Origin: Leptotrichia sp. oral taxon 847
Lineage (GTDB): Bacteria > Fusobacteriota > Fusobacteriia > Fusobacteriales > Leptotrichiaceae
Length of the DNA: 64,000 nt
Assembly: GCF_001553645.1 (NCBI RefSeq)
Contig: NZ_CP014231.1
Location: forward strand, 496,001 to 560,000
Direction of reading: 5' to 3'
In this document: one piece after another, positions 1 to 64,000 of the stretch
Position numbering within the stretch: position 1 is the stretch's first letter
How the letters are laid out: the number at the start of each line of letters is the position of its first letter
Notes under the pieces: generated by a model
What the model saw: the letters and a program-made list of their open reading frames with translations, nothing else
Database searches by the model: none
What the model was told of the DNA's origin: nothing
Program-made: the position numbers and the translations under genes

Positions 1-512
1 AGTATAAGCAAATCAGGCTCATTCATAAACGCTCTTGCAAGTAATGTTCGACGCTGTTCTCCCTGCGACAAAGTCCCAAAACGATTATTTTTTATATATG
101 AAATTCTAAAATCATTAATAATCTTATTGGCTTTTTCCTTATCTTCATCCACAACTTCGTCATAAATCCCTATTGAATTAAATTTTCCTGAAATTACGAC
201 ATCTTCCAGCTTTTCTGCATTTAATGTGCTTGAAAAATTATTTAATGTGGAACTCACAAATCCAACTCGATTTTTTATTTTTTTCCAAGAATAATTGCCA
301 AATTTATGCCCAAAAACTCTCACTTCTCCAGAAGTTGGAAAAATATAAGCTGGAATCATTCCCAAAAGAGTGGATTTCCCAGAACCATTTAGCCCTAATA
401 AAACCCAGTTTTCTCCTTTATTTATGTGCCAGTCGACACCCTTTAAAATTTCTCTTCCTTCTCGTCTGAAAGTTACGTTTTCATAATGTAAAATTTCACC
501 AGTTTTTTTCAT
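1..512 (-). CDS. ABC transporter ATP-binding protein (partial, C-terminus outside window)
   Basis: The reverse strand encodes about 170 residues of an ABC-type ATPase beginning MKKTGEILHYENVTFRREG. Visible are a Walker A motif (LGLNGSGKST, about residue 40) and the ABC signature (TLSQGEQRR, about residue 148), followed by the approach to Walker B (EPDLLIL), where the window ends. A single-domain ATPase of this type binds and hydrolyses ATP in the cytoplasm; the short spacing and lack of an attached membrane domain resemble the ModF/YlmA-like group, whose substrate is often unknown. No permease gene is visible in the window, so the substrate cannot be assigned. The ATG start is followed by the normal conserved beta-strand order, so it looks intact up to the edge. 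Confidence 0.85.
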   Translation of the reverse strand, partial: MKKTGEILHYENVTFRREGREILKGVDWHINKGENWVLLGLNGSGKSTLLGMIPAYIFPTSGEVRVFGHKFGNYSWKKIKNRVGFVSSTLNNFSSTLNAEKLEDVVISGKFNSIGIYDEVVDEDKEKANKIINDFRISYIKNNRFGTLSQGEQRRTLLARAFMNEPDLLI

Positions 513-741
513 AAAAACTATGTATGATAAATATATGAATAATTATATAAATACCACGTTCTCCTTTCTTCTATTTTTTATTTTGCTTTTGATTTCACTC
601 CCCTTGCTTTTTCTAATTTCAGATAATCATTTTGTTGTTTTCTAATTTTGAGTCCAAAAATAATATTGAAAAATTTCTTCCTTTAATTGACAAAACTAAA
701 CCATCCTCAAAACTTATTATTGTTCTCGAATTTAATGGAAA
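513..741. other. Intergenic stretch with a possible gene scrap
   Basis: No full gene is visible. On the reverse strand one frame reads a stop-bounded lysine-rich peptide of about 35 residues (ending KARGVKSKAK) without a start codon or ribosome binding site. It may be the tail of a lost gene, or chance in AT-rich DNA. Confidence 0.3.
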
Positions 742-2445
742 TTATTTTATCCTAAGCTTTCTGTACCTATTCACCGCCGCACAAAATTCCTGCTTTCTAG
801 GCAATGCCAAATTTCCTGGATGCCCTGTGTACGAAGAAATCGAATCAAGCCCATCCTTTTCAATTCTTTCATAAATCCTGTCAGCCGCTTGTGAAAGTGT
901 CAGTTTTTCATCCAACACTTTATTTTTAAAATAGTCAATCATTACAGCAATGCAGTTTGTCTGGCTATCATCCACAAGCTGCTCCAGCCCCGAAATGTCG
1001 ATTAATTCCTTTCCATACAAAATACTGTATTTCCCTTTAGCTTTTGTTTTATCCAGTTTTCCAGATTGTGAAAAACTTTTTTTAAGTGGAATACGCTGTG
1101 TAACTCCTTTAAATTTATCATTTGAAGAAAATTCTCTCTTGTTTTCATCCAATTTTGCAATCTCTTTTGCTTTTTCTGTCACATCTTTTGGCACATATTC
1201 ATCCATCATTATAACGTGATTTGCCACATCAAAATAATCTCCAGAGCCACCAACAATCAATATAGTAGAAACTCCAAAATTGTCATAAAGTTCCTTTACC
1301 CTGTCAATAAACGGTGTTATCGGCTCTTTTTCCTTTGCCACAAGTTTTTGCATTCTTGCGTCACGAATCATAAAATTTGTAGCTGAAGTGTCCTCATCTA
1401 TTAGAAGCAAAGAAGTCCCGTATTCCAGCGCTTCTGCCACATTTGCCGCCTGCGATGTGCTTCCGCTCGCATTTTCAGTCGAAAAAGCCCTTGTATCCTT
1501 ATTTTGTGGCAAGTTATTTATAAATCCGCTTATATTCACCTTTTCCACATTTCTTCCATCTTCCGCACGTATTTTTACCGCATCCGATTCAGAAATTATA
1601 AATTCACGCCCATCTTGAGCAATGTGATTATAAACCCCTCTTTCAAGTGCTGCAAGCAACGTGGATTTACCGTGATAACCTCCACCTACAATTAGCGTAA
1701 TTCCTTTTGGAATCCCCATTCCACTTACTTCTTTCCCGCTCGGAAGTTTTAACGTAACCTCAAATTTTTCTGGACTTTTAAACTTAACTGCATTTTTCAT
1801 AGGCTTATCCGAAACTCCACTTTCCCGAGGAAGCACAGAACCATTAGCCACAAACGCAACAAGTCCTTTTTCCTTCAACATTTTTCTTGCATATTCCTGA
1901 TCCAGCACTAGAATTACCTGCTCATTTAACGCTTTTTTATTCAAATTATCATAAATAATGGATTTTTCTACAATTTTAGGGAGCTGCTCAAAAATAATTT
2001 TCTGTGCAGCTTTTCCCATTATCCGTCTGCCTCTGGCAGGCATCCCCATTTCAAACCTCACTTCAACTTTATCTCCCTTTATGAGAACTGAAGTTCTTTC
2101 CAAGATTTCCTGTCCGCATCTGTCAATAAAAATTCTTCCACTGCCTCCAATTCCTGTACTGTCATTCCCACTTTTCTGAATTTCCCTGTAAAAATTTCTC
2201 GTAAGAAAATCAGAAACTGCGATATTCTTATCCTTCGTATCTGTCAGCTCACAAGGAATCCCACAAATTTTCCTATCCATTATAACCCTCATTTTTGAAG
2301 GCGGAGCATAGGGATCTGACTGCACGTGATCAATCGCAAAAATATACTTTTCAAATTTATATTCTCCTTTAAGCGACTTATACGCCGAATAACTTTTCCC
2401 ATCCATTGAAAATAATATTTTTTCTAATTCTTTATAATTTTTCAT
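742..2445 (-). CDS. ABC_ATPase-family P-loop protein (PRK-type 'predicted ATPase of the ABC class')
   Basis: A 567-residue cytoplasmic P-loop protein. Conserved landmarks are an N-terminal SDPYAPPS segment (about 43-50), an unusual Walker A GGGYHGKST (about 254-262) and a downstream LLLIDEDTSATNFMIRD block (Walker B and following loop, about 350-367). This combination, and the length, match the large stand-alone ABC_ATPase family (Pfam ABC_ATPase); the biological role of the family is not established. It lies downstream of leuB with about 280 bases between them, so it probably has its own transcript. It appears full-length with a normal ATG. Family assignment is firm; function is unknown. Confidence 0.8.
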   Translation of the reverse strand: MKNYKELEKILFSMDGKSYSAYKSLKGEYKFEKYIFAIDHVQSDPYAPPSKMRVIMDRKICGIPCELTDTKDKNIAVSDFLTRNFYREIQKSGNDSTGIGGSGRIFIDRCGQEILERTSVLIKGDKVEVRFEMGMPARGRRIMGKAAQKIIFEQLPKIVEKSIIYDNLNKKALNEQVILVLDQEYARKMLKEKGLVAFVANGSVLPRESGVSDKPMKNAVKFKSPEKFEVTLKLPSGKEVSGMGIPKGITLIVGGGYHGKSTLLAALERGVYNHIAQDGREFIISESDAVKIRAEDGRNVEKVNISGFINNLPQNKDTRAFSTENASGSTSQAANVAEALEYGTSLLLIDEDTSATNFMIRDARMQKLVAKEKEPITPFIDRVKELYDNFGVSTILIVGGSGDYFDVANHVIMMDEYVPKDVTEKAKEIAKLDENKREFSSNDKFKGVTQRIPLKKSFSQSGKLDKTKAKGKYSILYGKELIDISGLEQLVDDSQTNCIAVMIDYFKNKVLDEKLTLSQAADRIYERIEKDGLDSISSYTGHPGNLALPRKQEFCAAVNRYRKLRIK

Positions 2446-2727
2446 CTTTTACAATCTCTCTTTCCATTTATCAAAATGTAAAAAGGTTTGTCCACTAAAA
2501 TTCACCTTTTTATCGATTTCTTCTGCTTCATTTATAAAAAAAATTTATACATTTCATTGTAAAAGTTCCTTTTCTCTTTTGATAAAATATTTTTTATCAA
2601 TTTATTAACCATTTCATAAAATTTTTTAAACTTTAAACTTCTACTTTTATTTACATATTCATTTTTAGAAATTCAATTGCTCTCAAACTTGGATTTTTTT
2701 AAAATTTTTTAATTAAATCATCTAAAA

Positions 2728-3786
2728 TTATATTCTTTTAACAATTTCATTTCCCATTTCATCAGTTCCAACTTTTTTCAGTCCATCAGTATAAATATCA
2801 GCTGTTCTGAATCCATCTTCCAATACTTCTGCAATTGCTTTTTCAATTGCATCTGCTTCTTTTGTCAAGTTAAATGCGTATCTTAACATCATTGCCGCTG
2901 ATAAAATTGTTGCGATTGGGTTTGCGATGTTTTGTCCTGCGATGTCTGGTGCAGAACCGTGGCTTGGCTCATAAAGTCCAACTTTTCCATCTCCTAAACT
3001 TGCTGATGGCAACATTCCAAGTGATCCTGTAAGCATTGAAGCCTCATCTGATAAAATATCTCCAAACATATTGTCTGTCAAAATTACATCAAATTGTCTT
3101 GGATTTGCAATCAATTGCATTGCAGCGTTATCCACATACATGTGGGAAACTTCCACTTCTGGATAATTTTTTGCAAGTTCATTTACTGTTTTTCTCCACA
3201 ATTTTGAAGTATCTAAAACATTGTGTTTATCCACACTTGTAATTTTTTTCCCTCTTAATTTTGCAATTTCAAATGCTTTTTTTGCTATTCTTTCAATTTC
3301 CCCTTTTGTATATGGCAATGTGTCGACAGCTTTTTCATCAGAATATTCTCTAGGTCCGAAATAAATTCCTCCTGTAAGCTCTCTAACTATCATTACATCT
3401 AGCCCTTCTCCAATTATTTCATCTTTTAGAGGACTCGCACTTTTCAATTGCTTAAACAAAACCGCTGGTCTTAAATTTGTGTAAACTCCCAAGTCTTTTC
3501 TTATCGCAAGAAGTCCTTTTTCAGGTCTTTTATCAGGCTCAACATTATCCCATTTAGGCCCTCCAACTGACCCCAACAAAATCGAGTCACTCTCTTTACA
3601 AATTTTCGCAGTTTCTTTGGAATAAGGAATCCCATATTTATCAATAGATTCTCCTCCCAAATACCCTTGCGTATACTCAAATTTATGTCCAAATTTTTCT
3701 CCAATTTTATCCAAAACTTTTACCGCTTCATCAACGATTTCTGGACCAATTCCGTCCCCTTTTAATAATGCAATTTTGTAGTTCAT
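2728..3786 (-). CDS. leuB: 3-isopropylmalate dehydrogenase
   Basis: LeuB oxidises and decarboxylates 3-isopropylmalate to 2-oxoisocaproate with NAD+, the third committed step of leucine synthesis. The 352-residue length is normal for the family. Visible signatures include the N-terminal [19 protein letters not shown], the substrate loop ending in [13 protein letters not shown], and the metal-binding [16 protein letters not shown] segment, followed by the NAD-site [14 protein letters not shown]. It is the last leu gene of the cluster read right to left (leuA, leuC, leuD, leuB) but is separated from leuD by a restriction locus and several unknown genes. The ATG is preceded by AAGGAAG (reverse strand). 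No defect seen. Confidence 0.97.
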
Positions 3787-3830
3787 TTTTTTACTTCCTT
3801 TCTTTTAAAATATTTCAACAAATATTTATT

Positions 3831-5141
3831 TTATAATTTTTTTATACAATCTATCTTATTTAAAAAAATTTTTTCACTTTTTTTTATTTCAACAACAAAT
3901 TCTTTATAATTAGATATTTCTTGTGGAATTTTAAAAGAAATTTTAAATATTTCTCCACCACATCCATTTAATTGTCCTATTTCATTAGATTCGGATTTGT
4001 CTATATCCGGATAGATTACTCCTGATTTTTTACCTTCTATTATATGCAAATAACTTATTAATTGATATAAATCTTCTCTGTAAATTTCTTTTTTGTTTTT
4101 TCCTAATTTCTTGTATTTTGCATCTAATATAATTTTTTCATCAAGGTTATAAAAATCAGGATAGACCATTCTTTGCCTATTGCTAAACAAAGAAATACCT
4201 TTTTCCGATTTTTTATTTTTAGGGTGAATGAATTTTTTATTTATCAACATAGTGTTTAAATACTCTTCCCAAAGCCAGGCAACATCTATTATTATTCCAT
4301 GAATTTTATTATCGTTATTTCCAAAATCTATTTTTTCATTTTTTAAAATTTGAATGCATAATTTTTGTAAATCATAATATTCTTCATAATAGCTATGTCT
4401 AACTGGATTAAGTATATTATCTTTTAATATTTTGACCAAATCAGAATTTTTATAACTTTTTGTATTTTGTACAAGTATTTGTATATCTTCTTTTAAAAAC
4501 ATATCATTGAAAAAATCAAAGTTATAATTTTGTTTTATTTTTTCTAAAGTATGTCTAATTATCTGAGTTACTCTATTATCAAAACTAAACTCTCTTGTTG
4601 TATAAGATATTTTCCCATTAAATGGAATATTTTTATTTATATTTTTTATAATATTTATAGCTCCTCTAACATTCAAATTATTGTATTCTTTAGTTTTATA
4701 TTCTTTATATAGACCTTTTTTCATAGCTCTCTTTAAATAAAACGGAAATAAATAAATTAATAAATCATAGTACATTCCTAAATTATCACTTTTTGTTTCA
4801 TTTTTTATAACATTATAATTAAGTACTTTTTGAAACATATATTTAAGAAAATAATCAGATTGTGACTCAGAATTATTAAAAAATCTTGTTTTAATTTTAA
4901 CTTCATCATGTCCTTTTCCAATTACCCCGACTATATTTCGAGTATATACTTTTTTATTTTTTGATTCAAATATAAAATTACTCTTTTCTAAATCTTCTGA
5001 TTCTTTTAATATTGGTGGAAAAATTATAAAATTATCTTCATTTAATTGAGATAAAGTAATATTTAATAATTCTTCTATTATTTCGTTCTTTCTAAATTCA
5101 GTTATGTCTGCATTATCAGTTAGTATCATTTTTTCCATCAT
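3831..5141 (-). CDS. mcrC: McrC-like subunit of a type IV (McrBC) restriction system
   Basis: McrC is the nuclease partner of the McrB GTPase in systems that cut modified DNA. This 436-residue protein has the family pattern: a beta-rich N-terminal half with VNVRGAINI-like sequence (here LNVRGAINI, about 156-164) and a C-terminal PD-(D/E)xK nuclease core with P328-D329 and D340-A-K342. Its start lies inside the end of the ATPase gene (26-base overlap), the usual mcrBC translational coupling. Three in-frame ATGs (5141, 5138, 5129) are possible; the last is best spaced from a GGA. The protein looks intact although its partner gene is frameshifted upstream. Methylation specificity cannot be read from sequence. 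Confidence 0.88.
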   Translation of the reverse strand: MMEKMILTDNADITEFRKNEIIEELLNITLSQLNEDNFIIFPPILKESEDLEKSNFIFESKNKKVYTRNIVGVIGKGHDEVKIKTRFFNNSESQSDYFLKYMFQKVLNYNVIKNETKSDNLGMYYDLLIYLFPFYLKRAMKKGLYKEYKTKEYNNLNVRGAINIIKNINKNIPFNGKISYTTREFSFDNRVTQIIRHTLEKIKQNYNFDFFNDMFLKEDIQILVQNTKSYKNSDLVKILKDNILNPVRHSYYEEYYDLQKLCIQILKNEKIDFGNNDNKIHGIIIDVAWLWEEYLNTMLINKKFIHPKNKKSEKGISLFSNRQRMVYPDFYNLDEKIILDAKYKKLGKNKKEIYREDLYQLISYLHIIEGKKSGVIYPDIDKSESNEIGQLNGCGGEIFKISFKIPQEISNYKEFVVEIKKSEKIFLNKIDCIKKL

Positions 5142-6306
5142 AATATTTTTTAATCTCTCTCAATTTTCCTTCTGAATCTCTTTCTCCTCTAAAATAATCT
5201 TTTAATAAAGGTTCTAATTTATTTTTCCAAAGCTCGTCTTGATTAACTTTACCTTCATCCAATGCTTTAAAATAACTTCCACCTATTTGATAATCTTTTG
5301 ATAAATTACCAATTTTTTGATCTATAATCGCATTATTTAATCTTGTCATCTGTTCTTTTATTTTGCCATTTTTAAGCATTATCTGAGAGTCTTCTGCCAT
5401 AATCTCTTCAAATAAGAATCTACGTCGCATAGCAAAATCAAAAGTATCTACTGAACGGTCTATATCATTCATTGTTCCTATAATATAAACATTTTCTGGT
5501 ATATAAAATTTTTCTTGTGAATCTTCATGCATATTAGAATATTGTGTTTTTATAGAACCTTTTTTACCTCGATATTCTGGATCAATTGAGAAAAACAGCT
5601 CTCCAAAAATTTTAGAAATTTCTCCTCTGTTAATTTCATCAATAAGAAAAATATAATTTTTATTAACAGAATTATGTTCTTTTTTAATTTCATCATCATA
5701 TTTTTTTAAATAATTAACAGGTGTTGAATACCAATTACTAAAATTATTTTCTTTATCAAATTTGCTAATTTCTTCGCTATTCTCAAGAATTTCTCTTAAA
5801 TTTCCATAAGTTTTTATTTCAGATGTTTTATCTCCTGTATATTTTTTTTTCCCAAGCAATTGCTCAATTTGAGGAATATAATTTTTAGCTCTATTTCCCC
5901 CTAATTCTTTTAAAAAAATTTCAAAACCTTGTAATGTAAATTCTTTAGAATTTAATTTTCTTAAAACTTCTGATATTTTTGCTATTTCACAAAATTCATA
6001 AAATATACCTTTTTTTAATTCAAAACCTAATTGATTATTTTTAATAATTGGTCTCAATCCTTCAATAAAATCAGTATAATCATAACTGGAATGAAATTGA
6101 ACAAACTCAAACTGTTCATTATTATCTAATTCATCAACATTAATTCCTATCATTTCAGCTGCAATTTGTCTAGCTAAATATGTTTTTCCTGTTCCTGGAG
6201 CTCCTCTCAAAATTATATTATAATTTTTTTTTAGTTTCTCTTTTAAGTCAAATATTCTACTATCTTTTAATTTATTTTTAGAATAATTTTCAGATTCTTC
6301 TATCAT
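5116..6306 (-). CDS. mcrB: McrB-like AAA+ GTPase, ATPase part (frameshifted from its N-terminal domain)
   Basis: The motor subunit of a McrBC system. Walker A GAPGTGKT is at 35-42, Walker B LIDEINRGE at 221-229, the McrB hallmark TMNDIDRS at 278-285 and an arginine-finger segment FAMRRRF at 291-297. The ATG at 6306 has no ribosome binding site, and the same frame stays open upstream (reading EPNQNVKELFDYFYK) to about 6350, directly overlapping the end of the preceding 160-residue ORF. Joining the two needs one extra A in a run of five, giving a McrB of about 565 residues with the normal N-terminal recognition domain. Either the gene is broken, or -1 slippage makes the full product. Overlaps mcrC by 26 bases. 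Confidence 0.85.
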   Translation of the reverse strand: MIEESENYSKNKLKDSRIFDLKEKLKKNYNIILRGAPGTGKTYLARQIAAEMIGINVDELDNNEQFEFVQFHSSYDYTDFIEGLRPIIKNNQLGFELKKGIFYEFCEIAKISEVLRKLNSKEFTLQGFEIFLKELGGNRAKNYIPQIEQLLGKKKYTGDKTSEIKTYGNLREILENSEEISKFDKENNFSNWYSTPVNYLKKYDDEIKKEHNSVNKNYIFLIDEINRGEISKIFGELFFSIDPEYRGKKGSIKTQYSNMHEDSQEKFYIPENVYIIGTMNDIDRSVDTFDFAMRRRFLFEEIMAEDSQIMLKNGKIKEQMTRLNNAIIDQKIGNLSKDYQIGGSYFKALDEGKVNQDELWKNKLEPLLKDYFRGERDSEGKLREIKKYYDGKNDTN

Positions 6307-6332
6307 TTTATAAAAATAATCAAATAACTCTT

Positions 6333-6815
6333 TTACATTTTGATTTGGTTCTTTTTGTTAAGTCCTAATTTACTAATTGATTCTTCAAAGCCTTTAGTAT
6401 ATCCTTTTTCTTGCATATACCTTTTAAATTCTTCAGATTCTTTATTGTCTTCATGATACCCTTTATAATAAGCTACAACTTTTTTATTATCATACTGATA
6501 AACAATATTTATCCAACAACCTATATTTTCAATTTTAGATTGATATACAATAAAATTAGTATTTTCTCCTTTATAATGTCCAGATGTTACAAAATTAATA
6601 TTTATTGAAAAATCACTATATTTTATAAATTTTTCATCAAATTTTGGATTTAAAAATTCTTTTTCTGATCTTTCCAAGCTTTCCATATCCTTGCTTTTTA
6701 TATTTTTAATCTTTACTCTCTCACCACTATTTGCAATATTTTTATCAGTTTGAGAAATCCAAAATTTTAACATTTCAAAAAAATTTAAATAGTCTTCATC
6801 ATTAGCTCTATACAT
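6333..6815 (-). pseudogene. mcrB: N-terminal (probable target-recognition) part of McrB, separated by a frameshift
   Basis: This 160-residue reading frame starts MYRANDEDYLNFFEMLKFW and ends a few codons after the A5 run at 6352-6356. McrB proteins carry a variable N-terminal DNA-recognition domain before the AAA+ motor; the position, orientation and the way the downstream frame continues without a start signal argue that this is that domain. I do not recognise a specific fold, but the central ININFV...FIVYQSK beta pattern would fit a DUF3578-like module only loosely. Alternatives: a separate small gene of the restriction island, or a true two-cistron arrangement. The frame-joining argument makes the split-gene reading the more likely one. 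Confidence 0.65.
6351..6357 (-). other. Frameshift / possible slippery site C-AAA-AAG in mcrB
   Basis: On the coding strand the zero frame reads AAC-AAA-AAG-AAC. A -1 slip on AAA-AAG, or one extra A, continues in GAA-CCA-AAT into the ATPase frame. The heptamer resembles the A-AAA-AAG slippery sequence known from bacterial dnaX, but no stimulating stem-loop is obvious downstream. Confidence 0.6.
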
Positions 6816-6846
6816 TTTTCTTGCTCCTAAAAATTATTCATTTTTT

Positions 6847-7314
6847 TTAATTTAACAAATTCTTTCTATCCACTTTTTCCTTCAATCTATCAAAATAACC
6901 ACCTTCAATCAGATTGTTCCTATTCTGCATCCACCATGCCTTTCCATTAATTTGGGCAAAATTTATTATTTCTTTTTTTATTTTATCCCCAACTCTTACT
7001 GATATTGTAAATTTATAGTTTACGATTCCTTTTTTTAAATCAATTTTTTCTATATCATCAACATCTATTCTTGTTAAAAGCCCTTTAATTCCACCAAGCA
7101 TCCCAACTTCGAAAAATAATATTTCATTCTCCTTAAAAAGTATATAACACGGCTTCATTCCTGCTTTCATAATCAATCCAATAAGTCCCATCATCAAAAA
7201 TGAATTCAAATTTCTTTCTCTTTTAATACCGTAAATAAAATTTTTATCATACTCTATCCCATTTTCCTTAAAATATTCTTCTACTTTCAACTGTTCTTTT
7301 GATTTTTCTGCCAT
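6847..7314 (-). CDS. Hypothetical protein with a bacterial PH-like domain
   Basis: A 155-residue protein with an N-terminal amphipathic stretch (EQLKVEEYFKENGIEY), a short hydrophobic segment (SFLMMGLIGLIMKAGMKP, about 37-54) and then alternating beta strands (CYILFKENEILFFEVG ... IDVDDIEKIDLKKG ... YKFTISVRVGDKIKKEIINF). The strand-rich half resembles the bacterial PH-like (bPH) domains that occur in membrane-associated or secretion-related proteins of unknown role. It sits between the restriction locus and two paralogous unknown genes, all read the same way with gaps of 30-40 bases, so it is likely cotranscribed with them. No function is proposed. Confidence 0.5.
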   Translation of the reverse strand: MAEKSKEQLKVEEYFKENGIEYDKNFIYGIKRERNLNSFLMMGLIGLIMKAGMKPCYILFKENEILFFEVGMLGGIKGLLTRIDVDDIEKIDLKKGIVNYKFTISVRVGDKIKKEIINFAQINGKAWWMQNRNNLIEGGYFDRLKEKVDRKNLLN

Positions 7315-7351
7315 CTTTTAAATTTTTCTTTCTAATTTTTATTCTATTATT

Positions 7352-8152
7352 TCAATAAACAACTTCTTCCTCAGCAACATCATTAACATAATTAACCTTT
7401 TTAGTCAATTTCCCATCCTCATCATAGAATTTCCAAATTCCCTCTTTTTTCCCAGCTTTATAATTTCCAGTTATTGCTAAATTATGATTACTATAATAAA
7501 ATTTTGCCAATCCTTCTCTTGGCTCTCCCCACTTGCTTAACCACATTGAATGTATTTTTGTCTTCTCTCTAAATATCGTAGAAAATTTATCGTTTAATTC
7601 CAAATCAACAACAAACTCAAAAAGAGCATTAAAACTTGCAGCCAAAAATCCCTTATCAATGTTCCCTTTTAACCAAATCCAATTATCCCCCACAACTATA
7701 TAATCATCAACTACTTCAAAATAAAAATTTCCTTCACTTGTTATTTCAATACTTTCAACAAAAATATATTTTTTAAACTTGTCTATTGGAAATATATTAT
7801 TTTTATATGCCTTTTCAGCTTCTTCTTTTGTAAAATCGTCTTTTAAAATTTCAAATAACATATCATAGCAAGTTGGATACTCTGGAAATGCTCCATCATC
7901 AAAAAAATCATCATTCAGCACATCATAAAAATACTTAACCATCGTATCTTTCACTTTTTTATTCCATTCATCCTGATTAAGATACAATTCTTCCAAAATT
8001 TTAAACATTTTTTCTTTTTCAAGTTCAACATTATCACATTCTTTATAAATCGTAAGTCTTACTAATGTTTCTTTACCTTTCCAAATAATTTTTCCGTCCC
8101 ACTCTTTAAAATTTCCCATATATGTATTTTCAACAAAATCCTGAATTTCCAT
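7352..8152 (-). CDS. Unknown protein, DUF2262-like domain with C-terminal MORN-like tail
   Basis: A 266-residue acidic cytoplasmic protein. Residues about 20-180 align by eye with most of the next gene upstream (shared W-x2-K-x-K, a PEYPTCYDM/PKYAEIYYE segment, EEAEKAYKNNIF..D.FKK versus EKIMKNNFLTKEAFKK, and EITSEGNF). The pattern resembles DUF2262 proteins. The last 40 residues read ITGNYKAGKKEGIWKFYDEDG, a single MORN/YwqK-like repeat as found in some immunity or antitoxin-type proteins. The pair probably arose by duplication. No catalytic motif is visible; an immunity-type role is only a guess from the tail. Confidence 0.5.
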   Translation of the reverse strand: MEIQDFVENTYMGNFKEWDGKIIWKGKETLVRLTIYKECDNVELEKEKMFKILEELYLNQDEWNKKVKDTMVKYFYDVLNDDFFDDGAFPEYPTCYDMLFEILKDDFTKEEAEKAYKNNIFPIDKFKKYIFVESIEITSEGNFYFEVVDDYIVVGDNWIWLKGNIDKGFLAASFNALFEFVVDLELNDKFSTIFREKTKIHSMWLSKWGEPREGLAKFYYSNHNLAITGNYKAGKKEGIWKFYDEDGKLTKKVNYVNDVAEEEVVY

Positions 8153-8186
8153 ATCTGATTTTCCTTTCTGAAAAAATCTAAGAAAA

Positions 8187-8723
8187 TTAATCCATATAAA
8201 ACTCGTCTATTTCACCATTAAAATTACACTCAGCATAAAACATTTTATCAACAAAAAACAATCTTTCGTACATAGTAATAGAAAAACTATTTTCATCATC
8301 GTCAGTTAAATCAATTGTTATTTCCATATCTTCATTATCAAGTAACTTTTTAAATGCTTCTTTTGTAAGAAAATTATTTTTCATAATTTTTTCTGTATCT
8401 TCTTTTCCAATAATTTTAAGTAATTTTTTCTCCACTTCATCAATACTCTTTGTCTCATAGTAAATTTCGGCATATTTAGGCTTTACCCATTTTTCCTCAT
8501 TAAACCAGTCAACAAATTCATCAGCAAACAAATTTTTACACTTTGTATCCCAGTATTCTTTCTTTTCTAAAATTTTTTCAACCATTTCTTCGACTTTTAT
8601 TTCATCAATTTTCTTTTCATCAATGTCATCTTCACCATTACAGTACAATTTCATTTCTATTTCATGATTTATCCACATCACTTTACGAGTATGCTCTCCA
8701 TCTATGATTTCCCAATTTTTCAT
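8187..8723 (-). CDS. Unknown protein, paralogue of the adjacent DUF2262-like gene
   Basis: A 178-residue acidic protein that parallels the N-terminal two thirds of its downstream neighbour but lacks the MORN-like tail. Shared features include the EMKLYCNGEDD / VRLTIYKECDN strand, a W-x2-K-x-K motif, and the KNNFLTKEAFKKLL helix. It starts with a good AAGGAG ribosome binding site only about 18 bases downstream from the leuD stop-side gap. I do not recognise a specific function; tandem, diverged copies are common in immunity-type and contact-dependent loci, but no toxin gene is present here. Confidence 0.5.
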   Translation of the reverse strand: MKNWEIIDGEHTRKVMWINHEIEMKLYCNGEDDIDEKKIDEIKVEEMVEKILEKKEYWDTKCKNLFADEFVDWFNEEKWVKPKYAEIYYETKSIDEVEKKLLKIIGKEDTEKIMKNNFLTKEAFKKLLDNEDMEITIDLTDDDENSFSITMYERLFFVDKMFYAECNFNGEIDEFYMD

Positions 8724-8740
8724 TTTTACTCCTTTTTTAA

Positions 8741-9316
8741 CTACTTATGACTTTCTTCATATTTTCTAATCTCATCTTCATGCTGTAAAGTCAATCCAAT
8801 AGAGTCCAATCCCTTAAGCAATCTTTGTTTCCAGCTTTCTTCCAGCTCAAAAACATATTCTTTCCCATTCGCAATCAATTTGTTGTTTTCTAAATCAACT
8901 GTTACCTTCGCATCTCCAGGCAATTTTGATAATTCGATTCTATCTGCTTCTGGCAATGTTATTGGCAAATGTCCGTTATTTAACCAGTTCATGTAGAAAA
9001 TCCCTGAATATCCTCCAGCCACAATCACGTGAATTCCGTAATCTTGCAATGCCCAAGCTGCGTGCTCTCTACTTGACCCACAACCAAAATTGTCTCCAGT
9101 AATCAAAATCGTCCCATTTTTGTATTCTGGCTTATTTAAGTTAAAATCCATATTGTCAGACCCATCTTCGTTGTATCTCCACTCATCGAAAACATGTATT
9201 CCAAATCCTGTTTTTTCGATACTTTTTAAATATTGTTTTGGAATTAATTGATCCGTATCTATGTTGTCATTCATTATTGGAACGATTGTTCCTTCATATT
9301 TTGTAAATGGTTTCAT
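8741..9316 (-). CDS. leuD: 3-isopropylmalate dehydratase small subunit
   Basis: LeuD is the small (swivel) subunit of isopropylmalate isomerase and works with LeuC to convert 2- to 3-isopropylmalate. The 191-residue length is normal. Signatures are DNIDTDQLIPKQYLK (about 16-30), the active-site loop GDNFGCGSSREHA (about 74-86) and IHVIVAGGYSGIFYMNWLNNG. It lies downstream of leuC with only a small unknown gene between them, as part of the right-to-left cluster. ATG start with an AAGGAGAA ribosome binding site. Intact. Confidence 0.97.
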   Translation of the reverse strand: MKPFTKYEGTIVPIMNDNIDTDQLIPKQYLKSIEKTGFGIHVFDEWRYNEDGSDNMDFNLNKPEYKNGTILITGDNFGCGSSREHAAWALQDYGIHVIVAGGYSGIFYMNWLNNGHLPITLPEADRIELSKLPGDAKVTVDLENNKLIANGKEYVFELEESWKQRLLKGLDSIGLTLQHEDEIRKYEESHK

Positions 9317-9360
9317 ATTTTATTCTCCTTCATTTTTTTGTATAAAAATCCCATTTTTAA

Positions 9361-9609
9361 CTACTTTTTAAAAGGATTTTTCAACTTGTCTTTTATCCCT
9401 TTTTTGATTAAATTAAGTACACAATCAAAAATATTGTTTGCTTCGGTTTCACCAATATTTAACTCTTTTACATAACGACTTACAACTTGATCTTTTCCTT
9501 TTTGCCCTATTTCTGAGCAACTTTCAAAAATATTTATAACTTTCTGAGAAAAATTTTCATCATATCCAAATTGTTGTTGCACTTCTTTAATCATTTCATT
9601 TTTATTCAT
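9361..9609 (-). CDS. Small helical hypothetical protein
   Basis: An 82-residue, almost fully helical protein (MNKNEMIKEVQQQFGYDENF...) with a lysine-rich C-terminus (KDKLKNPFKK). It lies between leuC and leuD, spaced 44 and 54 bases from them, and has a plausible ribosome binding site (AGAGGT). No family was recognised. Its position suggests cotranscription with leuCD but says nothing certain about function. Confidence 0.55.
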   Translation of the reverse strand: MNKNEMIKEVQQQFGYDENFSQKVINIFESCSEIGQKGKDQVVSRYVKELNIGETEANNIFDCVLNLIKKGIKDKLKNPFKK

Positions 9610-9663
9610 TTTATTTACCTCTTTCTATTTTGTATAAATTATTTAAAATTCTTTAATATCAAA

Positions 9664-11082
9664 TTATTTCACTTCATCCAATTCCCTTACATCCACAAAT
9701 TTCCCATAAATTGCAGCAGCAGCAGCCATCGCAGGACTTACCAGATGAGTTCTTGCACCTTTTCCTTGCCGTCCTTCAAAGTTTCTGTTGGAAGTTGAGG
9801 CACAATGCTCTCCAGCTGGTATCAAATCAGGGTTCATTCCAAGGCAAGTGGAACATCCAGCTTCTCTCCATTCAAATCCCGCATCTTTTAATATCTGTGC
9901 AATTCCATTTTCTTCAGCTGCTTTTTTTACTACTTGCGAGCCAGGAACTACAACTGCTGTAATATTTGGTGCAACTTTTTTACCTTTTACAATTTTTGCG
10001 ACAATTTCCAGGTCGCTCAATCTTCCATTTGTACAAGAACCAATAAATACGTGCTTTAAAGGTATGTCAAATGGAGTTTGTCCCGGTTTTAAGCCCATGT
10101 ATTCGTATGCTTTTTCATCATTGTGATCTCTGATTTCTGGAAATTTTTCAGTAACATTAATTCCCATTTCAGGATTTGTTCCCCAAGTAACTTGTGGCTC
10201 AAGGTTTGAAACATCAACTTTTATGTATTTGTCAAACGCATCTACAGAATCTGTGTACAATTCTTTCCATTCAGCCACTTTTTTATCAAATTCTTCACCT
10301 TTTGGTGCAAATCTTCTTCCTCTTACATATTCAAAAGTTATTTCGTCGGGTGCGATAATTCCAGATTTTCCTCCTCCTTCAATTGCCATGTTACAAATTG
10401 TCATTCTTCCTTCCATTGACATATTTCTAATTGTATCTCCAAAAAACTCGAAAGCATAACCATTTCCAAGCCCAATTCCGTAAGTCTTGATTATATGAAG
10501 AATTATATCTTTTGCATATACACCCTTTTGCAATTTACCAGTAATTTCAATTCCCATTGTTTTTGGTTTCTTTTGCCAAATTGTCTGTGTAGCCAAAACA
10601 TGTTCCACTTCGCTCGTACCAATTCCAAATGCCAAAGCTCCAAAAGCTCCGTGAGTCGCAGTGTGGCTATCTCCACAAACTACAGTTTTTCCAGGCTGTG
10701 TCAACCCTTGCTCAGGCCCCACCATATGCACAATTCCGTTATTTTCATTAAACATATCCACAAGTTCAATCCCAAATTCTTTGCAATTAGCTGCCAACGC
10801 ATCTAACTGTGCCTTTGAAACTTTATCTTTAATATTCATTCTGTCAGCCATAATTGTTGGCGTATTGTGATCCATTGTTCCAAATGTCAAGTCAGGTCTT
10901 CTAACTTTTCTTCCTGCAAGTCTCAGTCCCGAAAACGCCTGTGGCGAAGTAACTTCGTGAATCAAGTGCAAATCAATATACAAAAGTTGTGCTTCCCCAG
11001 GTTCTCCTGTAATCACATGTTTTTCCCAAACTTTATCAAACAAAGTTTTTGGTTTTTTCTCTTTATTTTTAATTTCTGACAT
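9664..11082 (-). CDS. leuC: 3-isopropylmalate dehydratase large subunit
   Basis: LeuC is the aconitase-type catalytic subunit of isopropylmalate isomerase; with LeuD it isomerises 2- to 3-isopropylmalate using a [4Fe-4S] cluster. The 472-residue length is typical. Cluster cysteines are visible in [14 protein letters not shown] and in the [10 protein letters not shown] pair; the N-terminal [18 protein letters not shown] and [19 protein letters not shown] segments are standard. The start ATG follows GGAGGAGAAAAA, a strong ribosome binding site. Upstream there is about 140 bases before the next gene, enough for its own promoter. Intact. Confidence 0.97.
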
Positions 11083-11226
11083 TTTTTCTCCTCCGATTTT
11101 CTCTCCAAATTTTTGTCTCTAAATTTTTAATTAATTTAATTAATTTATGTATTTATCAAATTTTTCAACTACTTTTAAAATATAAAAATACATTATCGAA
11201 TCTTTTTTACTAAATAGCTGATACTC

Positions 11227-11613
11227 CTACTCTGTAATTTCTATTAAATTTCCATCAACATCTTCCACAACGCTTTCGTAATATCCATCTCCCGTTGTTC
11301 TTGGTCCACTCAAGCACTTAAATCCATCATTAGTAAGTTTTTTTGTCAAACTGTCTACATTTTTTGCATCTCCTACACTAAATGCAATATGAATAAATCC
11401 CATATTCATAATTTTATCCTCTCTATCAGTCAATTCTGGTCTTGACATAATTTCTAATCTCACATCATTGTTAGGAAAGCTCAAAAAATATGTTTGTAAT
11501 CCCGTTTTAAGATTACGGTACTTATTATTTGCCTTTGCATTAAAATATTTTTCATAAAATTCTCTTGATTTTTCTAAATCTTTTACATAAAGTGCCACAT
11601 GATTTATTTTCAT
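11227..11613 (-). CDS. VOC-family (glyoxalase/bleomycin-resistance fold) protein
   Basis: A 128-residue single VOC module. The start MKINHVALYVKDLEKSREFYEKYF is the usual first beta-alpha unit with a metal-ligand histidine (H5), and the C-terminal VVEDVDGNLIEITE carries the usual last-strand glutamate. Such proteins are metal-dependent lyases, isomerases, dioxygenases or drug-binding proteins; the sequence here does not discriminate. A lactoylglutathione-lyase-like role is possible. It is separate from the leu pathway and lies at the edge of a decayed region. Confidence 0.85.
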   Translation of the reverse strand: MKINHVALYVKDLEKSREFYEKYFNAKANNKYRNLKTGLQTYFLSFPNNDVRLEIMSRPELTDREDKIMNMGFIHIAFSVGDAKNVDSLTKKLTNDGFKCLSGPRTTGDGYYESVVEDVDGNLIEITE

Positions 11614-11633
11614 TTTAATCCTCCTAAATTTTT

Positions 11634-11906
11634 TTATTCTAAATTTATATTTTTAATCACATAAATATCCAATTTTTGGTCATTCGCAAGTTCAGTCAAC
11701 ATATAGTCAATTGCCTTTTTGTGATTCAAAACTTCAAAAACTTCACGAATACTCTTACCCCCAGGTAGCGTACTATCTAAAATAATCGTAGCAGTTTCAT
11801 TTAGTGTCAATGTATTTCCTTCAATCGCATTTGAGTGATATGTTATTCTTACTGATAAATCTAAAAAATATTCATAATTTATATTTTTTATATCCATTTT
11901 CTCCAA
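11634..11906 (-). pseudogene. Fic-family protein, N-terminal remnant
   Basis: The 90-residue frame contains TYHSNAIEGNTLTLNET, the characteristic (S/T)xxxE(G/N)N autoinhibitory-helix region of class II/III Fic AMP-transferases, followed by the usual REVFEVLNHKKAIDYM. The catalytic HPFxDGNGR motif and the entire Fic core are missing; the frame stops just after IKNINLE. The start here is TTG; upstream DNA to about 11,970 reads an out-of-frame MRAQKIESLDYDNMED peptide that may be the lost true N-terminus. It is best read as a broken gene kept only in part. Confidence 0.65.
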
Positions 11907-11990
11907 GTTTCTCTACAAGTCTTTTTGTATCTTCCATATTATCATAATCTAGTGATTCTATCTTTTGCGCTCTCATCAATTCTAGTCATT

Positions 11991-12476
11991 CTAATCTTCC
12001 TTTCTTTTAACTTCTTTTATTTCAAACATTCCCATAAAAATTAGAATCAAAATTTCTAAAATAAATATTGGAATTGCAATAAAAACAGCTGCTTGATGTA
12101 TATTCATAATTAACACTGCCATTAGAATCTGAAAGATAAAAATAATTCCCCATGCTTTAAAATGAAGTGTTATTCTGTAGTTTTGATTATCTGATTCCAC
12201 ATTTATAACTTTTTTAGGAGTCTTTATTAAAAAATTATTGCATACTTGAAGCGTTTGTTCTCCATAGTCTACATCAATTTCTGTTTTTTCATTAAATTTT
12301 ACTTCTACAATTTTTTCATCATTTATTTTTAATTTAAACTTATCTCCTCCACCATTAGAAGATATTTTTGATTCTATAATTATTTTAGGCATCGGCTTTT
12401 CCTTGTATAATATAGTTACATTATACAAGCTCCTTTCTTTAAATTTTTTATATTGAATTTTTATTTCATCTTTCAA
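11991..12476 (-). CDS. Hypothetical membrane protein
   Basis: A 161-residue protein with a soluble, beta-rich N-terminal part (about 1-105; short strands such as PKIIIESKISSNGG and TEIDVDYGEQTLQVC) and two C-terminal transmembrane helices (about 108-126 and 130-151), ending in a charged cytoplasmic tail (KEVKRKED). The layout suggests a small anchored extracytoplasmic or cytoplasmic sandwich domain. No family recognised. It sits in a region of small, poorly conserved genes and decayed genes. Confidence 0.55.
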   Translation of the reverse strand: MKDEIKIQYKKFKERSLYNVTILYKEKPMPKIIIESKISSNGGGDKFKLKINDEKIVEVKFNEKTEIDVDYGEQTLQVCNNFLIKTPKKVINVESDNQNYRITLHFKAWGIIFIFQILMAVLIMNIHQAAVFIAIPIFILEILILIFMGMFEIKEVKRKED

Positions 12477-12585
12477 GATTACCTTTTCACAATAAAAACA
12501 TTTATATTTATATTTCGATTTTTTTCAAATTGTTTTATTTTATTTTCTCTCTAATTTTGAGATTTATAACTTTTCTATTTATTTC

Positions 12586-13005
12586 TTAATCAACAACTGC
12601 ACTTACTTCTATTTCTATCATCAATTCCTTATCAATTAATAAAGACACCTCTACCATTGTTGCAACTGGTTTAATGTCCCTAAAAAATTCTCCATATGCT
12701 CTTCCATATTCTTCCCATTTTGAAATATCTGTAACAAACATTCTTGTTCTAATAACATTTTTTAACTCTAATCCTTCCTTTTCAAGAACTTTTTTTATAT
12801 TTTCAAGAATATATTTTGTCTGTTCATAAGCATTTCCTGCCGCATAAGGCTTTCCATCCTTGACAGCTGTTGTTCCTGCTATTTCAAAAATATTTCCTAT
12901 CCTTACTGCTCTCGAATATCCTACAATGTCCTACCAAGGAGAATTTCCACCTAAATAACATTCATATTCTGGTTTTTCAAAAAGTCTATAATAAAATTTT
13001 ATTAT
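12586..13005 (-). pseudogene. RidA (YjgF/YER057c) family gene with a nonsense codon and no start
   Basis: Reading right to left, the frame gives RLFEKPEYECYLGGNSPW, then TAG (12,931-12,933), then DIVGYSRAVRIGN and a complete RidA body through GTTAVKDGKPYAAG, VIRTRMFVTDISKW and VEVSLLIDKELMIEIE. Family members usually have Glu at the stop position (SPWE), so one G-to-T change explains it. RidA enzymes remove reactive enamine/imine intermediates made by PLP enzymes such as IlvA, which is encoded in the same cluster. No ATG precedes the frame: it directly follows the neighbouring gene's stop, with ATA-ATA where a start would be expected. Probably a non-functional remnant. Confidence 0.75.
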
Positions 13006-13008
13006 TTT

Positions 13009-13851
13009 TTATCCTCTTTTAAGTTCAAAAATCACAATCTCAGGCTGTGCAAAAAATCGAATAAACATTTCAAGAAAGGCTCCTCCTAGCCCTGAGGTAA
13101 TATAAATTTTATGTCCTCCGTACTCTTTCATTCCATAGCCATATTTTTTCTTATCCTTCACTGCTGACATAATGATTTTTCCAAAAAAAGTAACTTGTCC
13201 AGCATGACTGTGTCCCGCTAAAATCACATCAGTTTTTTCCTTTTCATATTCTGACATCTGTTCAAAATATTCAGGATTGTGAGTCAAAAATAATACAAAA
13301 TCTTCTTTTTTTATACCTTCAAGAGCCTTTTTCGCATCAGGCTTTCCGTGCCACAAGTCAGTCACTCCCGCAATATATATATTTTCATTGTTAATTGTTA
13401 TTTTCCTATTTTCATTTACGAGCAGATTAAATCCAAGTTTTTTCATATTTTCAGCAGTTTCCTTTTCACCTGGATATTCATGATTCCCATAAATCGCATA
13501 CACTCCAAGTTCTGGAATCTTTATATCCTTCGCATCCTCATAAAACTTAGGAATATTTTTCTCCCAAGTCGCATAATCTCCCCCCAGCAGTATCATATCC
13601 TTCTTCTGTGCATTAATCAGCTCAATCGCCTTTTTTTCTTGAACTCGATTAAACCGTGTCATCGTATCATATTGAAAATCCGCTACAAACAATACTCTCT
13701 TACCATCAAATTCTTTTGGAATATCTTTCGATTTTATCTCAATCGTCTTAATTTTAATATGCCTATACTCATAATGAGCATCAATTAAAAATATCACAAT
13801 TAATACTACAAAAACCAACAGAAATTTAATAATCCAACTTTTTGTCTTCAT
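13009..13851 (-). CDS. Membrane-anchored metallophosphoesterase (YkuE/YaeI-like)
   Basis: A 280-residue protein with an N-terminal signal-anchor (IIKFLLVFVVLIVIFLI) followed by a calcineurin-type phosphoesterase. Metal-binding motifs appear in order: VLFVADFQYD (D-x-x variant of D-x-H), GGDYATW, YGNHEYPG, LTHNPEYF and LAGHSHAGQV. Family members cleave phosphate mono- or diesters, with some acting on lipid precursors; the substrate here is unknown. A paralogue with its middle deleted lies at 15,730-15,907. The first D-x-H has Q in place of the His/other residue (ADFQYD), which is seen in some homologues. Appears intact. Confidence 0.85.
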   Translation of the reverse strand: MKTKSWIIKFLLVFVVLIVIFLIDAHYEYRHIKIKTIEIKSKDIPKEFDGKRVLFVADFQYDTMTRFNRVQEKKAIELINAQKKDMILLGGDYATWEKNIPKFYEDAKDIKIPELGVYAIYGNHEYPGEKETAENMKKLGFNLLVNENRKITINNENIYIAGVTDLWHGKPDAKKALEGIKKEDFVLFLTHNPEYFEQMSEYEKEKTDVILAGHSHAGQVTFFGKIIMSAVKDKKKYGYGMKEYGGHKIYITSGLGGAFLEMFIRFFAQPEIVIFELKRG

Positions 13852-13886
13852 TTTTTCTCCTCGCTACTGTTAAATAAAAAAATATT

Positions 13887-14377
13887 TTAAGAAACAGATT
13901 TATTTTTATCATTTTTGTTTTTACTTTTTTTTCGCTTAAATAGATTAAATAGTAATCCCAGATAAAATATAAAATCCATCATTCCAGCATAACTTCCAAA
14001 GCCATATATTATAATAAATACAAAGACTCCTCCCTGTCCCATTTCATCCATTTCAGGACTCGACATAATATAACCAGCCCATATTAAAAATATTGCTGCT
14101 TTTATTGTTACTATAATTAATGGTGGAATTAAAAGACTTTTTTACTGACTTTTATTTTTGAAACTAAGTAAGCGAAAATCAAACTAATAATAATGAATAA
14201 CAACTCCGGTAGCAGCAATAACTTTTCCAAAATCCACTCATTTTTTATATTAAAATTTGACAAAAAGTCATAAAATCTGCTATCAACCATTATCCAAGAT
14301 GTCCTCGCAATCGTTAAACCAATATCAAAAAATGATAAAAACAATACATAGAATATCCAAAAAAATACTTTTTTCAT
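13887..14377 (-). pseudogene. Small multi-pass membrane protein, frameshifted in an A-run
   Basis: The first part (14,129-14,377) gives 82 residues with two hydrophobic helices, starting MKKVFFWIFYVLFLSFF and ending KVSKKVF. The other frame (13,887 to about 14,140) continues KSLLIPPLIIVTIKAAIF and gives two more membrane helices, ending in a lysine-rich tail, with no start codon of its own. A seventh A in the run AGT-AAA-AAA-GTC fuses the two into one protein of about 165 residues. The same kind of lesion is seen in mcrB. It is therefore a recently broken gene, an A-tract phase variant or a sequencing error. No family recognised. Confidence 0.6.
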
Positions 14378-14451
14378 TTTTATTCTCCATCTAATTTTTT
14401 ATTTAACTATTTAAAAATTTCAAAAATCAAATTCTTTTTTTCAAAAATATT

Positions 14452-14643
14452 TTATTCATTAGGATTATCATCAAGAACTATCGCACAAATAATATAAGCC
14501 AGTAGACCCGTTCCTGCACAAAGAATCAAAACAAGCCATACTATTCTTACAATACTTGAATCAATATCAAAATATTCTGCAATTCCTCCACATACGCCTG
14601 TAAGTTTTCTATCTTTTACTGATTTGTACAATTTCTTTTTCAT
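14452..14643 (-). CDS. PspC-domain protein
   Basis: A 63-residue protein made of one PspC domain: KKLYKSVKDRKLTGVCGGIAEYFDID followed by a transmembrane helix (VRIVWLVLILCAGTGLLAYIICAIVL). PspC domains occur in membrane stress-response systems and in many small stand-alone proteins. There is no PspA/B partner nearby. It starts with an AAGGAG ribosome binding site. Domain assignment is firm; role is not. Confidence 0.9.
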   Translation of the reverse strand: MKKKLYKSVKDRKLTGVCGGIAEYFDIDSSIVRIVWLVLILCAGTGLLAYIICAIVLDDNPNE

Positions 14644-14669
14644 AATATAAAACTCCTTATTTTATGTAA

Positions 14670-15032
14670 TCATGACCTTAAAAAAATATAAATCAATGTC
14701 ATAAAAATTGAAACTATAAAAAAGCCAAATATTTTCCAATATCTATAATATAAAGCTTCACACAAAGCATACAAATTAAAGAAAATTAATGCTAAAAATA
14801 ATAAATATTCTTTTTCTTCAAAGAAAGATGCTATTCCTGTTATAAGAAACAGACATCCGCTTAAAAACATCAACATTACTTTTACTTTAAGTTGCAAAAT
14901 TGTGATTTCTTCAGGTAATTCTCTATGCTGTAATTTAGCCTTCATTATTTTATCTTTCCCAAAAAGATAATAACCATTTGTCATAATTTCTATTAAGCCG
15001 AAAACTACAATTATAATTTTAAATATAAACAT
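14670..15032 (-). CDS. Hypothetical four-helix membrane protein
   Basis: About 120 residues with four hydrophobic segments and little else; starts MFIFKIIIVVFGLIEIM. An upstream in-frame ATG at 15,050 overlaps the stop of the oxidoreductase gene, but AAAGGGGGAGAA immediately precedes the ATG at 15,032, which is preferred. No family was recognised. The overlap suggests cotranscription with the oxidoreductase. Confidence 0.6.
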   Translation of the reverse strand: MFIFKIIIVVFGLIEIMTNGYYLFGKDKIMKAKLQHRELPEEITILQLKVKVMLMFLSGCLFLITGIASFFEEKEYLLFLALIFFNLYALCEALYYRYWKIFGFFIVSIFMTLIYIFLRS

Positions 15033-15046
15033 TTCTCCCCCTTTTC

Positions 15047-15613
15047 TCATTCACTCACAAATTTCCCAACCTTCTCAAGAAATTTCTTTCTATCTTCGTC
15101 TTCCCCTTGCATTCTCAAACTATAATGAATCCATTTCGTTTTCTTAATCCCAATTCCACCAAGATTAGCCTTTTTCATCGTAATCCCGAAACCTGTTATA
15201 TTTAACAAAAATTTGGGTGCTGTAGCAGTTGTAATCATTTTTGCTGTTTTTATATTAGTCAAAAAACCTTTTATTCCATTCTGTGTATTTTCGTATGCAA
15301 ATCCTCTCAACATAACTTTGTCAAAAAATCCTTTTAATATAGCAGGTAATGACATCCACCAAATTGGAAAAATTAATATTAATTCATCTGTATTTTTCAA
15401 AATTTCCTGATATTTCAAAACCAAAGGATCAGCACTTTTTCCTTGCGAATATAATTCCAAATCTTTTTCACTCATCACAGGATTGAATCCATCTTTATTC
15501 AAATCTATAATTGTATATTTTTCTTTTGTTTCATCAAGTTTTTCCACTACTTTATCTAAAATTGCTTTATTGAAACTTCCATTCCATGGATGTGCAAAAA
15601 CTATTGTTTTCAT
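15047..15613 (-). CDS. NAD(P)H-dependent oxidoreductase, flavodoxin_2 (MdaB/KefF-like)
   Basis: A 188-residue flavodoxin-fold protein. The N-terminal VFAHPWNGSFNKAILDKV and the FMN/quinone-site loop LIFPIWWMSLPAILKGFFDKVML are diagnostic, followed by NGIKGFLTN and TTATAPKFL. Such enzymes bind FMN or FAD and reduce quinones or nitro compounds with NAD(P)H in the cytoplasm, protecting against electrophiles; some act with KefC-type potassium efflux systems, none of which is seen here. It starts at an ATG and overlaps the next small membrane-protein gene by up to four bases. Confidence 0.88.
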   Translation of the reverse strand: MKTIVFAHPWNGSFNKAILDKVVEKLDETKEKYTIIDLNKDGFNPVMSEKDLELYSQGKSADPLVLKYQEILKNTDELILIFPIWWMSLPAILKGFFDKVMLRGFAYENTQNGIKGFLTNIKTAKMITTATAPKFLLNITGFGITMKKANLGGIGIKKTKWIHYSLRMQGEDEDRKKFLEKVGKFVSE

Positions 15614-15729
15614 TTTAAAATTCCTTCTTTCTGTAAATAATTTCTATAAAATCTAAAAATATATTTATTTTAGAGCCATCTGAAAATTACAATTTTTTTC
15701 TTTTAACCAAAATTTATTTAATTTCTATC

Positions 15730-15907
15730 TCAACTTCTTTTCAAAAAAAACACCACAATTTCAGGCTTTACAAAAAACCTGATAAACACTCCTTTCACAG
15801 CTCCTCCTACTCCAGAAATAAAACTCATAATGTGCATAAATTAATGCTAAAATAGGAATTAACAAAAAAATTCCCATCATTAAAACCAATATTTTTATCT
15901 TTTTCAT
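15730..15907 (-). pseudogene. Metallophosphoesterase remnant with internal deletion
   Basis: From the ATG at 15,907 the frame gives an N-terminal signal anchor (MKKIKILVLMMGIFLLIPIL...YAHYE), matching the start of the intact gene at 13,009-13,851 (DAHYE). About 85 bases in, homology jumps in another frame to the extreme C-terminus: MSFISGVGGAVKGVFIRFF...KPEIVVFFLKRS, versus SGLGGAFLEMFIRFF...PEIVIFELKRG. The whole catalytic core (about 220 codons) is gone. The two copies differ at many residues, so this was a diverged paralogue before it lost its middle. It directly follows the YhcG gene. Confidence 0.8.
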
Positions 15908-15909
15908 TT

Positions 15910-16938
15910 CTACATATCCACTTCATTATTTATTTCAAACAATATTTTTTGTCTTTCAATTTCATTTATCAATTCTTCTTCACTAGGAAGATAATTTACA
16001 TATTTACTTGCAAAAAGATTTTTATTATCATTCAAGACTGAATATTTTATAACGGTACTATCTGTATCGGTACAAAGAAGAAGCCCTATTGTCGGATTAT
16101 CATTTTCCTGTTTTTTCAAATCATCATACATTCTTACATACATATCAAGTTGTCCAATATCCTGATGTGTTAATTTTCCTGTTTTTAACTCTACTATAAC
16201 AAAACATTTCAAAATATAATTATAAAATACCAAATCAATATAAAAATCTGAATTTTCTGTACGAATATGCTGCTGTCTTTCCACAAATGCAAAACCTTTT
16301 CCAAGTTCCATCATAAATTTTTGAATATCGTCTGTTAATGCTTTTTCTAATTCATTTTCTGTATAAGACATATTTGTTGGTAAATCTAGAAACTCCAAAA
16401 CTACTGGATTTTTTATAAATTCTTCTGCTTGTAGCTTTTTTGTCTTCTCTTTCATTTCATTTTCAACAATTTTTTTATCAATACTTGCAACAATACGATT
16501 ATAATAAAGTGTAGATATATTTCGATCTAATGTTCTTACAGACCACATATTTTCGGCTGCTTCTGTCAGATAAAATATTCTGGCCTTCTCATTGGAAACT
16601 CTTAAAACTTTTTGAATGTGTGTCCAAGTTAATTTGGAAATCAGTGATTTCCATTTTTCATAATCTGAAAATAGCACATAAAACTGTCTAATATTCCGAA
16701 TATTTCTTTCACCAAAACCTTTTCCAAATTCTTCTGTCAATTCTTTTGATAAATTTTTGATAATTTCTTTCCCATATTCAGCTCTTTCTTTCCCGTTCTG
16801 CTCTTCTTCTACAATCCTTCTGCCAATTTTCCAATATGCTTCCACCATTGCCGAATTTACAGCGGTATATGCTTTTTGTCTAGCATTTTTAAGTATTTTC
16901 TTTATTTCATTAATGTAATTATTTGATATTTCCATCAA
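15910..16938 (-). CDS. YhcG / DUF1016 family PDDEXK nuclease
   Basis: A 342-residue two-domain protein: N-terminal DUF1016_N helical domain (about 10-170; ARQKAYTAVNSAMVEAYWKIGRRIVEEEQ, and FGKGFGERNIRNIRQFY) and a C-terminal PD-(D/E)xK core with D235, E250 and K252 (YIDLVFYN ... VIVELKTGK). The family is widespread and is often found near restriction-modification or other defence genes; its biochemical role is not settled. It appears intact. Flanked by a leuA scrap and a metallophosphoesterase scrap, it is probably part of a horizontally acquired, decaying block. Confidence 0.88.
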   Translation of the reverse strand: MMEISNNYINEIKKILKNARQKAYTAVNSAMVEAYWKIGRRIVEEEQNGKERAEYGKEIIKNLSKELTEEFGKGFGERNIRNIRQFYVLFSDYEKWKSLISKLTWTHIQKVLRVSNEKARIFYLTEAAENMWSVRTLDRNISTLYYNRIVASIDKKIVENEMKEKTKKLQAEEFIKNPVVLEFLDLPTNMSYTENELEKALTDDIQKFMMELGKGFAFVERQQHIRTENSDFYIDLVFYNYILKCFVIVELKTGKLTHQDIGQLDMYVRMYDDLKKQENDNPTIGLLLCTDTDSTVIKYSVLNDNKNLFASKYVNYLPSEEELINEIERQKILFEINNEVDM

Positions 16939-16957
16939 AATCCCCTCCCTTTTAAAA

Positions 16958-17066
16958 TTACTTATTATAAAGTCTATTTATCCCATTAATATAAGCCTTT
17001 ATACTAGCCTCAACCACATCCGTACTTTGTCCTCTACCAATAAATCTATTTCCATTTTTATCTTTC
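16958..17066 (-). pseudogene. leuA: 3'-terminal scrap of a second, divergent leuA
   Basis: The reverse strand gives the last ~33 codons of leuA (KNGNRFIGRGQSTDVVEASI...) up to its own stop. Compared with the functional leuA end at 17,646-17,750, nearly all differences lie at third codon positions, so the scrap derives from a leuA that had diverged under selection rather than from a recent copy. The rest of the gene is missing. It separates the DUF4865 gene from the YhcG gene. Confidence 0.85.
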
Positions 17067-17112
17067 CAAAATCAATTTTGATTACGGTAAAATCTATTAC
17101 TCTTATCTTAAT

Positions 17113-17619
17113 TTATTGAGAAATATGCAAAACTTCGTACACTTTTGAATTTTCTACTTCTTTAGGAGCATCTTCAAAAAAATAATACTCTGTCTGTTTC
17201 CAATTTTCAGGGTTATATACTAATGCTTTTCCAACAATTTTATCATCTGATATAGAAAATTCCATTCTTTTCATTTTTTCCATCGGTTTTGTTTCGTTCT
17301 CTATTTCCAATAAATATTTTGCTTTAGAAAAGTTTTCATTAAACTCTTGCAACAATGGTATTCCAATATTTATAGTCTGCCAGCCAAAAGAATTTAAAAT
17401 ATTATCATAGAAACCATCAAATATGAATTTATTCATTCCTTTGTTATCTTTCCAAAAGTATAATGGCGAATATTCTTTATTTTCCTCAGAGATTAGATAG
17501 GCTTTAAAAAATAAATCTTCAAATCCATCTGTTTTAAATCCATTTTCTTGCACTCTTTTTCTAATATTGTTCATATCAAAATCATTTGGAAGTTTTACTT
17601 TATACTGCATCATTATCAT
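17113..17619 (-). CDS. DUF4865 family protein
   Basis: A 168-residue protein beginning MIMMQYKVKLPNDFDMNNIRKRV, with LFFKAYLISEENKEYSPLYFWKD and MNKFIFDGFYDNILNSFGWQ in the middle, the pattern of the DUF4865 (YtmB-region-like) family of unknown function. The start follows GGAGGATAAAAGAT. It lies between an intact leuA and the divergent leuA scrap, which suggests it came in together with foreign leuA-linked DNA. No catalytic residues can be pointed out. Confidence 0.7.
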   Translation of the reverse strand: MIMMQYKVKLPNDFDMNNIRKRVQENGFKTDGFEDLFFKAYLISEENKEYSPLYFWKDNKGMNKFIFDGFYDNILNSFGWQTINIGIPLLQEFNENFSKAKYLLEIENETKPMEKMKRMEFSISDDKIVGKALVYNPENWKQTEYYFFEDAPKEVENSKVYEVLHISQ

Positions 17620-17645
17620 ATCTTTTATCCTCCAATATTTTCTAT

Positions 17646-19157
17646 TTAATTACTATATAATCTATTTATTCCATTAATATAAGCCTTTATACTTGCTTCA
17701 ACTACATCTGTACTTTGTCCTCTACCAATAAATCTGTTTCCATTTTTCTCGATAATCACAACTACTTGTGCCTGTGCATCCGTATCTCCTGTAATCGCTT
17801 CCAATTTATATTCTTCTAAAACAAAAGTGTCGCTCACTGCTAAGTTTACTGCATTGTAAGCTGCATCAACTGGCCCATCTCCCAGAGCTTCTTTAACCAA
17901 TTTTTCTCCATCCAAGTCGATTGTAACTGTAGCTTTTGGTTTTTTACCTTCCTGTCTTGAAATTTCAAAGTGAGTAAGTTTTATTCTTCCTTCAATTTTT
18001 GCCGCATCTCCAGCGACTAATGCGATAATATCTTCATCTAAAACATATTTTTTCTTGTCTGCCAATTTTTTAAACTGTGCAAATAATTCTTCCACTCTGT
18101 CACTTCCGACATGATTAAATCCTAGCGATTCTAATTTTTGTACAAAAGCGTGTTTTCCTGAATGTTTTCCAAGTACTAAGCTGTCTGGATTTCTTCCAAC
18201 AGATTCTGGACTCATAATTTCGTAAGTTTCAGGATTTGCTAAAACTCCGTGTTGATGAATTCCTGATTCGTGTGCAAAGGCATTTGCTCCAACGATTGCT
18301 TTATTTGGCTGTGTTGAAACTCCTGTCAAAAGGCTTACTAATTTACTTGTTGGGTAAATTTGCTTTGAATCAATGTTTGTGTAATATTCTTCAAACAAGT
18401 CTTTTCTCGTTTTCAAAATCATTGCAATCTCTTCAAGTGAAGTATTCCCAGCTCTTTCTCCCAGTCCATTAATTGTACACTCAATCTGAGTTGCTCCAGC
18501 TTGAATCGCCGCAACCGAATTTGCCACAGAAAGTCCTAAGTCATCATGGCAATGCACAGAAATATCCACATTTTCGATTCCTTTTACATTTTTTCTCAAA
18601 TAAGTTATAAGTTCAAACATTTCATTTGGAGTTCTGTAACCCACAGTATCAGGCACATTAAGTGTAGTCGCTCCAGCTTTTATAGCTGTTTCATACACTT
18701 CCACCAAAAATTCCTTTTCAGTTCTAGTCGCATCTTCCGAAGAAAATTCAACATCATCAACAAATGATTTTGCAAGTTCCACCATTTCTTTTACTCTTTC
18801 AAGAATTTGCTCTTTTGTCATTTTCAACTTAAATTCCCTGTGAATAGGCGAAGTCGCAATAAACGTATGAATTCTAGGCTTTGCCGCACCTTCTAAAGCT
18901 TTTCCCGCTGCCTCAATATCCTTTCTCACAGCTCTTGATAAACTACAAACTGTCGAATTCTTTACATTTTCCGAAATCATCTTAACCGCTTCAAAATCCC
19001 CAGGCGATGCCACAGCAAACCCAGCTTCAATTATATCCACTCCAAGACTCTCAAGCTGTTTTGCAATTCTCAATTTTTCCTGTGCGTTAAGATTAACTCT
19101 TGGTGTCTGTTCTCCATCTCTTAGTGTTGTATCAAATATTTTAATATGTTTTTTCAT
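17646..19157 (-). CDS. leuA: 2-isopropylmalate synthase
   Basis: LeuA condenses 2-oxoisovalerate with acetyl-CoA, the first step of leucine synthesis, and is feedback-inhibited by leucine through its C-terminal domain. The 503-residue protein has the metal/substrate motif KIFDTTLRDGEQTP near its start, HCHDDLGLSVANS, NGLGERAGNTSLEE, and the C-terminal LeuA regulatory domain (from about 390; GDGPVDAAYNAVNLA). The start chosen is the ATG at 19,157, preceded by AAGGAGAAGACA; a frame-open extension of ten codons upstream lacks a ribosome binding site. It follows the racemase gene. The DUF4865 gene is 26 bases downstream. Intact. Confidence 0.96.
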   Translation of the reverse strand: MKKHIKIFDTTLRDGEQTPRVNLNAQEKLRIAKQLESLGVDIIEAGFAVASPGDFEAVKMISENVKNSTVCSLSRAVRKDIEAAGKALEGAAKPRIHTFIATSPIHREFKLKMTKEQILERVKEMVELAKSFVDDVEFSSEDATRTEKEFLVEVYETAIKAGATTLNVPDTVGYRTPNEMFELITYLRKNVKGIENVDISVHCHDDLGLSVANSVAAIQAGATQIECTINGLGERAGNTSLEEIAMILKTRKDLFEEYYTNIDSKQIYPTSKLVSLLTGVSTQPNKAIVGANAFAHESGIHQHGVLANPETYEIMSPESVGRNPDSLVLGKHSGKHAFVQKLESLGFNHVGSDRVEELFAQFKKLADKKKYVLDEDIIALVAGDAAKIEGRIKLTHFEISRQEGKKPKATVTIDLDGEKLVKEALGDGPVDAAYNAVNLAVSDTFVLEEYKLEAITGDTDAQAQVVVIIEKNGNRFIGRGQSTDVVEASIKAYINGINRLYSN

Positions 19158-19194
19158 TGTCTTCTCCTTATAGATAATACTTTTCATTTTATTT

Positions 19195-19890
19195 TTATTT
19201 TATGGAATAAATCGCCGCCTCTTCTGCATGAATAACCGCTGTATCAAACAATGGAACATCAGTATCCTCATTTTTTATAAGAAGCCCTATTTCAGTACAT
19301 CCTAGTATTATACCCTCTGCCCCTTTACTTCTAAGTTTATCAACAATTTCTAAAAATTTCTTTTTTGAATTAGAATTGATAGTTCCAAGACAAAGTTCAT
19401 CATATATTACTTTATTTATGATTTCTATATCATTTTTATCAGGAATTATGACATTTATCTCTTTTTCAATAAGTTTCGATTTATAAAAATCCTGTTCCAT
19501 CGTATATTTTGTTCCAAGCAATGCTATATTTTTTAATCCTTTTTCTAATATCTTTTCTGCTGTCATTTCGGCGATATGCAATATTGGAATGGAGATTTTT
19601 TCTTTAATCTGGTTAATAACTTTGTGCATTGTATTTGTGCAAATAACTATAAAGTCTGCTCCTGCTTTTTCAAGATTATTAGCAGCCTCTCCCAAGATTT
19701 CTCCACTTTTTTCCCAGTTGCCGTTTGCCTGACATTCTTCTATTTCCTGGAAATCCACACTATACAATACACATTTAGCAGAATGAAGTCCTCCTAATTT
19801 TTCTTTAATAACTTCATTTATTATTTTATAATAAGTTACTGTGCTTTCCCAGCTCATTCCTCCTATTAGTCCTATTGTTTTCAATTTCAT
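19195..19890 (-). CDS. Aspartate/glutamate racemase family protein
   Basis: A 231-residue Asp/Glu/hydantoin racemase family protein: KTIGLIGGMSWESTVTYYKIIN at the N-terminus, first catalytic cysteine in VICTNTMHKV, second in ILGCTEIGLLI. These two cysteines act as the acid/base pair for cofactor-independent amino acid racemisation. The close match to the GGMSWEST subgroup (YgeA-type broad-specificity racemases) suggests D-amino acid production, but substrate is not readable. It lies between the methyltransferase and leuA in the branched-chain cluster, 28 bases from the former. Confidence 0.9.
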   Translation of the reverse strand: MKLKTIGLIGGMSWESTVTYYKIINEVIKEKLGGLHSAKCVLYSVDFQEIEECQANGNWEKSGEILGEAANNLEKAGADFIVICTNTMHKVINQIKEKISIPILHIAEMTAEKILEKGLKNIALLGTKYTMEQDFYKSKLIEKEINVIIPDKNDIEIINKVIYDELCLGTINSNSKKKFLEIVDKLRSKGAEGIILGCTEIGLLIKNEDTDVPLFDTAVIHAEEAAIYSIK

Positions 19891-19917
19891 CTTCCTCTCC
19901 TCTCAAAATAAAAATAA

Positions 19918-20667
19918 CTATTCCTTCACAGCCTCAAATCTCAATCTTACATAATCGGCTATAATTTGTCCATTTTCATTTTTTTCAAGTTCTTTTTCTA
20001 CTTTTTCAGCTATTTCATCAATCAATTTTTCGTGCATCTCTTTCGGAATATTCACAAAAGCAGGCGCAGAAAAGGTTTGCAGCCATCCTTTTATCCCAGT
20101 TGGAAGTAAAGTTGGACGAGAAAAACTTATCATTTTTTTCACTTTTAAGCCATATTTTTTTAATAATTCTGTTTCTTCTTTTTCTGTTGGAAAAAACCAG
20201 CATTTTACAGCTTTAAAATTATGTTTTTGGGTAACTTCAAACATTGCATTTTCTATTTTTTCCACATTTCCTTTACAGCCCATTTCGACCACAAAGCGTC
20301 CACCTTTTTTCAGTGCCTTTGACACACCTTCCAAAACTTTATTTGAATCTGTCATCCAATGAAGTGCCGCATTGGAAAAAATCGCATCAAATTCATTTTC
20401 AAAATTCATATTCTGTGCATCGCCTTGTATTGCGTGAACTCCTAATTTTCTAGTCGCTTCAACAAATTTCTGACTTCCATCTAGTCCCAAAACTTTGCAC
20501 CCATATTTTGAAATTTCCTTAGTCAATACACCATCTCCACAGCCTAAATCCAAAATATATTCATCCTTTTTCGGATTCAGCCATTCAATCAGTTCCTTCC
20601 CATAATCAGAAACAAACCGTGCATTTTTCTCATACTTTTCCTTTTCCCAATGCTGACTTACACTCAT
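19918..20667 (-). CDS. Class I SAM-dependent methyltransferase (trans-aconitate methyltransferase-like)
   Basis: A 249-residue protein with the class I methyltransferase motifs: YILDLGCGDGVLTKEISKYG (motif I), VLGLDGSQKFVE, AIQGDAQNMNF, and DAIFSNAALHWMTD (motif IV). The SNAALHW segment is typical of the Tam/UbiE-like group acting on small acids; the actual substrate is unknown. It starts with an ATG preceded by AAGAAGG and is likely in the same transcript as ilvBN upstream, though about 120 bases separate it from ilvN. Confidence 0.85.
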   Translation of the reverse strand: MSVSQHWEKEKYEKNARFVSDYGKELIEWLNPKKDEYILDLGCGDGVLTKEISKYGCKVLGLDGSQKFVEATRKLGVHAIQGDAQNMNFENEFDAIFSNAALHWMTDSNKVLEGVSKALKKGGRFVVEMGCKGNVEKIENAMFEVTQKHNFKAVKCWFFPTEKEETELLKKYGLKVKKMISFSRPTLLPTGIKGWLQTFSAPAFVNIPKEMHEKLIDEIAEKVEKELEKNENGQIIADYVRLRFEAVKE

Positions 20668-20787
20668 TTTTTGTACCTTCTTTCTGTACTATTCCTATTT
20701 TATTTTCAACAAGAATTTTTACTTTAGCAAAAAATTTCTATTTTCCTAATATTTAAGCTCAAAACTTATTTCAAAATTTCTAAAATT

Positions 20788-21276
20788 TTATAATTTTTCT
20801 CCACGGCTCATTGCTACAACTCCAGTTTTTGCGATTTCCAAAATTCCGTAATTGTGCATTATTTCCACAAATCCACGCAATTTTTTCACATCCCCTGTAA
20901 GTTCGATAACTAACGAAGTTGGCGACACATCTAGCACTTTTCCTCTGTAAATATCAGCAACTTGAACAATTTGTGCCCTAGTTTCTGGAGCAGATTTCAC
21001 TTTTATCAACATCAATTCTCTTCTTATGACATTTTCAACCGGGAATACTTTTACTTTTACAACATCCACAATTTTATAAACTTGCTTTTGAATCTGATTT
21101 AATGTCTTGTCATCTCCGTCAACTGTCAAAGTCAATCTGGCATAACCAGGCTTATTTGTAACTCCTGCCGTCATTTTTAAAACCGAATATCCCCTTCTGT
21201 TGAATAAAGACATTATTCTTGACACAATTCCATCGGTATTTTTCGCAATTATTAAAATTTCATGCTCTCTATTCAT
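20788..21276 (-). CDS. ilvN: Acetolactate synthase small (regulatory) subunit
   Basis: IlvN (IlvH-type) binds valine through an N-terminal ACT domain (REHEILIIAKNTDGIVSRIMSLFNRRGYSVLKM) and activates IlvB. The 162-residue length is normal, with the C-terminal ALS_ss_C domain (about 80-160). Its ATG overlaps the end of ilvB by eight bases, implying translational coupling and one-to-one production. Intact. Confidence 0.96.
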   Translation of the reverse strand: MNREHEILIIAKNTDGIVSRIMSLFNRRGYSVLKMTAGVTNKPGYARLTLTVDGDDKTLNQIQKQVYKIVDVVKVKVFPVENVIRRELMLIKVKSAPETRAQIVQVADIYRGKVLDVSPTSLVIELTGDVKKLRGFVEIMHNYGILEIAKTGVVAMSRGEKL

Positions 21277-22990
21277 TTTCTAACTCACCTTTCTTTCCGA
21301 TCATTTGACTTACAGTTTTTCCAGCTGGAATCATTGGAAATACGTTTTCTTCTTTTTCAACAACACATTCGATTAACACACCTTCATCAGATAATATCAA
21401 ATCTTTTAATTTTGCTCTCAAATCTTCTTTATTTGTCAATTTCACATTTTTAATTCCATAAGCATCCGCAATTTTTATAAAATCTGGATTTACTTCTAAA
21501 TTAACAAACGAGTATCTTCTATCCTTAAATAATTCTTGCCATTGTCTAACCATTCCCAAGTAAGAATTGTTTAAAATAACAACTTTTACTGGCAAGTTGT
21601 ACTGTTTAATCATCATTAATTCTTGCACTGTCATCTGAAAACCACCATCGCCAACAATTAACACAACTTTTTTATCAGGTGCTCCAATTTGCGCTCCAAT
21701 TGCTGCAGGAAGTCCGAATCCCATTGTACCAGCTCCTCCTGAAGTTACGATTGAATCAGGATTTTGGTAGGTAAAGTATTGAGCAGCCCACATTTGATGC
21801 TGACCAACATCGGTTACTATAATTGCGTCCCCTTTCAAAATATCGTCAATCGCTTGTAAAACTTCTTGCGGGAGCAATTTATCCTCTCCAACTTTTCTGT
21901 GCCCCAATGGATATTCTTTTTTCCACTCAATAACTTTTTCAACCCATTCTCTATGAGTTTGTGGCTCAACTGCCTGATTAATTTCAGATAACACTTGTTT
22001 TAAGTCCCCAACGATTGGCACATCAGCTCTTTTATTTTTATCAATTTCCGCTGGATCAATATCAATGTGAATTACTTTCGCATTTTCAATAAATTTATTA
22101 GGATTTCCAGCAATTCTGTCGTCGAATCTGACTCCGGCGGCAATTACTAAATCTGCTTCATCAGTCGCATAATTTGCAGGCACAGTTCCATGCATTCCAA
22201 GCATTCCAAGCGACAACTCATGTGAACCAGGAAACGCTCCCAATCCGAGCAATGTCATAGCCACAGGTGTCTGTGTCTTTTCGGCATATTCAAACAGTTC
22301 TTTCGACGCTTTCGATTTTAAAACTCCTGCTCCTGCAATTATTAATGGTTTTTTTGCTTCTTTTATCAATTTTATAGCTCTTTTTATTTGAACTGGATGC
22401 CCTTCATAAGTTGGTGAATATCCTTCCAGCTCAATTTTTTCCTCAAATAATCTTTCAAATTCAGCATATGGAATTTTGTGAACTTGAATGTCATTTGGAA
22501 TGTCAATAAGAACTGGTCCCGGTCTTCCTGTTGTTGCGATATAATAAGCTTCTTTTACAATTCTTGGTATTTCTTTTACATTCTGAACAAGATAATTACT
22601 CTTCGTAATCGGCATTGTAATCCCTACTGTATCAGTTTCCTGAAAAGCATCTCTTCCCAATAAATTTGATCTAACTTGTCCGGTTATCGCTATCATTGGC
22701 ACAGAATCCATATGTGCTGTCATTATCCCAGTTACTAAGTTCGTCGCACCAGGCCCTGAAGTTGCAAGACAAACTCCCACTTTTCCAGAAACTCTCGCAT
22801 AACCATCTGCCGCATGAGATAATCCTTGTTCATGTCTTGCAAAATAGTAATTTATTTTATCATAACTATATATTTCATCAAATATAGGAATTATCGCTCC
22901 TCCAGGATACCCAAAAATATCCGTTATTCCTAATCTGTGTAACGATTCCAATAACATTCTTCCACCGTTAATCATTTTAGTTTCACTCAT
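21269..22990 (-). CDS. ilvB: Acetolactate synthase large (catalytic) subunit
   Basis: IlvB is a ThDP-dependent enzyme that joins two pyruvates, or pyruvate and 2-oxobutyrate, in the first common step of valine/leucine and isoleucine synthesis. The 573-residue protein carries the catalytic glutamate region RHEQGLSHAADGYAR, the FAD/ThDP pyrimidine domain, and the ThDP-pyrophosphate motif GDGGFQMTVQEL...NN (about 445-475). It lies 32 bases downstream of ilvA and overlaps ilvN. The start ATG follows AAAGGTGG. Intact. Confidence 0.97.
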   Translation of the reverse strand: MSETKMINGGRMLLESLHRLGITDIFGYPGGAIIPIFDEIYSYDKINYYFARHEQGLSHAADGYARVSGKVGVCLATSGPGATNLVTGIMTAHMDSVPMIAITGQVRSNLLGRDAFQETDTVGITMPITKSNYLVQNVKEIPRIVKEAYYIATTGRPGPVLIDIPNDIQVHKIPYAEFERLFEEKIELEGYSPTYEGHPVQIKRAIKLIKEAKKPLIIAGAGVLKSKASKELFEYAEKTQTPVAMTLLGLGAFPGSHELSLGMLGMHGTVPANYATDEADLVIAAGVRFDDRIAGNPNKFIENAKVIHIDIDPAEIDKNKRADVPIVGDLKQVLSEINQAVEPQTHREWVEKVIEWKKEYPLGHRKVGEDKLLPQEVLQAIDDILKGDAIIVTDVGQHQMWAAQYFTYQNPDSIVTSGGAGTMGFGLPAAIGAQIGAPDKKVVLIVGDGGFQMTVQELMMIKQYNLPVKVVILNNSYLGMVRQWQELFKDRRYSFVNLEVNPDFIKIADAYGIKNVKLTNKEDLRAKLKDLILSDEGVLIECVVEKEENVFPMIPAGKTVSQMIGKKGELENE

Positions 22991-23022
22991 TTTTTAAACC
23001 ACCTTTTCTTAATTTTTTGTTT

Positions 23023-24246
23023 TTAATCATCTATTATCGCTTGAGAATTCAATCTTTTTATTCTATATCCTCTTTTCTTAAACTCTTCTGTTATTTTATT
23101 TATATGCTCTTCTCCATTAGTTTCAACCGTAACTTGTAATTCAACCTCGTGAAATCTGTCCAGATTTTTGAACTGATTATGTTCCAGTCTTATTACATTT
23201 GCATTTTGCTTTGACAGAATTTGCGACACAGCCACCAATTGCCCTGGTTTATCAGGCAAATCTACTGCAAATGTAAAAATTCTTCCTCTGGCTATCAGTC
23301 CTTTATTAATCATAGATGAAATAGTTAATACATCTATATTACCACCACTTATTATTGAAATTATTTTTTTGCCTTTGACATTTAATTTTTTTAATCCTGC
23401 CACCGACAAAATTCCTGAATTTTCTGCAACAATTTTATGTTTTTCAACCAAAATTAAAAACGCCGCCATCAACTCATAATCAGATACAGTAACTATGTCA
23501 TCTACATATTTTTCGATGTAATCAAATGTAATTTCACCAATTTTTTTCACAGCCGTTCCATCTGCAATTGTATTTGCTTCAGCCAATTCAACTACATGCT
23601 TATTTTTTCTAGCTTCTAGTGCGCTTGCTGCACCTTCTGGCTCAACACCAATTATTTTTATTAGTGGATTTTTCAATTTTGCAGCCGAAGCAATCCCTGA
23701 AATCAGTCCTCCACCACCAATTGGCACCAAAATTATATCCGCATCAGGCAACTCATCCAAAACTTCCAGAGCAATCGTCCCTTGCCCTTCAATCACATCT
23801 TCGTCATCAAATGGATGTACAAAAGTATACCCTTCTTTTTCCTGCAATCTTTTTGCATACTCGTAAGCCTCGTCATAAACTTCCCCAGTCAAAATCACAT
23901 CCGCACCGTATCTTTTAGTCGCCTCAACCTTAATAAGTGGCGTATGTTTAGGCATAACAATTACAGCCTTTATTCCCAATTTTTGAGCAGCTAATGCCAC
24001 TCCTTGCGCGTGATTTCCCGCCGATGCTGCAATTACCCCTCTTTTTTTCTCTTCTTCCGTCAATTTTGCAATTTTATTATAAGCACCTCTTATTTTGAAT
24101 GCTCCTGTTCTTTGCAAGTTTTCTGGTTTGATATAAACATCATTTCCAGTTTCATTGGAAAAAATGTTGCTATAAATTAATTTAGTTTTAGTAATCACAG
24201 TATTTAACCTTTCCCTTGCTTCCATAAAATCATATAGTTTATGCAA
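23023..24246 (-). CDS. ilvA: Threonine ammonia-lyase (biosynthetic-type with C-terminal ACT)
   Basis: IlvA deaminates threonine to 2-oxobutyrate, the entry to isoleucine. The PLP lysine lies in NLQRTGAFKIRGAYNKI, the phosphate-binding loop is PIGGGGLISG, and SAGNHAQGVALAA is the usual substrate loop. A single C-terminal ACT-like domain (about 330-407; FAVDLPDKPGQLVAVSQIL) fits the shorter TdcB/IlvA1-type enzyme. The best start is TTG at 24,246, spaced seven bases from AAGGTG; a GTG nine bases earlier lies too close to the same site. The gene follows the hydrolase by 13 bases. Its product imine/enamine is what a RidA protein would normally detoxify, and the local RidA gene is broken. Confidence 0.95.
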   Translation of the reverse strand: MHKLYDFMEARERLNTVITKTKLIYSNIFSNETGNDVYIKPENLQRTGAFKIRGAYNKIAKLTEEEKKRGVIAASAGNHAQGVALAAQKLGIKAVIVMPKHTPLIKVEATKRYGADVILTGEVYDEAYEYAKRLQEKEGYTFVHPFDDEDVIEGQGTIALEVLDELPDADIILVPIGGGGLISGIASAAKLKNPLIKIIGVEPEGAASALEARKNKHVVELAEANTIADGTAVKKIGEITFDYIEKYVDDIVTVSDYELMAAFLILVEKHKIVAENSGILSVAGLKKLNVKGKKIISIISGGNIDVLTISSMINKGLIARGRIFTFAVDLPDKPGQLVAVSQILSKQNANVIRLEHNQFKNLDRFHEVELQVTVETNGEEHINKITEEFKKRGYRIKRLNSQAIIDD

Positions 24247-24259
24247 TTTTTTCACCTTC

Positions 24260-25138
24260 TTAAAAATTTTTATTTTTTAATTTTTTATCTAAAAATTCTA
24301 TTATTATCTTTATAATTTCAGGCTGAAACCAATATTCATCGGAATGACCTGCTCCCTTTATCACGTATCTCGTTGACTCTATCCCTCTTTCAATCAATGC
24401 CTTATGAAGTTTTTCCGTTTGAACTGGAGGAACTAACGTGTCTTTATCTCCATGCATTAATAGAAATGGTGGAGTTTTGGATGAAATATGTGGTATAGGA
24501 TTTGTTATTTCTATATTGTTTCTTACGTCGTCTAACCAAAATTTTACTGATAAAAATGTTGCTCTATAACCTTCCTCAACATCATCAGGAATTTCAAAAT
24601 CCGCTTCTTCTCCAAATTCTGTTACGCCATAAATATCAATAACCGCCTTTATATCGCTATTTTCAGATAAATTTTCCCCTTTGTCAAAATCCCTAGTTCC
24701 ATTTGTCGCACCAGCCATTGCCACTAGATAACCTCCAGCCGATTCGCCCATTATAGCTATTCTTTCCTTATCTATGCCATACTCATCAGCATTTGCCTTC
24801 AAAAATCTTACTGCCGCCTTCACATCTTCCACGCTTTGTGAAAACACTCCATCAGGAATAGTTCTATATTCTATACTCGCAACCACATAACCCGCCTTTG
24901 CAATTTCCAATCTTTGCTGCAAATAGTTTTCCTTGTAGCTATGTGCAAATGAACCACCTGGAACAAATAGAACTGCTGGATATTTCTCAGCCTTATACGG
25001 TTTCAAAATATCCATTTCCAATTTAATTTTTTTCCCAAAATAGCTGACTGGCTGAGAATAAGTAATATTTACCATTGATTTTATCTTTTCCTGTGTCAGC
25101 TCAATATTTAAAATTTTACTTTCACAATCATTTTCCAT
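24260..25138 (-). CDS. Alpha/beta hydrolase (esterase/lipase-like)
   Basis: A protein of about 292 residues with an alpha/beta hydrolase fold. The oxyanion region is VLFVPGGSFAHS, the nucleophile elbow is MGESAGGYLV (Ser), the acid HGDKDTLVP (Asp) and the base GAGHSDEYW (His), all in the usual order. It resembles the BD-FAE/esterase (DUF-type xylan esterase) group acting on short acyl esters. The start at 25,138 has AAGGAGA nine bases upstream; a longer frame begins inside the ilvD stop. Sandwiched between ilvD and ilvA, it is cotranscribed with them but no role in the pathway is known. Confidence 0.85.
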   Translation of the reverse strand: MENDCESKILNIELTQEKIKSMVNITYSQPVSYFGKKIKLEMDILKPYKAEKYPAVLFVPGGSFAHSYKENYLQQRLEIAKAGYVVASIEYRTIPDGVFSQSVEDVKAAVRFLKANADEYGIDKERIAIMGESAGGYLVAMAGATNGTRDFDKGENLSENSDIKAVIDIYGVTEFGEEADFEIPDDVEEGYRATFLSVKFWLDDVRNNIEITNPIPHISSKTPPFLLMHGDKDTLVPPVQTEKLHKALIERGIESTRYVIKGAGHSDEYWFQPEIIKIIIEFLDKKLKNKNF

Positions 25139-25167
25139 TTCAACATTTCTCCTTCGTAAAACACACA

Positions 25168-26841
25168 TTAATCCAATATTTCAATAGCTCCTCTATCCGC
25201 AGAAGACACGTGCATAGCATATTTTTTTAAATATCCTTTAACTTGAAGTTTAAATGGTTCCAATTTAGCTTTTCTCGCTTCAATTTCTTCATCTGAAATT
25301 TTAATATTTATTGTTCTGTTTGGAATATCAATTTCAACAGTATCTCCATCTTGAATTATCGCAATATTTCCACCCGAAGCTGCTTCTGGCGAAACGTGTC
25401 CAATCGAAGCACCTCTTGTCGCTCCTGAAAATCTTCCATCAGTAATTAAAGCAACATCTTTATCCAATCCCATTCCAGCAATCATAGCTGTTGGCGATAA
25501 CATTTCTCTCATTCCAGGTCCACCTTTTGGTCCTTCATATCTGATAACCACAACATCTCCTGCTACAATTTTTCCACCTGTAATAGCTTCGACAGCTTCT
25601 TCTTCACTGTTAAATACTTTCGCTGGTCCTGTATGCTGTAGCATTTCTGGATCTACCGCTCCTTCTTTAACAACGCATCCATCTGGTGCCAAGTTTCCTT
25701 TTAATACAGCGATTCCTCCAGTCTTATACGCTGGTTTATCCCAAGGTTTTATTACATCTTCATCATTGATGAATGCATCTTTTGCCAATTCTCCTTGTGT
25801 TTGCAATGCTACAGTTTTTGCATCTCCATGTAATCTTTCATTTTCAAGTAATCTCTTCATAACTCCAGTAACTCCACCCGCTCTATACAAGTCTTCAATA
25901 AAGTATTCTCCAGATGGCGATAATTTACAAATTTGACGAGTTTTTTGCGCAATTTCATTAAAGTCACTTAAAGTCAAGTCAATTCCAGCTTCATGAGCAA
26001 TCGCAGGTAAATGCAGAGCTGTATTAGAAGATCCTCCAAGTGCCATATCCACTGCAACTGCATTTTCAAACGCTTCTCTTGTCAAAATATCGCTTGGTCT
26101 TAAATCTTTTTTTAAAACTTCCATAATTTGTATTCCTGCTTTTTTAGCAAGTCTTGCTCTTTCTGAAAATACTGCTGGAACAGTTCCGTTTCCAGGAAGT
26201 CCCATTCCAAGTGCTTCTGTCAAACAATTCATAGTATTTGCCGTATACATTCCAGAACATGATCCACAAGTAGGACAAGCCATTTCTTCGACTGAATTTA
26301 ACTCTCTTTTAGTAATTTGCCCAGTATTGTAAGCTCCAACCGCTTCAAATACATTACTAAGTCCAATTTTCTTACCTTTATAAACTCCCGCAAGCATTGC
26401 TCCTCCACTTACAAATATTGAAGGAATATTCAATCTTGCCGCCGCAATCAACATTCCAGGCACTACTTTATCACAGCTTGGCATAAATACAATCGCATCA
26501 AACGGAGTAGCCATAGTAACCGCCTCAATCGAATCTGCAATTATATTTCTTGTAACCAACGAATATTTCATCCCAATATGATTCATCGCAAGTCCATCAC
26601 AAATCCCAATAGTATTAAATTCCATCGGAACTCCTCCAGCCATTCTAATTCCATCTTTCACCGATTGCACCAAGTTTTTCAAATGAACATGTCCTGGTAT
26701 AATTTCATTAAATGAGTTTGCAATCCCAATTATTGGTTTTTCCATTTCTTCACTTATAAAGCCTAATCCTTTTAACAACGATCTATGTGGCGCTCTTGCT
26801 GCACCTTCTGTTAAATTGTTACTTCTTTTTTTCCCTTGCAT
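25168..26841 (-). CDS. ilvD: Dihydroxy-acid dehydratase
   Basis: IlvD dehydrates 2,3-dihydroxy-3-methylvalerate and -isovalerate to the 2-oxo acids. The 557-residue protein shows iron-sulfur cysteines in [11 protein letters not shown] and [18 protein letters not shown], and the C-terminal [19 protein letters not shown] substrate motif. It is the first enzyme gene of the ilv-leu cluster, with a leader region of about 215 bases upstream that holds a hairpin terminator and a small Leu/Ile/Val-rich reading frame. The ATG follows TAGGAGAG. Intact. Confidence 0.97.
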
Positions 26842-26957
26842 TGATTTTCACTCTCCTAGTTTTGTTTCTTTGTTTTGTTTCTTTTAAAATCATAGATTTT
26901 CCATTTTGTCTATTTTACCACATTTTTTATATTTTTTTTATCTTTTTTTAAACTAAA

Positions 26958-26983
26958 AAGGCAGCTCTAAAGAGAACTACCTT
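26958..26983 (-). terminator. Hairpin terminator between leader ORF and ilvD (attenuator candidate)
   Basis: On the minus strand an 11-bp stem (AAGGUAGUUCU / AGAGCUGCCUU, loop CUUU) is fully paired only when G-U pairs are allowed in that strand, and is followed by UUU-AGUUU. The plus strand has two C-A mismatches, so it acts on minus-strand RNA. It stands between the small ORF and ilvD and has no U-run longer than five. Confidence 0.65.
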
Positions 26984-27056
26984 AAAAGTCTAGTATTCAC
27001 AAACATTTACAAAATTTCAAATCTAAATAATTTCATTTCTGAATTGAATTAAATTA

Positions 27057-27206
27057 TTATTGTTTAATCCTATATCCCATTACAGAGTTTTTATGAAAAT
27101 TATTATAAGAAACTTTCAAGGCACAATATTCTACATTTTGTACAACTTTAATTTCAAAAATTTCTAAAACCAGTAATAATGATAAGACTAGAATCAATAA
27201 TAACAT
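27057..27206 (-). CDS. Small Leu/Ile/Val-rich ORF upstream of ilvD (leader-peptide or small membrane protein)
   Basis: A 49-codon ORF on the reverse strand starting MLLLILVLSLLLVLEIFEIK and ending SVMGYRIKQ. It has an excellent ribosome binding site (TTGGAGGAAAATT before ATG), and a promoter 70-100 bases upstream. Nine of the first 14 codons are Leu, with Ile and Val in the rest, and they include the otherwise rare CTA, CTG and GTC in this AT-rich DNA. That could be a branched-chain attenuation leader for ilvD, or a hydrophobic anchor of a tiny membrane protein. The codon cluster is at the N-terminus rather than near the stop as in classical leaders, which weakens the first reading. Confidence 0.55.
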   Translation of the reverse strand: MLLLILVLSLLLVLEIFEIKVVQNVEYCALKVSYNNFHKNSVMGYRIKQ

Positions 27207-27274
27207 AATTTTCCTCCAATTTATTAAATTTATTAAAATTTTAACAGAAACTATTTTATTTATTTCACACAGCT

Positions 27275-27303
27275 ATTATAACAAACTTCACATACTTTGT
27301 AAA
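27275..27303 (-). promoter_or_regulatory. Promoter of the leader ORF / ilvD transcript
   Basis: Reading the minus strand: TTTACA (27,298-27,303), a 17-base spacer, TATAAT (27,275-27,280). Near-consensus sigma-70-type promoter pointing toward the leader ORF and ilvD. Confidence 0.7.
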
Positions 27304-27351
27304 ATATATAATATATATTTAACTATTACTCTCATATATATTTTAATATAC

Positions 27352-27379
27352 AAAAAAAACTACCAAATTAATGGTAGTT
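27352..27379 (-). terminator. Rho-independent terminator of the OmpA-like gene
   Basis: Perfect 8-bp inverted repeat AACTACCA/TGGTAGTT (27,358-27,379) with a minus-strand U-run (27,352-27,357), directly downstream of the OmpA-like stop. Confidence 0.85.
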
Positions 27380-27389
27380 CAAAAATTTA

Positions 27390-28037
27390 CTATTTTTGAT
27401 TTGCTACTATGTTTATTTCAACTCTTCTATTTTGCTGTCTTCCAGCCGCTGTTGTATTAGTTGCGACAGGATTTCTGCTTCCATAGCCTGTGGAAGTGAT
27501 TCTCGAATTAGAAACACCATCTTCCTGTAATAAATTTGCCACCGCATTTGCCCTGTTTACTGATAATGGGTCATTTATTGCGTCATTTCCTGTATTGTCA
27601 GTATGTCCTGAAACTATTATTTTTGAATCAGGATAAGCTTTCAAAGTATCCGCAATTGATCTTACTGTCCCTTTAAACTGCGATTTCACAATATAGCTGT
27701 TTGTATCAAAAGTTATATTTTCAGGAGCGACTAATTTTATTTCACCTTCTCCGGTTCTCACGACTTTTACTCCTGTTCCACTCAATTTTTCTTTCAATTC
27801 CTTTTCCTGTCTGTCAAAAATGTTTCCAATTACTGCACCAACTGCTGCCCCTCCAGCTGTCCCAATAAGTGTCCCTTTTGTATCCTTTCCAATAGCTTGT
27901 CCAATTACAGCTCCTGCCGCTGCACCAATTCCTGTTCCAATTCCTGTTTTACTAATTTTTCTAGTTCCATCAGCCGCTGTTGTACATGAAACTGCTGATA
28001 ATACTAATAACATAATGATTGCCAATATTTTTTTCAT
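27390..28037 (-). CDS. OmpA-family lipoprotein with Gly-zipper domain
   Basis: A 215-residue outer-membrane protein. Signal peptide with lipobox LSAVSC (Cys18), then a Gly-zipper segment (GIGTGIGAAAGAVIGQAIGK, about 33-75) and a C-terminal OmpA peptidoglycan-binding domain (about 105-212) with GHTDNTG, PLSVNRANAV and GYGSRNPVATN...AAGRQQNRRVEI. It would tether the outer membrane to peptidoglycan, which fits a diderm organism. Monocistronic between a terminator and a divergent surface-sugar gene pair. Confidence 0.9.
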   Translation of the reverse strand: MKKILAIIMLLVLSAVSCTTAADGTRKISKTGIGTGIGAAAGAVIGQAIGKDTKGTLIGTAGGAAVGAVIGNIFDRQEKELKEKLSGTGVKVVRTGEGEIKLVAPENITFDTNSYIVKSQFKGTVRSIADTLKAYPDSKIIVSGHTDNTGNDAINDPLSVNRANAVANLLQEDGVSNSRITSTGYGSRNPVATNTTAAGRQQNRRVEINIVANQK

Positions 28038-28292
28038 ATTCCTTCCTCCTTGAAAGTTTTATATGTTTTAATAAATTATACAACATTTTTACTTTTATTT
28101 CGGTTAATTTAAAATTTGAAAATGCTTTTTCAAATAAGAAAATCCATTTTTGCTACAAGACATTGTTAAACATGATAATATTTTGTAATCAAAAATAAAT
28201 TATTAAGAAAAGTAAAAAAATTAGTTAGTTCACAAAATTATTAAATTGTGATAGAATTAATTGATAGAAATAAAATAAGTGGAGAAATATTT

Positions 28293-29375
28293 ATGAATCA
28301 AGATGAAAAATTATTTTTTCGATTTGATGTTCTAAAATTTGTTGCGATTATTATGGTTATTTTTATTCACATTGTATGCAGGAAATTGTATGAGATTGAA
28401 AATGGGATTTCTTACGAATGGATTGTTTCTAATGTGATTGACAGTTTTTGCAGGAGCTGTGTGCCAATTTTTGTTATGGTCAGTGGATTTTTTTTACTCG
28501 GAAAAGATGAAGAAATAACGTTTTTTTTTAAAAAGCGATTTTTGAAGATTATTCCAAAATTTTTGATTTATTCGGTAATTTTTTATCTTTTTACGATAAT
28601 TTTTCAAAGTAATAATTTTAAAAGTGCTCTATTTTTTAAAAAAAGTTTTTATGTAAATTTTGTAAAACAGTTGTTAAATGGCAAAATTTACTATCATTTA
28701 TGGTACGTTTATATGATAATTTCAATTTATCTTGTAACACCAATTTTACGAAAAATTATTTTGTGGGATAAAGAAAAAAAATTTAAAAATACAAAATATT
28801 TGATATTTATTTGGGGATTTTTTTGGATTTTTATACCGTTTTTGGATACGTTCTTGAAACTGAATACAAATGCTTATAATCAAATCGGACAATATATTGG
28901 GTACTTTTTACTTGGATATTTAATTGGGAATAAAAAAATTGAGATTTTTAAAAATAAAAAGGTAAATATGATTTTATTTTTTATATTTAATTTTCTAATT
29001 ATTTATTTTACTTATATTTTTTCAAAAAAAGACAGTAAACTGTTTGACCATTTTTACAATTATCACTCGATATTTGTATTTGTAGTATCAGTTATGCTTT
29101 TTGAATTTATTATAAATTTCGAAGTAAAAAAGAAGCCAAAAAATAAAAATTTGAAATTGAAAAAATTTGTGAAAGCTGTGTCGACTGCGACATTTGATAT
29201 TTATCTGATGCATCCTATTTTTGTGTATTTTTGTGAAAATTATTTTAAAAACAAAATGGGTTATGGAAAATACATAGCTGTTTCTTTTTTTATTGTATTT
29301 TTGGGAGCATTTTTTGTGAGTTTGATTTTTTATTACGTGAAAAAATTATTGGAAAGGAGTATAAAATGGCAGTAA
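28293..29375 (+). CDS. Acyltransferase-3 family membrane protein
   Basis: A 360-residue integral membrane protein with about ten hydrophobic helices. The N-terminal FFRFDVLKFVAIIMVIFIHIV (catalytic-region His) and SRSCVPIFVMVSGFFLLG are typical of the Acyl_transf_3 family (OafA/WecH-like), which O-acylates cell-surface sugars. The chosen start at 28,293 has GGAG eight bases upstream; a GTG at 28,248 is in frame but has no such site. It overlaps the sugar-transferase gene by ten bases, so the two are coupled. Confidence 0.88.
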   Translation: MNQDEKLFFRFDVLKFVAIIMVIFIHIVCRKLYEIENGISYEWIVSNVIDSFCRSCVPIFVMVSGFFLLGKDEEITFFFKKRFLKIIPKFLIYSVIFYLFTIIFQSNNFKSALFFKKSFYVNFVKQLLNGKIYYHLWYVYMIISIYLVTPILRKIILWDKEKKFKNTKYLIFIWGFFWIFIPFLDTFLKLNTNAYNQIGQYIGYFLLGYLIGNKKIEIFKNKKVNMILFFIFNFLIIYFTYIFSKKDSKLFDHFYNYHSIFVFVVSVMLFEFIINFEVKKKPKNKNLKLKKFVKAVSTATFDIYLMHPIFVYFCENYFKNKMGYGKYIAVSFFIVFLGAFFVSLIFYYVKKLLERSIKWQ

Positions 29376-30649
29376 GTGGTGTTAGGAAAAATTATTTGGG
29401 ATTATTTTGGATACTTACAGTAGTCGTTTATTTAATTGGACTTATTATAATAAATAGAGGGCTTGGCTTTAGGAATGTAGGAATATTTGGAGTTGCACTG
29501 ATTGCATATTATGTTGGAAATATTTATAATATTGCGGTTGGACGGTACAAACTTAGAGATATGGCAGTTGTTTGTATCGTTAACTTTATTTTTGCCATAG
29601 TAGCTAATTTTCTTAAAATATTTACGTTCTATGAAGCAATAGTTTTGTTTGGAATAATTGCGATGTTTCAAATAGTTTTTAGATATATTATCATCGTGGG
29701 AGTTGTTGAAAAGCAAAGAATTATGTTTGTTGGAGAAAATGATTACACGAAAGATTTGCTAGTCGGCATAAAAAAAGATGAGCAATATCGATTTATAGAA
29801 CATTACAAAAATGTTGAAAAAAAGGATTATGGATATGATATTTTAAAAATATGTGATTTAAAAAAAGTAGATATAATCGTAGATTTTTCAGAAAATTTAC
29901 TTGTAAATCCTAAAATTGTGGACAAACTTTTGAAAAATAAATTAAAAGGGCTTCAGTACTACAATTATCTGGAATTTTATGAAATGTATGAAAGTAAACT
30001 TCCTGTTTCACATCTAAGTCCGAAGTGGTTTTTGGAAAATACGGGATTTGAAATTTATCATAACAATTTTAATTTGAAAGTTAAAAGGATACTGGATATT
30101 ATTTTTGCATTATTAATAGGGTTTTGTGTAATTCCAATTATGATTATTGCAGCAATCATTATAAAGCTGGAATCAAAAGGACCGATATTTTTTATTCAGG
30201 AAAGAATTGGCGAAGGAAATAAGCCTTTTAAAATTATAAAATTCCGTTCGATGACAACAGATGCGGAAAAAGACGGACCAAAATGGGCGACAAAAAATGA
30301 CAACCGTGTTACAAAATTTGGTAAATTTATGCGACTTACGAGAGTGGACGAGTTGCCACAGCTATGGAACGTCATAAAAGGAGAAATGAGTTTTGTTGGA
30401 CCTAGACCTGAACGTGAATTTTTCATAAAACAATTAGAAAAAGAGATAATGTATTATAATTTGAGACACACTGTAAAACCGGGATTAACAGGTTGGGCAC
30501 AAGTGATGTATCCATACGGAGCAAGTATCGAAGACGCTTACAGAAAGCTTCAATACGATTTATATTATATAAAAAATCATGACATTTTGTTCGATTTGAA
30601 AATTTTATTAAAAACTGTAACAATTGTTATTTTTGGTAAAGGAAGATAG
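29366..30649 (+). CDS. Polyprenyl-phosphate sugar phosphotransferase (exopolysaccharide priming enzyme)
   Basis: A 427-residue member of the bacterial sugar transferase family (WbaP/CpsE-like). Four or five N-terminal transmembrane helices (about 1-110), a nucleotide-binding-like region, then the conserved catalytic domain (about 230-427) with [13 protein letters not shown], the [19 protein letters not shown] loop, [22 protein letters not shown] and the C-terminal [10 protein letters not shown]. It loads the first sugar-1-phosphate onto undecaprenyl phosphate for surface polysaccharide. Only one other polysaccharide gene lies next to it, so the glycan locus is otherwise elsewhere. Confidence 0.93.
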
Positions 30650-31104
30650 TAAAAAAAGAGATTTTTTATTTTAGTTCTTTTATTCAATTCATAACTTTTT
30701 AAAATTATTTTTCTATTTTTTTAGCAAATAATTTTATATAAATTGTTATTAATCATAAAAAAATCTCCTCTATAAGAATAAGCTATGAAAGAAAGGTAAA
30801 AAAAAAAGAATTTATTTCAAAATTATTGAAAGAACAAATATAATTTTAATAAAAAAATAAAAAAAACATTTTTAAATTAAAGGATTTGTAATGTCACAGA
30901 TACTATAATTATTAAGCAAAATAAGTCTTATAAAAAATTCTCTCAATTATTTTAATTTAAAATTAATGTTTATCTGTAATATAATCACTATAAAAATGCT
31001 TGTTGATAATTATGGACTATATTAAAATATACCTTGTTTACGTATTATAAATATATTAAAATTAATTATAATTTAATAATATATTTTTTTAGAAAAGGAG
31101 AACG
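30650..31104. other. Intergenic, including the upstream part of an inverted repeat
   Basis: No gene is visible. From about 30,815 rightward the DNA is the upstream half of the inverted repeat that carries the unknown gene at 31,105. The first ~130 bases hold weak poly-A/poly-T inverted repeats and no clear terminator. Confidence 0.6.
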
Positions 31105-31505
31105 ATGAAAATGGCAGAAGAATATATTGGAAATGAGGTATTTTATTTTAAGGATATATCAAGTCTTGATACATTTAATCAGACGATTGGGGAAAGATTT
31201 TGTATAAACGAAAATAAAACTTTTGATAGGGATATGATTAAGATACAGATAAAAGATTTGATTTTTGGAGTATGTTTTTTGAAGGATGAAAAGCGAAATG
31301 GAGATGTGTTGGTAATAAGGACAGACAAGATGATAGATTGTGGAAAAATTGAAATATTTGAGGAAGTAAAAAATTTTTATTCAGATTTATATTTTCTAAT
31401 TTTTTATTCAAATGAAAAAGCAAAATATGAAAATTTTGAAAAACTTTTGGGAAAAATTGGGAATGATATGTTAAAAAAAAGTATTCAAAAAATTAGAAGT
31501 GAAAA
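30815..31505 (+). repeat. Inverted repeat, left arm (~690 bp)
   Basis: About 290 bases of upstream DNA plus the whole gene at 31,105-31,518 recur in reverse orientation at about 41,985-42,680. Homology ends close to the gene's last codons on one side and near the AAAGAACAAATAT segment on the other. The extents are by-eye estimates. Confidence 0.75.
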
Positions 31506-31518
31506 AAATGTGATTTGA
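31105..31518 (+). CDS. Unknown protein, copy 1 of an inverted pair
   Basis: A 137-residue protein beginning MKMAEEYIGNEVFYFKDISSLD, with MIKIQIKDLIFGV, VLVIRTDKMIDCGKIEIFEEV and DLYFLIFYSNEK strands, and a lysine-rich helical end. It is about 80% identical to the reverse-strand copy at 41,977-42,384; the middle half is nearly invariant. ATG follows AAGGAGAACG. The alternation of strands and the single CGKIEIF segment do not point to a known family. Both copies keep intact frames with mostly conservative changes, so both may be expressed. Confidence 0.6.
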   Translation: MKMAEEYIGNEVFYFKDISSLDTFNQTIGERFCINENKTFDRDMIKIQIKDLIFGVCFLKDEKRNGDVLVIRTDKMIDCGKIEIFEEVKNFYSDLYFLIFYSNEKAKYENFEKLLGKIGNDMLKKSIQKIRSEKNVI

Positions 31519-31554
31519 AACTTTGATAAAATTTAAAATTTAAGTTAAACAAAA

Positions 31555-31592
31555 AAGACTATTTCAAACTTTTCGAGATAGCCTTTTTTTAT
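31555..31592. terminator. Bidirectional terminator
   Basis: Inverted repeat AAGACTATTTC/GAGATAGCCTT (31,555-31,585, one mismatch per strand) with a T-run on the right and an A-run on the left; it can end both the plus-strand unknown gene and the minus-strand fructose operon. Confidence 0.8.
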
Positions 31593-31610
31593 TAATTCAA
31601 CTGAAATTTT

Positions 31611-33584
31611 TTATGCCACTTTTTTCTTTAATAATCCTAGCAGCACTGCTGATATAATTGCACCAACTACAACTGCAAATAAATACAAGAAAAATCCGTT
31701 TCCACCATTTGCAGTCTTACTTAATCCCATTACTAAAATTCCTCCATGAGGTGCTGGTATTTTAACTCTAAATAATCCAATTAAAGCTCCTGCCACTGCT
31801 GAACCTACAATACTTGCGGGTATTACTCTTGTAGGATCTGCTGCCGCATAAGGAATTGCACCTTCTGTAATGAATGAGAATCCCATAATGTAATTTGTAA
31901 GTCCTGCTTCTCTTTCTTGTGCAGTAAATTTATCTTTAAACAATGTAGATGCCAATGCAATCGCTATTGGTGGAACCATTCCTCCAGCCATAACTGCCGC
32001 CATTGAGAAAGTTCCTCCCGAAGTCATTGTTGCCGCTGTCAATGTTCCTGTTCCAAATACATAAGCCACTTTATTTATAGGTCCACCCATGTCTACTGAC
32101 ATCATTCCGCCTAATATTGCTCCTAATAATATTGCACTTGCTCCTTGCATTGAAGATAATCCGTTATTTAACCAAACATTTATAAAAGTAGCTATCGGAT
32201 TAACGACTACCCACATTATTGTCCCTGTTATTAATACTGATAATACTGGGTACAATAAAATCATCTTTAAACCATTTAACGATCTTGGCAATCCTGACAA
32301 TACTTTTACTAAAATTTTAACTACTACACCCGCTAAAAATCCACCGATTAATGCACCAATAAATCCTGAAACTGGACCATCTTTTACTATTGGCTGAGTT
32401 GCTAAGAATCCTGCAACAAGTCCTGGAGTTAACGCAGCTCTTTCACTCATACTAAGCGCTATGTATCCACCTAAAATTGGCAAGAACAATCCAAATGCCG
32501 CTTTTCCAACTGTCATCAACAATTTCGCCATTGCATTTGTTGTACCAAAATTAGATCCTGCATTCGCATGGCCTGTCAACGTATCAACCAAAAACGCCAA
32601 TGCAATCAAAATTCCTCCACTTATTACCAACGGCAACATATAAGAAACTCCACTTAATAAGTGTTTGTAAAGTCCTTTTTTTTCATTTGAAGCCTCTTCA
32701 CCTGAAGAAGCTTTTGAAGAACCACTTGCATGGAAAATAGGTGCTTTTCCATCTAAGACTTGTTGAATCAAGGCTTTTGCGTTATTAATTCCTTCTTTTG
32801 CTTCCACTTGAATTAACGGTTTTCCATCAAATCTATCCACTTCAATATTTCTATTTATCGCTAAAATAACACCTTTTGCTTTCTTGATGTCATCGCTTGT
32901 CAAAACATCTTTTCTACCGTCTGCTCCATTTGTTTCTACTTTTATTTTTACTCCCATTTCTTCAGCTGCTTTTTTTAAGGCTGCCGCTGCCATGTATGTA
33001 TGAGCAATTCCTGTTGGGCAAGCTGTCGCTGCAATGATATAAGGTTCATCTCCCGAATTTTCAGAAACTTTTATTTGTTTTGCTTCTTCTTTAACTTCTT
33101 CTTTTTTTTCGGATTCTTCAGGGAATTTTTCAGCTTCAGTTTTATTTATAATATCTAAAACTGCATCTGCTGTTGGAGCTTTTTCCAAAGCTTCTTTAAA
33201 ATCATCATCCAATAATAACTGTGAAAGTCTAGCTAATGTCTCGATGTGAGTATTATTTGCCCCGTCTGGCGCTGCAATCATAAAAAACAATGTTGCTGGT
33301 TCTCCATCCAATGAATCGTAGTCAATTCCACTCATTTTTCTTCCCATCGCAAGAGCTGGTTGTTTTACAAATTCTGTCTTTGCATGAGGAATAGCAATTC
33401 CTTCTCCAATTCCTGTTGAACTTTGTTCTTCTCTTGCTTCAAGCGCTTTTACATATCCGTCGTAATCATTTAAAACACCTGTTTTTTCGTGAAGTCTTGC
33501 CAGTTCTCTTATAACACTTGGTTTATCATTTGATTTTATGTCAAGATTTATTCTGTCTTTTATTAATAAATCTGATATTTTCAT
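31611..33584 (-). CDS. fruA: PTS fructose transporter, EIIA-EIIB-EIIC fusion
   Basis: FruA transports fructose and phosphorylates it at C1. The 657-residue protein has EIIA (about 1-150; phosphorylated His in GIAIPHAKTEF), EIIB (about 180-280; active Cys in ATACPTGIAHTYMAAAAL) and EIIC (about 310-655; many membrane helices, with GGFLAGVVVKILVK and IPYAAADPTRVIPASI). Order and length match the single-polypeptide fructose PTS. It lies 35 bases downstream of fruK, in the order fruK-fruA, with no FruR-type regulator in the window. Confidence 0.95.
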   Translation of the reverse strand: MKISDLLIKDRINLDIKSNDKPSVIRELARLHEKTGVLNDYDGYVKALEAREEQSSTGIGEGIAIPHAKTEFVKQPALAMGRKMSGIDYDSLDGEPATLFFMIAAPDGANNTHIETLARLSQLLLDDDFKEALEKAPTADAVLDIINKTEAEKFPEESEKKEEVKEEAKQIKVSENSGDEPYIIAATACPTGIAHTYMAAAALKKAAEEMGVKIKVETNGADGRKDVLTSDDIKKAKGVILAINRNIEVDRFDGKPLIQVEAKEGINNAKALIQQVLDGKAPIFHASGSSKASSGEEASNEKKGLYKHLLSGVSYMLPLVISGGILIALAFLVDTLTGHANAGSNFGTTNAMAKLLMTVGKAAFGLFLPILGGYIALSMSERAALTPGLVAGFLATQPIVKDGPVSGFIGALIGGFLAGVVVKILVKVLSGLPRSLNGLKMILLYPVLSVLITGTIMWVVVNPIATFINVWLNNGLSSMQGASAILLGAILGGMMSVDMGGPINKVAYVFGTGTLTAATMTSGGTFSMAAVMAGGMVPPIAIALASTLFKDKFTAQEREAGLTNYIMGFSFITEGAIPYAAADPTRVIPASIVGSAVAGALIGLFRVKIPAPHGGILVMGLSKTANGGNGFFLYLFAVVVGAIISAVLLGLLKKKVA

Positions 33585-33619
33585 ACTTTTCCCCTTCTTT
33601 CCAACTATAATTTTTATTT

Positions 33620-34537
33620 TTAAACTGTTTCTTTCAAAATTTCAATTTCACTGTATAATTTATCAACTAAATCTTTTTCAGCCATCCCGTAAGAATAAGC
33701 TGTAGCACTTCCTGAAGCAACTGCCAATTTAAATGAATCTTCTGTTGACATCCCTTTGACAAATCCTGCCACAAATCCAGCTACCATCGAGTCCCCAGCT
33801 CCAATCGAATTAATCAGTTTCCCTTTTGGAACACTAGCTTCCAGTACAAACGCTTTATTCACAAGCAAAGCTCCATCACCGCCACGGGATAAAATGACAT
33901 TTTTTACTCCTCTGTCCAAGAAATATTTACATTTTTCAACGATTTCCTGTTTAGTTTCCAATTTTTCCCCAAACATATCCCTTAATTCATGAATATTTGG
34001 TTTTACAAACAAGTTGTTGTGAATATTTTCCTGTAATAAATTTCCTCTTGTATCAAGCACTATTTCTACATTTTCTTTTACATTTTCAGACAATTCTTTG
34101 TAGATTTTGCTGCTAATCGATGCGGGAATACTTCCAGATAGGACTAAAATATCTCCATCTTTTAAGTCTGATACTTTTTTTATTAATTCTTTTAATTTTT
34201 CATCTGTTATTTTAGGAGAAACACCGGTTAATTCCGTTTCTTTGTCATTTCCATTAACTTTTACATTGATTCTCGTAATGCCTTCAAGTTCTACAAATTC
34301 TGTTTGAATATTTTCTTTTTTTAAATCCTCTTTGATAAAATCTCCAACAAATCCCGCAACAAATCCAATTGCTGTCGATTTTACGTTCAAATTTTTTAAT
34401 ACTTTTGAAACATTAATTCCTTTTCCCCCAGCTCTGTAATTTACTTTGGTAGCAAGGTTCAAATTTTCCACTTCCAAATCATCTTTAAGATACATATCAT
34501 AATCCAATGCGGGATTTAACGTCAATGTATAAATCAT
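33620..34537 (-). CDS. fruK: 1-phosphofructokinase
   Basis: FruK phosphorylates fructose-1-phosphate to fructose-1,6-bisphosphate. The 305-residue PfkB-family kinase has the N-terminal substrate motif YTLTLNPALDYDMYLKDDLEV, the GGKGINVSKVLKNLN loop, and the C-terminal catalytic GAGDSMVAGFVAG with Asp base. First gene of the fruKA operon, with a start ATG after AAGGAGGAAG. Intact. Confidence 0.95.
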   Translation of the reverse strand: MIYTLTLNPALDYDMYLKDDLEVENLNLATKVNYRAGGKGINVSKVLKNLNVKSTAIGFVAGFVGDFIKEDLKKENIQTEFVELEGITRINVKVNGNDKETELTGVSPKITDEKLKELIKKVSDLKDGDILVLSGSIPASISSKIYKELSENVKENVEIVLDTRGNLLQENIHNNLFVKPNIHELRDMFGEKLETKQEIVEKCKYFLDRGVKNVILSRGGDGALLVNKAFVLEASVPKGKLINSIGAGDSMVAGFVAGFVKGMSTEDSFKLAVASGSATAYSYGMAEKDLVDKLYSEIEILKETV

Positions 34538-34578
34538 ATCTTCCTCCTTAAATTTTATAAATTTTTAAATATTTATTT

Positions 34579-35454
34579 TTAAAGTTTCATTTTATATTTT
34601 ATAATTCTGTTGTCTGAAATTAAAATATAAATTTCATCTTCAATTATACATATTTTTTGTATTTTGCTATCTGCGACTTTTTTTCTTATCAATATTTTAA
34701 AATTTTTATCTGTAATTATCATCGTTCCGTCAACTAGCCCAATGAAAAATTTCCCCTCGTTTTCTTCGATGTAATTAACTTTTATATCCGCTATTTTTAT
34801 AGAATTATACAATTCCTTGTCCAAAATATTCCAGATTTCTATCTCGCCGTCCTGTGTTCCTGCAAAATATCTAAGTCCCACAATCTTAGAATATGTGTGG
34901 TCGTTATCGGTTCTTATTTCAAATATTTTTTTTAATTTATTTTCAAAAATATATATTGTGTTATCTTCTTTGTTTTTTTCTTTAAATTTAATTATAACAT
35001 TTTCACCACTCGTAAAAATATCGTAATTGCCGCTATTTTTATTTTTGTTTATTTTTGTGAAAATTAATTCTTTTGTATCCACATCGTAGGAGAACAGCAC
35101 ATTACCTTCGATGTACACAATTCTGCCACTTGTTATAAAATTCATAACACTAACCACTCTGTCTGTGTCAAATACAAGTGCTTTTATTCTTTTTTTGTTT
35201 CCATCACATTTATAGACCTTCCCGCTGGAAGTTGACACAAAAAATATACTTGATACAAATAACTGATTTTTTTCTTTTATATATTTTATAATTTTGCTAT
35301 TTTTTACTTTTCCGCCACTTTCTTTTTCAAATATTCCCTTTTTAAAGAAAATCAACTTTTCACCAGTTGTAATAATTCTCTTATTTACAGGTTCCACGCC
35401 AAAATCGTTAACTTTTGTCTTATAGGTAATGTCTTCTTCTAAAGTTATATTCAT
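34579..35454 (-). CDS. Unknown beta-propeller-like protein
   Basis: A 291-residue protein made of short repeated beta strands (for example FVSTSSGKVYKCDG, RYFAGTQDGEIEIWN, FFIGLVDGTMIIT, EIYILISDNRIIKYKM), the four-strand spacing of a WD40/beta-propeller-like fold. No signal peptide is visible, so it is probably cytoplasmic. It lies 24 bases downstream of a secreted small protein and is likely cotranscribed with it. No specific family was recognised; a scaffold or protein-binding role would be typical of the fold but is not shown. Confidence 0.6.
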   Translation of the reverse strand: MNITLEEDITYKTKVNDFGVEPVNKRIITTGEKLIFFKKGIFEKESGGKVKNSKIIKYIKEKNQLFVSSIFFVSTSSGKVYKCDGNKKRIKALVFDTDRVVSVMNFITSGRIVYIEGNVLFSYDVDTKELIFTKINKNKNSGNYDIFTSGENVIIKFKEKNKEDNTIYIFENKLKKIFEIRTDNDHTYSKIVGLRYFAGTQDGEIEIWNILDKELYNSIKIADIKVNYIEENEGKFFIGLVDGTMIITDKNFKILIRKKVADSKIQKICIIEDEIYILISDNRIIKYKMKL

Positions 35455-35478
35455 TTTTTTACCTTCCCGAACATCATT

Positions 35479-36018
35479 TTAATAAACAATATCTTCGGTT
35501 GGCCCATATCCATTTGTTTTAAATATATTAACTACATTACTGTTTACTTTAGAAAAAATTTCATTGTTATAGTACATCTTCCAGTCTCCGTCAGGTTTAG
35601 TTGTGTCTAAAATATATTTGAAAAACATAAACGTGTCATTTTGCTTAGCATCATAAATATATAATCTATATGTATAAAATTGTGGTTTATCTTTTAAATT
35701 TTTTGCCGGAATATTACTTGGAATCAATTTGGCAATATCATCTTCAAAATCTAGCAATATTTTCATAATATTTTCATAAGTTAATTCTTTTTTTTCTTTT
35801 TCATTGTACACAAGCCCAACTTCCAAATTTCCAGAACCTATGTAATATGTCAAAAAATCATTGTCAACATCGCAATAAATATTTCCCTTCAATTCTGTTT
35901 TATTTATCAACTCTATTTCTTTTCTTACATAAAAATTAGGATTTTTAATCCAATGACAAGTTCCTGAAAAAGAAAGCCCAGAAATCAGCAATGCTAACGA
36001 AATTACAAGTTTTTTCAT
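35479..36018 (-). CDS. Unknown secreted protein
   Basis: A 179-residue protein with a signal peptide (MKKLVISLALLISGLSFSG, followed by TCHW). The mature part has an even mix of charged residues and strands (EVGLVYNEKEK, PQFYTYRLYIYD, FMFFKYILDTTK) and no recognised domain. The Cys after the signal is not in a canonical lipobox. It starts the two-gene unit with the propeller-like protein. Start ATG follows AAGGAGAA. Confidence 0.6.
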   Translation of the reverse strand: MKKLVISLALLISGLSFSGTCHWIKNPNFYVRKEIELINKTELKGNIYCDVDNDFLTYYIGSGNLEVGLVYNEKEKKELTYENIMKILLDFEDDIAKLIPSNIPAKNLKDKPQFYTYRLYIYDAKQNDTFMFFKYILDTTKPDGDWKMYYNNEIFSKVNSNVVNIFKTNGYGPTEDIVY

Positions 36019-36677
36019 TATAAATTCTCCTTTAACATCAAAATAAAACTTTTACTTTTTTTTTAATTTTTATATACTAATAAAAAACATTTTTATTCCT
36101 TTAATTCACAAAAAAATTTTACCATATTTTTTAATTAATTACAAGGGAAAAAATTAGTAAGCGCGAAGTAAAATATTTAGAGATAAGTAAAAACTTCTAT
36201 TTCAAGTTTCTTAATTTAATCCACAAAGTTACTAAAATAATTTTTTTTTAAGCAGAAGTGCTCATCGCCGCACCCCTGCACCCCGGCAAGGCTCAAGACA
36301 TTTTTATGCACTGCCAAAAAACTCGCACTAATCGTGCTCAGACAGTTTTGTCAGCACATAAAAATGCTCCGACGGTTTAAATTCTACTATTATACAAAAG
36401 GTGTCGTGATTTTTTTGGAGTAAAGACGACTGCCTGAACGAAGTGAGTTTCGGCTTTGCTTCAAAAAAATTCTTAGACGAGCGTGGGGATTATAAGGGGA
36501 AATGGCGGCCCTTTCCCCTTATGTAAAAAATAAAAAAATAATATTAAACAAAATAACATTTTGTAATCAAGAATAACTTAAAAAATTTAAAAGTAAAAAA
36601 TTTACGAAAAAAATATTGATTTTTATAGAAAATAATTGTATTATTAAACAACGATTATAAAGAAGGAGAATTTTTTT
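36019..36677. other. Long intergenic region with promoter-like DNA and a GC-rich island
   Basis: No gene is visible in 659 bases. The first and last ~150 bases are typical AT-rich spacer. The middle 270 bases are much richer in G+C and hold palindromes (see the repeat entry). The right end carries the likely promoter and ribosome binding site (AGAAGGAGAA) of the phospholipase D-like gene. Confidence 0.7.
36252..36523. repeat. GC-rich palindromic island (possible interspersed repeat or structured RNA)
   Basis: G+C is clearly higher than in the surrounding DNA. Two palindromes stand out: CATTTTTATG (36,299-36,308) with its complement CATAAAAATG (36,357-36,366), enclosing further partly paired sequence; and ATAAGGGGAAA...TTTCCCCTTAT near 36,490-36,522, an 11-bp stem with a short loop. 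No long ORF crosses it in any frame. It could be a MITE-like repeat, an insertion remnant or a structured RNA. Confidence 0.6.
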
Positions 36678-38099
36678 ATGAGGAAAAAAAAATTTTTTTT
36701 AATTATACTTATTTTTTTGTCGATATTTTCTTGTAAAAATTACGAAAAAATGGGACTTCAAACTAAAACTGCCGTTTATAATGCTGATAATGTTGACTTC
36801 TACTACGACTTAACTTACAAAAAAGATGGTGCAACACATTATGAAAGACAAATTTGGGATCAGGCTTATGATATTTTGGACAACGCTCACGACTTTTTTC
36901 TTATGGATATTTTTGTTTTTAATGACTGGGTCGGAAAAGGTGTAGAAGAAAAATTGCATCCACTTCCCATTGCAGAAGAATTTGCCCAAAAGATTCTGGA
37001 AAAAAAGAAAAGAGAACCAAATGTTGAAATTTATTTGATTCTTGATGAGAGCAACACTTTTTACGGTGCATTTGACAATCCGACTCACAAAAAATTGGAA
37101 GAAGCTGGAGTAAAAATAGGCTATGTTGATTTAGCTAAATTGCGTGACCCACTGCATTTGTACTCCACACCTTGGCGACTTTTTATAAGACCTTTTGGAA
37201 ATCCTAAAAACGTTGGAAAAACCAAAAATCCCGCTTACGAGGGAACTGACCCAGTTACGGTTAGAAGTATTTTAAGAGCGTTAAATGCTAAAGCTGACCA
37301 CAGAAAATTGATTATGAATGAAAATACAGCTATGTTAACTTCCGCAAATCCACATGCTGAAGGTTCAAAACATTCAAATGTGGCTTTTAAATTTTCTTCA
37401 CCAATCATACAAAAGATTTATGACGCTGAAAAGCCAGTCGCAAGACTTACAAAAAAAGATGGAAGTTTAAAACAAAGATTGCCAAATAAAAAACTTGATA
37501 TTCCAACTTCTCAAAATGATAAAATTAAATTACAATACTTTACTGAAGGAGCGACTGGAATTGACATTTCAAAAGAATTAAAAAAAGCGAAATTTGGCGA
37601 CAAAGTTGTGATAGCGCAATTCTTTTTAGCGGACAGAAAAATTATTAATGATATAAGAAAAGCCGCTAAAAGAGGTGTAAAATTTGAAATAATCTTAAAT
37701 AATTCAACGGCGGGACTCCCAAACAAAGCGTCTGCTGGTGAACTTATGAAATTTGCACGAAAGCACAATTATGACATCACAGTTAGATTTTACAACAAAG
37801 GTGAAGAGATGTATCACGTGAAAATGATGTCTATCTTTAAAAAGGATTATATGATAACTTATGGCGGTTCGACTAATTTTACAAGAAGAAACATGAGAAA
37901 CTACAACTTGGAAAATGAGTTAAAAATAGTTTCAAATTACGACCAAAAAGTTTCAAAACAAATTTCAGATTACTACGACAGGCTTTGGACAAATAGAGAC
38001 GGCGATTTTACTTTACCGTACGATGAAAATAAAAATGAAGGTCTCTTTAATGATTTACTTTTTAGATTTATTGAAATGAATGGAATTGGAATTTTTTAA
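36678..38099 (+). CDS. Phospholipase D-like lipoprotein
   Basis: A 473-residue PLD-superfamily protein with a signal peptide ending at a lipobox-like IFSC (Cys19), so likely anchored in the periplasm or cell surface. Two HKD-type motifs are visible: DHRKLIMNENTAMLTSANPHAEGSKHSN (about 210-237) and MYHVKMMSIF...YGGSTNFTRRNMRNYNLENEL (about 378-415). The second lacks the usual Asp after HxK, as in some homologues. The family cleaves or transfers phosphodiesters, for example cardiolipin synthase or secreted PLDs. It has its own terminator. Confidence 0.88.
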   Translation: MRKKKFFLIILIFLSIFSCKNYEKMGLQTKTAVYNADNVDFYYDLTYKKDGATHYERQIWDQAYDILDNAHDFFLMDIFVFNDWVGKGVEEKLHPLPIAEEFAQKILEKKKREPNVEIYLILDESNTFYGAFDNPTHKKLEEAGVKIGYVDLAKLRDPLHLYSTPWRLFIRPFGNPKNVGKTKNPAYEGTDPVTVRSILRALNAKADHRKLIMNENTAMLTSANPHAEGSKHSNVAFKFSSPIIQKIYDAEKPVARLTKKDGSLKQRLPNKKLDIPTSQNDKIKLQYFTEGATGIDISKELKKAKFGDKVVIAQFFLADRKIINDIRKAAKRGVKFEIILNNSTAGLPNKASAGELMKFARKHNYDITVRFYNKGEEMYHVKMMSIFKKDYMITYGGSTNFTRRNMRNYNLENELKIVSNYDQKVSKQISDYYDRLWTNRDGDFTLPYDENKNEGLFNDLLFRFIEMNGIGIF

Positions 38100-38105
38100 A
38101 AAATT

Positions 38106-38133
38106 GTGGGGAACAAAAATCCCCCACTTTTTT
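38106..38133 (+). terminator. Rho-independent terminator of the phospholipase D-like gene
   Basis: GTGGGG (38,106-38,111) and CCCCCAC (38,121-38,127) form a G-C-rich stem, followed by six T. Confidence 0.9.
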
Positions 38134-38164
38134 AATGTTATAAAACTTTACCAAAAATAATATT

Positions 38165-41100
38165 TTACACATCAACCGAAACAACCTTAGTTTCCCCGAT
38201 CTCCTTATTCATCGTGATTCCATAAAGCCTGTGTGAGCCTTTCATAGTTTCCTTGTTGTGAGTGATTAAGATAAACTGTGATTTATCGGTAAAATTGTGA
38301 AGTAATTCCACAATTTTTTTCGTGTTTTTCTCATCGAGAGCCGCTTCAATTTCATCAAAAAAAGTGAAAGGACTTGGTCTAAACATAAAAATTGCCATAA
38401 TAAATGACACTGCAAGCATCGACTTTTCCCCACCTGATAAAAGTAAAAGCGACTGCTCCGGTTTATTTTTATATTTCACACTAAGCTCAAGCCCTGTTGT
38501 CAGAATATCTTCAGGGTTTATCAGCTTTATATTTCCCTTTGCTCCATTCAAAATATTTTCACACATATATTCAAAATTTTTGTTAATTTCTTCGTAAGCG
38601 GTTAAAAATTTTACTCTCACTTCATTTTCAATTTCTTCGATAAATTCAAGAAGAGTCTTTCTACTTTCCACCAAGTCTCTTTTCTGATTTACAAGATTTT
38701 CATATTCTTTATTTTCCCTTGCAAATTTTTCAATTGACGTCAAATCAACTTCTCCAATTTCCGAACGGCTTTTTTCATTTTTAGTAAGTTCTTTTTTTAT
38801 TTCAAAATATTCTTTTTCATCGGTTATTTCAAAATATTCTTCATCTTGCATAACTTTATTTTCTTCAATTTCACCAATTTTTTCAATCTCATAATTCAAA
38901 TCTTTTTCATTTTTTAAAATTTTCTCAGTCAATTTTTCACTTTCGCTTTGAAATTTTACAATTTCGACTTCCAAATTTTTTAACTCTTCCAAGATTTTAC
39001 GCTCCGTCTTTTCCACTCTTTGGATTTCTTCTTCATTTTCTTTAATTTTACCTAAAATATTTTTATTTTCAGCTTCAAATCTATAAATTTCACTCTTTTT
39101 AGAAAAAATTTCGTTTTTCAATTTTCTTTCCAAAATTTCTTTTTCATTTTCAAATTTTACAATTTCTTCAATTTCATCCAAGTTTTTGCTGTAATCAATA
39201 TAAATCTCGTCATATCGCTTTTTATTGCTCTCCTTTTTAACTTTTAAAATTTCATAATCTTTGTCAATGGCATTTAATTTTTGCAAAAAATCGTCCATAT
39301 CTTCAATTTTAGAACTTTCAATTTTAAGTTCTTCCAATTTTAAATTATTTTGTCTAATATATTCTTCAATATTTTTTATCAATTCAATATTTTGAGAAAT
39401 TTTTTTTTCTTTTTCTAAAATAAAATTTTGAATTTGGGAAATTTCGTAATCCAAAGTATCTAATGCTCTTTTTTCTTTTGAAAAGTTTACACTAAAATTG
39501 TCATAATTTTTTATAAAATTGTTGTATTCATTTTGAAATTTTTTAAAATTATTTTGCAGTTCATTTTTTCTTATGTCAATTTCTTCAGCTTCTAAAAAAA
39601 TTTTTTTAGCTTTTGCATCAAATTCAGAAAAATTTTTTTCCTTTTCAAAAATTTTTCCTTCCAATTTTTTTAATTCTTTTTTTTGAAAAAGAAGTTCGTC
39701 TCTTCTCTGAGAAAATCCGCCGGTCATTCTCCCACGAGAGGTTATAATATCGCCATTAAGTGTTACAATTCTATCACTAAATCCTTTTTTTAAAACTTCA
39801 ATTCCAATTTCCAAATTTTGTACAACAACAGAATTTCCATAAACGAACTGAACGACTTTTTCCAAACTTTTGTCAAATTTCACAATATTTTTTGCAAAAT
39901 CAATTATTCCATTTTGACCTTTTGTACTTAGAGCAATACTTTGCTTTTCGCTTTCATTAAATTCATCTGACAATTTTTTTGTAAAATTTTTTTCGATTTT
40001 TGGAAGCAAATTAAAACTTTTTGAAACTTTTATATCATCTATTGGCAAAAACGAAGCTCTTCCCATTTTTTCATTTTTCAAAAGCTCAATACAATTTCGT
40101 GCGACGTCTGTGTCTTGAACGACAATATCTTGAAACATTCCACCTGACAAAGTTTGAATTGATTTTTCAAAACCAAAAGGGATTTCAATTAAATTTACAA
40201 ATGCTCCGATAACTCCATTTATTTTTTTATTTAATATATATTTAATGCTTTTGTTAAAAGTTTCGTTGTTTTCAATCGCATTAGAAATCGCATTTTTTCT
40301 AATTTTCAAATTTTGCAGCTCAAAATTTATTTTATTTTTATTTTTAACATTTTCCGAATGTTTTTCACGTAAATTTTCAATTTTGCCTTCCAATTCAAAA
40401 ATTTCTTTTTCACTTTGCAATTTTTCTTTTTCCTTTTTAGCTTTTTTTATCTCAAAATTTTCTTTTTCACGCACAATTTTTTCAAAATTTTGCTTTAATT
40501 TTTGCATTTCCACCGAATTTCTTTTTTTCTCATTTTTTGACAAAAAGATTCTTTTTTCCAAATCCTCATTTTCTCCAGCAATTTTTATTTTGTCGACTTC
40601 CAAGTTAGAATTTTTCTGAGTTCTTTCTTTTATCTCTTTTTTTATTTTTTCACTTTTATTTTTTATTTCCAAAACTTTTTTAGAGATTTCATTTTTTTCT
40701 TTTTCTTTTTTTAAAAATTCTTTTTCTAAAATTTCAAGTTCATTTTTTGAATTATCCAAAATCTTTTTTTTAGAAGAAATTTCCTCTTTTAAACTTTTTT
40801 TTCTCTTTTCTTTTTCCAAAGCTTCAATTTCCAGATTAGAACTTTTGTTCAAAATTTTTGAATATTCATCTTTAAGTTCCTCAATTTTACTAAAATTATT
40901 ATTTCTTTGAGTTTTTTGCAACACCAGATTTTGTTTAATTTCAGAATTTCGGTCGCTAATTTTTTCTGATTCTTCCTTTTTTTCCACTAAATTTTTCTTC
41001 AATTTTTCCAATTCTACCAAGATTTTGTTATTTTTTTCTTCAAAATCACTTTGTAAAAATTTTTTTTCATTAATTCCGTATTCCAACATCATAAACTTCC

Positions 41101-41776
41101 GAGTGTCAATCTTATTAGAAATTTCTTTGTATAATTTTGCTTTTTTCTGCTCAATTTTAAGCTCTTCCACTCTTTTTGATAAACTTTTTTCCACATAGTC
41201 AATTTTCTCAATTTCATTTTTCACATTTGCAAGTTTTTTTGTAGCTTCCTCTTTTTCATTTTTTGCCTTTTTAACCCCTGCAGCTTCTTCAATTATTTCT
41301 CTAAGTTCCTTTGGTGAAGAACCAATTATCCTCTCAACTCGTCCCTGTCCGATCACAGAATAAGCCTGTTTCCCAATTCCAGTGTCCAAAAATAAATTAT
41401 GAATATCTTTTAAACGAATCCTTTCATTGTTCAAAAAATACTGATTTTCCCCACTTTTAAAAATTTTTCGAGTAATTTTTACATCCGAAAAACTGGTGTC
41501 CAAATATTTGTCGTCATTATTTATGTAAAGACTCACTTCCGCCTGAGTTTTTGCCTTTTTATTCTTTCCCCCGGAAAAAATCACATCTGAACTCTCTTTT
41601 GCCCTAATATTTTTATAGCTCTGCTCCCCCAAAACCCACAAAATTGCATCCAAAATGTTACTTTTTCCACTTCCATTCGGCCCAACAATTGACGTTATTC
41701 CACTGTCAAATTCAATTACTGTTTTATTTGCAAACGACTTAAAGCCGTTTATTTCCAGTGCTTTTAAATACATCAT
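38165..41776 (-). CDS. smc: Chromosome segregation ATPase SMC
   Basis: SMC forms the bacterial condensin core with ScpA/ScpB (not in the window). The ~1203-residue protein has a Walker A near the start (IVGPNGSGKSNILDA), long coiled coils, a hinge in the middle (about 500-650, with GVIGAFVNLIEIPFGFE and MFQDIVVQDTD), and the C-terminal head with the LLSGGEKSMLAV signature and TFFDEIEAALDEKN Walker B. A start at 41,776 or 41,773 after AGGAAA is more likely than an upstream TTG. The coiled coils are very rich in Lys/Glu/Asn in step with the AT bias. Intact. Confidence 0.95.
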   Translation of the reverse strand: MMYLKALEINGFKSFANKTVIEFDSGITSIVGPNGSGKSNILDAILWVLGEQSYKNIRAKESSDVIFSGGKNKKAKTQAEVSLYINNDDKYLDTSFSDVKITRKIFKSGENQYFLNNERIRLKDIHNLFLDTGIGKQAYSVIGQGRVERIIGSSPKELREIIEEAAGVKKAKNEKEEATKKLANVKNEIEKIDYVEKSLSKRVEELKIEQKKAKLYKEISNKIDTRKFMMLEYGINEKKFLQSDFEEKNNKILVELEKLKKNLVEKKEESEKISDRNSEIKQNLVLQKTQRNNNFSKIEELKDEYSKILNKSSNLEIEALEKEKRKKSLKEEISSKKKILDNSKNELEILEKEFLKKEKEKNEISKKVLEIKNKSEKIKKEIKERTQKNSNLEVDKIKIAGENEDLEKRIFLSKNEKKRNSVEMQKLKQNFEKIVREKENFEIKKAKKEKEKLQSEKEIFELEGKIENLREKHSENVKNKNKINFELQNLKIRKNAISNAIENNETFNKSIKYILNKKINGVIGAFVNLIEIPFGFEKSIQTLSGGMFQDIVVQDTDVARNCIELLKNEKMGRASFLPIDDIKVSKSFNLLPKIEKNFTKKLSDEFNESEKQSIALSTKGQNGIIDFAKNIVKFDKSLEKVVQFVYGNSVVVQNLEIGIEVLKKGFSDRIVTLNGDIITSRGRMTGGFSQRRDELLFQKKELKKLEGKIFEKEKNFSEFDAKAKKIFLEAEEIDIRKNELQNNFKKFQNEYNNFIKNYDNFSVNFSKEKRALDTLDYEISQIQNFILEKEKKISQNIELIKNIEEYIRQNNLKLEELKIESSKIEDMDDFLQKLNAIDKDYEILKVKKESNKKRYDEIYIDYSKNLDEIEEIVKFENEKEILERKLKNEIFSKKSEIYRFEAENKNILGKIKENEEEIQRVEKTERKILEELKNLEVEIVKFQSESEKLTEKILKNEKDLNYEIEKIGEIEENKVMQDEEYFEITDEKEYFEIKKELTKNEKSRSEIGEVDLTSIEKFARENKEYENLVNQKRDLVESRKTLLEFIEEIENEVRVKFLTAYEEINKNFEYMCENILNGAKGNIKLINPEDILTTGLELSVKYKNKPEQSLLLLSGGEKSMLAVSFIMAIFMFRPSPFTFFDEIEAALDEKNTKKIVELLHNFTDKSQFILITHNKETMKGSHRLYGITMNKEIGETKVVSVDV

Positions 41777-41976
41777 TTTTCCTTTCAAAAATTTTATTTG
41801 TTATAAAATATATACTTATGTATTTTCTATCTTATGAGGCAGCCTCTGATTTTTTATTTCTAGTATTTATTTTAATCTCATTTTTTTCAAAAATTTAACA
41901 CTTGATTCACACTTTTCATCTTTTAAAATTAAATTTTTTATTGCCACCATACTATATTTTTACCAAACGAATTATA

Positions 41977-42384
41977 TCACAAAAATTTTCTTTTTTCACT
42001 TCTAATTTTTTGAATACTTTTTTTTAACATATCGTTCCCAATTTTTTCCAAAAGCTTTTCAAAATTTTCATATTTTGTTTTTTCATTTGAATAAAAAATT
42101 AGAAAATATAAATCTGAATAAAAATTTTTTACTTCCTCAAATATTTCAATTTTTCCACAATCTATCATCTTGTCTGTCCTTATTACCAACACATTTCCAT
42201 TTCTTTCTTCATCCTTCAAAAAATATACTCCAAAAATCAAATCTTTTATCTGTATCTTAATCATCTTCCCGTCAAAAGTTTCATCTACACAAAATTCTTT
42301 TCTAATCCTTTGATTAAATTTATCCAAACTTGATATTTCTTTAAAATAAAATACCTCATTTCCAACATATTCTGACATTTTCAT
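41977..42384 (-). CDS. Unknown protein, copy 2 of an inverted pair
   Basis: A 135-residue protein, about 80% identical to the plus-strand gene at 31,105-31,518, with the same VLVIRTDKMIDCGKIEIFEEV and DLYFLIFYSNEK core. It lacks a small N-terminal insertion and ends RSEKRKFL. The near-identical upstream DNA (about 290 bases) suggests the same regulation for both copies. It lies 188 bases beyond the start of smc, convergent with nothing. No family recognised. Confidence 0.6.
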   Translation of the reverse strand: MKMSEYVGNEVFYFKEISSLDKFNQRIRKEFCVDETFDGKMIKIQIKDLIFGVYFLKDEERNGNVLVIRTDKMIDCGKIEIFEEVKNFYSDLYFLIFYSNEKTKYENFEKLLEKIGNDMLKKSIQKIRSEKRKFL

Positions 42385-42680
42385 CGTTCTCCTTTTTAAA
42401 AAAAATATATTATTAAATTATAATTAATTTTAATATATTTATAATGTTTAAACAAGGTATATTTTAATATAGTTTATAATTATCAATAAACATTTTTACA
42501 ACATTTATTTTATAAGCTAATGTTAATTTTAAATTAAAATATTTAAGGATACTTTTTCTAAATATTATTTTGTTTAGCAATTACAGTGTCTTGTGTATCA
42601 TAACGTTTTTAATTTAAAAATGTTTTTCCTCTATTTTTTTATTAAAAATATATTTGTTCTTTTAGTAAATTTGTTCTAAT
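41985..42680 (-). repeat. Inverted repeat, right arm (~690 bp)
   Basis: Reverse-complement of 30,815-31,505: gene plus promoter region. The arms enclose about 10.5 kb (fruA, fruK, two unknown genes, the phospholipase D-like gene and smc). Confidence 0.75.
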
Positions 42681-42837
42681 TACTCATCTTCTAAAAAAAG
42701 TAATAAAAATCATATTTAAGAATAATAAAACAATAAATTGTAATGAACTTGAAAAATCTGGTGTCGCTAAAAAATGAATATTATGGTATAATTTTAAAAT
42801 GTTAAATAATAAAAATATTAATTTGGAAAGAGGAAAT
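42385..42837. other. Intergenic region shared with the inverted repeat
   Basis: From 42,385 to about 42,680 the DNA is the upstream half of the right repeat arm. Beyond that, AT-rich DNA leads to the holA ribosome binding site (AGAGGAAAT). No further gene seen. Confidence 0.6.
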
Positions 42838-43821
42838 ATGATTTATTTTATAGGTGGCACAAAATTTAGAGAATTTAAATATTTTGAGATATTAAATAAG
42901 TTTAGAGAAGAAAAGCAAAATATTTCTGAAAGTTTCTTTGATGCGGAGTTGAAAGAAGATGGAATTTTTTTAGAAAAGGTTAGCACAAATTCTATTTTTT
43001 CCGCAAAAGAATTAGTTGTTTTAAAAAGAGCTCAAAAAATCAAAAAATTTGAAGCATTTTTAAAACATATTGCTGACTTGAACATAATGAATAAGCAGAT
43101 TGTGATTGATTATGAAAAGGAAGATGGAAAGCTAAATAACGAATTAAAAAAAACGCTTGATGAATTGGAAAAAGATAAAAAAATTAAAAGTTTTTTATTT
43201 TTAAAAAATGAAGACATTGAAATTCAAAATTATGTTATGCTTGAGTTAAAAATAAATAAAAAAGAGGCTAGTTCACTTTTGGAAATGATTGGACAAAATC
43301 CATTTAAAGTGAGAAACGAAGTGAAAAAAATAAAGATTTTCTTAAATGGAGAAAAATTTGATTTGAAAAAAATAAAAAATATTATTTCTTTGGAAAAAGA
43401 GTATAAAATTTATGAGATGACAAGGGAAATTTTATCTGACAAAGCGAACAAAATTCTTTTATATTTGGAGCAGACCAAGGAATATATGGGAGTTTTATAT
43501 TCACTTTACAGCGAATTAGAAATTTTATACAAAATTAAAATGATGAAAAATGATGGCAAAAAATTTAGTTCCAATTACAACACTTTCAAAACTCAGTTTG
43601 AAAAAGTGAAAGAGGCATTTAAAGTAAATAACCGAATTCCTAATTCATACGTAATTTTTAAAAAACTGGAACTGGAAAAAAATTACAGTTTGAAAAATCT
43701 AAAAAATTTAGTTTATCGTTCTTGGGAAATTGAAAATAATATAAAAATGGGAAAGATTGAAATGAATACCGGAGTTGAAAAATTGATAATGGAAATTTCA
43801 TCACTTTATCAAAAAAGTTAA
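42838..43821 (+). CDS. holA: DNA polymerase III delta subunit
   Basis: HolA is the clamp-loader delta subunit that opens the beta clamp. The ~327-residue protein starts MIYFIGGTKFREFKYFEIL and has the helical and collar regions of the family: IFSAKELVVLKRAQKIKKF, NYVMLELKINKKEASSLLEMIGQN and YKIYEMTREILSDKANK. The ATG at 42,838 follows AGAGGAAAT; an in-frame start 13 codons earlier lacks one. Sequence identity within HolA is generally low, but length and segment order fit well. Confidence 0.88.
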   Translation: MIYFIGGTKFREFKYFEILNKFREEKQNISESFFDAELKEDGIFLEKVSTNSIFSAKELVVLKRAQKIKKFEAFLKHIADLNIMNKQIVIDYEKEDGKLNNELKKTLDELEKDKKIKSFLFLKNEDIEIQNYVMLELKINKKEASSLLEMIGQNPFKVRNEVKKIKIFLNGEKFDLKKIKNIISLEKEYKIYEMTREILSDKANKILLYLEQTKEYMGVLYSLYSELEILYKIKMMKNDGKKFSSNYNTFKTQFEKVKEAFKVNNRIPNSYVIFKKLELEKNYSLKNLKNLVYRSWEIENNIKMGKIEMNTGVEKLIMEISSLYQKS

Positions 43822-43822
43822 A

Positions 43823-43844
43823 AGACAAAATTTGTATTTTGTCT
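43823..43844 (+). terminator. Hairpin after holA
   Basis: Perfect 8-bp inverted repeat AGACAAAA/TTTTGTCT immediately after the holA stop. There is no U-run, so it may act only weakly or as an RNA-processing hairpin. Confidence 0.5.
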
Positions 43845-43858
43845 AAAAATAAAAAAAT

Positions 43859-43887
43859 TTGACAAAAATTTGGAATTTTGTTAACAT
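43859..43887 (+). promoter_or_regulatory. Promoter of asnA
   Basis: TTGACA (43,859-43,864), 17-base spacer, TAACAT (43,882-43,887), with the asnA ribosome binding site and ATG about 40 bases on. Confidence 0.7.
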
Positions 43888-43930
43888 AAACGGGTAAAAA
43901 AATAAAATTTGAGAAAAGAAGGAGAAAATT

Positions 43931-44941
43931 ATGTCAAGTATTTTTATACCAGAAGGTTATGACCCTAAATATGGGATAATGGAAACAGAAATTGCAATTA
44001 AGTTTGTAAAAGACTTTTTTGAAAAAGAACTTTCAAAAGAATTAAATTTAACAAGAATATCAGCGCCGCTATTCGTAAAAAGAGCTTCAGGATTAAATGA
44101 CAACTTAAACGGTGTGGAAAGACCAGTTGCATTTGAAACAAAAGAAGTTCCAAATGAAACATTAGAAATCGTACATTCACTTGCAAAATGGAAAAGAATG
44201 GCACTAAAAAGATATAAAGTTCCAGTAGGACAAGGAATTTATACTGATATGAACGCAATCAGAAGAGATGAAGATATGGATAATACTCACTCAATTTATG
44301 TAGATCAGTGGGACTGGGAAAAAGTTATCACAAAAGAAGATAGAAACTTTGACTTTTTACAAGAAACTGTAAGAAAAATATACAAAGTCTTTTTAAATAC
44401 AGAAAAAGAACTTAGTGCTAAATTTGAAAAAGTAAAAATAGATTTGCCAAATGAAATTACTTTTATAACTTCACAAAAATTGGAAAATTTGTATCCAAAT
44501 TTGACTCCAGAAGAAAGAGAAAATGAATTTGCAAAAAGTAGAGGTGCAATTTTTGTTATGCAAATTGGAAAAGTTTTAGCTTCAGGACAAAGACACGATG
44601 GTCGTGCACCTGATTACGATGATTGGGAATTAAATGGGGATTTAATTTTATGGAATCCTGTTTTAAATCACTCACTAGAATTATCTTCAATGGGAATCCG
44701 TGTAGATAAAAAAGCTCTAGAAAAACAATTAAAAGAATTAAATTTAGAAGAAAGAAAAGAATTAGACTTTCACAAACAACTTTTAAATGGAGAATTACCA
44801 CTAACAATCGGTGGTGGAATAGGACAGTCAAGAATTTGTATGTTCTTTTTGCAAAAAGCACACATTGGAGAAGTTCAAGCTTCCTTTTGGACTGAAGATA
44901 TTAAAAAAGCTTGTTGTGAAAATGAAATAAACTTGTTATAA
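43931..44941 (+). CDS. asnA: Aspartate-ammonia ligase
   Basis: AsnA makes asparagine from aspartate, ammonia and ATP and folds like class II aminoacyl-tRNA synthetases. The 336-residue length is normal. Motifs include TRISAPLFVKRASGLNDNLNG, WKRMALKRYKVPVGQGIYTDMNAIRRDE, and the class-II-like GGGIGQSRICMFFLQKAHIGEVQ near the C-terminus. ATG follows AAGGAGAAAA. It has its own promoter and terminator. Confidence 0.97.
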   Translation: MSSIFIPEGYDPKYGIMETEIAIKFVKDFFEKELSKELNLTRISAPLFVKRASGLNDNLNGVERPVAFETKEVPNETLEIVHSLAKWKRMALKRYKVPVGQGIYTDMNAIRRDEDMDNTHSIYVDQWDWEKVITKEDRNFDFLQETVRKIYKVFLNTEKELSAKFEKVKIDLPNEITFITSQKLENLYPNLTPEERENEFAKSRGAIFVMQIGKVLASGQRHDGRAPDYDDWELNGDLILWNPVLNHSLELSSMGIRVDKKALEKQLKELNLEERKELDFHKQLLNGELPLTIGGGIGQSRICMFFLQKAHIGEVQASFWTEDIKKACCENEINLL

Positions 44942-44969
44942 AAAGTTAAGTTTTAAATTTAGTTAATAA

Positions 44970-45009
44970 AAAATTACTCACTTAAAAATTTTAAATGGGT
45001 AATTTTTTT
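44970..45009. terminator. Bidirectional terminator between asnA and the GATase operon
   Basis: AAAATTACTCA (44,970-44,980) pairs with TGGGTAATTTT (44,996-45,006), with inner T/A pairing and a T-run on the right and A-run on the left. Confidence 0.85.
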
Positions 45010-45080
45010 GTTTTGTAATAATTTTTATAAATTATTTTATTTTAAAGGAAGTTTTTTCGATTTAATTTGTCCAAATATTT

Positions 45081-45803
45081 TTATTTATTACAACTTTTAA
45101 TAAATTTATCAAATATTTTTTTCATTTCTAAATTTCCTCTGGAAGCCATCATTTCGGGATGCCATTGAACTCCATAAAAAAATGGATGATTTTTATTTTG
45201 AATGGCTTCTACAACTCCGTCATTCGCAGTTGCAATTGTAGTTAATTCGCTTCCCAAATCTTTTATCATCTGATGATGAAATGAATTTGTACGAGTTTTG
45301 GCACCAAAAATTTCAAATAAAATGTTGTCTTCTTCCAAAATATTCACGTCATGTGTCGGCAAATCAGCAAGCCATCTTTGTCTGTGCTGAATACTTGTAT
45401 TTAGATATTTTATATCTTGATAAAGCGTTCCACCGTAAAATACATTCATTAATTGAAGTCCACGGCAAATTCCCAAAATAGGTTTTTTTGCCTTTAAAAA
45501 CACATCTAAAATTGTTAGTTCAAAAGTATCCCGCTCAGGCGTAACGTTTCCTAGTTCTTGAAGACAGTCCTCGCCGTATAAATTTGGGTCAGGATCTCCG
45601 CCTCCTGATAAAATTAGACCATCAAAATATTTTGCTTGCTCTTTTATAACTTCAAGGTTGTCCGTAATTGGAAGAATTATAGGAATTCCGCCTGAATTTA
45701 TAACAGAATTGCTATAATCAAGCGAAACTAAAGCTCTATTGTCATTTAATCTATCGGGATTTAAGTCCATTGAAGAAGTTATTGCAATTATTGGTTTTTT
45801 CAT
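45081..45803 (-). CDS. Class I glutamine amidotransferase-like hydrolase (PuuD/gamma-Glu-GABA hydrolase family)
   Basis: A 240-residue class-I amidotransferase-type hydrolase (Peptidase C26). The nucleophile is in PILGICRGLQLMNVFYGG (Cys), the His/Glu pair in FYGVQWHPEMMASRG, and the N-terminal PIIAITSSMDLNP and GLILSGGGDPDPNLYG are typical. Such enzymes remove gamma-glutamyl groups from small amides. It is the last gene of a minus-strand run with a membrane-dipeptidase, an S66 carboxypeptidase and a DusB-like gene, which fits peptide or gamma-glutamyl recycling. Start ATG follows AAAGGAGAATATG. Confidence 0.85.
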   Translation of the reverse strand: MKKPIIAITSSMDLNPDRLNDNRALVSLDYSNSVINSGGIPIILPITDNLEVIKEQAKYFDGLILSGGGDPDPNLYGEDCLQELGNVTPERDTFELTILDVFLKAKKPILGICRGLQLMNVFYGGTLYQDIKYLNTSIQHRQRWLADLPTHDVNILEEDNILFEIFGAKTRTNSFHHQMIKDLGSELTTIATANDGVVEAIQNKNHPFFYGVQWHPEMMASRGNLEMKKIFDKFIKSCNK

Positions 45804-45859
45804 TTTTTGTATGATAAATTATCATATTCTCCTTTCATAAGTTTTTTTATTTAAGTTTT

Positions 45860-46825
45860 TTATTTATTTTCAACTCTTTTATAAAAATTAATAAAATTTT
45901 TGTAAGTTACCATGTCTATTTCATCTTGAGAATATCCTCGTTTTTTTAGAGCCAAAATTATATTGTTTAACTTAGTTACATTTTCAAGTTCGCTAAGTCC
46001 TTCGCAACTTTCACTTAAAGGTGTATAATATTCATCAAAATCAAGTCCAAATCCTACTTTATCAAGTCCAATTTTTCCTGCAACATATTCCATATGCTCA
46101 ATTAGAGTATTGAGATTTTTTTTGTTTTCATCACAACTCACAAAATTGTGGTAGCTGTTCATTCCAACCATTCCACCACGTTCTCCAATACACTTAATCT
46201 GATCATCAGTTAAATTTCTAAGAGATGGACAGAGTGCTCTGGAATTCGAGTGTGAAGCAAAAAATGGCTTTTTCGAATGTTCTGCCACATCCCAGAAAGT
46301 TTTATCGTTGGCGTGAGATAAATCCAGTAAAATTCCAAGTTCGTTTATTATTTTTATAGCGTCTATTCCAAGTGGTGTAAGGCCTCTATTTTTATTCCCA
46401 CTTTGTCCAGTTGCAAAAGCGTTTGTTTCATTCCAAGTCAGTCCGATGTGACGAATTCCCAACTGATGAAGTAAATAGATATAGTTTAGGTTATCACCAA
46501 TTCCGATTAATCCTTCAATCCCGAGAACAACTCTAAATTTATCGCTCTTTTCCCTTTTCAAAATATCAAAATCTTCTGAGCTTTTTACGACATGAATTAA
46601 ATCTTTAGAATAATACAGTTCTCTAGTCATAGCACAAAGATCTTCCAAAAAGTATTTTTCAATATTTTCAACTTTTCTAAAATCAATGTAAATGACAAAA
46701 ATTCCACCAAAAAGTCCACCTTTTAAAAATTTTTCTTTATATTTTTTTCTAATTATGTCAAAATTTCCTTTTTGGTATTCCCAAAAATTATCAGTCCAAA
46801 CATCAGCATGCATATCAAAAATCAT
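45860..46825 (-). CDS. Membrane-dipeptidase-type (M19) peptidase
   Basis: A 321-residue renal-dipeptidase-family amidohydrolase. Metal ligands appear in FDMHADVW (HxD), VVLGIEGLIGIGDNL (Glu), ASHSNSRAL and LDLSHAND; FGLDFDEY is the C-terminal acid. M19 enzymes cleave dipeptides, including D-Ala-D-Ala-type substrates in some bacteria. Cotranscribed with the S66 carboxypeptidase upstream and the GATase downstream. ATG after AGAAGGAAA. Confidence 0.9.
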   Translation of the reverse strand: MIFDMHADVWTDNFWEYQKGNFDIIRKKYKEKFLKGGLFGGIFVIYIDFRKVENIEKYFLEDLCAMTRELYYSKDLIHVVKSSEDFDILKREKSDKFRVVLGIEGLIGIGDNLNYIYLLHQLGIRHIGLTWNETNAFATGQSGNKNRGLTPLGIDAIKIINELGILLDLSHANDKTFWDVAEHSKKPFFASHSNSRALCPSLRNLTDDQIKCIGERGGMVGMNSYHNFVSCDENKKNLNTLIEHMEYVAGKIGLDKVGFGLDFDEYYTPLSESCEGLSELENVTKLNNIILALKKRGYSQDEIDMVTYKNFINFYKRVENK

Positions 46826-46883
46826 AATTTTCCTTCTTTCATTTTTTTATTTTTGACAAAAGTTGTTTTTTAAAATCAATTTT

Positions 46884-47858
46884 TTATTTTTTAAAATAAA
46901 TTTCAACTTTACTCAAATTTGAATGAATATCGATTGTACATTCAGCTCCTAGTGGTAAAGTTACCAAATCTGGTTTTTTATGTCCACACTCAATTCCAGT
47001 AATAACAGGTTTTTTATAGTCTTTAAAAAAACTATTTAAAAAATTATCCAAAGTGTAACTAGGATTATAAGTGTTTTCGCAGCCATCAAAATTTCCAAAT
47101 AGAATGGCACGGCAGTCGTCAAGTTTTCCAGAAAGTTTCAAATGCGTCATCATTCTGTCAATTCGACTAATTTCTTCTTCAATTTCTTCAATAAATAAAA
47201 TTTTATCTTTCGTGTCAATTTCATAATCCGTTCCAAGTGTTGTAACCAGCAAAGATAAATTTCCTCCAATCAATTCACCTTTTATTTCTCTAATTTTTTC
47301 TTTTTTTTCAATTTCACTAAAATTATTTCTATTTAATAAAATAATTTTTTTACCACTTGGATTTTCAAGTTTCCATTTTTTACCATTTTCATAATTTAAC
47401 GCAGAAAAAAAAGAATTTTTGGTAAATTCATTAAAATCATTAAGCATATTTGATCTTACCATTGGACCGTGATATGTTCCAAGTCCGCATTTTTGATTAA
47501 AAACAATATTTAGGTTAGTAACGTCGCTGTAGCCGACAAAAACTTTTGGATTTTTTTTTATTAATTTGTAGTCAATTTTGTCAAGAAGCTGCGAGGAAGA
47601 AAAGCCGCCTTTCACACAAAAGATACTTTTTATTTCAGGATTTGAAAAAGCGCTGTGTAAATCATTTACTCTAACATCGGCATTTCCTGCCATATATCCT
47701 CCTATATTTTGGGAAAGACTTTTTCCAAGAACAGTTTTAAATCCAAGATTTTCTACAATTTGTTTACACTTTTCTATTTCTTCTGGCAAAATAGGCGAAG
47801 AAGTGCAAATTAAAAAAACTTTATCGCCATATTTAGGCGCTTGTGGAAATTTTGTCAT
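46884..47858 (-). CDS. LD-carboxypeptidase / MccF-like (S66) peptidase
   Basis: A 324-residue S66 serine peptidase. The nucleophile lies in VFVGYSDVTNLNIV (Ser), the Glu in FIEEIEEE, and the His in GIECGHKKPD. LdcA cuts the L-Lys/DAP-D-Ala bond of recycled tetrapeptides; MccF-type relatives inactivate peptidyl-nucleotide antibiotics. Both are possible here. It overlaps nothing but is 20 bases downstream of the DusB-like gene. Confidence 0.9.
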   Translation of the reverse strand: MTKFPQAPKYGDKVFLICTSSPILPEEIEKCKQIVENLGFKTVLGKSLSQNIGGYMAGNADVRVNDLHSAFSNPEIKSIFCVKGGFSSSQLLDKIDYKLIKKNPKVFVGYSDVTNLNIVFNQKCGLGTYHGPMVRSNMLNDFNEFTKNSFFSALNYENGKKWKLENPSGKKIILLNRNNFSEIEKKEKIREIKGELIGGNLSLLVTTLGTDYEIDTKDKILFIEEIEEEISRIDRMMTHLKLSGKLDDCRAILFGNFDGCENTYNPSYTLDNFLNSFFKDYKKPVITGIECGHKKPDLVTLPLGAECTIDIHSNLSKVEIYFKK

Positions 47859-47878
47859 TTTAATTCTCCCTTTTAATC

Positions 47879-48820
47879 TTACAATCTTTTTATTAAATTT
47901 TGTTTTTTGATAAAATCTTTTTCAATAATAATTTTTCCAATTTTATTTTTAAAATCATAAACTTCATTTTGAAATTTCAAAAAGTATGGCTTCAAAAATT
48001 TATTTATCTCAAGAACAGCTTTTATGTCCCCTTTATTTTCAAAAATATTTTCCAAATGTTCCAAAACAATTTCTTTTGTATTATCAAATGTCTTAACAGT
48101 CTTTATTTCCCCAGTTTGTAAAAATTCCCTTGCCTGTGCAATTAACCAGGGATTTCCAATTACTCCTCTTGAAAGCATAATTCCATCTAAATTACATTTT
48201 TCAACTCGATTTTTTATAACTTCTGGTTCAAATAAATCCCCATTTCCAAAAAACTTCGTATTTCGCAGAAGCTTGCTCAAATTTGAAGTGATTTCCCAAT
48301 CTGCCGAACCAGAATAAAATTGCTTTTGTGTTCGACCGTGAACGCAGATAAAATCAAGATTGTATTTGTTTGCTAAATTCAAAAAAATTTCTGGATTATT
48401 AAAATTTTTGTAGCCAGTTCGAATTTTTATTGAAATTTTTGTGCCGGAATTTAATTTTGGCAACAATTCTGAAAAAAGTTCGTCCATCAAATTGTAATTT
48501 TCCAAAAGTGCTGAACCCGCTCCATTTTTTATAATTTTTGGCTGCGGACAACCCATATTTATATTAATTTTTTTAAATCCAATTTCTTCCAGTTTCAAAA
48601 TTCCCATAAGCAGTTCATTTTTATCACCACCAAAAATTTGTGTTCCAGTTTTTTCTTTGTCATCACACTTCAAAAGTTCGTTTATTGTGGCGTCATTTTC
48701 ACGATTTAGAAGATTTGCATTGACCATTTCTGTAAATAAAAAATCTGGGTTAAATTTTTCTAATATTTTTCTAAAAGCGTAATCAGTAATTCCTGACATT
48801 GGAGCAATGTATATTTTCAT
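47879..48820 (-). CDS. tRNA-dihydrouridine synthase (DusB-like)
   Basis: A 313-residue FMN-dependent tRNA-dihydrouridine synthase. Catalytic Cys is in NMGCPQPKIIKNGAGSALL; substrate/FMN motifs include APMSGITDYAFRKIL, SIKIRTGYKNF, VHGRTQKQFYSGSADW, FFGNGDLFEP and SRGVIGNPWLI. Dus enzymes reduce specific uridines in the tRNA D-loop. First gene of the minus-strand run; start ATG after AGGAGAAAAA. Confidence 0.93.
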   Translation of the reverse strand: MKIYIAPMSGITDYAFRKILEKFNPDFLFTEMVNANLLNRENDATINELLKCDDKEKTGTQIFGGDKNELLMGILKLEEIGFKKININMGCPQPKIIKNGAGSALLENYNLMDELFSELLPKLNSGTKISIKIRTGYKNFNNPEIFLNLANKYNLDFICVHGRTQKQFYSGSADWEITSNLSKLLRNTKFFGNGDLFEPEVIKNRVEKCNLDGIMLSRGVIGNPWLIAQAREFLQTGEIKTVKTFDNTKEIVLEHLENIFENKGDIKAVLEINKFLKPYFLKFQNEVYDFKNKIGKIIIEKDFIKKQNLIKRL

Positions 48821-49134
48821 TTTTTCTCCTAGATTTTTTTGTTTATTATATACTTAAAGATAAAAAAAATCAAATTAAAATTTTAAAACAACAGAATGAA
48901 ATATTAAATTAAGAGGTAGATTTTAAATTTATTTTTGATTACAGAATACTTCTCTAGTTAATTTTTCCATAAATATTCTCTTTCGTCTCTTGTTCAACTC
49001 AATTCACGATAATACTTCTACTTAAAAAATACTAAACTAAAAATATAAAATTATAAAAGTAGACAAATAAATTGCCACTTAATTAAAAATTTAATTATAA
49101 TTTACAGATATTAAAAAATTTTAATTATTAATTA

Positions 49135-49164
49135 TTGACAAAAGGGGGGAAAATGATGTATAAT
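49135..49164 (+). promoter_or_regulatory. Strong promoter of rplM-rpsI
   Basis: TTGACA (49,135-49,140), 18-base spacer, TATAAT (49,159-49,164): consensus hexamers. Confidence 0.85.
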
Positions 49165-49171
49165 TATAACT

Positions 49172-49243
49172 AAATATGAGCCTTTCCCACAAAGGACCGT
49201 TATCCGAATAAAATTAAATAGAAAAAACTAGGAGGATGAAATA
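49172..49243 (+). promoter_or_regulatory. 5' leader of rplM (possible L13-type leader)
   Basis: The RNA starts around AAATATGAGCC and contains CCUUUCCCACAAAGG (a short GGAAAG-type hairpin, CCTTT/AAAGG) before the AGGAGG ribosome binding site. Ribosomal-protein L13 leaders are autoregulatory in other bacteria; here only the position and small hairpin support this. Confidence 0.45.
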
Positions 49244-49678
49244 GTGAGTAAGTACACTACAATGCAAAAAAAAGAAGAAGTTACAAGAAATTGGTATGAA
49301 ATAGACGCTGAAGGAAAAATACTTGGTAAAGTTGCTACAGAAATTGCAGTAAGACTTATGGGTAAACATAAACCAAGTTACACACCACACGTTGACGGAG
49401 GAGATTTTGTTGTTGTAATAAATGCTGAAAAAGTTGCAGTTACAGGAAAAAAATTATTAGATAAAAAATATTACAGACACAGTGGTTATCCAGGTGGATT
49501 AAAAGTGAGAAATTTGCAAGAAATGTTACAAAAACAGCCTACTGAAGTAATAAGAAAAGCCGTTGAAAGAATGTTACCAAAAAATAAATTAGGAAGTCAG
49601 ATGATTGGTAGACTTAAAGTATTTGTAGGAAATGAACATGCACATTCAGCACAAAAACCAGAAAGAATAGATTTATAG
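49244..49678 (+). CDS. rplM: Ribosomal protein L13 (uL13)
   Basis: A 144-residue uL13 with WYEIDAEGKILGKVATEIAVRLMGKHKPSYTPHVDGGDFVVVINAEKV, GYPGGLKVRNLQEML, and AVERMLPKNKLG at the C-terminal end. GTG start (49,244) after GGAGGATGAAATA. First gene of the rplM-rpsI operon. Confidence 0.98.
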   Translation: MSKYTTMQKKEEVTRNWYEIDAEGKILGKVATEIAVRLMGKHKPSYTPHVDGGDFVVVINAEKVAVTGKKLLDKKYYRHSGYPGGLKVRNLQEMLQKQPTEVIRKAVERMLPKNKLGSQMIGRLKVFVGNEHAHSAQKPERIDL

Positions 49679-49691
49679 GAGGTAAAAATTC

Positions 49692-50090
49692 GTGGCAAAT
49701 AAAATTCAATATTTAGGAACAGGAAGAAGAAAAACATCAGTAGCAAGAGTAAGATTAATCCCTGGAGAAACAGGAGTTACAATTAATGGAAAAGATATGA
49801 GAGAATATTTTGGTGGAAGAGAAATCTTGGCTAAAATCGTAGAACAACCTTTAGAATTAACAGAAACTTTAAACAAATACGGAGTAAAAGTTAACGTAAA
49901 CGGTGGAGGAAATACTGGACAAGCGGGAGCTATAAGACACGGTGTTTCAAGAGCATTACTTCTAGCAGACGCTGAATTAAGAGGTGCGCTAAAAGAAGCT
50001 GGATTCTTAACAAGAGATTCAAGAATGGTTGAAAGAAAAAAATACGGGAAAAAGAAAGCAAGACGAAGTCCACAATTTTCAAAAAGATAG
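49692..50090 (+). CDS. rpsI: Ribosomal protein S9 (uS9); stop codon shared with an IS end
   Basis: A 132-residue uS9 with [37 protein letters not shown] and the C-terminal tail [12 protein letters not shown], which contacts P-site tRNA. GTG start after GGAGGTAAAAATTC. The stop codon TAG uses the first G of the IS element beginning at 50,090; without the insertion the codon was TAA. The natural terminator (51,477-51,504) now lies beyond the IS. The protein sequence itself is unchanged. Confidence 0.97.
50082..50089. repeat. Target-site duplication, left copy (AAAAGATA)
   Basis: Eight bases identical to 51,452-51,459 on the other side of the IS element; the length is normal for IS256-family insertion. 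Confidence 0.95.
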
Positions 50091-51451
50091 GGTGTGTAAA
50101 AATTTTTGTGTAAACCTCTAGATAATATATGGTAAAATAACTGTATAATATTTGGAGGTTTTTGTTATGACTAAAAAGAAAATTGACAACGAAATTTTTA
50201 AAACACTGATTGAGGATTACAATATTAAAGATACTAATGATATTAAGGATATGCTTAAGGATTTGCTTTCGGGTACTATCCAAACCATGCTTGAAGCTGA
50301 AATTGAGCATGAACTGGGGTATGCTAAACATTCTATGAAAGATAAGACTACTTCTAATGCTAGAAATGGACATTCCAAGAAAACTGTTAGAAGTGAGTAT
50401 GGCAATCTTGATTTAGATATTCCTAGAGATAGAAATGCTGAGTTTGAGCCTCAAATCATCCCTAAATATCAAAGAGAAATTACTGGCATTGAAGGACAGA
50501 TTCTTTCTCTTTATGCTAAAGGAATGAGCAATAGAGATATCGAGGACCATCTCAATAATCTTTATGGAATTGATGTTTCGCCATCTATGATCAGTAAAAT
50601 TACAGATAAAATTATACCTGAAATTAGGGAATGGCAGTCTAGACAGCTTGAGGATGTATACCCAATAGTTTTTATGGATGCTATCCATTACAGCGTAAGA
50701 AAAGATGGAGTTGTTGTTAAAAAGGCGGTATATTTAGCTATAGGAATAGATAAGGAAGGGCGAAAGGAGGTCTTAGGATTTTGGATAGGAGAAAATGAAT
50801 CAAGCAAGTACTGGCTAAATGTTTTAAATGAATTAAAAAACAGAGGAGTTCAGGATATACTAATTATGTCTGTTGATAATTTAAAAGGGTTCAGCGAAGC
50901 AATATCTTCGGTGTTCCCTAAGACAGAAATTCAAAAATGTGTGGTTCATCAAATTAGAAACAGCATAAGATACATATCTTACAAAGATGTAAGGGAATTT
51001 ACATCAGACTTAAAAGAAATGTACAATGCACCAACACTGGAACAGGCAGAGTTTAAACTGGATGAACTAGAAGAAAAATGGGGTAAAAAGTATATGGCAG
51101 TAATTAATTCCTGGAGAAGTAACTGGAATGAGTTGACAACATACTTTAAATATGATACAAAGATAAGAAAGCTGATATATACGACAAACCCGATAGAAAG
51201 CTTAAACAGACAATTAAGAAAGTATACGAAGACAAAATCACTTTATCCGACAGATGAAGCATTGATGAAGTCAGTATATTTAAGTTTAAAGGAAGCAACA
51301 AGGAAATGGACTGGAAGAATACCGGGCTGGGGAGAAATATATTCTCAGTTAAGTATTTATTTTGAAGGAAGGATTTAAAAACAGGATGATAAAAATACCA
51401 TCCTGTACCATATATTATATTTTGAGTTTACACAAAATTCTGGACACTCTC
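50090..51451. mobile_element. IS256-family insertion sequence (1,362 bp)
   Basis: Flanked by a perfect 8-bp duplication. Its ends form imperfect 26-bp terminal inverted repeats: the inner 12 bases TTTTGTGTAAAC match exactly and the outer part partly (GGGTGTG versus GAGAGTG). One transposase gene fills it. A hairpin at 51,381-51,406 (ACAGGATG/CATCCTGT) follows the transposase. The clean TSD and intact gene mean the insertion is recent and possibly active. Confidence 0.95.
50167..51378 (+). CDS. IS256-family transposase
   Basis: A 403-residue DDE transposase of the IS256/Mutator type. The first Asp is in PIVFMDAIHYSVRKDG, the second in IMSVDNLKGFSEAISSVF, the C/DxxH in KCVVHQIRNSIRYI, and the Glu in TTNPIESLNRQLRKYTKTKSL. 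The ATG at 50,167 follows GGAGGTTTTTGTT; a TTG 15 bases upstream is in frame but would be an odd start. Full length and intact. Confidence 0.97.
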   Translation: MTKKKIDNEIFKTLIEDYNIKDTNDIKDMLKDLLSGTIQTMLEAEIEHELGYAKHSMKDKTTSNARNGHSKKTVRSEYGNLDLDIPRDRNAEFEPQIIPKYQREITGIEGQILSLYAKGMSNRDIEDHLNNLYGIDVSPSMISKITDKIIPEIREWQSRQLEDVYPIVFMDAIHYSVRKDGVVVKKAVYLAIGIDKEGRKEVLGFWIGENESSKYWLNVLNELKNRGVQDILIMSVDNLKGFSEAISSVFPKTEIQKCVVHQIRNSIRYISYKDVREFTSDLKEMYNAPTLEQAEFKLDELEEKWGKKYMAVINSWRSNWNELTTYFKYDTKIRKLIYTTNPIESLNRQLRKYTKTKSLYPTDEALMKSVYLSLKEATRKWTGRIPGWGEIYSQLSIYFEGRI

Positions 51452-51459
51452 AAAAGATA
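51452..51459. repeat. Target-site duplication, right copy (AAAAGATA)
   Basis: Matches 50,082-50,089. Followed by ATTTTATT, which supplied the original rpsI TAA. Confidence 0.95.
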
Positions 51460-51476
51460 ATTTTATTATTTTATAT

Positions 51477-51512
51477 ACCCTTGAAAACACTAGTTTTCAG
51501 GGGTTTTTATTT
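51477..51512 (+). terminator. Original terminator of the rplM-rpsI operon
   Basis: ACCCTTGAAAAC pairs with GTTTTCAGGGGT around an ACTA loop (one G-T pair), followed by a T-run. It is now separated from rpsI by the IS and lies immediately left of the prophage. Confidence 0.9.
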
Positions 51513-51549
51513 TGGAAAAAGTATGGAAAAGTACAGAAATGTATACCTA

Positions 51550-51580
51550 CAATATACACACAATATACAAGCAATATACA
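51550..51580. repeat. Tandem CAATATACA repeats (integrase arm-site candidates)
   Basis: CAATATACA occurs at 51,550-51,558, 51,561-51,569 and 51,572-51,580, exactly 11 bases apart, so on the same face of the helix. The cluster ends six bases from the integrase stop codon, where attL arm-type sites are expected. Confidence 0.65.
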
Positions 51581-51585
51581 AAATA

Positions 51586-52614
51586 CTATATCTTTTCCAC
51601 TGCTTTTCTCAGCTCTTCAATGTCCTTATGAGTATAAAATTTTTCAGTTGTTGTGTAACTGTTGTGTCCTATTAATTTTTTAACTGATGTTTTGTTTGCG
51701 TCTGCATTACTAAGTAATGTTGCAAATGTATGTCTAGTATCGTGTGGCTTATGTTCCATTCCAAGTTCTTCCATGATAGGCTTAAATTTCTCTCTGTAAT
51801 AATTGTCATATTTCATTTTATCCCCTTTGAAATTTACAATGAAATATTCGTTCTTGGTATTCATTCTATTTTTAATAAGTTCCAGTATTTTAGAATGGAT
51901 AGGAACCAATCTATCTTTACCAGCTTCTGTTTTCAGCCCACCTTTAATAATTCGATTTTCTAAATCAATATCTCTATTTTTAATTTCCAATAACTCTCCA
52001 ATTCTAAATCCTGTGTAAATTAGAATCAGAATAGTATCAATCCATTCGTTTTCGTCTAGCAAATCCCACAATCTTTCGATTTCTTTATTTGTAAAAGGCT
52101 TTCTTGCACTTTCTTCTGTATTTTTTCCGATATTGATGTATTTACTATAATCTTTGGAGACAATATCATTCTTCATGGCGTAGGCGTATAGTTGATTAAA
52201 CAACACTTTGATTTTTCGCTTAGATCCATGTTTGATTTCAGGTTTACTTACAATTTCTTGTAAATTCGACGATTTCAAGTCAACAAATCGCATCTGATAT
52301 AAACTTTCACAAGCTTTAAATGCAGCAATATATCCTAATTGCGATGAATGCCCGACCATTTCAAATTTTTCTATTTTCCATTTTTCGTATACTTCTGCAA
52401 ATGTGATATTCTGAGCATCTATATTATGTGGATTTTCATTATAATAAAATAATTGCTGGTTAGCTTCTTTTTGAGTTTTATAATAACCTATATACTTATA
52501 TCGCTGTTTACCATTCTTGTCCCAATGAGTTGTAACTCTTACAGCAAAAGGTTTTCTTCTTTTGCCTTTTAATCTAATTACGGATCCGTAACCATTTGGA
52601 TTTCTCATTTTCAT
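51586..52614 (-). CDS. Phage tyrosine integrase
   Basis: A 342-residue tyrosine recombinase for prophage integration. Arm-binding N-terminal domain (RKPFAVRVTTHWD...), SAM-like core-binding domain, then the catalytic domain with the first Arg in IYTGFRIGELLEI, the HxxR box in KPHDTRHTFATLLSNA, and the C-terminal Tyr in NSYTTTEKFYTH. The catalytic residues are complete. It is the last gene of the leftward operon, adjacent to the candidate attL arm repeats. Start ATG; the upstream excisionase-like gene ends four bases earlier. Confidence 0.95.
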   Translation of the reverse strand: MKMRNPNGYGSVIRLKGKRRKPFAVRVTTHWDKNGKQRYKYIGYYKTQKEANQQLFYYNENPHNIDAQNITFAEVYEKWKIEKFEMVGHSSQLGYIAAFKACESLYQMRFVDLKSSNLQEIVSKPEIKHGSKRKIKVLFNQLYAYAMKNDIVSKDYSKYINIGKNTEESARKPFTNKEIERLWDLLDENEWIDTILILIYTGFRIGELLEIKNRDIDLENRIIKGGLKTEAGKDRLVPIHSKILELIKNRMNTKNEYFIVNFKGDKMKYDNYYREKFKPIMEELGMEHKPHDTRHTFATLLSNADANKTSVKKLIGHNSYTTTEKFYTHKDIEELRKAVEKI

Positions 52615-52618
52615 ACTA

Positions 52619-52834
52619 CTACCTCATTTTTAAAAAGTCTTCATAACTTATTCCCATGTATCTTTCAGCTCTTTTTGTAGGAATGTGGTACTTATATCTA
52701 GGTTTATTATTTATAACTTTTGTAACTATTGCACTTCCTATGTCCAAAGTTCCACTAATTAATCCACTTTTTAAAGTTCTCTCATTCATCTGAAGAAATG
52801 AACAAGCTTCTTCTACACTTAATAGTAATTTCAT
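52619..52834 (-). CDS. Excisionase-like helix-turn-helix protein
   Basis: A 71-residue protein beginning MKLLLSVEEACSFLQMNERTLKSG, a winged-HTH/MerR-like recognition pattern typical of excisionases and of Tn916-like Xis proteins. It overlaps the next gene by four bases and lies just upstream of the integrase, the usual place. Helps bias the recombination toward excision; assignment by context and pattern. Confidence 0.75.
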   Translation of the reverse strand: MKLLLSVEEACSFLQMNERTLKSGLISGTLDIGSAIVTKVINNKPRYKYHIPTKRAERYMGISYEDFLKMR

Positions 52835-53031
52835 TTTTTATTATCCCTCCATTCTGTCATATCAAAGTAATTCGATATAACACAATCTTTCAAAATATGT
52901 TTAGCAGTTTCTTCAAATGTTGAACTGCTAAAACTTTCATCTTCTATTTCTTCTCTACCAATATAAACTTTTGCTATATATCTTATTTCATTTTCAATTT
53001 TGATTTTGTGTATTTCAGCATATTTTATCAA
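52831..53031 (-). CDS. Hypothetical phage protein
   Basis: A 66-residue protein: MIKYAEIHKIKIENEIRYIAKVY...DCVISNYFDMTEW. Start and stop overlap the neighbouring genes by four bases, the tight packing of a phage early operon. No family was recognised. Confidence 0.55.
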   Translation of the reverse strand: MIKYAEIHKIKIENEIRYIAKVYIGREEIEDESFSSSTFEETAKHILKDCVISNYFDMTEWRDNKK

Positions 53032-53402
53032 TTGTTTTCCTCCAAAAGGTTTTTGCTTTCGTAAATATTCCCAACAACTTCTAAAAATTTAGCTTCCACA
53101 TTTGATAAATCCTCCCTCAGACTCCAACCTTCTAATCTGTAGCTGTTATGTTCGTATCTAACAATACACATATTATCAATTTTGATATTGTTAAGCACCA
53201 CAACATCCCCCTCATAAATTTCTTTGTCGTTTTTGTCTTTTAATCCTGTATATTGCATTAATTCCAAATTTTGCATTCTGAAAAAATGGTATGTTCCATT
53301 TTCTCTAACTGCTATTTCTTTGTTTTCTAAACTTAACGATGAAACTTTCATCATTTTTTCGTTTTCTTTATCCCAAGCTCTAAATTTTATTTCTCTACTC
53401 AT
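53028..53402 (-). CDS. YopX-family protein
   Basis: A 124-residue protein with the YopX start REIKFRAWDKENEKMMKV and the ending motif LMQYTGLKDKNDKEIYEGDVV, common in Gram-positive and fusobacterial phages; function unknown. Cotranscribed in the leftward early operon. Confidence 0.85.
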   Translation of the reverse strand: MSREIKFRAWDKENEKMMKVSSLSLENKEIAVRENGTYHFFRMQNLELMQYTGLKDKNDKEIYEGDVVVLNNIKIDNMCIVRYEHNSYRLEGWSLREDLSNVEAKFLEVVGNIYESKNLLEENN

Positions 53403-53441
53403 TTTATCCTCCCGTTTCTCTCAAACATTCCCCCACTTTTA

Positions 53442-53948
53442 TTATTTTACTAATAAACTTTGAGTTGTTTCTAAATGCACTCCTGGTATTTCCACACCGT
53501 TTTTAATTTCTTTTTTTATCTCATTTTTCTCAATTTTTTTAGTTTGCACAAAAGTTGTAAACTTTTGCGGTATTAAATTCTCGTCATCAATTATTAAAGA
53601 CGGTGTGTTATTTCTAATTGTAAATGTTCCTGTTGCAGTTTCTATTTTCTTAGCATTGAGTTTTTGCATTGCTTCTAAGATTAATTCCTTGAACATTTTT
53701 TTCTTTTCGTTTGCATATTTTGCTTTTTTAGAATAAAAATCAGCAATTTCTTTGCACTTTTCTTCTTTTGCTTCAAGTTCTTTTAATATCAGCTCTAACT
53801 GCTCCGATTTTTCTTCTAAAAGCAATTCTATGCTTTCTTTTGTGTCGTTTATTGTTTTTTCGTCTAATTCATTATTTTCGCTATCTAAAAAATTTGCAAT
53901 ATTATTTATTTCTTTTAATTCATATTTTATTAAACTTAAATTACTCAT
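53442..53948 (-). CDS. Siphovirus Gp157-family protein
   Basis: A 168-residue protein with a coiled-coil N-terminal half (SNLSLIKYELKEINNIANFLD...KAKYANEKKKMFKELILEAMQKL) and a beta-strand C-terminal half (TATGTFTIRNNTPSLIIDDENLIPQKF), the pattern of Gp157 proteins that are linked to phage resistance or recombination contexts. Start ATG after AGGAGAAAAA. Confidence 0.8.
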   Translation of the reverse strand: MSNLSLIKYELKEINNIANFLDSENNELDEKTINDTKESIELLLEEKSEQLELILKELEAKEEKCKEIADFYSKKAKYANEKKKMFKELILEAMQKLNAKKIETATGTFTIRNNTPSLIIDDENLIPQKFTTFVQTKKIEKNEIKKEIKNGVEIPGVHLETTQSLLVK

Positions 53949-53987
53949 ATCTTTTTCTCCTGTTTTTATTTTTTAACCCCCTATTTT

Positions 53988-54332
53988 TTAGCTGAAAGGA
54001 AATTCGTCGTCATCATCATATTCCTTTTCACTTTGCTTGTTACTTTCAACGAATTCAAATCGGCTTACTAAAATATCAGTTGTGTAAATAGTTTGACCAT
54101 TTTTTTCATAACTTCCTGTTCTAATACTTCCTTGAACTAAAATTCTTTGACCTTTTTTGAAATACTCAGCTATTGTTTCAGCTGTTTTCTCCCAAGCAAC
54201 GCAGTTTATAAAATCAGCTCCTTCTCCGATTCTGTTTACTGCTATGTTAAATCTTATAAATGCTTTACCTCCCGAAGTGTAATTCAATTCAGGGTCTTTC
54301 GTCATCCGACCCATCAAAATTGCATTGTTCAT
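53988..54332 (-). CDS. ssb: Phage single-stranded DNA-binding protein
   Basis: A 114-residue SSB. OB-fold with NAILMGRMTKDPELNYTSGGKAFIRFNIAVNR and NCVAWEKTAETIAEYFKKGQRILVQGSI; acidic tail ends EKEYDDDDEFPFS, the protein-binding tip used by replication and recombination partners. It works with the adjacent ERF annealing protein. Confidence 0.95.
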   Translation of the reverse strand: MNNAILMGRMTKDPELNYTSGGKAFIRFNIAVNRIGEGADFINCVAWEKTAETIAEYFKKGQRILVQGSIRTGSYEKNGQTIYTTDILVSRFEFVESNKQSEKEYDDDDEFPFS

Positions 54333-54333
54333 T

Positions 54334-54921
54334 TTATTTTTCTCCTTTTTCTCTTTTTAATATTCCACGTGCTAAGTTGCTCACTTCCTCATCAGTTAAA
54401 TCTTTTATTGATTCGGCTTTATTTATTTCCAAAAAATTATCTATCAACTGCTGATATTTTTGAGTATGTTTTGCTATGTAATCTTCCATATTTTTTCTTT
54501 TTTCCTCAGCAGTAGCGGCTTTTTTTGTATGTTGTTTCTTATCTTTGTTAATTGTTGCATTTATTTCATCATCTTCAATGATTTCTAAAGCATTTAAATA
54601 GCAATATCTTTTTAAGTATGTGTGTGTCGAGCCTATCATTTGCAAAGCATTTTGTCCTTTCAATGTTATTTCCGCTTTAGGTGATTCAAAAATCACAAGT
54701 TCGTCTATTTTTTCAGCATTAATTATAGTCAAAGTTGCCTTTTCTTCTAACAAATCAAATTTTGAAAAAAGTTTTAATTTGTTAAAGATAGTGTTTACTT
54801 CTGGTAAAAAATCTTTTAAATCATAATATTTAAAATTAGCAAATTTATTAAATCCACTTTTTTTTAAGTTCATCTCTTGCAATTCAATTCTTGCTTGTTG
54901 TATTTTTTCGTAAATATTCAT
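54334..54921 (-). CDS. ERF-family single-strand annealing protein
   Basis: A 195-residue ERF-superfamily recombinase: IYEKIQQARIELQEMNLKKSGFNKFANFKYYDLKDFLPEVN, then GSTHTYLKRYCYLNALEI. ERF proteins anneal complementary strands during phage recombination. It is coupled to the SSB gene two bases away. Confidence 0.85.
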   Translation of the reverse strand: MNIYEKIQQARIELQEMNLKKSGFNKFANFKYYDLKDFLPEVNTIFNKLKLFSKFDLLEEKATLTIINAEKIDELVIFESPKAEITLKGQNALQMIGSTHTYLKRYCYLNALEIIEDDEINATINKDKKQHTKKAATAEEKRKNMEDYIAKHTQKYQQLIDNFLEINKAESIKDLTDEEVSNLARGILKREKGEK

Positions 54922-54925
54922 ATCT

Positions 54926-55192
54926 TTATCCTTTCATTTCTTTCAATTTTTCTATTAAATTATCTAATTTTTCAACACAATCGTCTTTGTCCAAATATAA
55001 ATAACTTTCATTTAATTTTTTTCTTCCTTCTCCATTTTCTCTCCAGTATTCCCAACCTTTTTCGTAAACTTTAGCACAAATTTCGTTCGTGTGACCAAAA
55101 TACTCAACAAAAATTGTATTTTTCTCTCTCGAATTAATCTCGAGAGCTAAATCCATTATTTTCATAACTTTTTCCTTAATTTCTTTTTTCAT
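54926..55192 (-). CDS. Hypothetical phage protein
   Basis: An 88-residue, largely helical, acidic/lysine-rich protein (MKKEIKEKVMKIMDLALEINSREKNTIFVEYFGHTNEI...). It sits four bases from the ERF gene and abuts the gene upstream. No family was recognised. Confidence 0.55.
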   Translation of the reverse strand: MKKEIKEKVMKIMDLALEINSREKNTIFVEYFGHTNEICAKVYEKGWEYWRENGEGRKKLNESYLYLDKDDCVEKLDNLIEKLKEMKG

Positions 55193-55930
55193 TTATCCAC
55201 TAATCCTTTCATATTTTTTCTTTATTCTTAAAGCTTCTTTTCTGCTATATCCTACCCATTTAATTTCTATTCCAGCTTCTTCAAATTCTAGCAAACTTAA
55301 AGCTTCTTCTTCGTGATTAACTTCCCCACCTTCTGTTAAGACCTCTAGCATTTCGTTGAATTTATTCTTTGTTTTAGTTATAAAAGTTTTAACATATCTG
55401 CTTGTTAGATTCGGGAATCCTATTTTTTCCGCATTTTCTCGAAAAATATTAAAAATTCCATATAAATCTAAAAAATTTAATGTTTCCATCTCTGTCTCTG
55501 GATAAGCTCGATTAATAAAACCACCATATTTTATCCCTAATTTTGCTGATTCCATCATATGTTTTTCTTCAAATCTTTTCACAATTTCATCGTCATCAAA
55601 TATTTTAATAAACAATTTTTCTTTATCCGAACCTAAAATCTCATCTAAAATTCTTTTTAAACTCCTACATGCCCTTAGTATGATTTCTTCTAGGTGAAAA
55701 TCAAACCACAGTGTATTTTTCTCTGTCATCTTTTCAACTTTTCCTTCACCTTTTTTCATCTTATCAAAATCAATATTCAAGTGAAAATATGCTTTGTAAT
55801 ATCCACATAGCTTTGCTAATGAATAAATTGCCATTAACTGTACCTCCTTTGCGGAGTCTTTTAAAACTTCTTTTGCAAGTTTTGATTTTTCCTTTTTTTG
55901 AAACTTCTTGATTTTTCTCAAACTACTCAT
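55193..55930 (-). CDS. Hypothetical phage protein
   Basis: A 245-residue protein, Lys-rich at the start (MSSLRKIKKFQKKEKSKLAKE), then mostly helical, with KYGGFINRAYPETEMETLNF and a C-terminal KKYERISG. No motif or family recognised; it belongs to the early operon by position and strand. Confidence 0.55.
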   Translation of the reverse strand: MSSLRKIKKFQKKEKSKLAKEVLKDSAKEVQLMAIYSLAKLCGYYKAYFHLNIDFDKMKKGEGKVEKMTEKNTLWFDFHLEEIILRACRSLKRILDEILGSDKEKLFIKIFDDDEIVKRFEEKHMMESAKLGIKYGGFINRAYPETEMETLNFLDLYGIFNIFRENAEKIGFPNLTSRYVKTFITKTKNKFNEMLEVLTEGGEVNHEEEALSLLEFEEAGIEIKWVGYSRKEALRIKKKYERISG

Positions 55931-55939
55931 AATTTTCTC

Positions 55940-56137
55940 CTACTTTCTCAACATTTCTTTAACCATTGAAGGCAAAAGCCAAAACAGGATTCCGCACAGC
56001 GCTGGAATAAAAGTTTCTCCACCGCCAATTATTCCTAAGTAATATCCTCTCTCAGTTGCCGCATATCTGTATGCTATAATAGTTAAAATAGCTGTTAAAA
56101 TTAGTTTTAAAGTATTTTTAAATATTCTCTTTTTCAT
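55940..56137 (-). CDS. Small two-helix membrane protein
   Basis: A 65-residue protein with two transmembrane segments (LKLILTAILTIIAYRYAA and FIPALCGILFWLLPSMV) and positive ends. The size and topology could fit a holin-like or superinfection-exclusion protein, but early-operon location argues against lysis. Function not assigned. Confidence 0.55.
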   Translation of the reverse strand: MKKRIFKNTLKLILTAILTIIAYRYAATERGYYLGIIGGGETFIPALCGILFWLLPSMVKEMLRK

Positions 56138-56145
56138 TTTTCCTC

Positions 56146-56844
56146 CTAAATATATTTTTTGATTTCGTTAATTACATTATCGTAATATCTAAAACTTTCC
56201 ACCTGCTTGTTGCTATGTCTTGATTTGTCTAAAGCCCAATAACCATATTCATCAGTTTTAAGATTATGCTCATTCGTTAGCCTTCCAATTCTATTACCTG
56301 AAATTTTTATGCCATGCTCATTCATTATTAATTGTGATAATTCGTTTGCACTATATGATTTCTTATTTACTTCAGGCAATGCTAAAATGGGTTCATCATA
56401 AAGAACATTCGCACTATAAATTTGTAAAGTTTGTTTGTATTTATCATTTGTAATGCTTTGAGACAATTCTTTTAAAATTCTGCTCTTTTCTAGTCTGATT
56501 TTATCTTTTTCAATGTTGATTAAATCATTTTTAAATGTATTTTCTTTATTTTCAACAGTTTCCTTTTTTGTTACTTTTTCAATTAATTTGTATCTAACAT
56601 CAGCACTATATCTTGCTCCCAACTGTAATATTCCTTGTATATTCAAAACATACATAGGTAATATTCTGCCCGTTGTATCTTTATATTCACTCAAGCCAAA
56701 AATGGCTTCAGCTCTTTCAGTTCCAATCTTGTTTGTTTCATCTCTTATATCCCTTAAGACTTTATTATGCTCCTTACCTGTAATTTCTGCAATTTCCAAT
56801 GATGTCATTGTTCCTTTTGTTTCTAATAATTGTAATTCTTTCAT
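56146..56844 (-). CDS. Rha-family regulatory/antirepressor-like protein
   Basis: A 232-residue protein. N-terminal Rha domain with MTSLEIAEITGKEHNKVLRDIRDE and AEAIFGLSEYKDTTGRILPMYVL, and a C-terminal KilA/antirepressor-like region (SYSANELSQLIMNEHGIKISGNRIGRL). Rha proteins regulate phage genes and affect lysogenic development. Overlaps the next gene by four bases. Confidence 0.85.
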   Translation of the reverse strand: MKELQLLETKGTMTSLEIAEITGKEHNKVLRDIRDETNKIGTERAEAIFGLSEYKDTTGRILPMYVLNIQGILQLGARYSADVRYKLIEKVTKKETVENKENTFKNDLINIEKDKIRLEKSRILKELSQSITNDKYKQTLQIYSANVLYDEPILALPEVNKKSYSANELSQLIMNEHGIKISGNRIGRLTNEHNLKTDEYGYWALDKSRHSNKQVESFRYYDNVINEIKKYI

Positions 56845-57212
56845 TTTTCCTCCTGTTTTCCTTTATTTTCTATCAAATCAGTTCTTAGCTTCATTAATAC
56901 AAAAAATGCTTCCGCCTTAGTTTTAAAATAATTTCCTTCTTCTTTTCGCTCTTTATCTGATGTTCTGTCTTTATCCACAGTTGAAGAAATAACAAATCTG
57001 TTTTTGTGAAGATTAATAAACCAGTAAAGATTTTTATAGTCTTCTGAATAAATAAGGCTTAATTCATCATCTAAAATAATACGTATAATGCCTAGCACGC
57101 CATGCAAATTTTGCGATTCAGGATCTTTAAAAGTTTTTCCTTGTCTCATTAACAAATCAACTTCTCTGTGCAGTATTTCTTCCATTTCTCTAATTTGTTC
57201 TTCTGTTTTCAT
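56841..57212 (-). CDS. Hypothetical phage protein
   Basis: A 123-residue acidic protein beginning MKTEEQIREMEEILHREVDLLMRQG, with INLHKNRFVISSTVDKD in the middle. The helical N-terminus suggests oligomerisation. No family recognised. Confidence 0.55.
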   Translation of the reverse strand: MKTEEQIREMEEILHREVDLLMRQGKTFKDPESQNLHGVLGIIRIILDDELSLIYSEDYKNLYWFINLHKNRFVISSTVDKDRTSDKERKEEGNYFKTKAEAFFVLMKLRTDLIENKGKQEEK

Positions 57213-57221
57213 AAGTTCCTC

Positions 57222-58019
57222 CTAAAATAAATTTAATTGTTTCACTTTTTCCTCTTTTAACATTTCTGTAGTCGCTTTTTTATAAAATTCCTTTTCCACT
57301 TCAAATCCATAACTGTTTCTTTTTAGTTCTTTTGCCGCTCTTAATGTGCTGCCGCTTCCTGCGACTGGATCAATTACTGTATCATTAATATCCGTAAATA
57401 TTTTAATTAGTGTTTTTAACAGATTCACTGGCTTTTGTGTCGGATGTACTTTTGGGTATATTGATTTCGGATCAGGTTTCCATTCAAACCAGTTTTTTAT
57501 CATTTTGCCATTATTATTGAATTTTGGTAATTTATTTCTGTAAAATACTAGTGCATATTCTGTTGCTCCAACTATTTTCATATTAGCCTTTAACACCTGC
57601 GAACTGCTATGCTTTATAAATACTAACGGATAATAGTTGTTAAATCCGTGCTTTTTAGCATACTTTACTAACGTGCTGATTTGTTGGAATGCACAGAATA
57701 TTATCATTGCTGGTGCTTTTCCTTTTTCCTTTGGTTCCTTTATCAGAAGTTTTGAGCAAAAGTGCATATATTCGGCAAGGTTAAAGTTCACATCAGTTTT
57801 GAAAAAACTTGAGTTTGCCTTTTTGCTTTCGCCTTTTTTGTTATCTCCGTCAACATACCACTCTGGACTGCTTGCAAAAGCATTATTTCCTAAATTATAT
57901 GGAATATCTGCTATTACAAGCTGTGCCTTTTTAGGTATGTGATATTTTTTATAGTTTTGAAAATTATCATTATATAGTTCACATTTTATTTTTTTAACAT
58001 ATTCTTTTTTTTCGTCCAT
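57222..58019 (-). CDS. Phage DNA methyltransferase (N6-adenine/N4-cytosine type)
   Basis: A 265-residue beta-class-like methyltransferase: catalytic DIPY (DPPY variant; about 38-41, AQLVIADIPYNLGNN) then the SAM-binding DPVAGSGSTLRAAKEL near the C-terminus. HPTQKPVNLLKTLI precedes the SAM motif as in many phage Dam-like enzymes. It could methylate phage or host DNA to evade restriction; note the host McrBC locus, which attacks modified DNA. Target site unknown. Confidence 0.88.
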   Translation of the reverse strand: MDEKKEYVKKIKCELYNDNFQNYKKYHIPKKAQLVIADIPYNLGNNAFASSPEWYVDGDNKKGESKKANSSFFKTDVNFNLAEYMHFCSKLLIKEPKEKGKAPAMIIFCAFQQISTLVKYAKKHGFNNYYPLVFIKHSSSQVLKANMKIVGATEYALVFYRNKLPKFNNNGKMIKNWFEWKPDPKSIYPKVHPTQKPVNLLKTLIKIFTDINDTVIDPVAGSGSTLRAAKELKRNSYGFEVEKEFYKKATTEMLKEEKVKQLNLF

Positions 58020-58101
58020 ATTCCTCCTATTTTTATCTCAAACCAGCAATTCTAGACTTGCTTAATTGTTTAATTGATTTGATAAAAACTCAACAGTTTA
58101 A

Positions 58102-58491
58102 TTATTTTTTTCTTTTTATGTGGGTATCTATTATAAAATCATCATCGCTAAAGTAAATATCCAAAAACGGTTCGTAAAATGTAGCCACACATCCGTCAAT
58201 TTCATCTGAGTATCTTTTTAGCAATTTGTTAAATATTCTTGCTCTTTTATCAGTTAAAAAATACCATTTTGAAATTCCCGAATCTTGCCTTCCTTTGAAA
58301 CCTTTTAAAAATTTTGTAAATTCCTCTTTTGTCATACTTTCTTTAATTTTGTTGTTCCAGATCCAAGTTGAGTAGTGTGTTTCTCCTATATTGAACAAAT
58401 ACGGATAATTTCTTTTTTCGTCGTTAATTTCTTTGTAAATTCTTTTTAACGTTTCTTTTTCAAATTTTCTTTCTTTAATTGTTACAGCCAT
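58102..58491 (-). CDS. Hypothetical phage protein
   Basis: A 129-residue protein from the ATG at 58,491, preceded by GGAGGGAAAAA. It is rich in aromatic and basic residues (YPYLFNIGETHYSTWIWN; KWYFLTDKRARIFNKLL). No family recognised. An upstream longer frame starts without a binding site. Confidence 0.55.
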   Translation of the reverse strand: MAVTIKERKFEKETLKRIYKEINDEKRNYPYLFNIGETHYSTWIWNNKIKESMTKEEFTKFLKGFKGRQDSGISKWYFLTDKRARIFNKLLKRYSDEIDGCVATFYEPFLDIYFSDDDFIIDTHIKRKK

Positions 58492-58563
58492 TTTTTCCCT
58501 CCTAAATTTTAATATCTTATCCAAACTCACTAACTAACGCTAATGAGCTTGGTAAAACATTAA

Positions 58564-58668
58564 TTACTTCTTGAATAATTTTTTTATTCTGTTCACTAAC
58601 TTTTTGCTGTTTTCTTTTCTCACTTTGCTACTGTTCTTATTCACCATTTCCAACACTTCATATTTCAT
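58564..58668 (-). CDS. Very small lysine-rich phage ORF
   Basis: A 34-codon ORF (MKYEVLEMVNKNSSKV... KKLFKK) with a good ribosome binding site (GGAGGAATTTAAA). Placed tightly between two phage genes on the same strand, it is a plausible small protein. No family recognised. Confidence 0.5.
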   Translation of the reverse strand: MKYEVLEMVNKNSSKVRKENSKKLVNRIKKLFKK

Positions 58669-58682
58669 TTTAAATTCCTCCT

Positions 58683-58961
58683 TTATCTAACTTTGTTGAT
58701 TTTTGTTATCGGAAAGCCTTTTTCTGTAATATATGTAACCAAAGCTACAAGGCTTTCGGAAGTTACACTTTCATCCTCAAGTTCTTCCCCGTCTTTATAA
58801 AAATATCCCTGATATTTTACAGAGGGAATACTGAAAGAATAGTCTTCTTCTACTCTTTCGTACACTAAACTTTGAACTTCTTCAGAAAGTTCAACCTGAT
58901 CTATCTCGGCATATTTTTCTAATTTAGTCAATTTCTTTGTGTTTTTCATTTCTATCGTCAT
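58683..58961 (-). CDS. Hypothetical phage protein
   Basis: A 92-residue acidic protein (MTIEMKNTKKLTKLEKYAEIDQVELSEE...). Predicted beta strands SFSIPSVKYQGYFYKDGEEL. It overlaps its upstream neighbour by four bases. No family recognised. Confidence 0.5.
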   Translation of the reverse strand: MTIEMKNTKKLTKLEKYAEIDQVELSEEVQSLVYERVEEDYSFSIPSVKYQGYFYKDGEELEDESVTSESLVALVTYITEKGFPITKINKVR

Positions 58962-59281
58962 CTCCCTTCAATTCTTTTCATTTCAAAATAATTTATTCTC
59001 GTTTCCCCTGTATCATACCAATCAATTCCACCATTGCAGTCTTTATAAGATATGCTGATTTCCTCTTCCTCTTCAAAATTGTAATTTTCAAAAGCCTCTT
59101 TTACAACTTCTATTTCTTCTGAATCCCATCCGTTCTCTGCAAATTCTTCAAGAGTTTGTTCAAGCTGTTCATCAGTAAATTCTATTATTCCTTCATCGTA
59201 ATTTTTAACGAGAGTACCGTTTGAAATCTGTCTTTGTATTTCGTCAGAGACAATATCTTTTATTTCTTTTAGTTCTATCAT
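58958..59281 (-). CDS. Hypothetical phage protein, first gene of the leftward operon
   Basis: A 107-residue very acidic protein (MIELKEIKDIVSDEIQRQ..., EEFAENGWDSEEIEVVKEAFENYNFEEEEE). The ATG at 59,281 follows AAGGAGTG; the upstream GTG lies inside that site. It is the first gene transcribed from the leftward promoter and lies next to the repressor operators. A DNA-mimic or other anti-host role is possible but not shown. Confidence 0.55.
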   Translation of the reverse strand: MIELKEIKDIVSDEIQRQISNGTLVKNYDEGIIEFTDEQLEQTLEEFAENGWDSEEIEVVKEAFENYNFEEEEEISISYKDCNGGIDWYDTGETRINYFEMKRIEGR

Positions 59282-59307
59282 TTTTATCACTCCTTTTTTA
59301 AATTTTT

Positions 59308-59323
59308 CTTGCGGTAATGCAAG
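59308..59323. promoter_or_regulatory. Operator 1 (16-bp palindrome)
   Basis: CTTGCGGTAATGCAAG lies in the 5' untranslated part of the leftward transcript. Confidence 0.75.
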
Positions 59324-59377
59324 ATATATTTTAAAAAAATTTAGCTATTTATTAGCTTTTCCATCATTCACATAAAT

Positions 59378-59406
59378 ATTATAGCACAAAACTTGCAGCA
59401 TTGCAA
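59378..59406 (-). promoter_or_regulatory. Leftward early promoter
   Basis: On the minus strand: TTGCAA (59,401-59,406), 17-base spacer, TATAAT (59,378-59,383). Operator 2 overlaps the -35 region and part of the spacer. Confidence 0.85.
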
Positions 59407-59407
59407 G
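59392..59407. promoter_or_regulatory. Operator 2 (16-bp palindrome)
   Basis: CTTGCAGCATTGCAAG: perfect CTTGCA/TGCAAG arms; covers the -35 box of the leftward promoter. Confidence 0.8.
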
Positions 59408-59424
59408 ATATTTTTTTGGAAAAA

Positions 59425-59440
59425 GTTGCAACTATGCAAT
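59425..59440. promoter_or_regulatory. Operator 3 (16-bp imperfect palindrome)
   Basis: GTTGCAACTATGCAAT covers the -35 box of the repressor promoter. Confidence 0.7.
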
Positions 59441-59455
59441 TTTTTGAGGTATAAT
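59426..59455 (+). promoter_or_regulatory. Repressor promoter
   Basis: TTGCAA (59,426-59,431), 18-base spacer, TATAAT (59,450-59,455); divergent from the leftward promoter. Confidence 0.8.
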
Positions 59456-59487
59456 ATATTATAAAATATTGGTTAGGAGTGTCAGAT

Positions 59488-59907
59488 ATGGAAGATAAAG
59501 AAAAATTAAGAAAACTTATAAAAGACACAAGAATACAAAAAAATATAGCTAGAGAAAAAATATCTGAACTGTTAAAATTAAAGGGAATTAATTATGCAGA
59601 ATCTTCATTATCACGTTATGAAAATGGCATAACGGAAAGCATAAAAGCAGAAGTCTTAAAAGGTATTTCCGAAATACTTGGACTCGATGTTATTGAAATG
59701 TATAAGTTGGCAGGATTATTGAATGAAAACGAAGACACAAGATTTATTAAATTGAATAAAAGAGAACGTAATCAGTTTAGCGAAATTGAAAAAGGAGCAG
59801 CATATTTTTTTAATGATAACAGTATAAGCGATGAGGATAAGAAAAGATTACATGATAGTTTACAAGAACTTTTTTTCGATGCAAAAATGAAAAACAAAAG
59901 AAAATAG
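59488..59907 (+). CDS. CI-like repressor (XRE helix-turn-helix)
   Basis: A ~139-residue regulator with an N-terminal XRE HTH (LRKLIKDTRIQKNIAREKISELL, ESSLSRYENGITESIKAEVLKGISEIL). It has no visible peptidase domain; the adjacent ImmA-like protease would clear it instead. ATG at 59,488 after AGGAGTG. Flanking 16-bp palindromes are its natural candidate operators. Keeps the lytic promoters off during lysogeny. Confidence 0.88.
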   Translation: MEDKEKLRKLIKDTRIQKNIAREKISELLKLKGINYAESSLSRYENGITESIKAEVLKGISEILGLDVIEMYKLAGLLNENEDTRFIKLNKRERNQFSEIEKGAAYFFNDNSISDEDKKRLHDSLQELFFDAKMKNKRK

Positions 59908-59916
59908 AGGTTTTAT

Positions 59917-60348
59917 ATGAGAAAATGTAAAAATATGAAACTTAGAGTAAAAAATTTGGTAGAGAAATATAATACTAGTAATCCATATGTATTGTGTGAA
60001 AAACTAAACATCGAAATAAGATACTTTTATTACGAAGGTATAAAAGGTTTCTTTAGACGAATATTAAAAAGAAAATACATTATTATAAATGAAAAACTGG
60101 ATGAATATTCGCAGTTAGTTGTACTATGCCACGAATTAGGACATGCGATTTATCACAGTTCAAAAAACAAACTTCTTATGAAAATTAATTTTTTTAATTA
60201 TAATCCAGAGTTGGAAAGCGAAGCAAATGAGTTTGCTGTAGAATTAATGAAGTATCAAGAAGAAGTTAGTTATGAAACTGCTAGGAGTTGCGATTTGGGA
60301 TTGCAAGTATTGGAAGAAATGAAAAGGTATAAAAATATAGAGGGTTAA
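59917..60348 (+). CDS. ImmA/IrrE-like metallopeptidase
   Basis: A 143-residue COG2856-type protease with the zinc motif VLCHELGHAIYH, following LDEYSQLVV. In many mobile elements ImmA cleaves the adjacent repressor to trigger induction. Gene order repressor-then-ImmA with a nine-base gap matches that model. No other catalytic residues are obvious beyond the second acidic helix (LESEANEFAVELM). Confidence 0.9.
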   Translation: MRKCKNMKLRVKNLVEKYNTSNPYVLCEKLNIEIRYFYYEGIKGFFRRILKRKYIIINEKLDEYSQLVVLCHELGHAIYHSSKNKLLMKINFFNYNPELESEANEFAVELMKYQEEVSYETARSCDLGLQVLEEMKRYKNIEG

Positions 60349-60385
60349 TTTTGGTTTTGAAAAATAAAGAGATGGAGGAATCAAA

Positions 60386-60571
60386 ATGAAAAAATTATTT
60401 GTAATTTTAACATTAGCATTTGTTAGTGCTAACACATTTACAGAAACATTGTACTTTAAAAACTGTAAAGAAGCAAAAGCGAAAGGGTACAAAAATATCA
60501 AGAGAGGGCAACCAGGATACAGACCTAAATTAGACAGAGATAAAGATGGAATAGCTTGTGAAAGCAAATAA
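60386..60571 (+). CDS. Secreted Excalibur (calcium-binding) domain protein
   Basis: A 61-residue protein with a signal peptide (MKKLFVILTLAFVSANTFT) and an Excalibur domain: YFKNCKEAKAKGYKNIKRGQPGY and LDRDKDGIACES, where the DxDxDG loop binds calcium and the paired Cys flank it. Such domains are often attached to secreted nucleases or surface proteins. As cargo in the lysogeny region it may alter the host envelope. Overlaps the next gene by 14 bases. Confidence 0.88.
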   Translation: MKKLFVILTLAFVSANTFTETLYFKNCKEAKAKGYKNIKRGQPGYRPKLDRDKDGIACESK

Positions 60572-61001
60572 ATTTTTAAAAACAGGAAATGGTAAAAAAA
60601 TTATTCATATATTTTTATCAATATTCGCTGGTTCAATAATTTATATATTATTTCGAGAAAAAAATTTGTTAATGTTTAAATGGTTTAAATTTTTGAAATT
60701 GAATTTTATAATAAATTTTTTGAGAGATAATTTTTATAAATACAGAATATATATTCCCAAAAGTGTCTTATTTTCTTTACCTGACGCTTTGTGGGTATAT
60801 TCATTTACAATGTTTTTAAGTATTTATTTTAAAAATAGAATTATACTTTCATCAATATTTGCTGGAAGTATAATAACAGAAATATTACAACTTTGGTTTG
60901 TAACTGGAACATTTGATATATATGATGTTATATATATGTTTGCATTGTATTTAATCGCAATGTATTTTATAAAAAAATTTGAGGAGGAAGAAAAAATATG
61001 A
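60558..61001 (+). CDS. VanZ-like membrane protein
   Basis: A 147-residue membrane protein with several helices, including SLPDALWVYSFTMFLSIYF and ILQLWFVTGTFDIYDVIYMFALY, the DALW/DxxD pattern of VanZ-like proteins. VanZ contributes to glycopeptide tolerance in other bacteria, but many VanZ-like proteins have no such role. In the cargo block between repressor and replication genes, overlapping its neighbours by a few bases. Confidence 0.7.
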   Translation: MKANKFLKTGNGKKIIHIFLSIFAGSIIYILFREKNLLMFKWFKFLKLNFIINFLRDNFYKYRIYIPKSVLFSLPDALWVYSFTMFLSIYFKNRIILSSIFAGSIITEILQLWFVTGTFDIYDVIYMFALYLIAMYFIKKFEEEEKI

Positions 61002-61468
61002 AAAAGAAAATAGGTTTATTGATTGGATGTGCTTTGTTTGTAATTTTAGCAGTTGGAAGTGTTGGGGGTAATGATTCAAAATCAGATTCAAATTCTGGCA
61101 CAAATAATGCAAGTACTGAGAAAAAGGCGGTTACGTATGAAAAAATAACGGCTAAACAATTAGTTAGTGACTTGGAAGGAAATGCTTTAAAAGCTGCTCA
61201 AGCTCATAAGGGTAAAGATTATGAAATTACAGGAGTTTTAGGTAATATTGACGCACAAGGAGACTATGTAACGATCGAACCTTCAGGTGATGACCTTACA
61301 CTTACAGGAGTTCAGGCATTTGTAAAAAATGATGATCAAAAAAAAGCGATTGCTGAACTTTCTAAAGGCGATAAAATAACTGTAAAAGGTAAAGTTAAAG
61401 ACGTTGGAGAAGTTATGGGATATTCAGTTGATATTGATGAAATATCTAAAGCTACAAGTAAAAAATAA
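60998..61468 (+). CDS. OB-fold (tRNA_anti-like) extracytoplasmic protein
   Basis: A 156-residue protein with an N-terminal membrane anchor/signal (MKKKIGLLIGCALFVILAVGSVGG), a Ser/Asn linker, and an OB-fold-like domain of the tRNA_anti-like family (ITAKQLVSDLEGNALKAAQAHKGKDYEITGVLGNI ... GDKITVKGKVKDVGE). Such proteins are common in Gram-positive mobile elements; ligand unknown. Last of the cargo genes, followed by a terminator. Confidence 0.75.
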   Translation: MKKKIGLLIGCALFVILAVGSVGGNDSKSDSNSGTNNASTEKKAVTYEKITAKQLVSDLEGNALKAAQAHKGKDYEITGVLGNIDAQGDYVTIEPSGDDLTLTGVQAFVKNDDQKKAIAELSKGDKITVKGKVKDVGEVMGYSVDIDEISKATSKK

Positions 61469-61483
61469 TAAATTTATAAAGAA

Positions 61484-61512
61484 GCTTAAAATGCTTCTTT
61501 TTATTTTTTTAT
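61484..61512 (+). terminator. Terminator after the cargo genes
   Basis: GAAGC/GCTTC with flanking A/T pairs and a T-run, just after the OB-fold gene. Confidence 0.8.
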
Positions 61513-61516
61513 TTTT

Positions 61517-61532
61517 CTTGCGTTATTGCAAG
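61517..61532. promoter_or_regulatory. Operator 4 (16-bp palindrome)
   Basis: CTTGCGTTATTGCAAG; its TTGCGT, with a 17-base spacer and TAAAAT (61,541-61,546), can form the promoter of the next small gene. Confidence 0.7.
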
Positions 61533-61566
61533 AAATGTGATAAAATAAAAAAGAGGTGATAAAAAT

Positions 61567-61737
61567 ATGAAAGTAGATAAGTATACAGAAATTAGAATGA
61601 AAATGGTAGAAAAAAAAGTTTTTTGGAAAGATATATACAGCAAACTTGGATATTCAGACTGGGGACTAAGATTGGCTATAAAAAACAATAATAAAGATAT
61701 AATTAAAAAAGTTGAAGAAATAATTGCAAGTTCTTAA
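61567..61737 (+). CDS. Small helix-turn-helix-like phage protein (Cro candidate)
   Basis: A 56-codon ORF: MKVDKYTEIRMKMVEKKVFW then KDIYSKLGYSDWGLRLAIKNN, a short HTH-like pattern, and a helical tail. A GAGGTG ribosome binding site precedes the ATG. An operator palindrome stands before it and another after it, so it belongs to the same regulatory circuit as the CI-like repressor. A Cro-type role is an inference. Confidence 0.6.
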   Translation: MKVDKYTEIRMKMVEKKVFWKDIYSKLGYSDWGLRLAIKNNNKDIIKKVEEIIASS

Positions 61738-61753
61738 TTTTTTTACAATTTTC

Positions 61754-61769
61754 ATTGCAATAATGCAAG
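61754..61769. promoter_or_regulatory. Operator 5 (16-bp imperfect palindrome)
   Basis: ATTGCAATAATGCAAG, upstream of the rightward gene at 61,796. Confidence 0.65.
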
Positions 61770-61795
61770 AAAAATATTGAGAGAGGAGGTGTGGA

Positions 61796-62053
61796 ATGAA
61801 ATATGGAATAGACAAATACAATTTTATATTCGTGTTATGTGCTTATCAGGCATTTAAAGTGATAAAAAAGGGAGCGAATGTTCAAAATATATTAATAGGC
61901 ATTGGATATATAACAGTTGCTGCAATATATTTTAAATACGAAAGCATAATAAAAAAGGCAATATATAAAATACTACCTTTTTTAATATTTTATACTTTAC
62001 TTGGACTTCTTTTTGAAAGTTTTGTTGAAACTCTTTTTGAACAAATAAAATAA
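61796..62053 (+). CDS. Small membrane protein, phage
   Basis: An 85-residue protein with two or three hydrophobic segments (IGIGYITVAAIYF; ILPFLIFYTLLGLLFESF). ATG after GAGGAGGTGTGGA. No family recognised. Confidence 0.55.
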   Translation: MKYGIDKYNFIFVLCAYQAFKVIKKGANVQNILIGIGYITVAAIYFKYESIIKKAIYKILPFLIFYTLLGLLFESFVETLFEQIK

Positions 62054-62149
62054 AAATACTTTTGTTAAGTCAAACAATCCTTCGGATAATAAATCTGATA
62101 AGAAAAAAAGAAAGCAAGAAAATTCAAAAATAAAGTTAGGAGGCACGAG

Positions 62150-62326
62150 ATGAACGAGAAAATAAATTCTTATGATTATAATGACAGAATTGACAAAGTA
62201 AGGAAACTTACAAAAGAATTTAGAGAAATTATAGAGAAAAAATTCCCAGAAATAACGGAAATAGATGTTGAATTAATAACCGAAACACTGGGAATTGAAT
62301 TGAAACATTATTTTAGGAAATTTTAA
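62150..62326 (+). CDS. Small hypothetical phage protein
   Basis: A 58-codon ORF (MNEKINSYDYNDRIDKVRKL...) with a good ribosome binding site (AGGAGGCACGAG). It is convergent with the YjcQ-family gene, two bases apart. Mostly helical and acidic; no family recognised. Confidence 0.5.
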   Translation: MNEKINSYDYNDRIDKVRKLTKEFREIIEKKFPEITEIDVELITETLGIELKHYFRKF

Positions 62327-62327
62327 A

Positions 62328-62651
62328 TTACATACCAGGAACCCATTCTTTGGCTTCTTTAAGCATTTTGTAGGCTTTTTTCATAGCGGTGTTATTTTCT
62401 AGAAAGTCCATACCGTCTAAAGTCAATCTGGGATTATTGATACTGATATGTATATAACCAGTTACTGAATTTACTGTTGAAATACCTGTTATATAATTTT
62501 TTTCTTTAAGTTGCTCCAGCATTAAAATTAGTCTTCTTTCAGAAATTCCTAATTTTTCTAAGTTTAGAGTTTCTTCAAGATTAAAATTATTATTTTCATA
62601 AGCAACATCGATAGCTTTTAATATTCTAAAAATAGTTTTGTCTAAAGACAT
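62328..62651 (-). CDS. YjcQ-family protein
   Basis: A 107-residue winged-helix-like protein: TIFRILKAIDVAYENNN, LEKLGISERRLILMLEQLKEKNYITG, then LTLDGMDFLENNTAMKKAYKMLKEAKEW. This fits the YjcQ family of small phage-associated HTH proteins. It is transcribed opposite to its neighbours, so it may be expressed in the prophage state. Confidence 0.75.
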   Translation of the reverse strand: MSLDKTIFRILKAIDVAYENNNFNLEETLNLEKLGISERRLILMLEQLKEKNYITGISTVNSVTGYIHISINNPRLTLDGMDFLENNTAMKKAYKMLKEAKEWVPGM

Positions 62652-62741
62652 TAAACAACACCTCCTTTCTTGTGGATTTAATTTATTTGGTGATAATATT
62701 ATAACTCAAAAGGGGGTAAAAATGAAATAAGGAGGTTAGAA

Positions 62742-62957
62742 ATGCAAACAAGAGGTACAAATCCTAAGCCAACAACTTCCAAACCGTCGAATCCGAGGGT
62801 GCAACGATTATATATTGAACCAGAAAAAAATATAAAAAGAATATATGATATAAGTCTAAAAGTTTTGAAGATAATTGAAGATGAAAGAGTAACTGAAGAT
62901 GAGTTTTATATAATAGAAAAAATGATAAAAAATGAGTTTAAAAGATTAAAAGAATAA
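62742..62957 (+). CDS. Hypothetical phage protein
   Basis: A 71-residue protein: basic/proline-rich start (MQTRGTNPKPTTSKPSNPRV) and a helical end. ATG after AAGGAGGTTAGA. Preceded by a two-codon minigene (ATG-AAA-TAA) with its own ribosome binding site. No family recognised. Confidence 0.5.
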   Translation: MQTRGTNPKPTTSKPSNPRVQRLYIEPEKNIKRIYDISLKVLKIIEDERVTEDEFYIIEKMIKNEFKRLKE

Positions 62958-62966
62958 AGCAAAAAA

Positions 62967-62984
62967 AGCACTCCGAAGAGTGCT
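62967..62984 (+). terminator. Hairpin after the 71-residue gene
   Basis: AGCACTC-CGAA-GAGTGCT, a stable GNRA-like-loop hairpin, but only a short A-rich tract follows; a weak terminator or RNA structure. Confidence 0.6.
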
Positions 62985-63067
62985 AACAAAAATTTATAAA
63001 ATACTATATCTTGTGTTAATTATAACATAAATTTAATAAAAACACAAGATGTAGGGAGAGGAAAAAG

Positions 63068-63931
63068 ATGGAAAAACCTAATTATTATGGAATATTACCA
63101 GCGAATGTAAGATATGATAAAGAATTAAAACCAATGGAAAAAATATTATTTACTGAAATTTCATCACTTACAAGCAAAGAAGGATATTGTTACGCCAAAA
63201 ATTCGTATTTTGCCGAACTATATGATGTTCATAAAAATACAGTAGGAAACTGGATAAACAATCTTGTAAAAAGAGGTTATTTAAAATCAGTAATTATTTA
63301 TGAAAAAGGAACTAAAAACATACAGGAAAGAAGATTATACATTACTACCCCTACAAACAAAAAGATTGATACTCCTATCAATGAAAAAATTGATACCTAT
63401 CAATCAAAAGATTTAGAGGGTATCAACGAAAAAATTGATACCCCTATCAACGAAAAGATTGAGGATAATAATACAAGTATTAATAATACAAGTTTATTAT
63501 TAAATAATAATAATATACATGTGAAAAATGAATTTTCACAATCGTGTGAAAAAATAAAAAACCAATGGATAAAAATTGCTTACGAATTTGATTTATCAGG
63601 TAAACAATTAAAAATAACTGACAAGCGAAAGAGAGCTATTAACAATTTGCTAAAAGAGTATTCGCTGGAAGAAATGTTACAGGCTATGGGAAAAATCCGT
63701 ACATCTAATTTCTTGCAAGGAAACAATAAAACAGGGTGGCAAATATCATTCGACTGGTTTACTAACAAATCAAATTTTTTGAAAGTGCTCGAAGGAAATT
63801 ATGACGATAAAGCAGGTATTAATAATTCTGAAAAAGAAAAAAAATCTAAAAATTATCAAGAAAAAGACTTTGTTGGAGTAACTAACGAAAGCATTGCAAA
63901 TTTATTAGGAGGATTGACGGGAAATGAATAA
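63068..63931 (+). CDS. Phage replication initiator/organiser with helix-turn-helix N-terminus
   Basis: A 287-residue protein. N-terminal wHTH (about 1-100): YYGILPANVRYDKELKPMEKILFTEISSL then FAELYDVHKNTVGNWINNLVKRGYLKS. A repeat-rich linker (KIDTPINEKIDT-type) follows, then a conserved C-terminal part (GKQLKITDKRKRAINNLLKEYSLEEMLQAM) typical of phage DnaD-like or replisome-organiser proteins. The linker DNA contains iteron-like palindromes, so the gene may also hold the phage origin. Overlaps the next gene by eight bases. Confidence 0.8.
   Translation: MEKPNYYGILPANVRYDKELKPMEKILFTEISSLTSKEGYCYAKNSYFAELYDVHKNTVGNWINNLVKRGYLKSVIIYEKGTKNIQERRLYITTPTNKKIDTPINEKIDTYQSKDLEGINEKIDTPINEKIEDNNTSINNTSLLLNNNNIHVKNEFSQSCEKIKNQWIKIAYEFDLSGKQLKITDKRKRAINNLLKEYSLEEMLQAMGKIRTSNFLQGNNKTGWQISFDWFTNKSNFLKVLEGNYDDKAGINNSEKEKKSKNYQEKDFVGVTNESIANLLGGLTGNE
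63365..63451. repeat. Iteron-like TTGATA/TATCAA cluster (candidate phage origin)
   Basis: Three palindromes: ATTGATA-CTCC-TATCAAT (63,365-63,382), ATTGATA-CC-TATCAAT (63,389-63,404) and ATTGATA-CCCC-TATCAA (63,434-63,450), plus TATCAA at 63,421. They fall inside the initiator gene, as phage origins often do. Confidence 0.6.
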
Positions 63932-64000
63932 TCAAGAATTTAACGAAGTATTTAAACTGCTTTTAGCAGCTTACCCAAACACAAAAGACAAGGAAAGTGT
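63924..64000 (+). CDS. Phage helicase-loader-like protein (partial)
   Basis: The first 26 codons (MNNQEFNEVFKLLLAAYPNTKDKES) run off the window. The FKLLLAAYPN pattern resembles G39P/DnaC-type helicase loaders or inhibitors that follow replication-initiator genes in phages. Too short to be sure. Confidence 0.5.
   Translation, partial: MNNQEFNEVFKLLLAAYPNTKDKES

What the first reader, a model, noticed from the sequence alone, without database searches (positions are those of the whole stretch)
5116..6815. McrB split into two frames at an A5 run: frameshift, phase variation or programmed slippage
The ATPase frame lacks a ribosome binding site, but reads back in frame to the A-run where the N-terminal ORF ends. 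One more A, or a -1 slip on C-AAA-AAG, gives a normal-length McrB with a target-recognition domain. If slippage is real, this restriction system would produce two McrB forms, as E. coli does by internal initiation (McrBL/McrBS).
Basis: partly seen in the sequence, partly recalled or inferred. Interest (0 to 1): 0.6.

Follow-up and report, generated by a model that had tools for sequence, protein, structure and literature searches.

The report
Restriction gene broken by one-base loss
A DNA-restriction gene (mcrB) in this bacterium is cut into two frames because one base is missing; a sister species carries the same gene whole, so this is an ordinary broken allele (or a sequencing slip), not a programmed frameshift switch.

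Summary
The split is real in the sequence: a 160-residue N-terminal ORF (6815-6333, minus strand) and a 396-residue AAA+ ATPase ORF (6306-5116), followed by mcrC (5141-3831). A congeneric genome (G002) holds the same locus, 99.9% identical over about 3.6 kb, with mcrB as one 566-codon frame. The only indel in mcrB is one base at the junction, and it is not a change in A-run length: G002 has GAAAAAG where the window has CAAAAAG. Both have A5, so an A6-to-A5 slip is not what happened. Residues read between the junction and the ATPase's first ATG (EPNQNVKELFDYF) are conserved in a fused Enterococcus McrB, so that stretch was coding in the ATPase frame. There is no stimulatory RNA structure, the A-run is no better than chance, and no second genome has the split. 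Of 83 genes compared in 400 kb of this genome, mcrB is the only one frame-split, so the assembly is not error-ridden, but a sequencing error remains possible. Best reading: a recently shared accessory McrBC (type IV restriction) locus, inactivated here by a one-base indel. Low interest; mildly open points are the orphan N-terminal domain and whether slippage rescues any protein.

The parts
6333..6815 (-). N-terminal part of mcrB, now a separate 160-codon ORF with its own ribosome-binding site; orphan domain
   Evidence: 99% identical to residues 1-156 of the intact 566-aa McrB of G002; no family hit above cut-off
6352..6357 (-). site of the one-base indel: AAC|AAAAAG here, AACGAAAAAG in the intact sister copy
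   Evidence: pairwise alignment; the 21-base G002 form is absent from the whole window genome even with 1 mismatch and present once in G002
6307..6351 (-). former coding stretch between the indel and the ATPase's first ATG (EPNQNVKELFDYFYK in the ATPase frame)
   Evidence: same residues in G002; EPNALLKEFLDQF in the fused Enterococcus gallinarum McrB
5116..6306 (-). AAA+ motor part of McrB (Walker A GAPGTGKT; GTMNDIDRS)
   Evidence: PF07728 E=3e-14; NCBIfam McrB PRK11331 E=3e-44, below its equivalog cut-off; E. coli McrB structures 6hz4/6ut6 match the G002 protein at E=5e-43 to 2e-42
3831..5141 (-). mcrC, nuclease partner; its start overlaps the end of mcrB by 26 bases
   Evidence: PF10117 E=1e-56; the only McrC-family match in the genome

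Best explanation
This is a conventional McrBC type IV restriction locus whose mcrB was a single gene of about 566 codons. In this genome one base next to (not in) an A5 run is missing, so translation from the normal start ends after 160 residues, 7 codons past the lesion (shown). The ATPase part keeps an open frame but has no ribosome-binding site, so little or no motor protein should be made, and McrC, whose start overlaps the end of mcrB, probably loses coupled translation too (both inferred). The locus is therefore most likely non-functional in this strain. I put about two thirds on a real recent indel mutation in a recently shared accessory locus, and one third on a base lost in sequencing or assembly; neither is programmed.
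For: Whole locus in congeneric G002 with one uninterrupted mcrB frame of 566 codons; mcrB differs from it by one indel and one substitution in 1.7 kb, the mcrB-mcrC block by five differences in about 3.6 kb. The A5 run has equal length in both. Residues between the lesion and ATG 6306 are conserved in a fused 759-aa E. gallinarum McrB, aligned in one piece across the junction; E. faecium homologues are single 590-aa genes. The five best Fusobacteriota homologues after G002 lie in frames of 703-1015 codons. mcrB is the only frame-split gene among 83 G002-matched genes in 400 kb. A frameshifted mcrB pseudogene beside mcrC is already reported in C. jejuni CAMSA2002 (PMC8713573).
Against: Only one other genome holds this exact locus, so polarity (loss here rather than gain there) rests on G002 plus more distant Enterococcus proteins. 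No reads, no second strain of this species and no expression data: mutation and sequencing error cannot be separated here. Both remaining frames are otherwise undamaged, which fits a very recent event or an error equally.
Confidence: 0.88

Rival explanations
1. Sequencing or assembly error (the minor half of the best explanation, stated alone): the living strain has an intact mcrB and an active McrBC system.
For: A single base in an otherwise undamaged gene, next to a homopolymer; 99.9% identity to an intact copy. Antonov et al. expect unclustered frameshifts validated by BLASTp to be sequencing errors rather than genuine indels, in a 2013 genome set (PMC3711429).
Against: Single-contig genome, 100% complete; none of 82 other compared genes is split; in the sister copy the missing base is not part of a homopolymer.
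Confidence: 0.3
2. Programmed or spontaneous -1 ribosomal slippage on C-AAA-AAG makes some full-length McrB beside a free N-terminal domain.
For: In-frame C-AAA-AAG is present, a -1 slip restores the frame, and AGGA lies 9 bases upstream of the AAG codon.
Against: The intact relative needs no slip; downstream RNA folds no better than shuffles, z = 0.04; no other genome shows the split; ARAGORN calls a tRNA-Lys with anticodon CTT in this genome, which, from general knowledge, should make AAG less slippery than in E. coli.
Confidence: 0.05
3. Phase variation: slipped-strand change of the A-run switches McrB on and off.
For: An A-run lies at the frame break.
Against: Run length is identical in the broken and intact copies; A5 or longer occurs about every 79 bases of ORF in this window, and longer A9 tracts inside the ATPase ORF show no length difference.
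Confidence: 0.04
4. Two separate genes: a small N-terminal protein and an independent ATPase.
For: Both frames are open and long.
Against: The ATPase ORF has no ribosome-binding site; conserved coding residues lie upstream of its first ATG; homologues are fused.
Confidence: 0.02

Closest known systems
McrBC type IV restriction system (E. coli K-12 McrB/McrC)
   Same: AAA+ McrB motor matching solved E. coli McrB sequences and a PF10117 McrC encoded directly downstream with overlapping ends
   Different: mcrB is split by an indel; the N-terminal domain matches no catalogued family; E. coli makes its short McrB by internal translation (PMC12602166), whereas the ATPase ORF here has no ribosome-binding site
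mcrB pseudogene of Campylobacter jejuni CAMSA2002
   Same: frameshifted mcrB next to mcrC while another strain keeps a complete mcrB (PMC8713573)
   Different: that pseudogene has frameshift mutations (plural) and a diverged N-terminus; here there is one indel and 99.9% identity to an intact copy
E. coli dnaX programmed -1 frameshift
   Same: a lysine slippery heptamer (A-AAA-AAG there, C-AAA-AAG here) with a purine-rich stretch upstream
   Different: no downstream stimulatory structure, no conservation, and the relative makes the full-length product without a slip

Membership tests
McrBC type IV restriction system | AAA+ McrB-type motor | tested here: met
   PF07728; McrB model E=3e-44, below equivalog cut-off; E. 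coli McrB chains
McrBC type IV restriction system | adjacent McrC nuclease | tested here: met
   PF10117 192.7 bits against cut-off 23.9
McrBC type IV restriction system | N-terminal recognition domain fused to the motor | tested here: not met
   separate frame in this genome; fused in G002; the domain itself is unrecognised. So: a broken member of the family, not a working one
McrBC type IV restriction system | restriction of modified DNA | not testable with these tools
   needs an assay
Programmed -1 frameshifting | slippery heptamer in frame at the transition | tested here: met
   C-AAA-AAG; three such in-frame sites in 17,233 codons of the window
Programmed -1 frameshifting | stimulatory downstream structure | tested here: not met
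   z = 0.04
Programmed -1 frameshifting | split conserved among homologues | tested here: not met
   intact single frames in G002 and Enterococcus
Slipped-strand phase variation | tract whose length differs between on and off copies | tested here: not met
   A5 in both copies
Slipped-strand phase variation | mixed tract lengths within one culture | not testable with these tools
   no reads held

The most novel reading that the evidence does not exclude
The broken allele still yields a little full-length McrB by ribosomal or transcriptional slippage on the C-AAAAA-G stretch, with a large excess of free N-terminal domain, so that the system runs at a low, self-buffered level.
Probability: 0.05. 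Interest if true: 0.4.

Novelty: new member of a known kind. Interest (0 to 1): 0.12.

Why it matters
It matters little as a mechanism: frameshifted restriction genes are well known. It is a useful caution that an A-run at a frame break in an AT-rich genome is not evidence of phase variation, because comparison with an intact copy shows the run unchanged. If the indel is real, this strain has probably lost type IV restriction, while a sister species has kept it on a nearly identical, recently shared segment.

Tried and rejected
Exact-pattern scans for the junction in genome contigs and viral contigs gave nothing, nor did the protein scans; near relatives may be left out of those collections. 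N-terminal domain against plasmids and phages: no match. The fold of the N-terminal domain from a single sequence was poor (pLDDT 54) and its PDB matches are not significant (best E 0.59). The Pfam hit to a T7 capsid assembly family is below cut-off and dismissed. A first frameshift-rate test at nucleotide level compared few genes and gave alignment artefacts at gene starts and in a low-identity repeated stretch, so it was redone with proteins. Papers on McrBC with phase variation gave no report of a slippage-controlled mcrB that I recognised in the listed titles and abstracts.

Full report
Observation. The minus strand carries a 160-codon ORF (6815-6333), then a 396-codon AAA+ ATPase ORF (6306-5116), then mcrC (5141-3831). 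The first ORF has a good ribosome-binding site (AGGAGC); the ATPase ORF has none, and its frame reads back in the open to the A5 run at 6352-6356 as EPNQNVKELFDYFYK. What is not special is the run: this 29% GC window holds 658 runs of A5 or more in 51.9 kb of ORF sequence, and the ATPase ORF itself holds two A9 tracts.

Identity. The ATPase matches AAA_5 (PF07728) and NCBI's McrB model, and the full protein of the relative matches solved E. coli McrB chains at E=5e-43 (6hz4) to 2e-42. The downstream gene is McrC (PF10117, 192.7 bits) and the only one in the genome. The 160 residues match no family above cut-off in Pfam, PADLOC or NCBIfam, nothing in plasmid or phage records, and no other genome among 98 of the phylum except G002. 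That they recognise DNA is inferred from their place in the protein.

The decisive comparison. G002, a different species of the same genus (median protein identity of compared genes about 85%), has the same locus at the same place beside leuB. Between window positions about 3,690 and 7,265 the two differ at five sites only, against about 95% identity in the flanks, so the segment was shared recently. In G002 mcrB is one frame of 566 codons. The one indel in mcrB lies exactly at the junction: G002 reads AAC-GAAAAAG-AAC, the window AAC-AAAAAG-AAC. The A-run is five long in both. The G002 form is absent from the window's genome and present once in G002.

More distant relatives agree. The E. gallinarum plasmid McrB (759 aa, MrcB_N domain, next to an annotated McrC) aligns in one piece across the junction, with NEKEPNQNVKELFDYF facing SKEEPNALLKEFLDQF. 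E. faecium homologues are single 590-aa genes. The five best Fusobacteriota homologues after G002 lie in frames of 703-1015 codons, one of them (G018) with stop codons inside the match; three weaker matches sit in frames of 290-416 codons and were not examined. Thus the stretch upstream of the ATPase's first ATG was coding in the ATPase frame, and fusion is the likely ancestral state.

Programmed or accidental. Programmed frameshifts are expected to be conserved among homologues and to carry stimulators. Here the relative needs no slip, the downstream RNA folds like its shuffles (z = 0.04), and no second genome shows the split. An AGGA 9 bases before the AAG codon is a weak point in favour; a called tRNA-Lys(CTT) in the same genome is a weak point against. 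In a survey of 1,106 genomes, unclustered frameshifts are ascribed mainly to sequencing errors, recent indels or false positives (PMC3711429).

Mutation or error. In 400 kb of this genome, 82 genes match G002 proteins in one frame and mcrB alone is split; the assembly is one contig at 100% completeness. This favours a real mutation, but one base in an otherwise undamaged gene also fits an error, and no reads are held. A frameshifted mcrB next to mcrC is on record in C. jejuni CAMSA2002, while another strain with complete McrBC restricts phages (PMC8713573).

Consequence (inferred). The strain would make a free N-terminal domain, little or no motor, and less McrC because mcrC starts inside the end of mcrB. 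Restriction is then lost. The E. coli short form McrBS, made by internal translation (PMC12602166), is not a good parallel: the ATPase ORF lacks a ribosome-binding site and no full-length partner is expected.

Distribution. Of 13 genomes of the genus, only the window's and G002 carry this mcrBC beside leuB, so the locus is accessory. The genus name is not given by the tools; the phylum is Fusobacteriota to judge by the relatives, and the genus is probably Leptotrichia (inference, not tested).

Noticed in passing
window 3690-7265: mcrC, mcrB and most of a small PH-like gene are 99.9% identical to another species of the genus while the flanks are about 95% and compared proteins about 85%: recent sharing of a short segment, apparently by recombination.
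   Followed up: partly
window 3831-3844: An A-run near the end of mcrC is one base shorter than in G002, which only changes the last residues (IKKL instead of IKKIIK).
   Followed up: partly
window 6333-6815: The McrB N-terminal domain is an orphan: no family, plasmid, phage or PDB match, found only in two species; possibly a new reader of modified DNA.
   Followed up: partly
L035 about 2329-2405 (G000:C1 about 442329-442405): ARAGORN calls a tRNA-Lys with anticodon CTT, whereas the fetched part of G002 shows only TTT; relevant to how slippery AAG codons are; the call was not checked.
   Followed up: no
window 6847-8723: Between mcrB and leuD lie small genes with PH-like, DUF2262 and MORN-repeat features; the genes next to leuB differ between species of the genus, so this looks like a variable site.
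   Followed up: partly
L006, L018 (G018 contig 39): A related McrB-type gene in another genus of the family shows stop codons inside the match, possibly another damaged mcrB.
   Followed up: no
L073 5226-6518: The gene in the mcrC position on E. faecium plasmids is annotated as guanosine 5'-monophosphate oxidoreductase in some records and as McrC family protein in others; the former looks like a misannotation.
   Followed up: no
window 11634-11906: A 90-codon ORF starting at TTG looks like a truncated Fic-type protein fragment.
   Followed up: no
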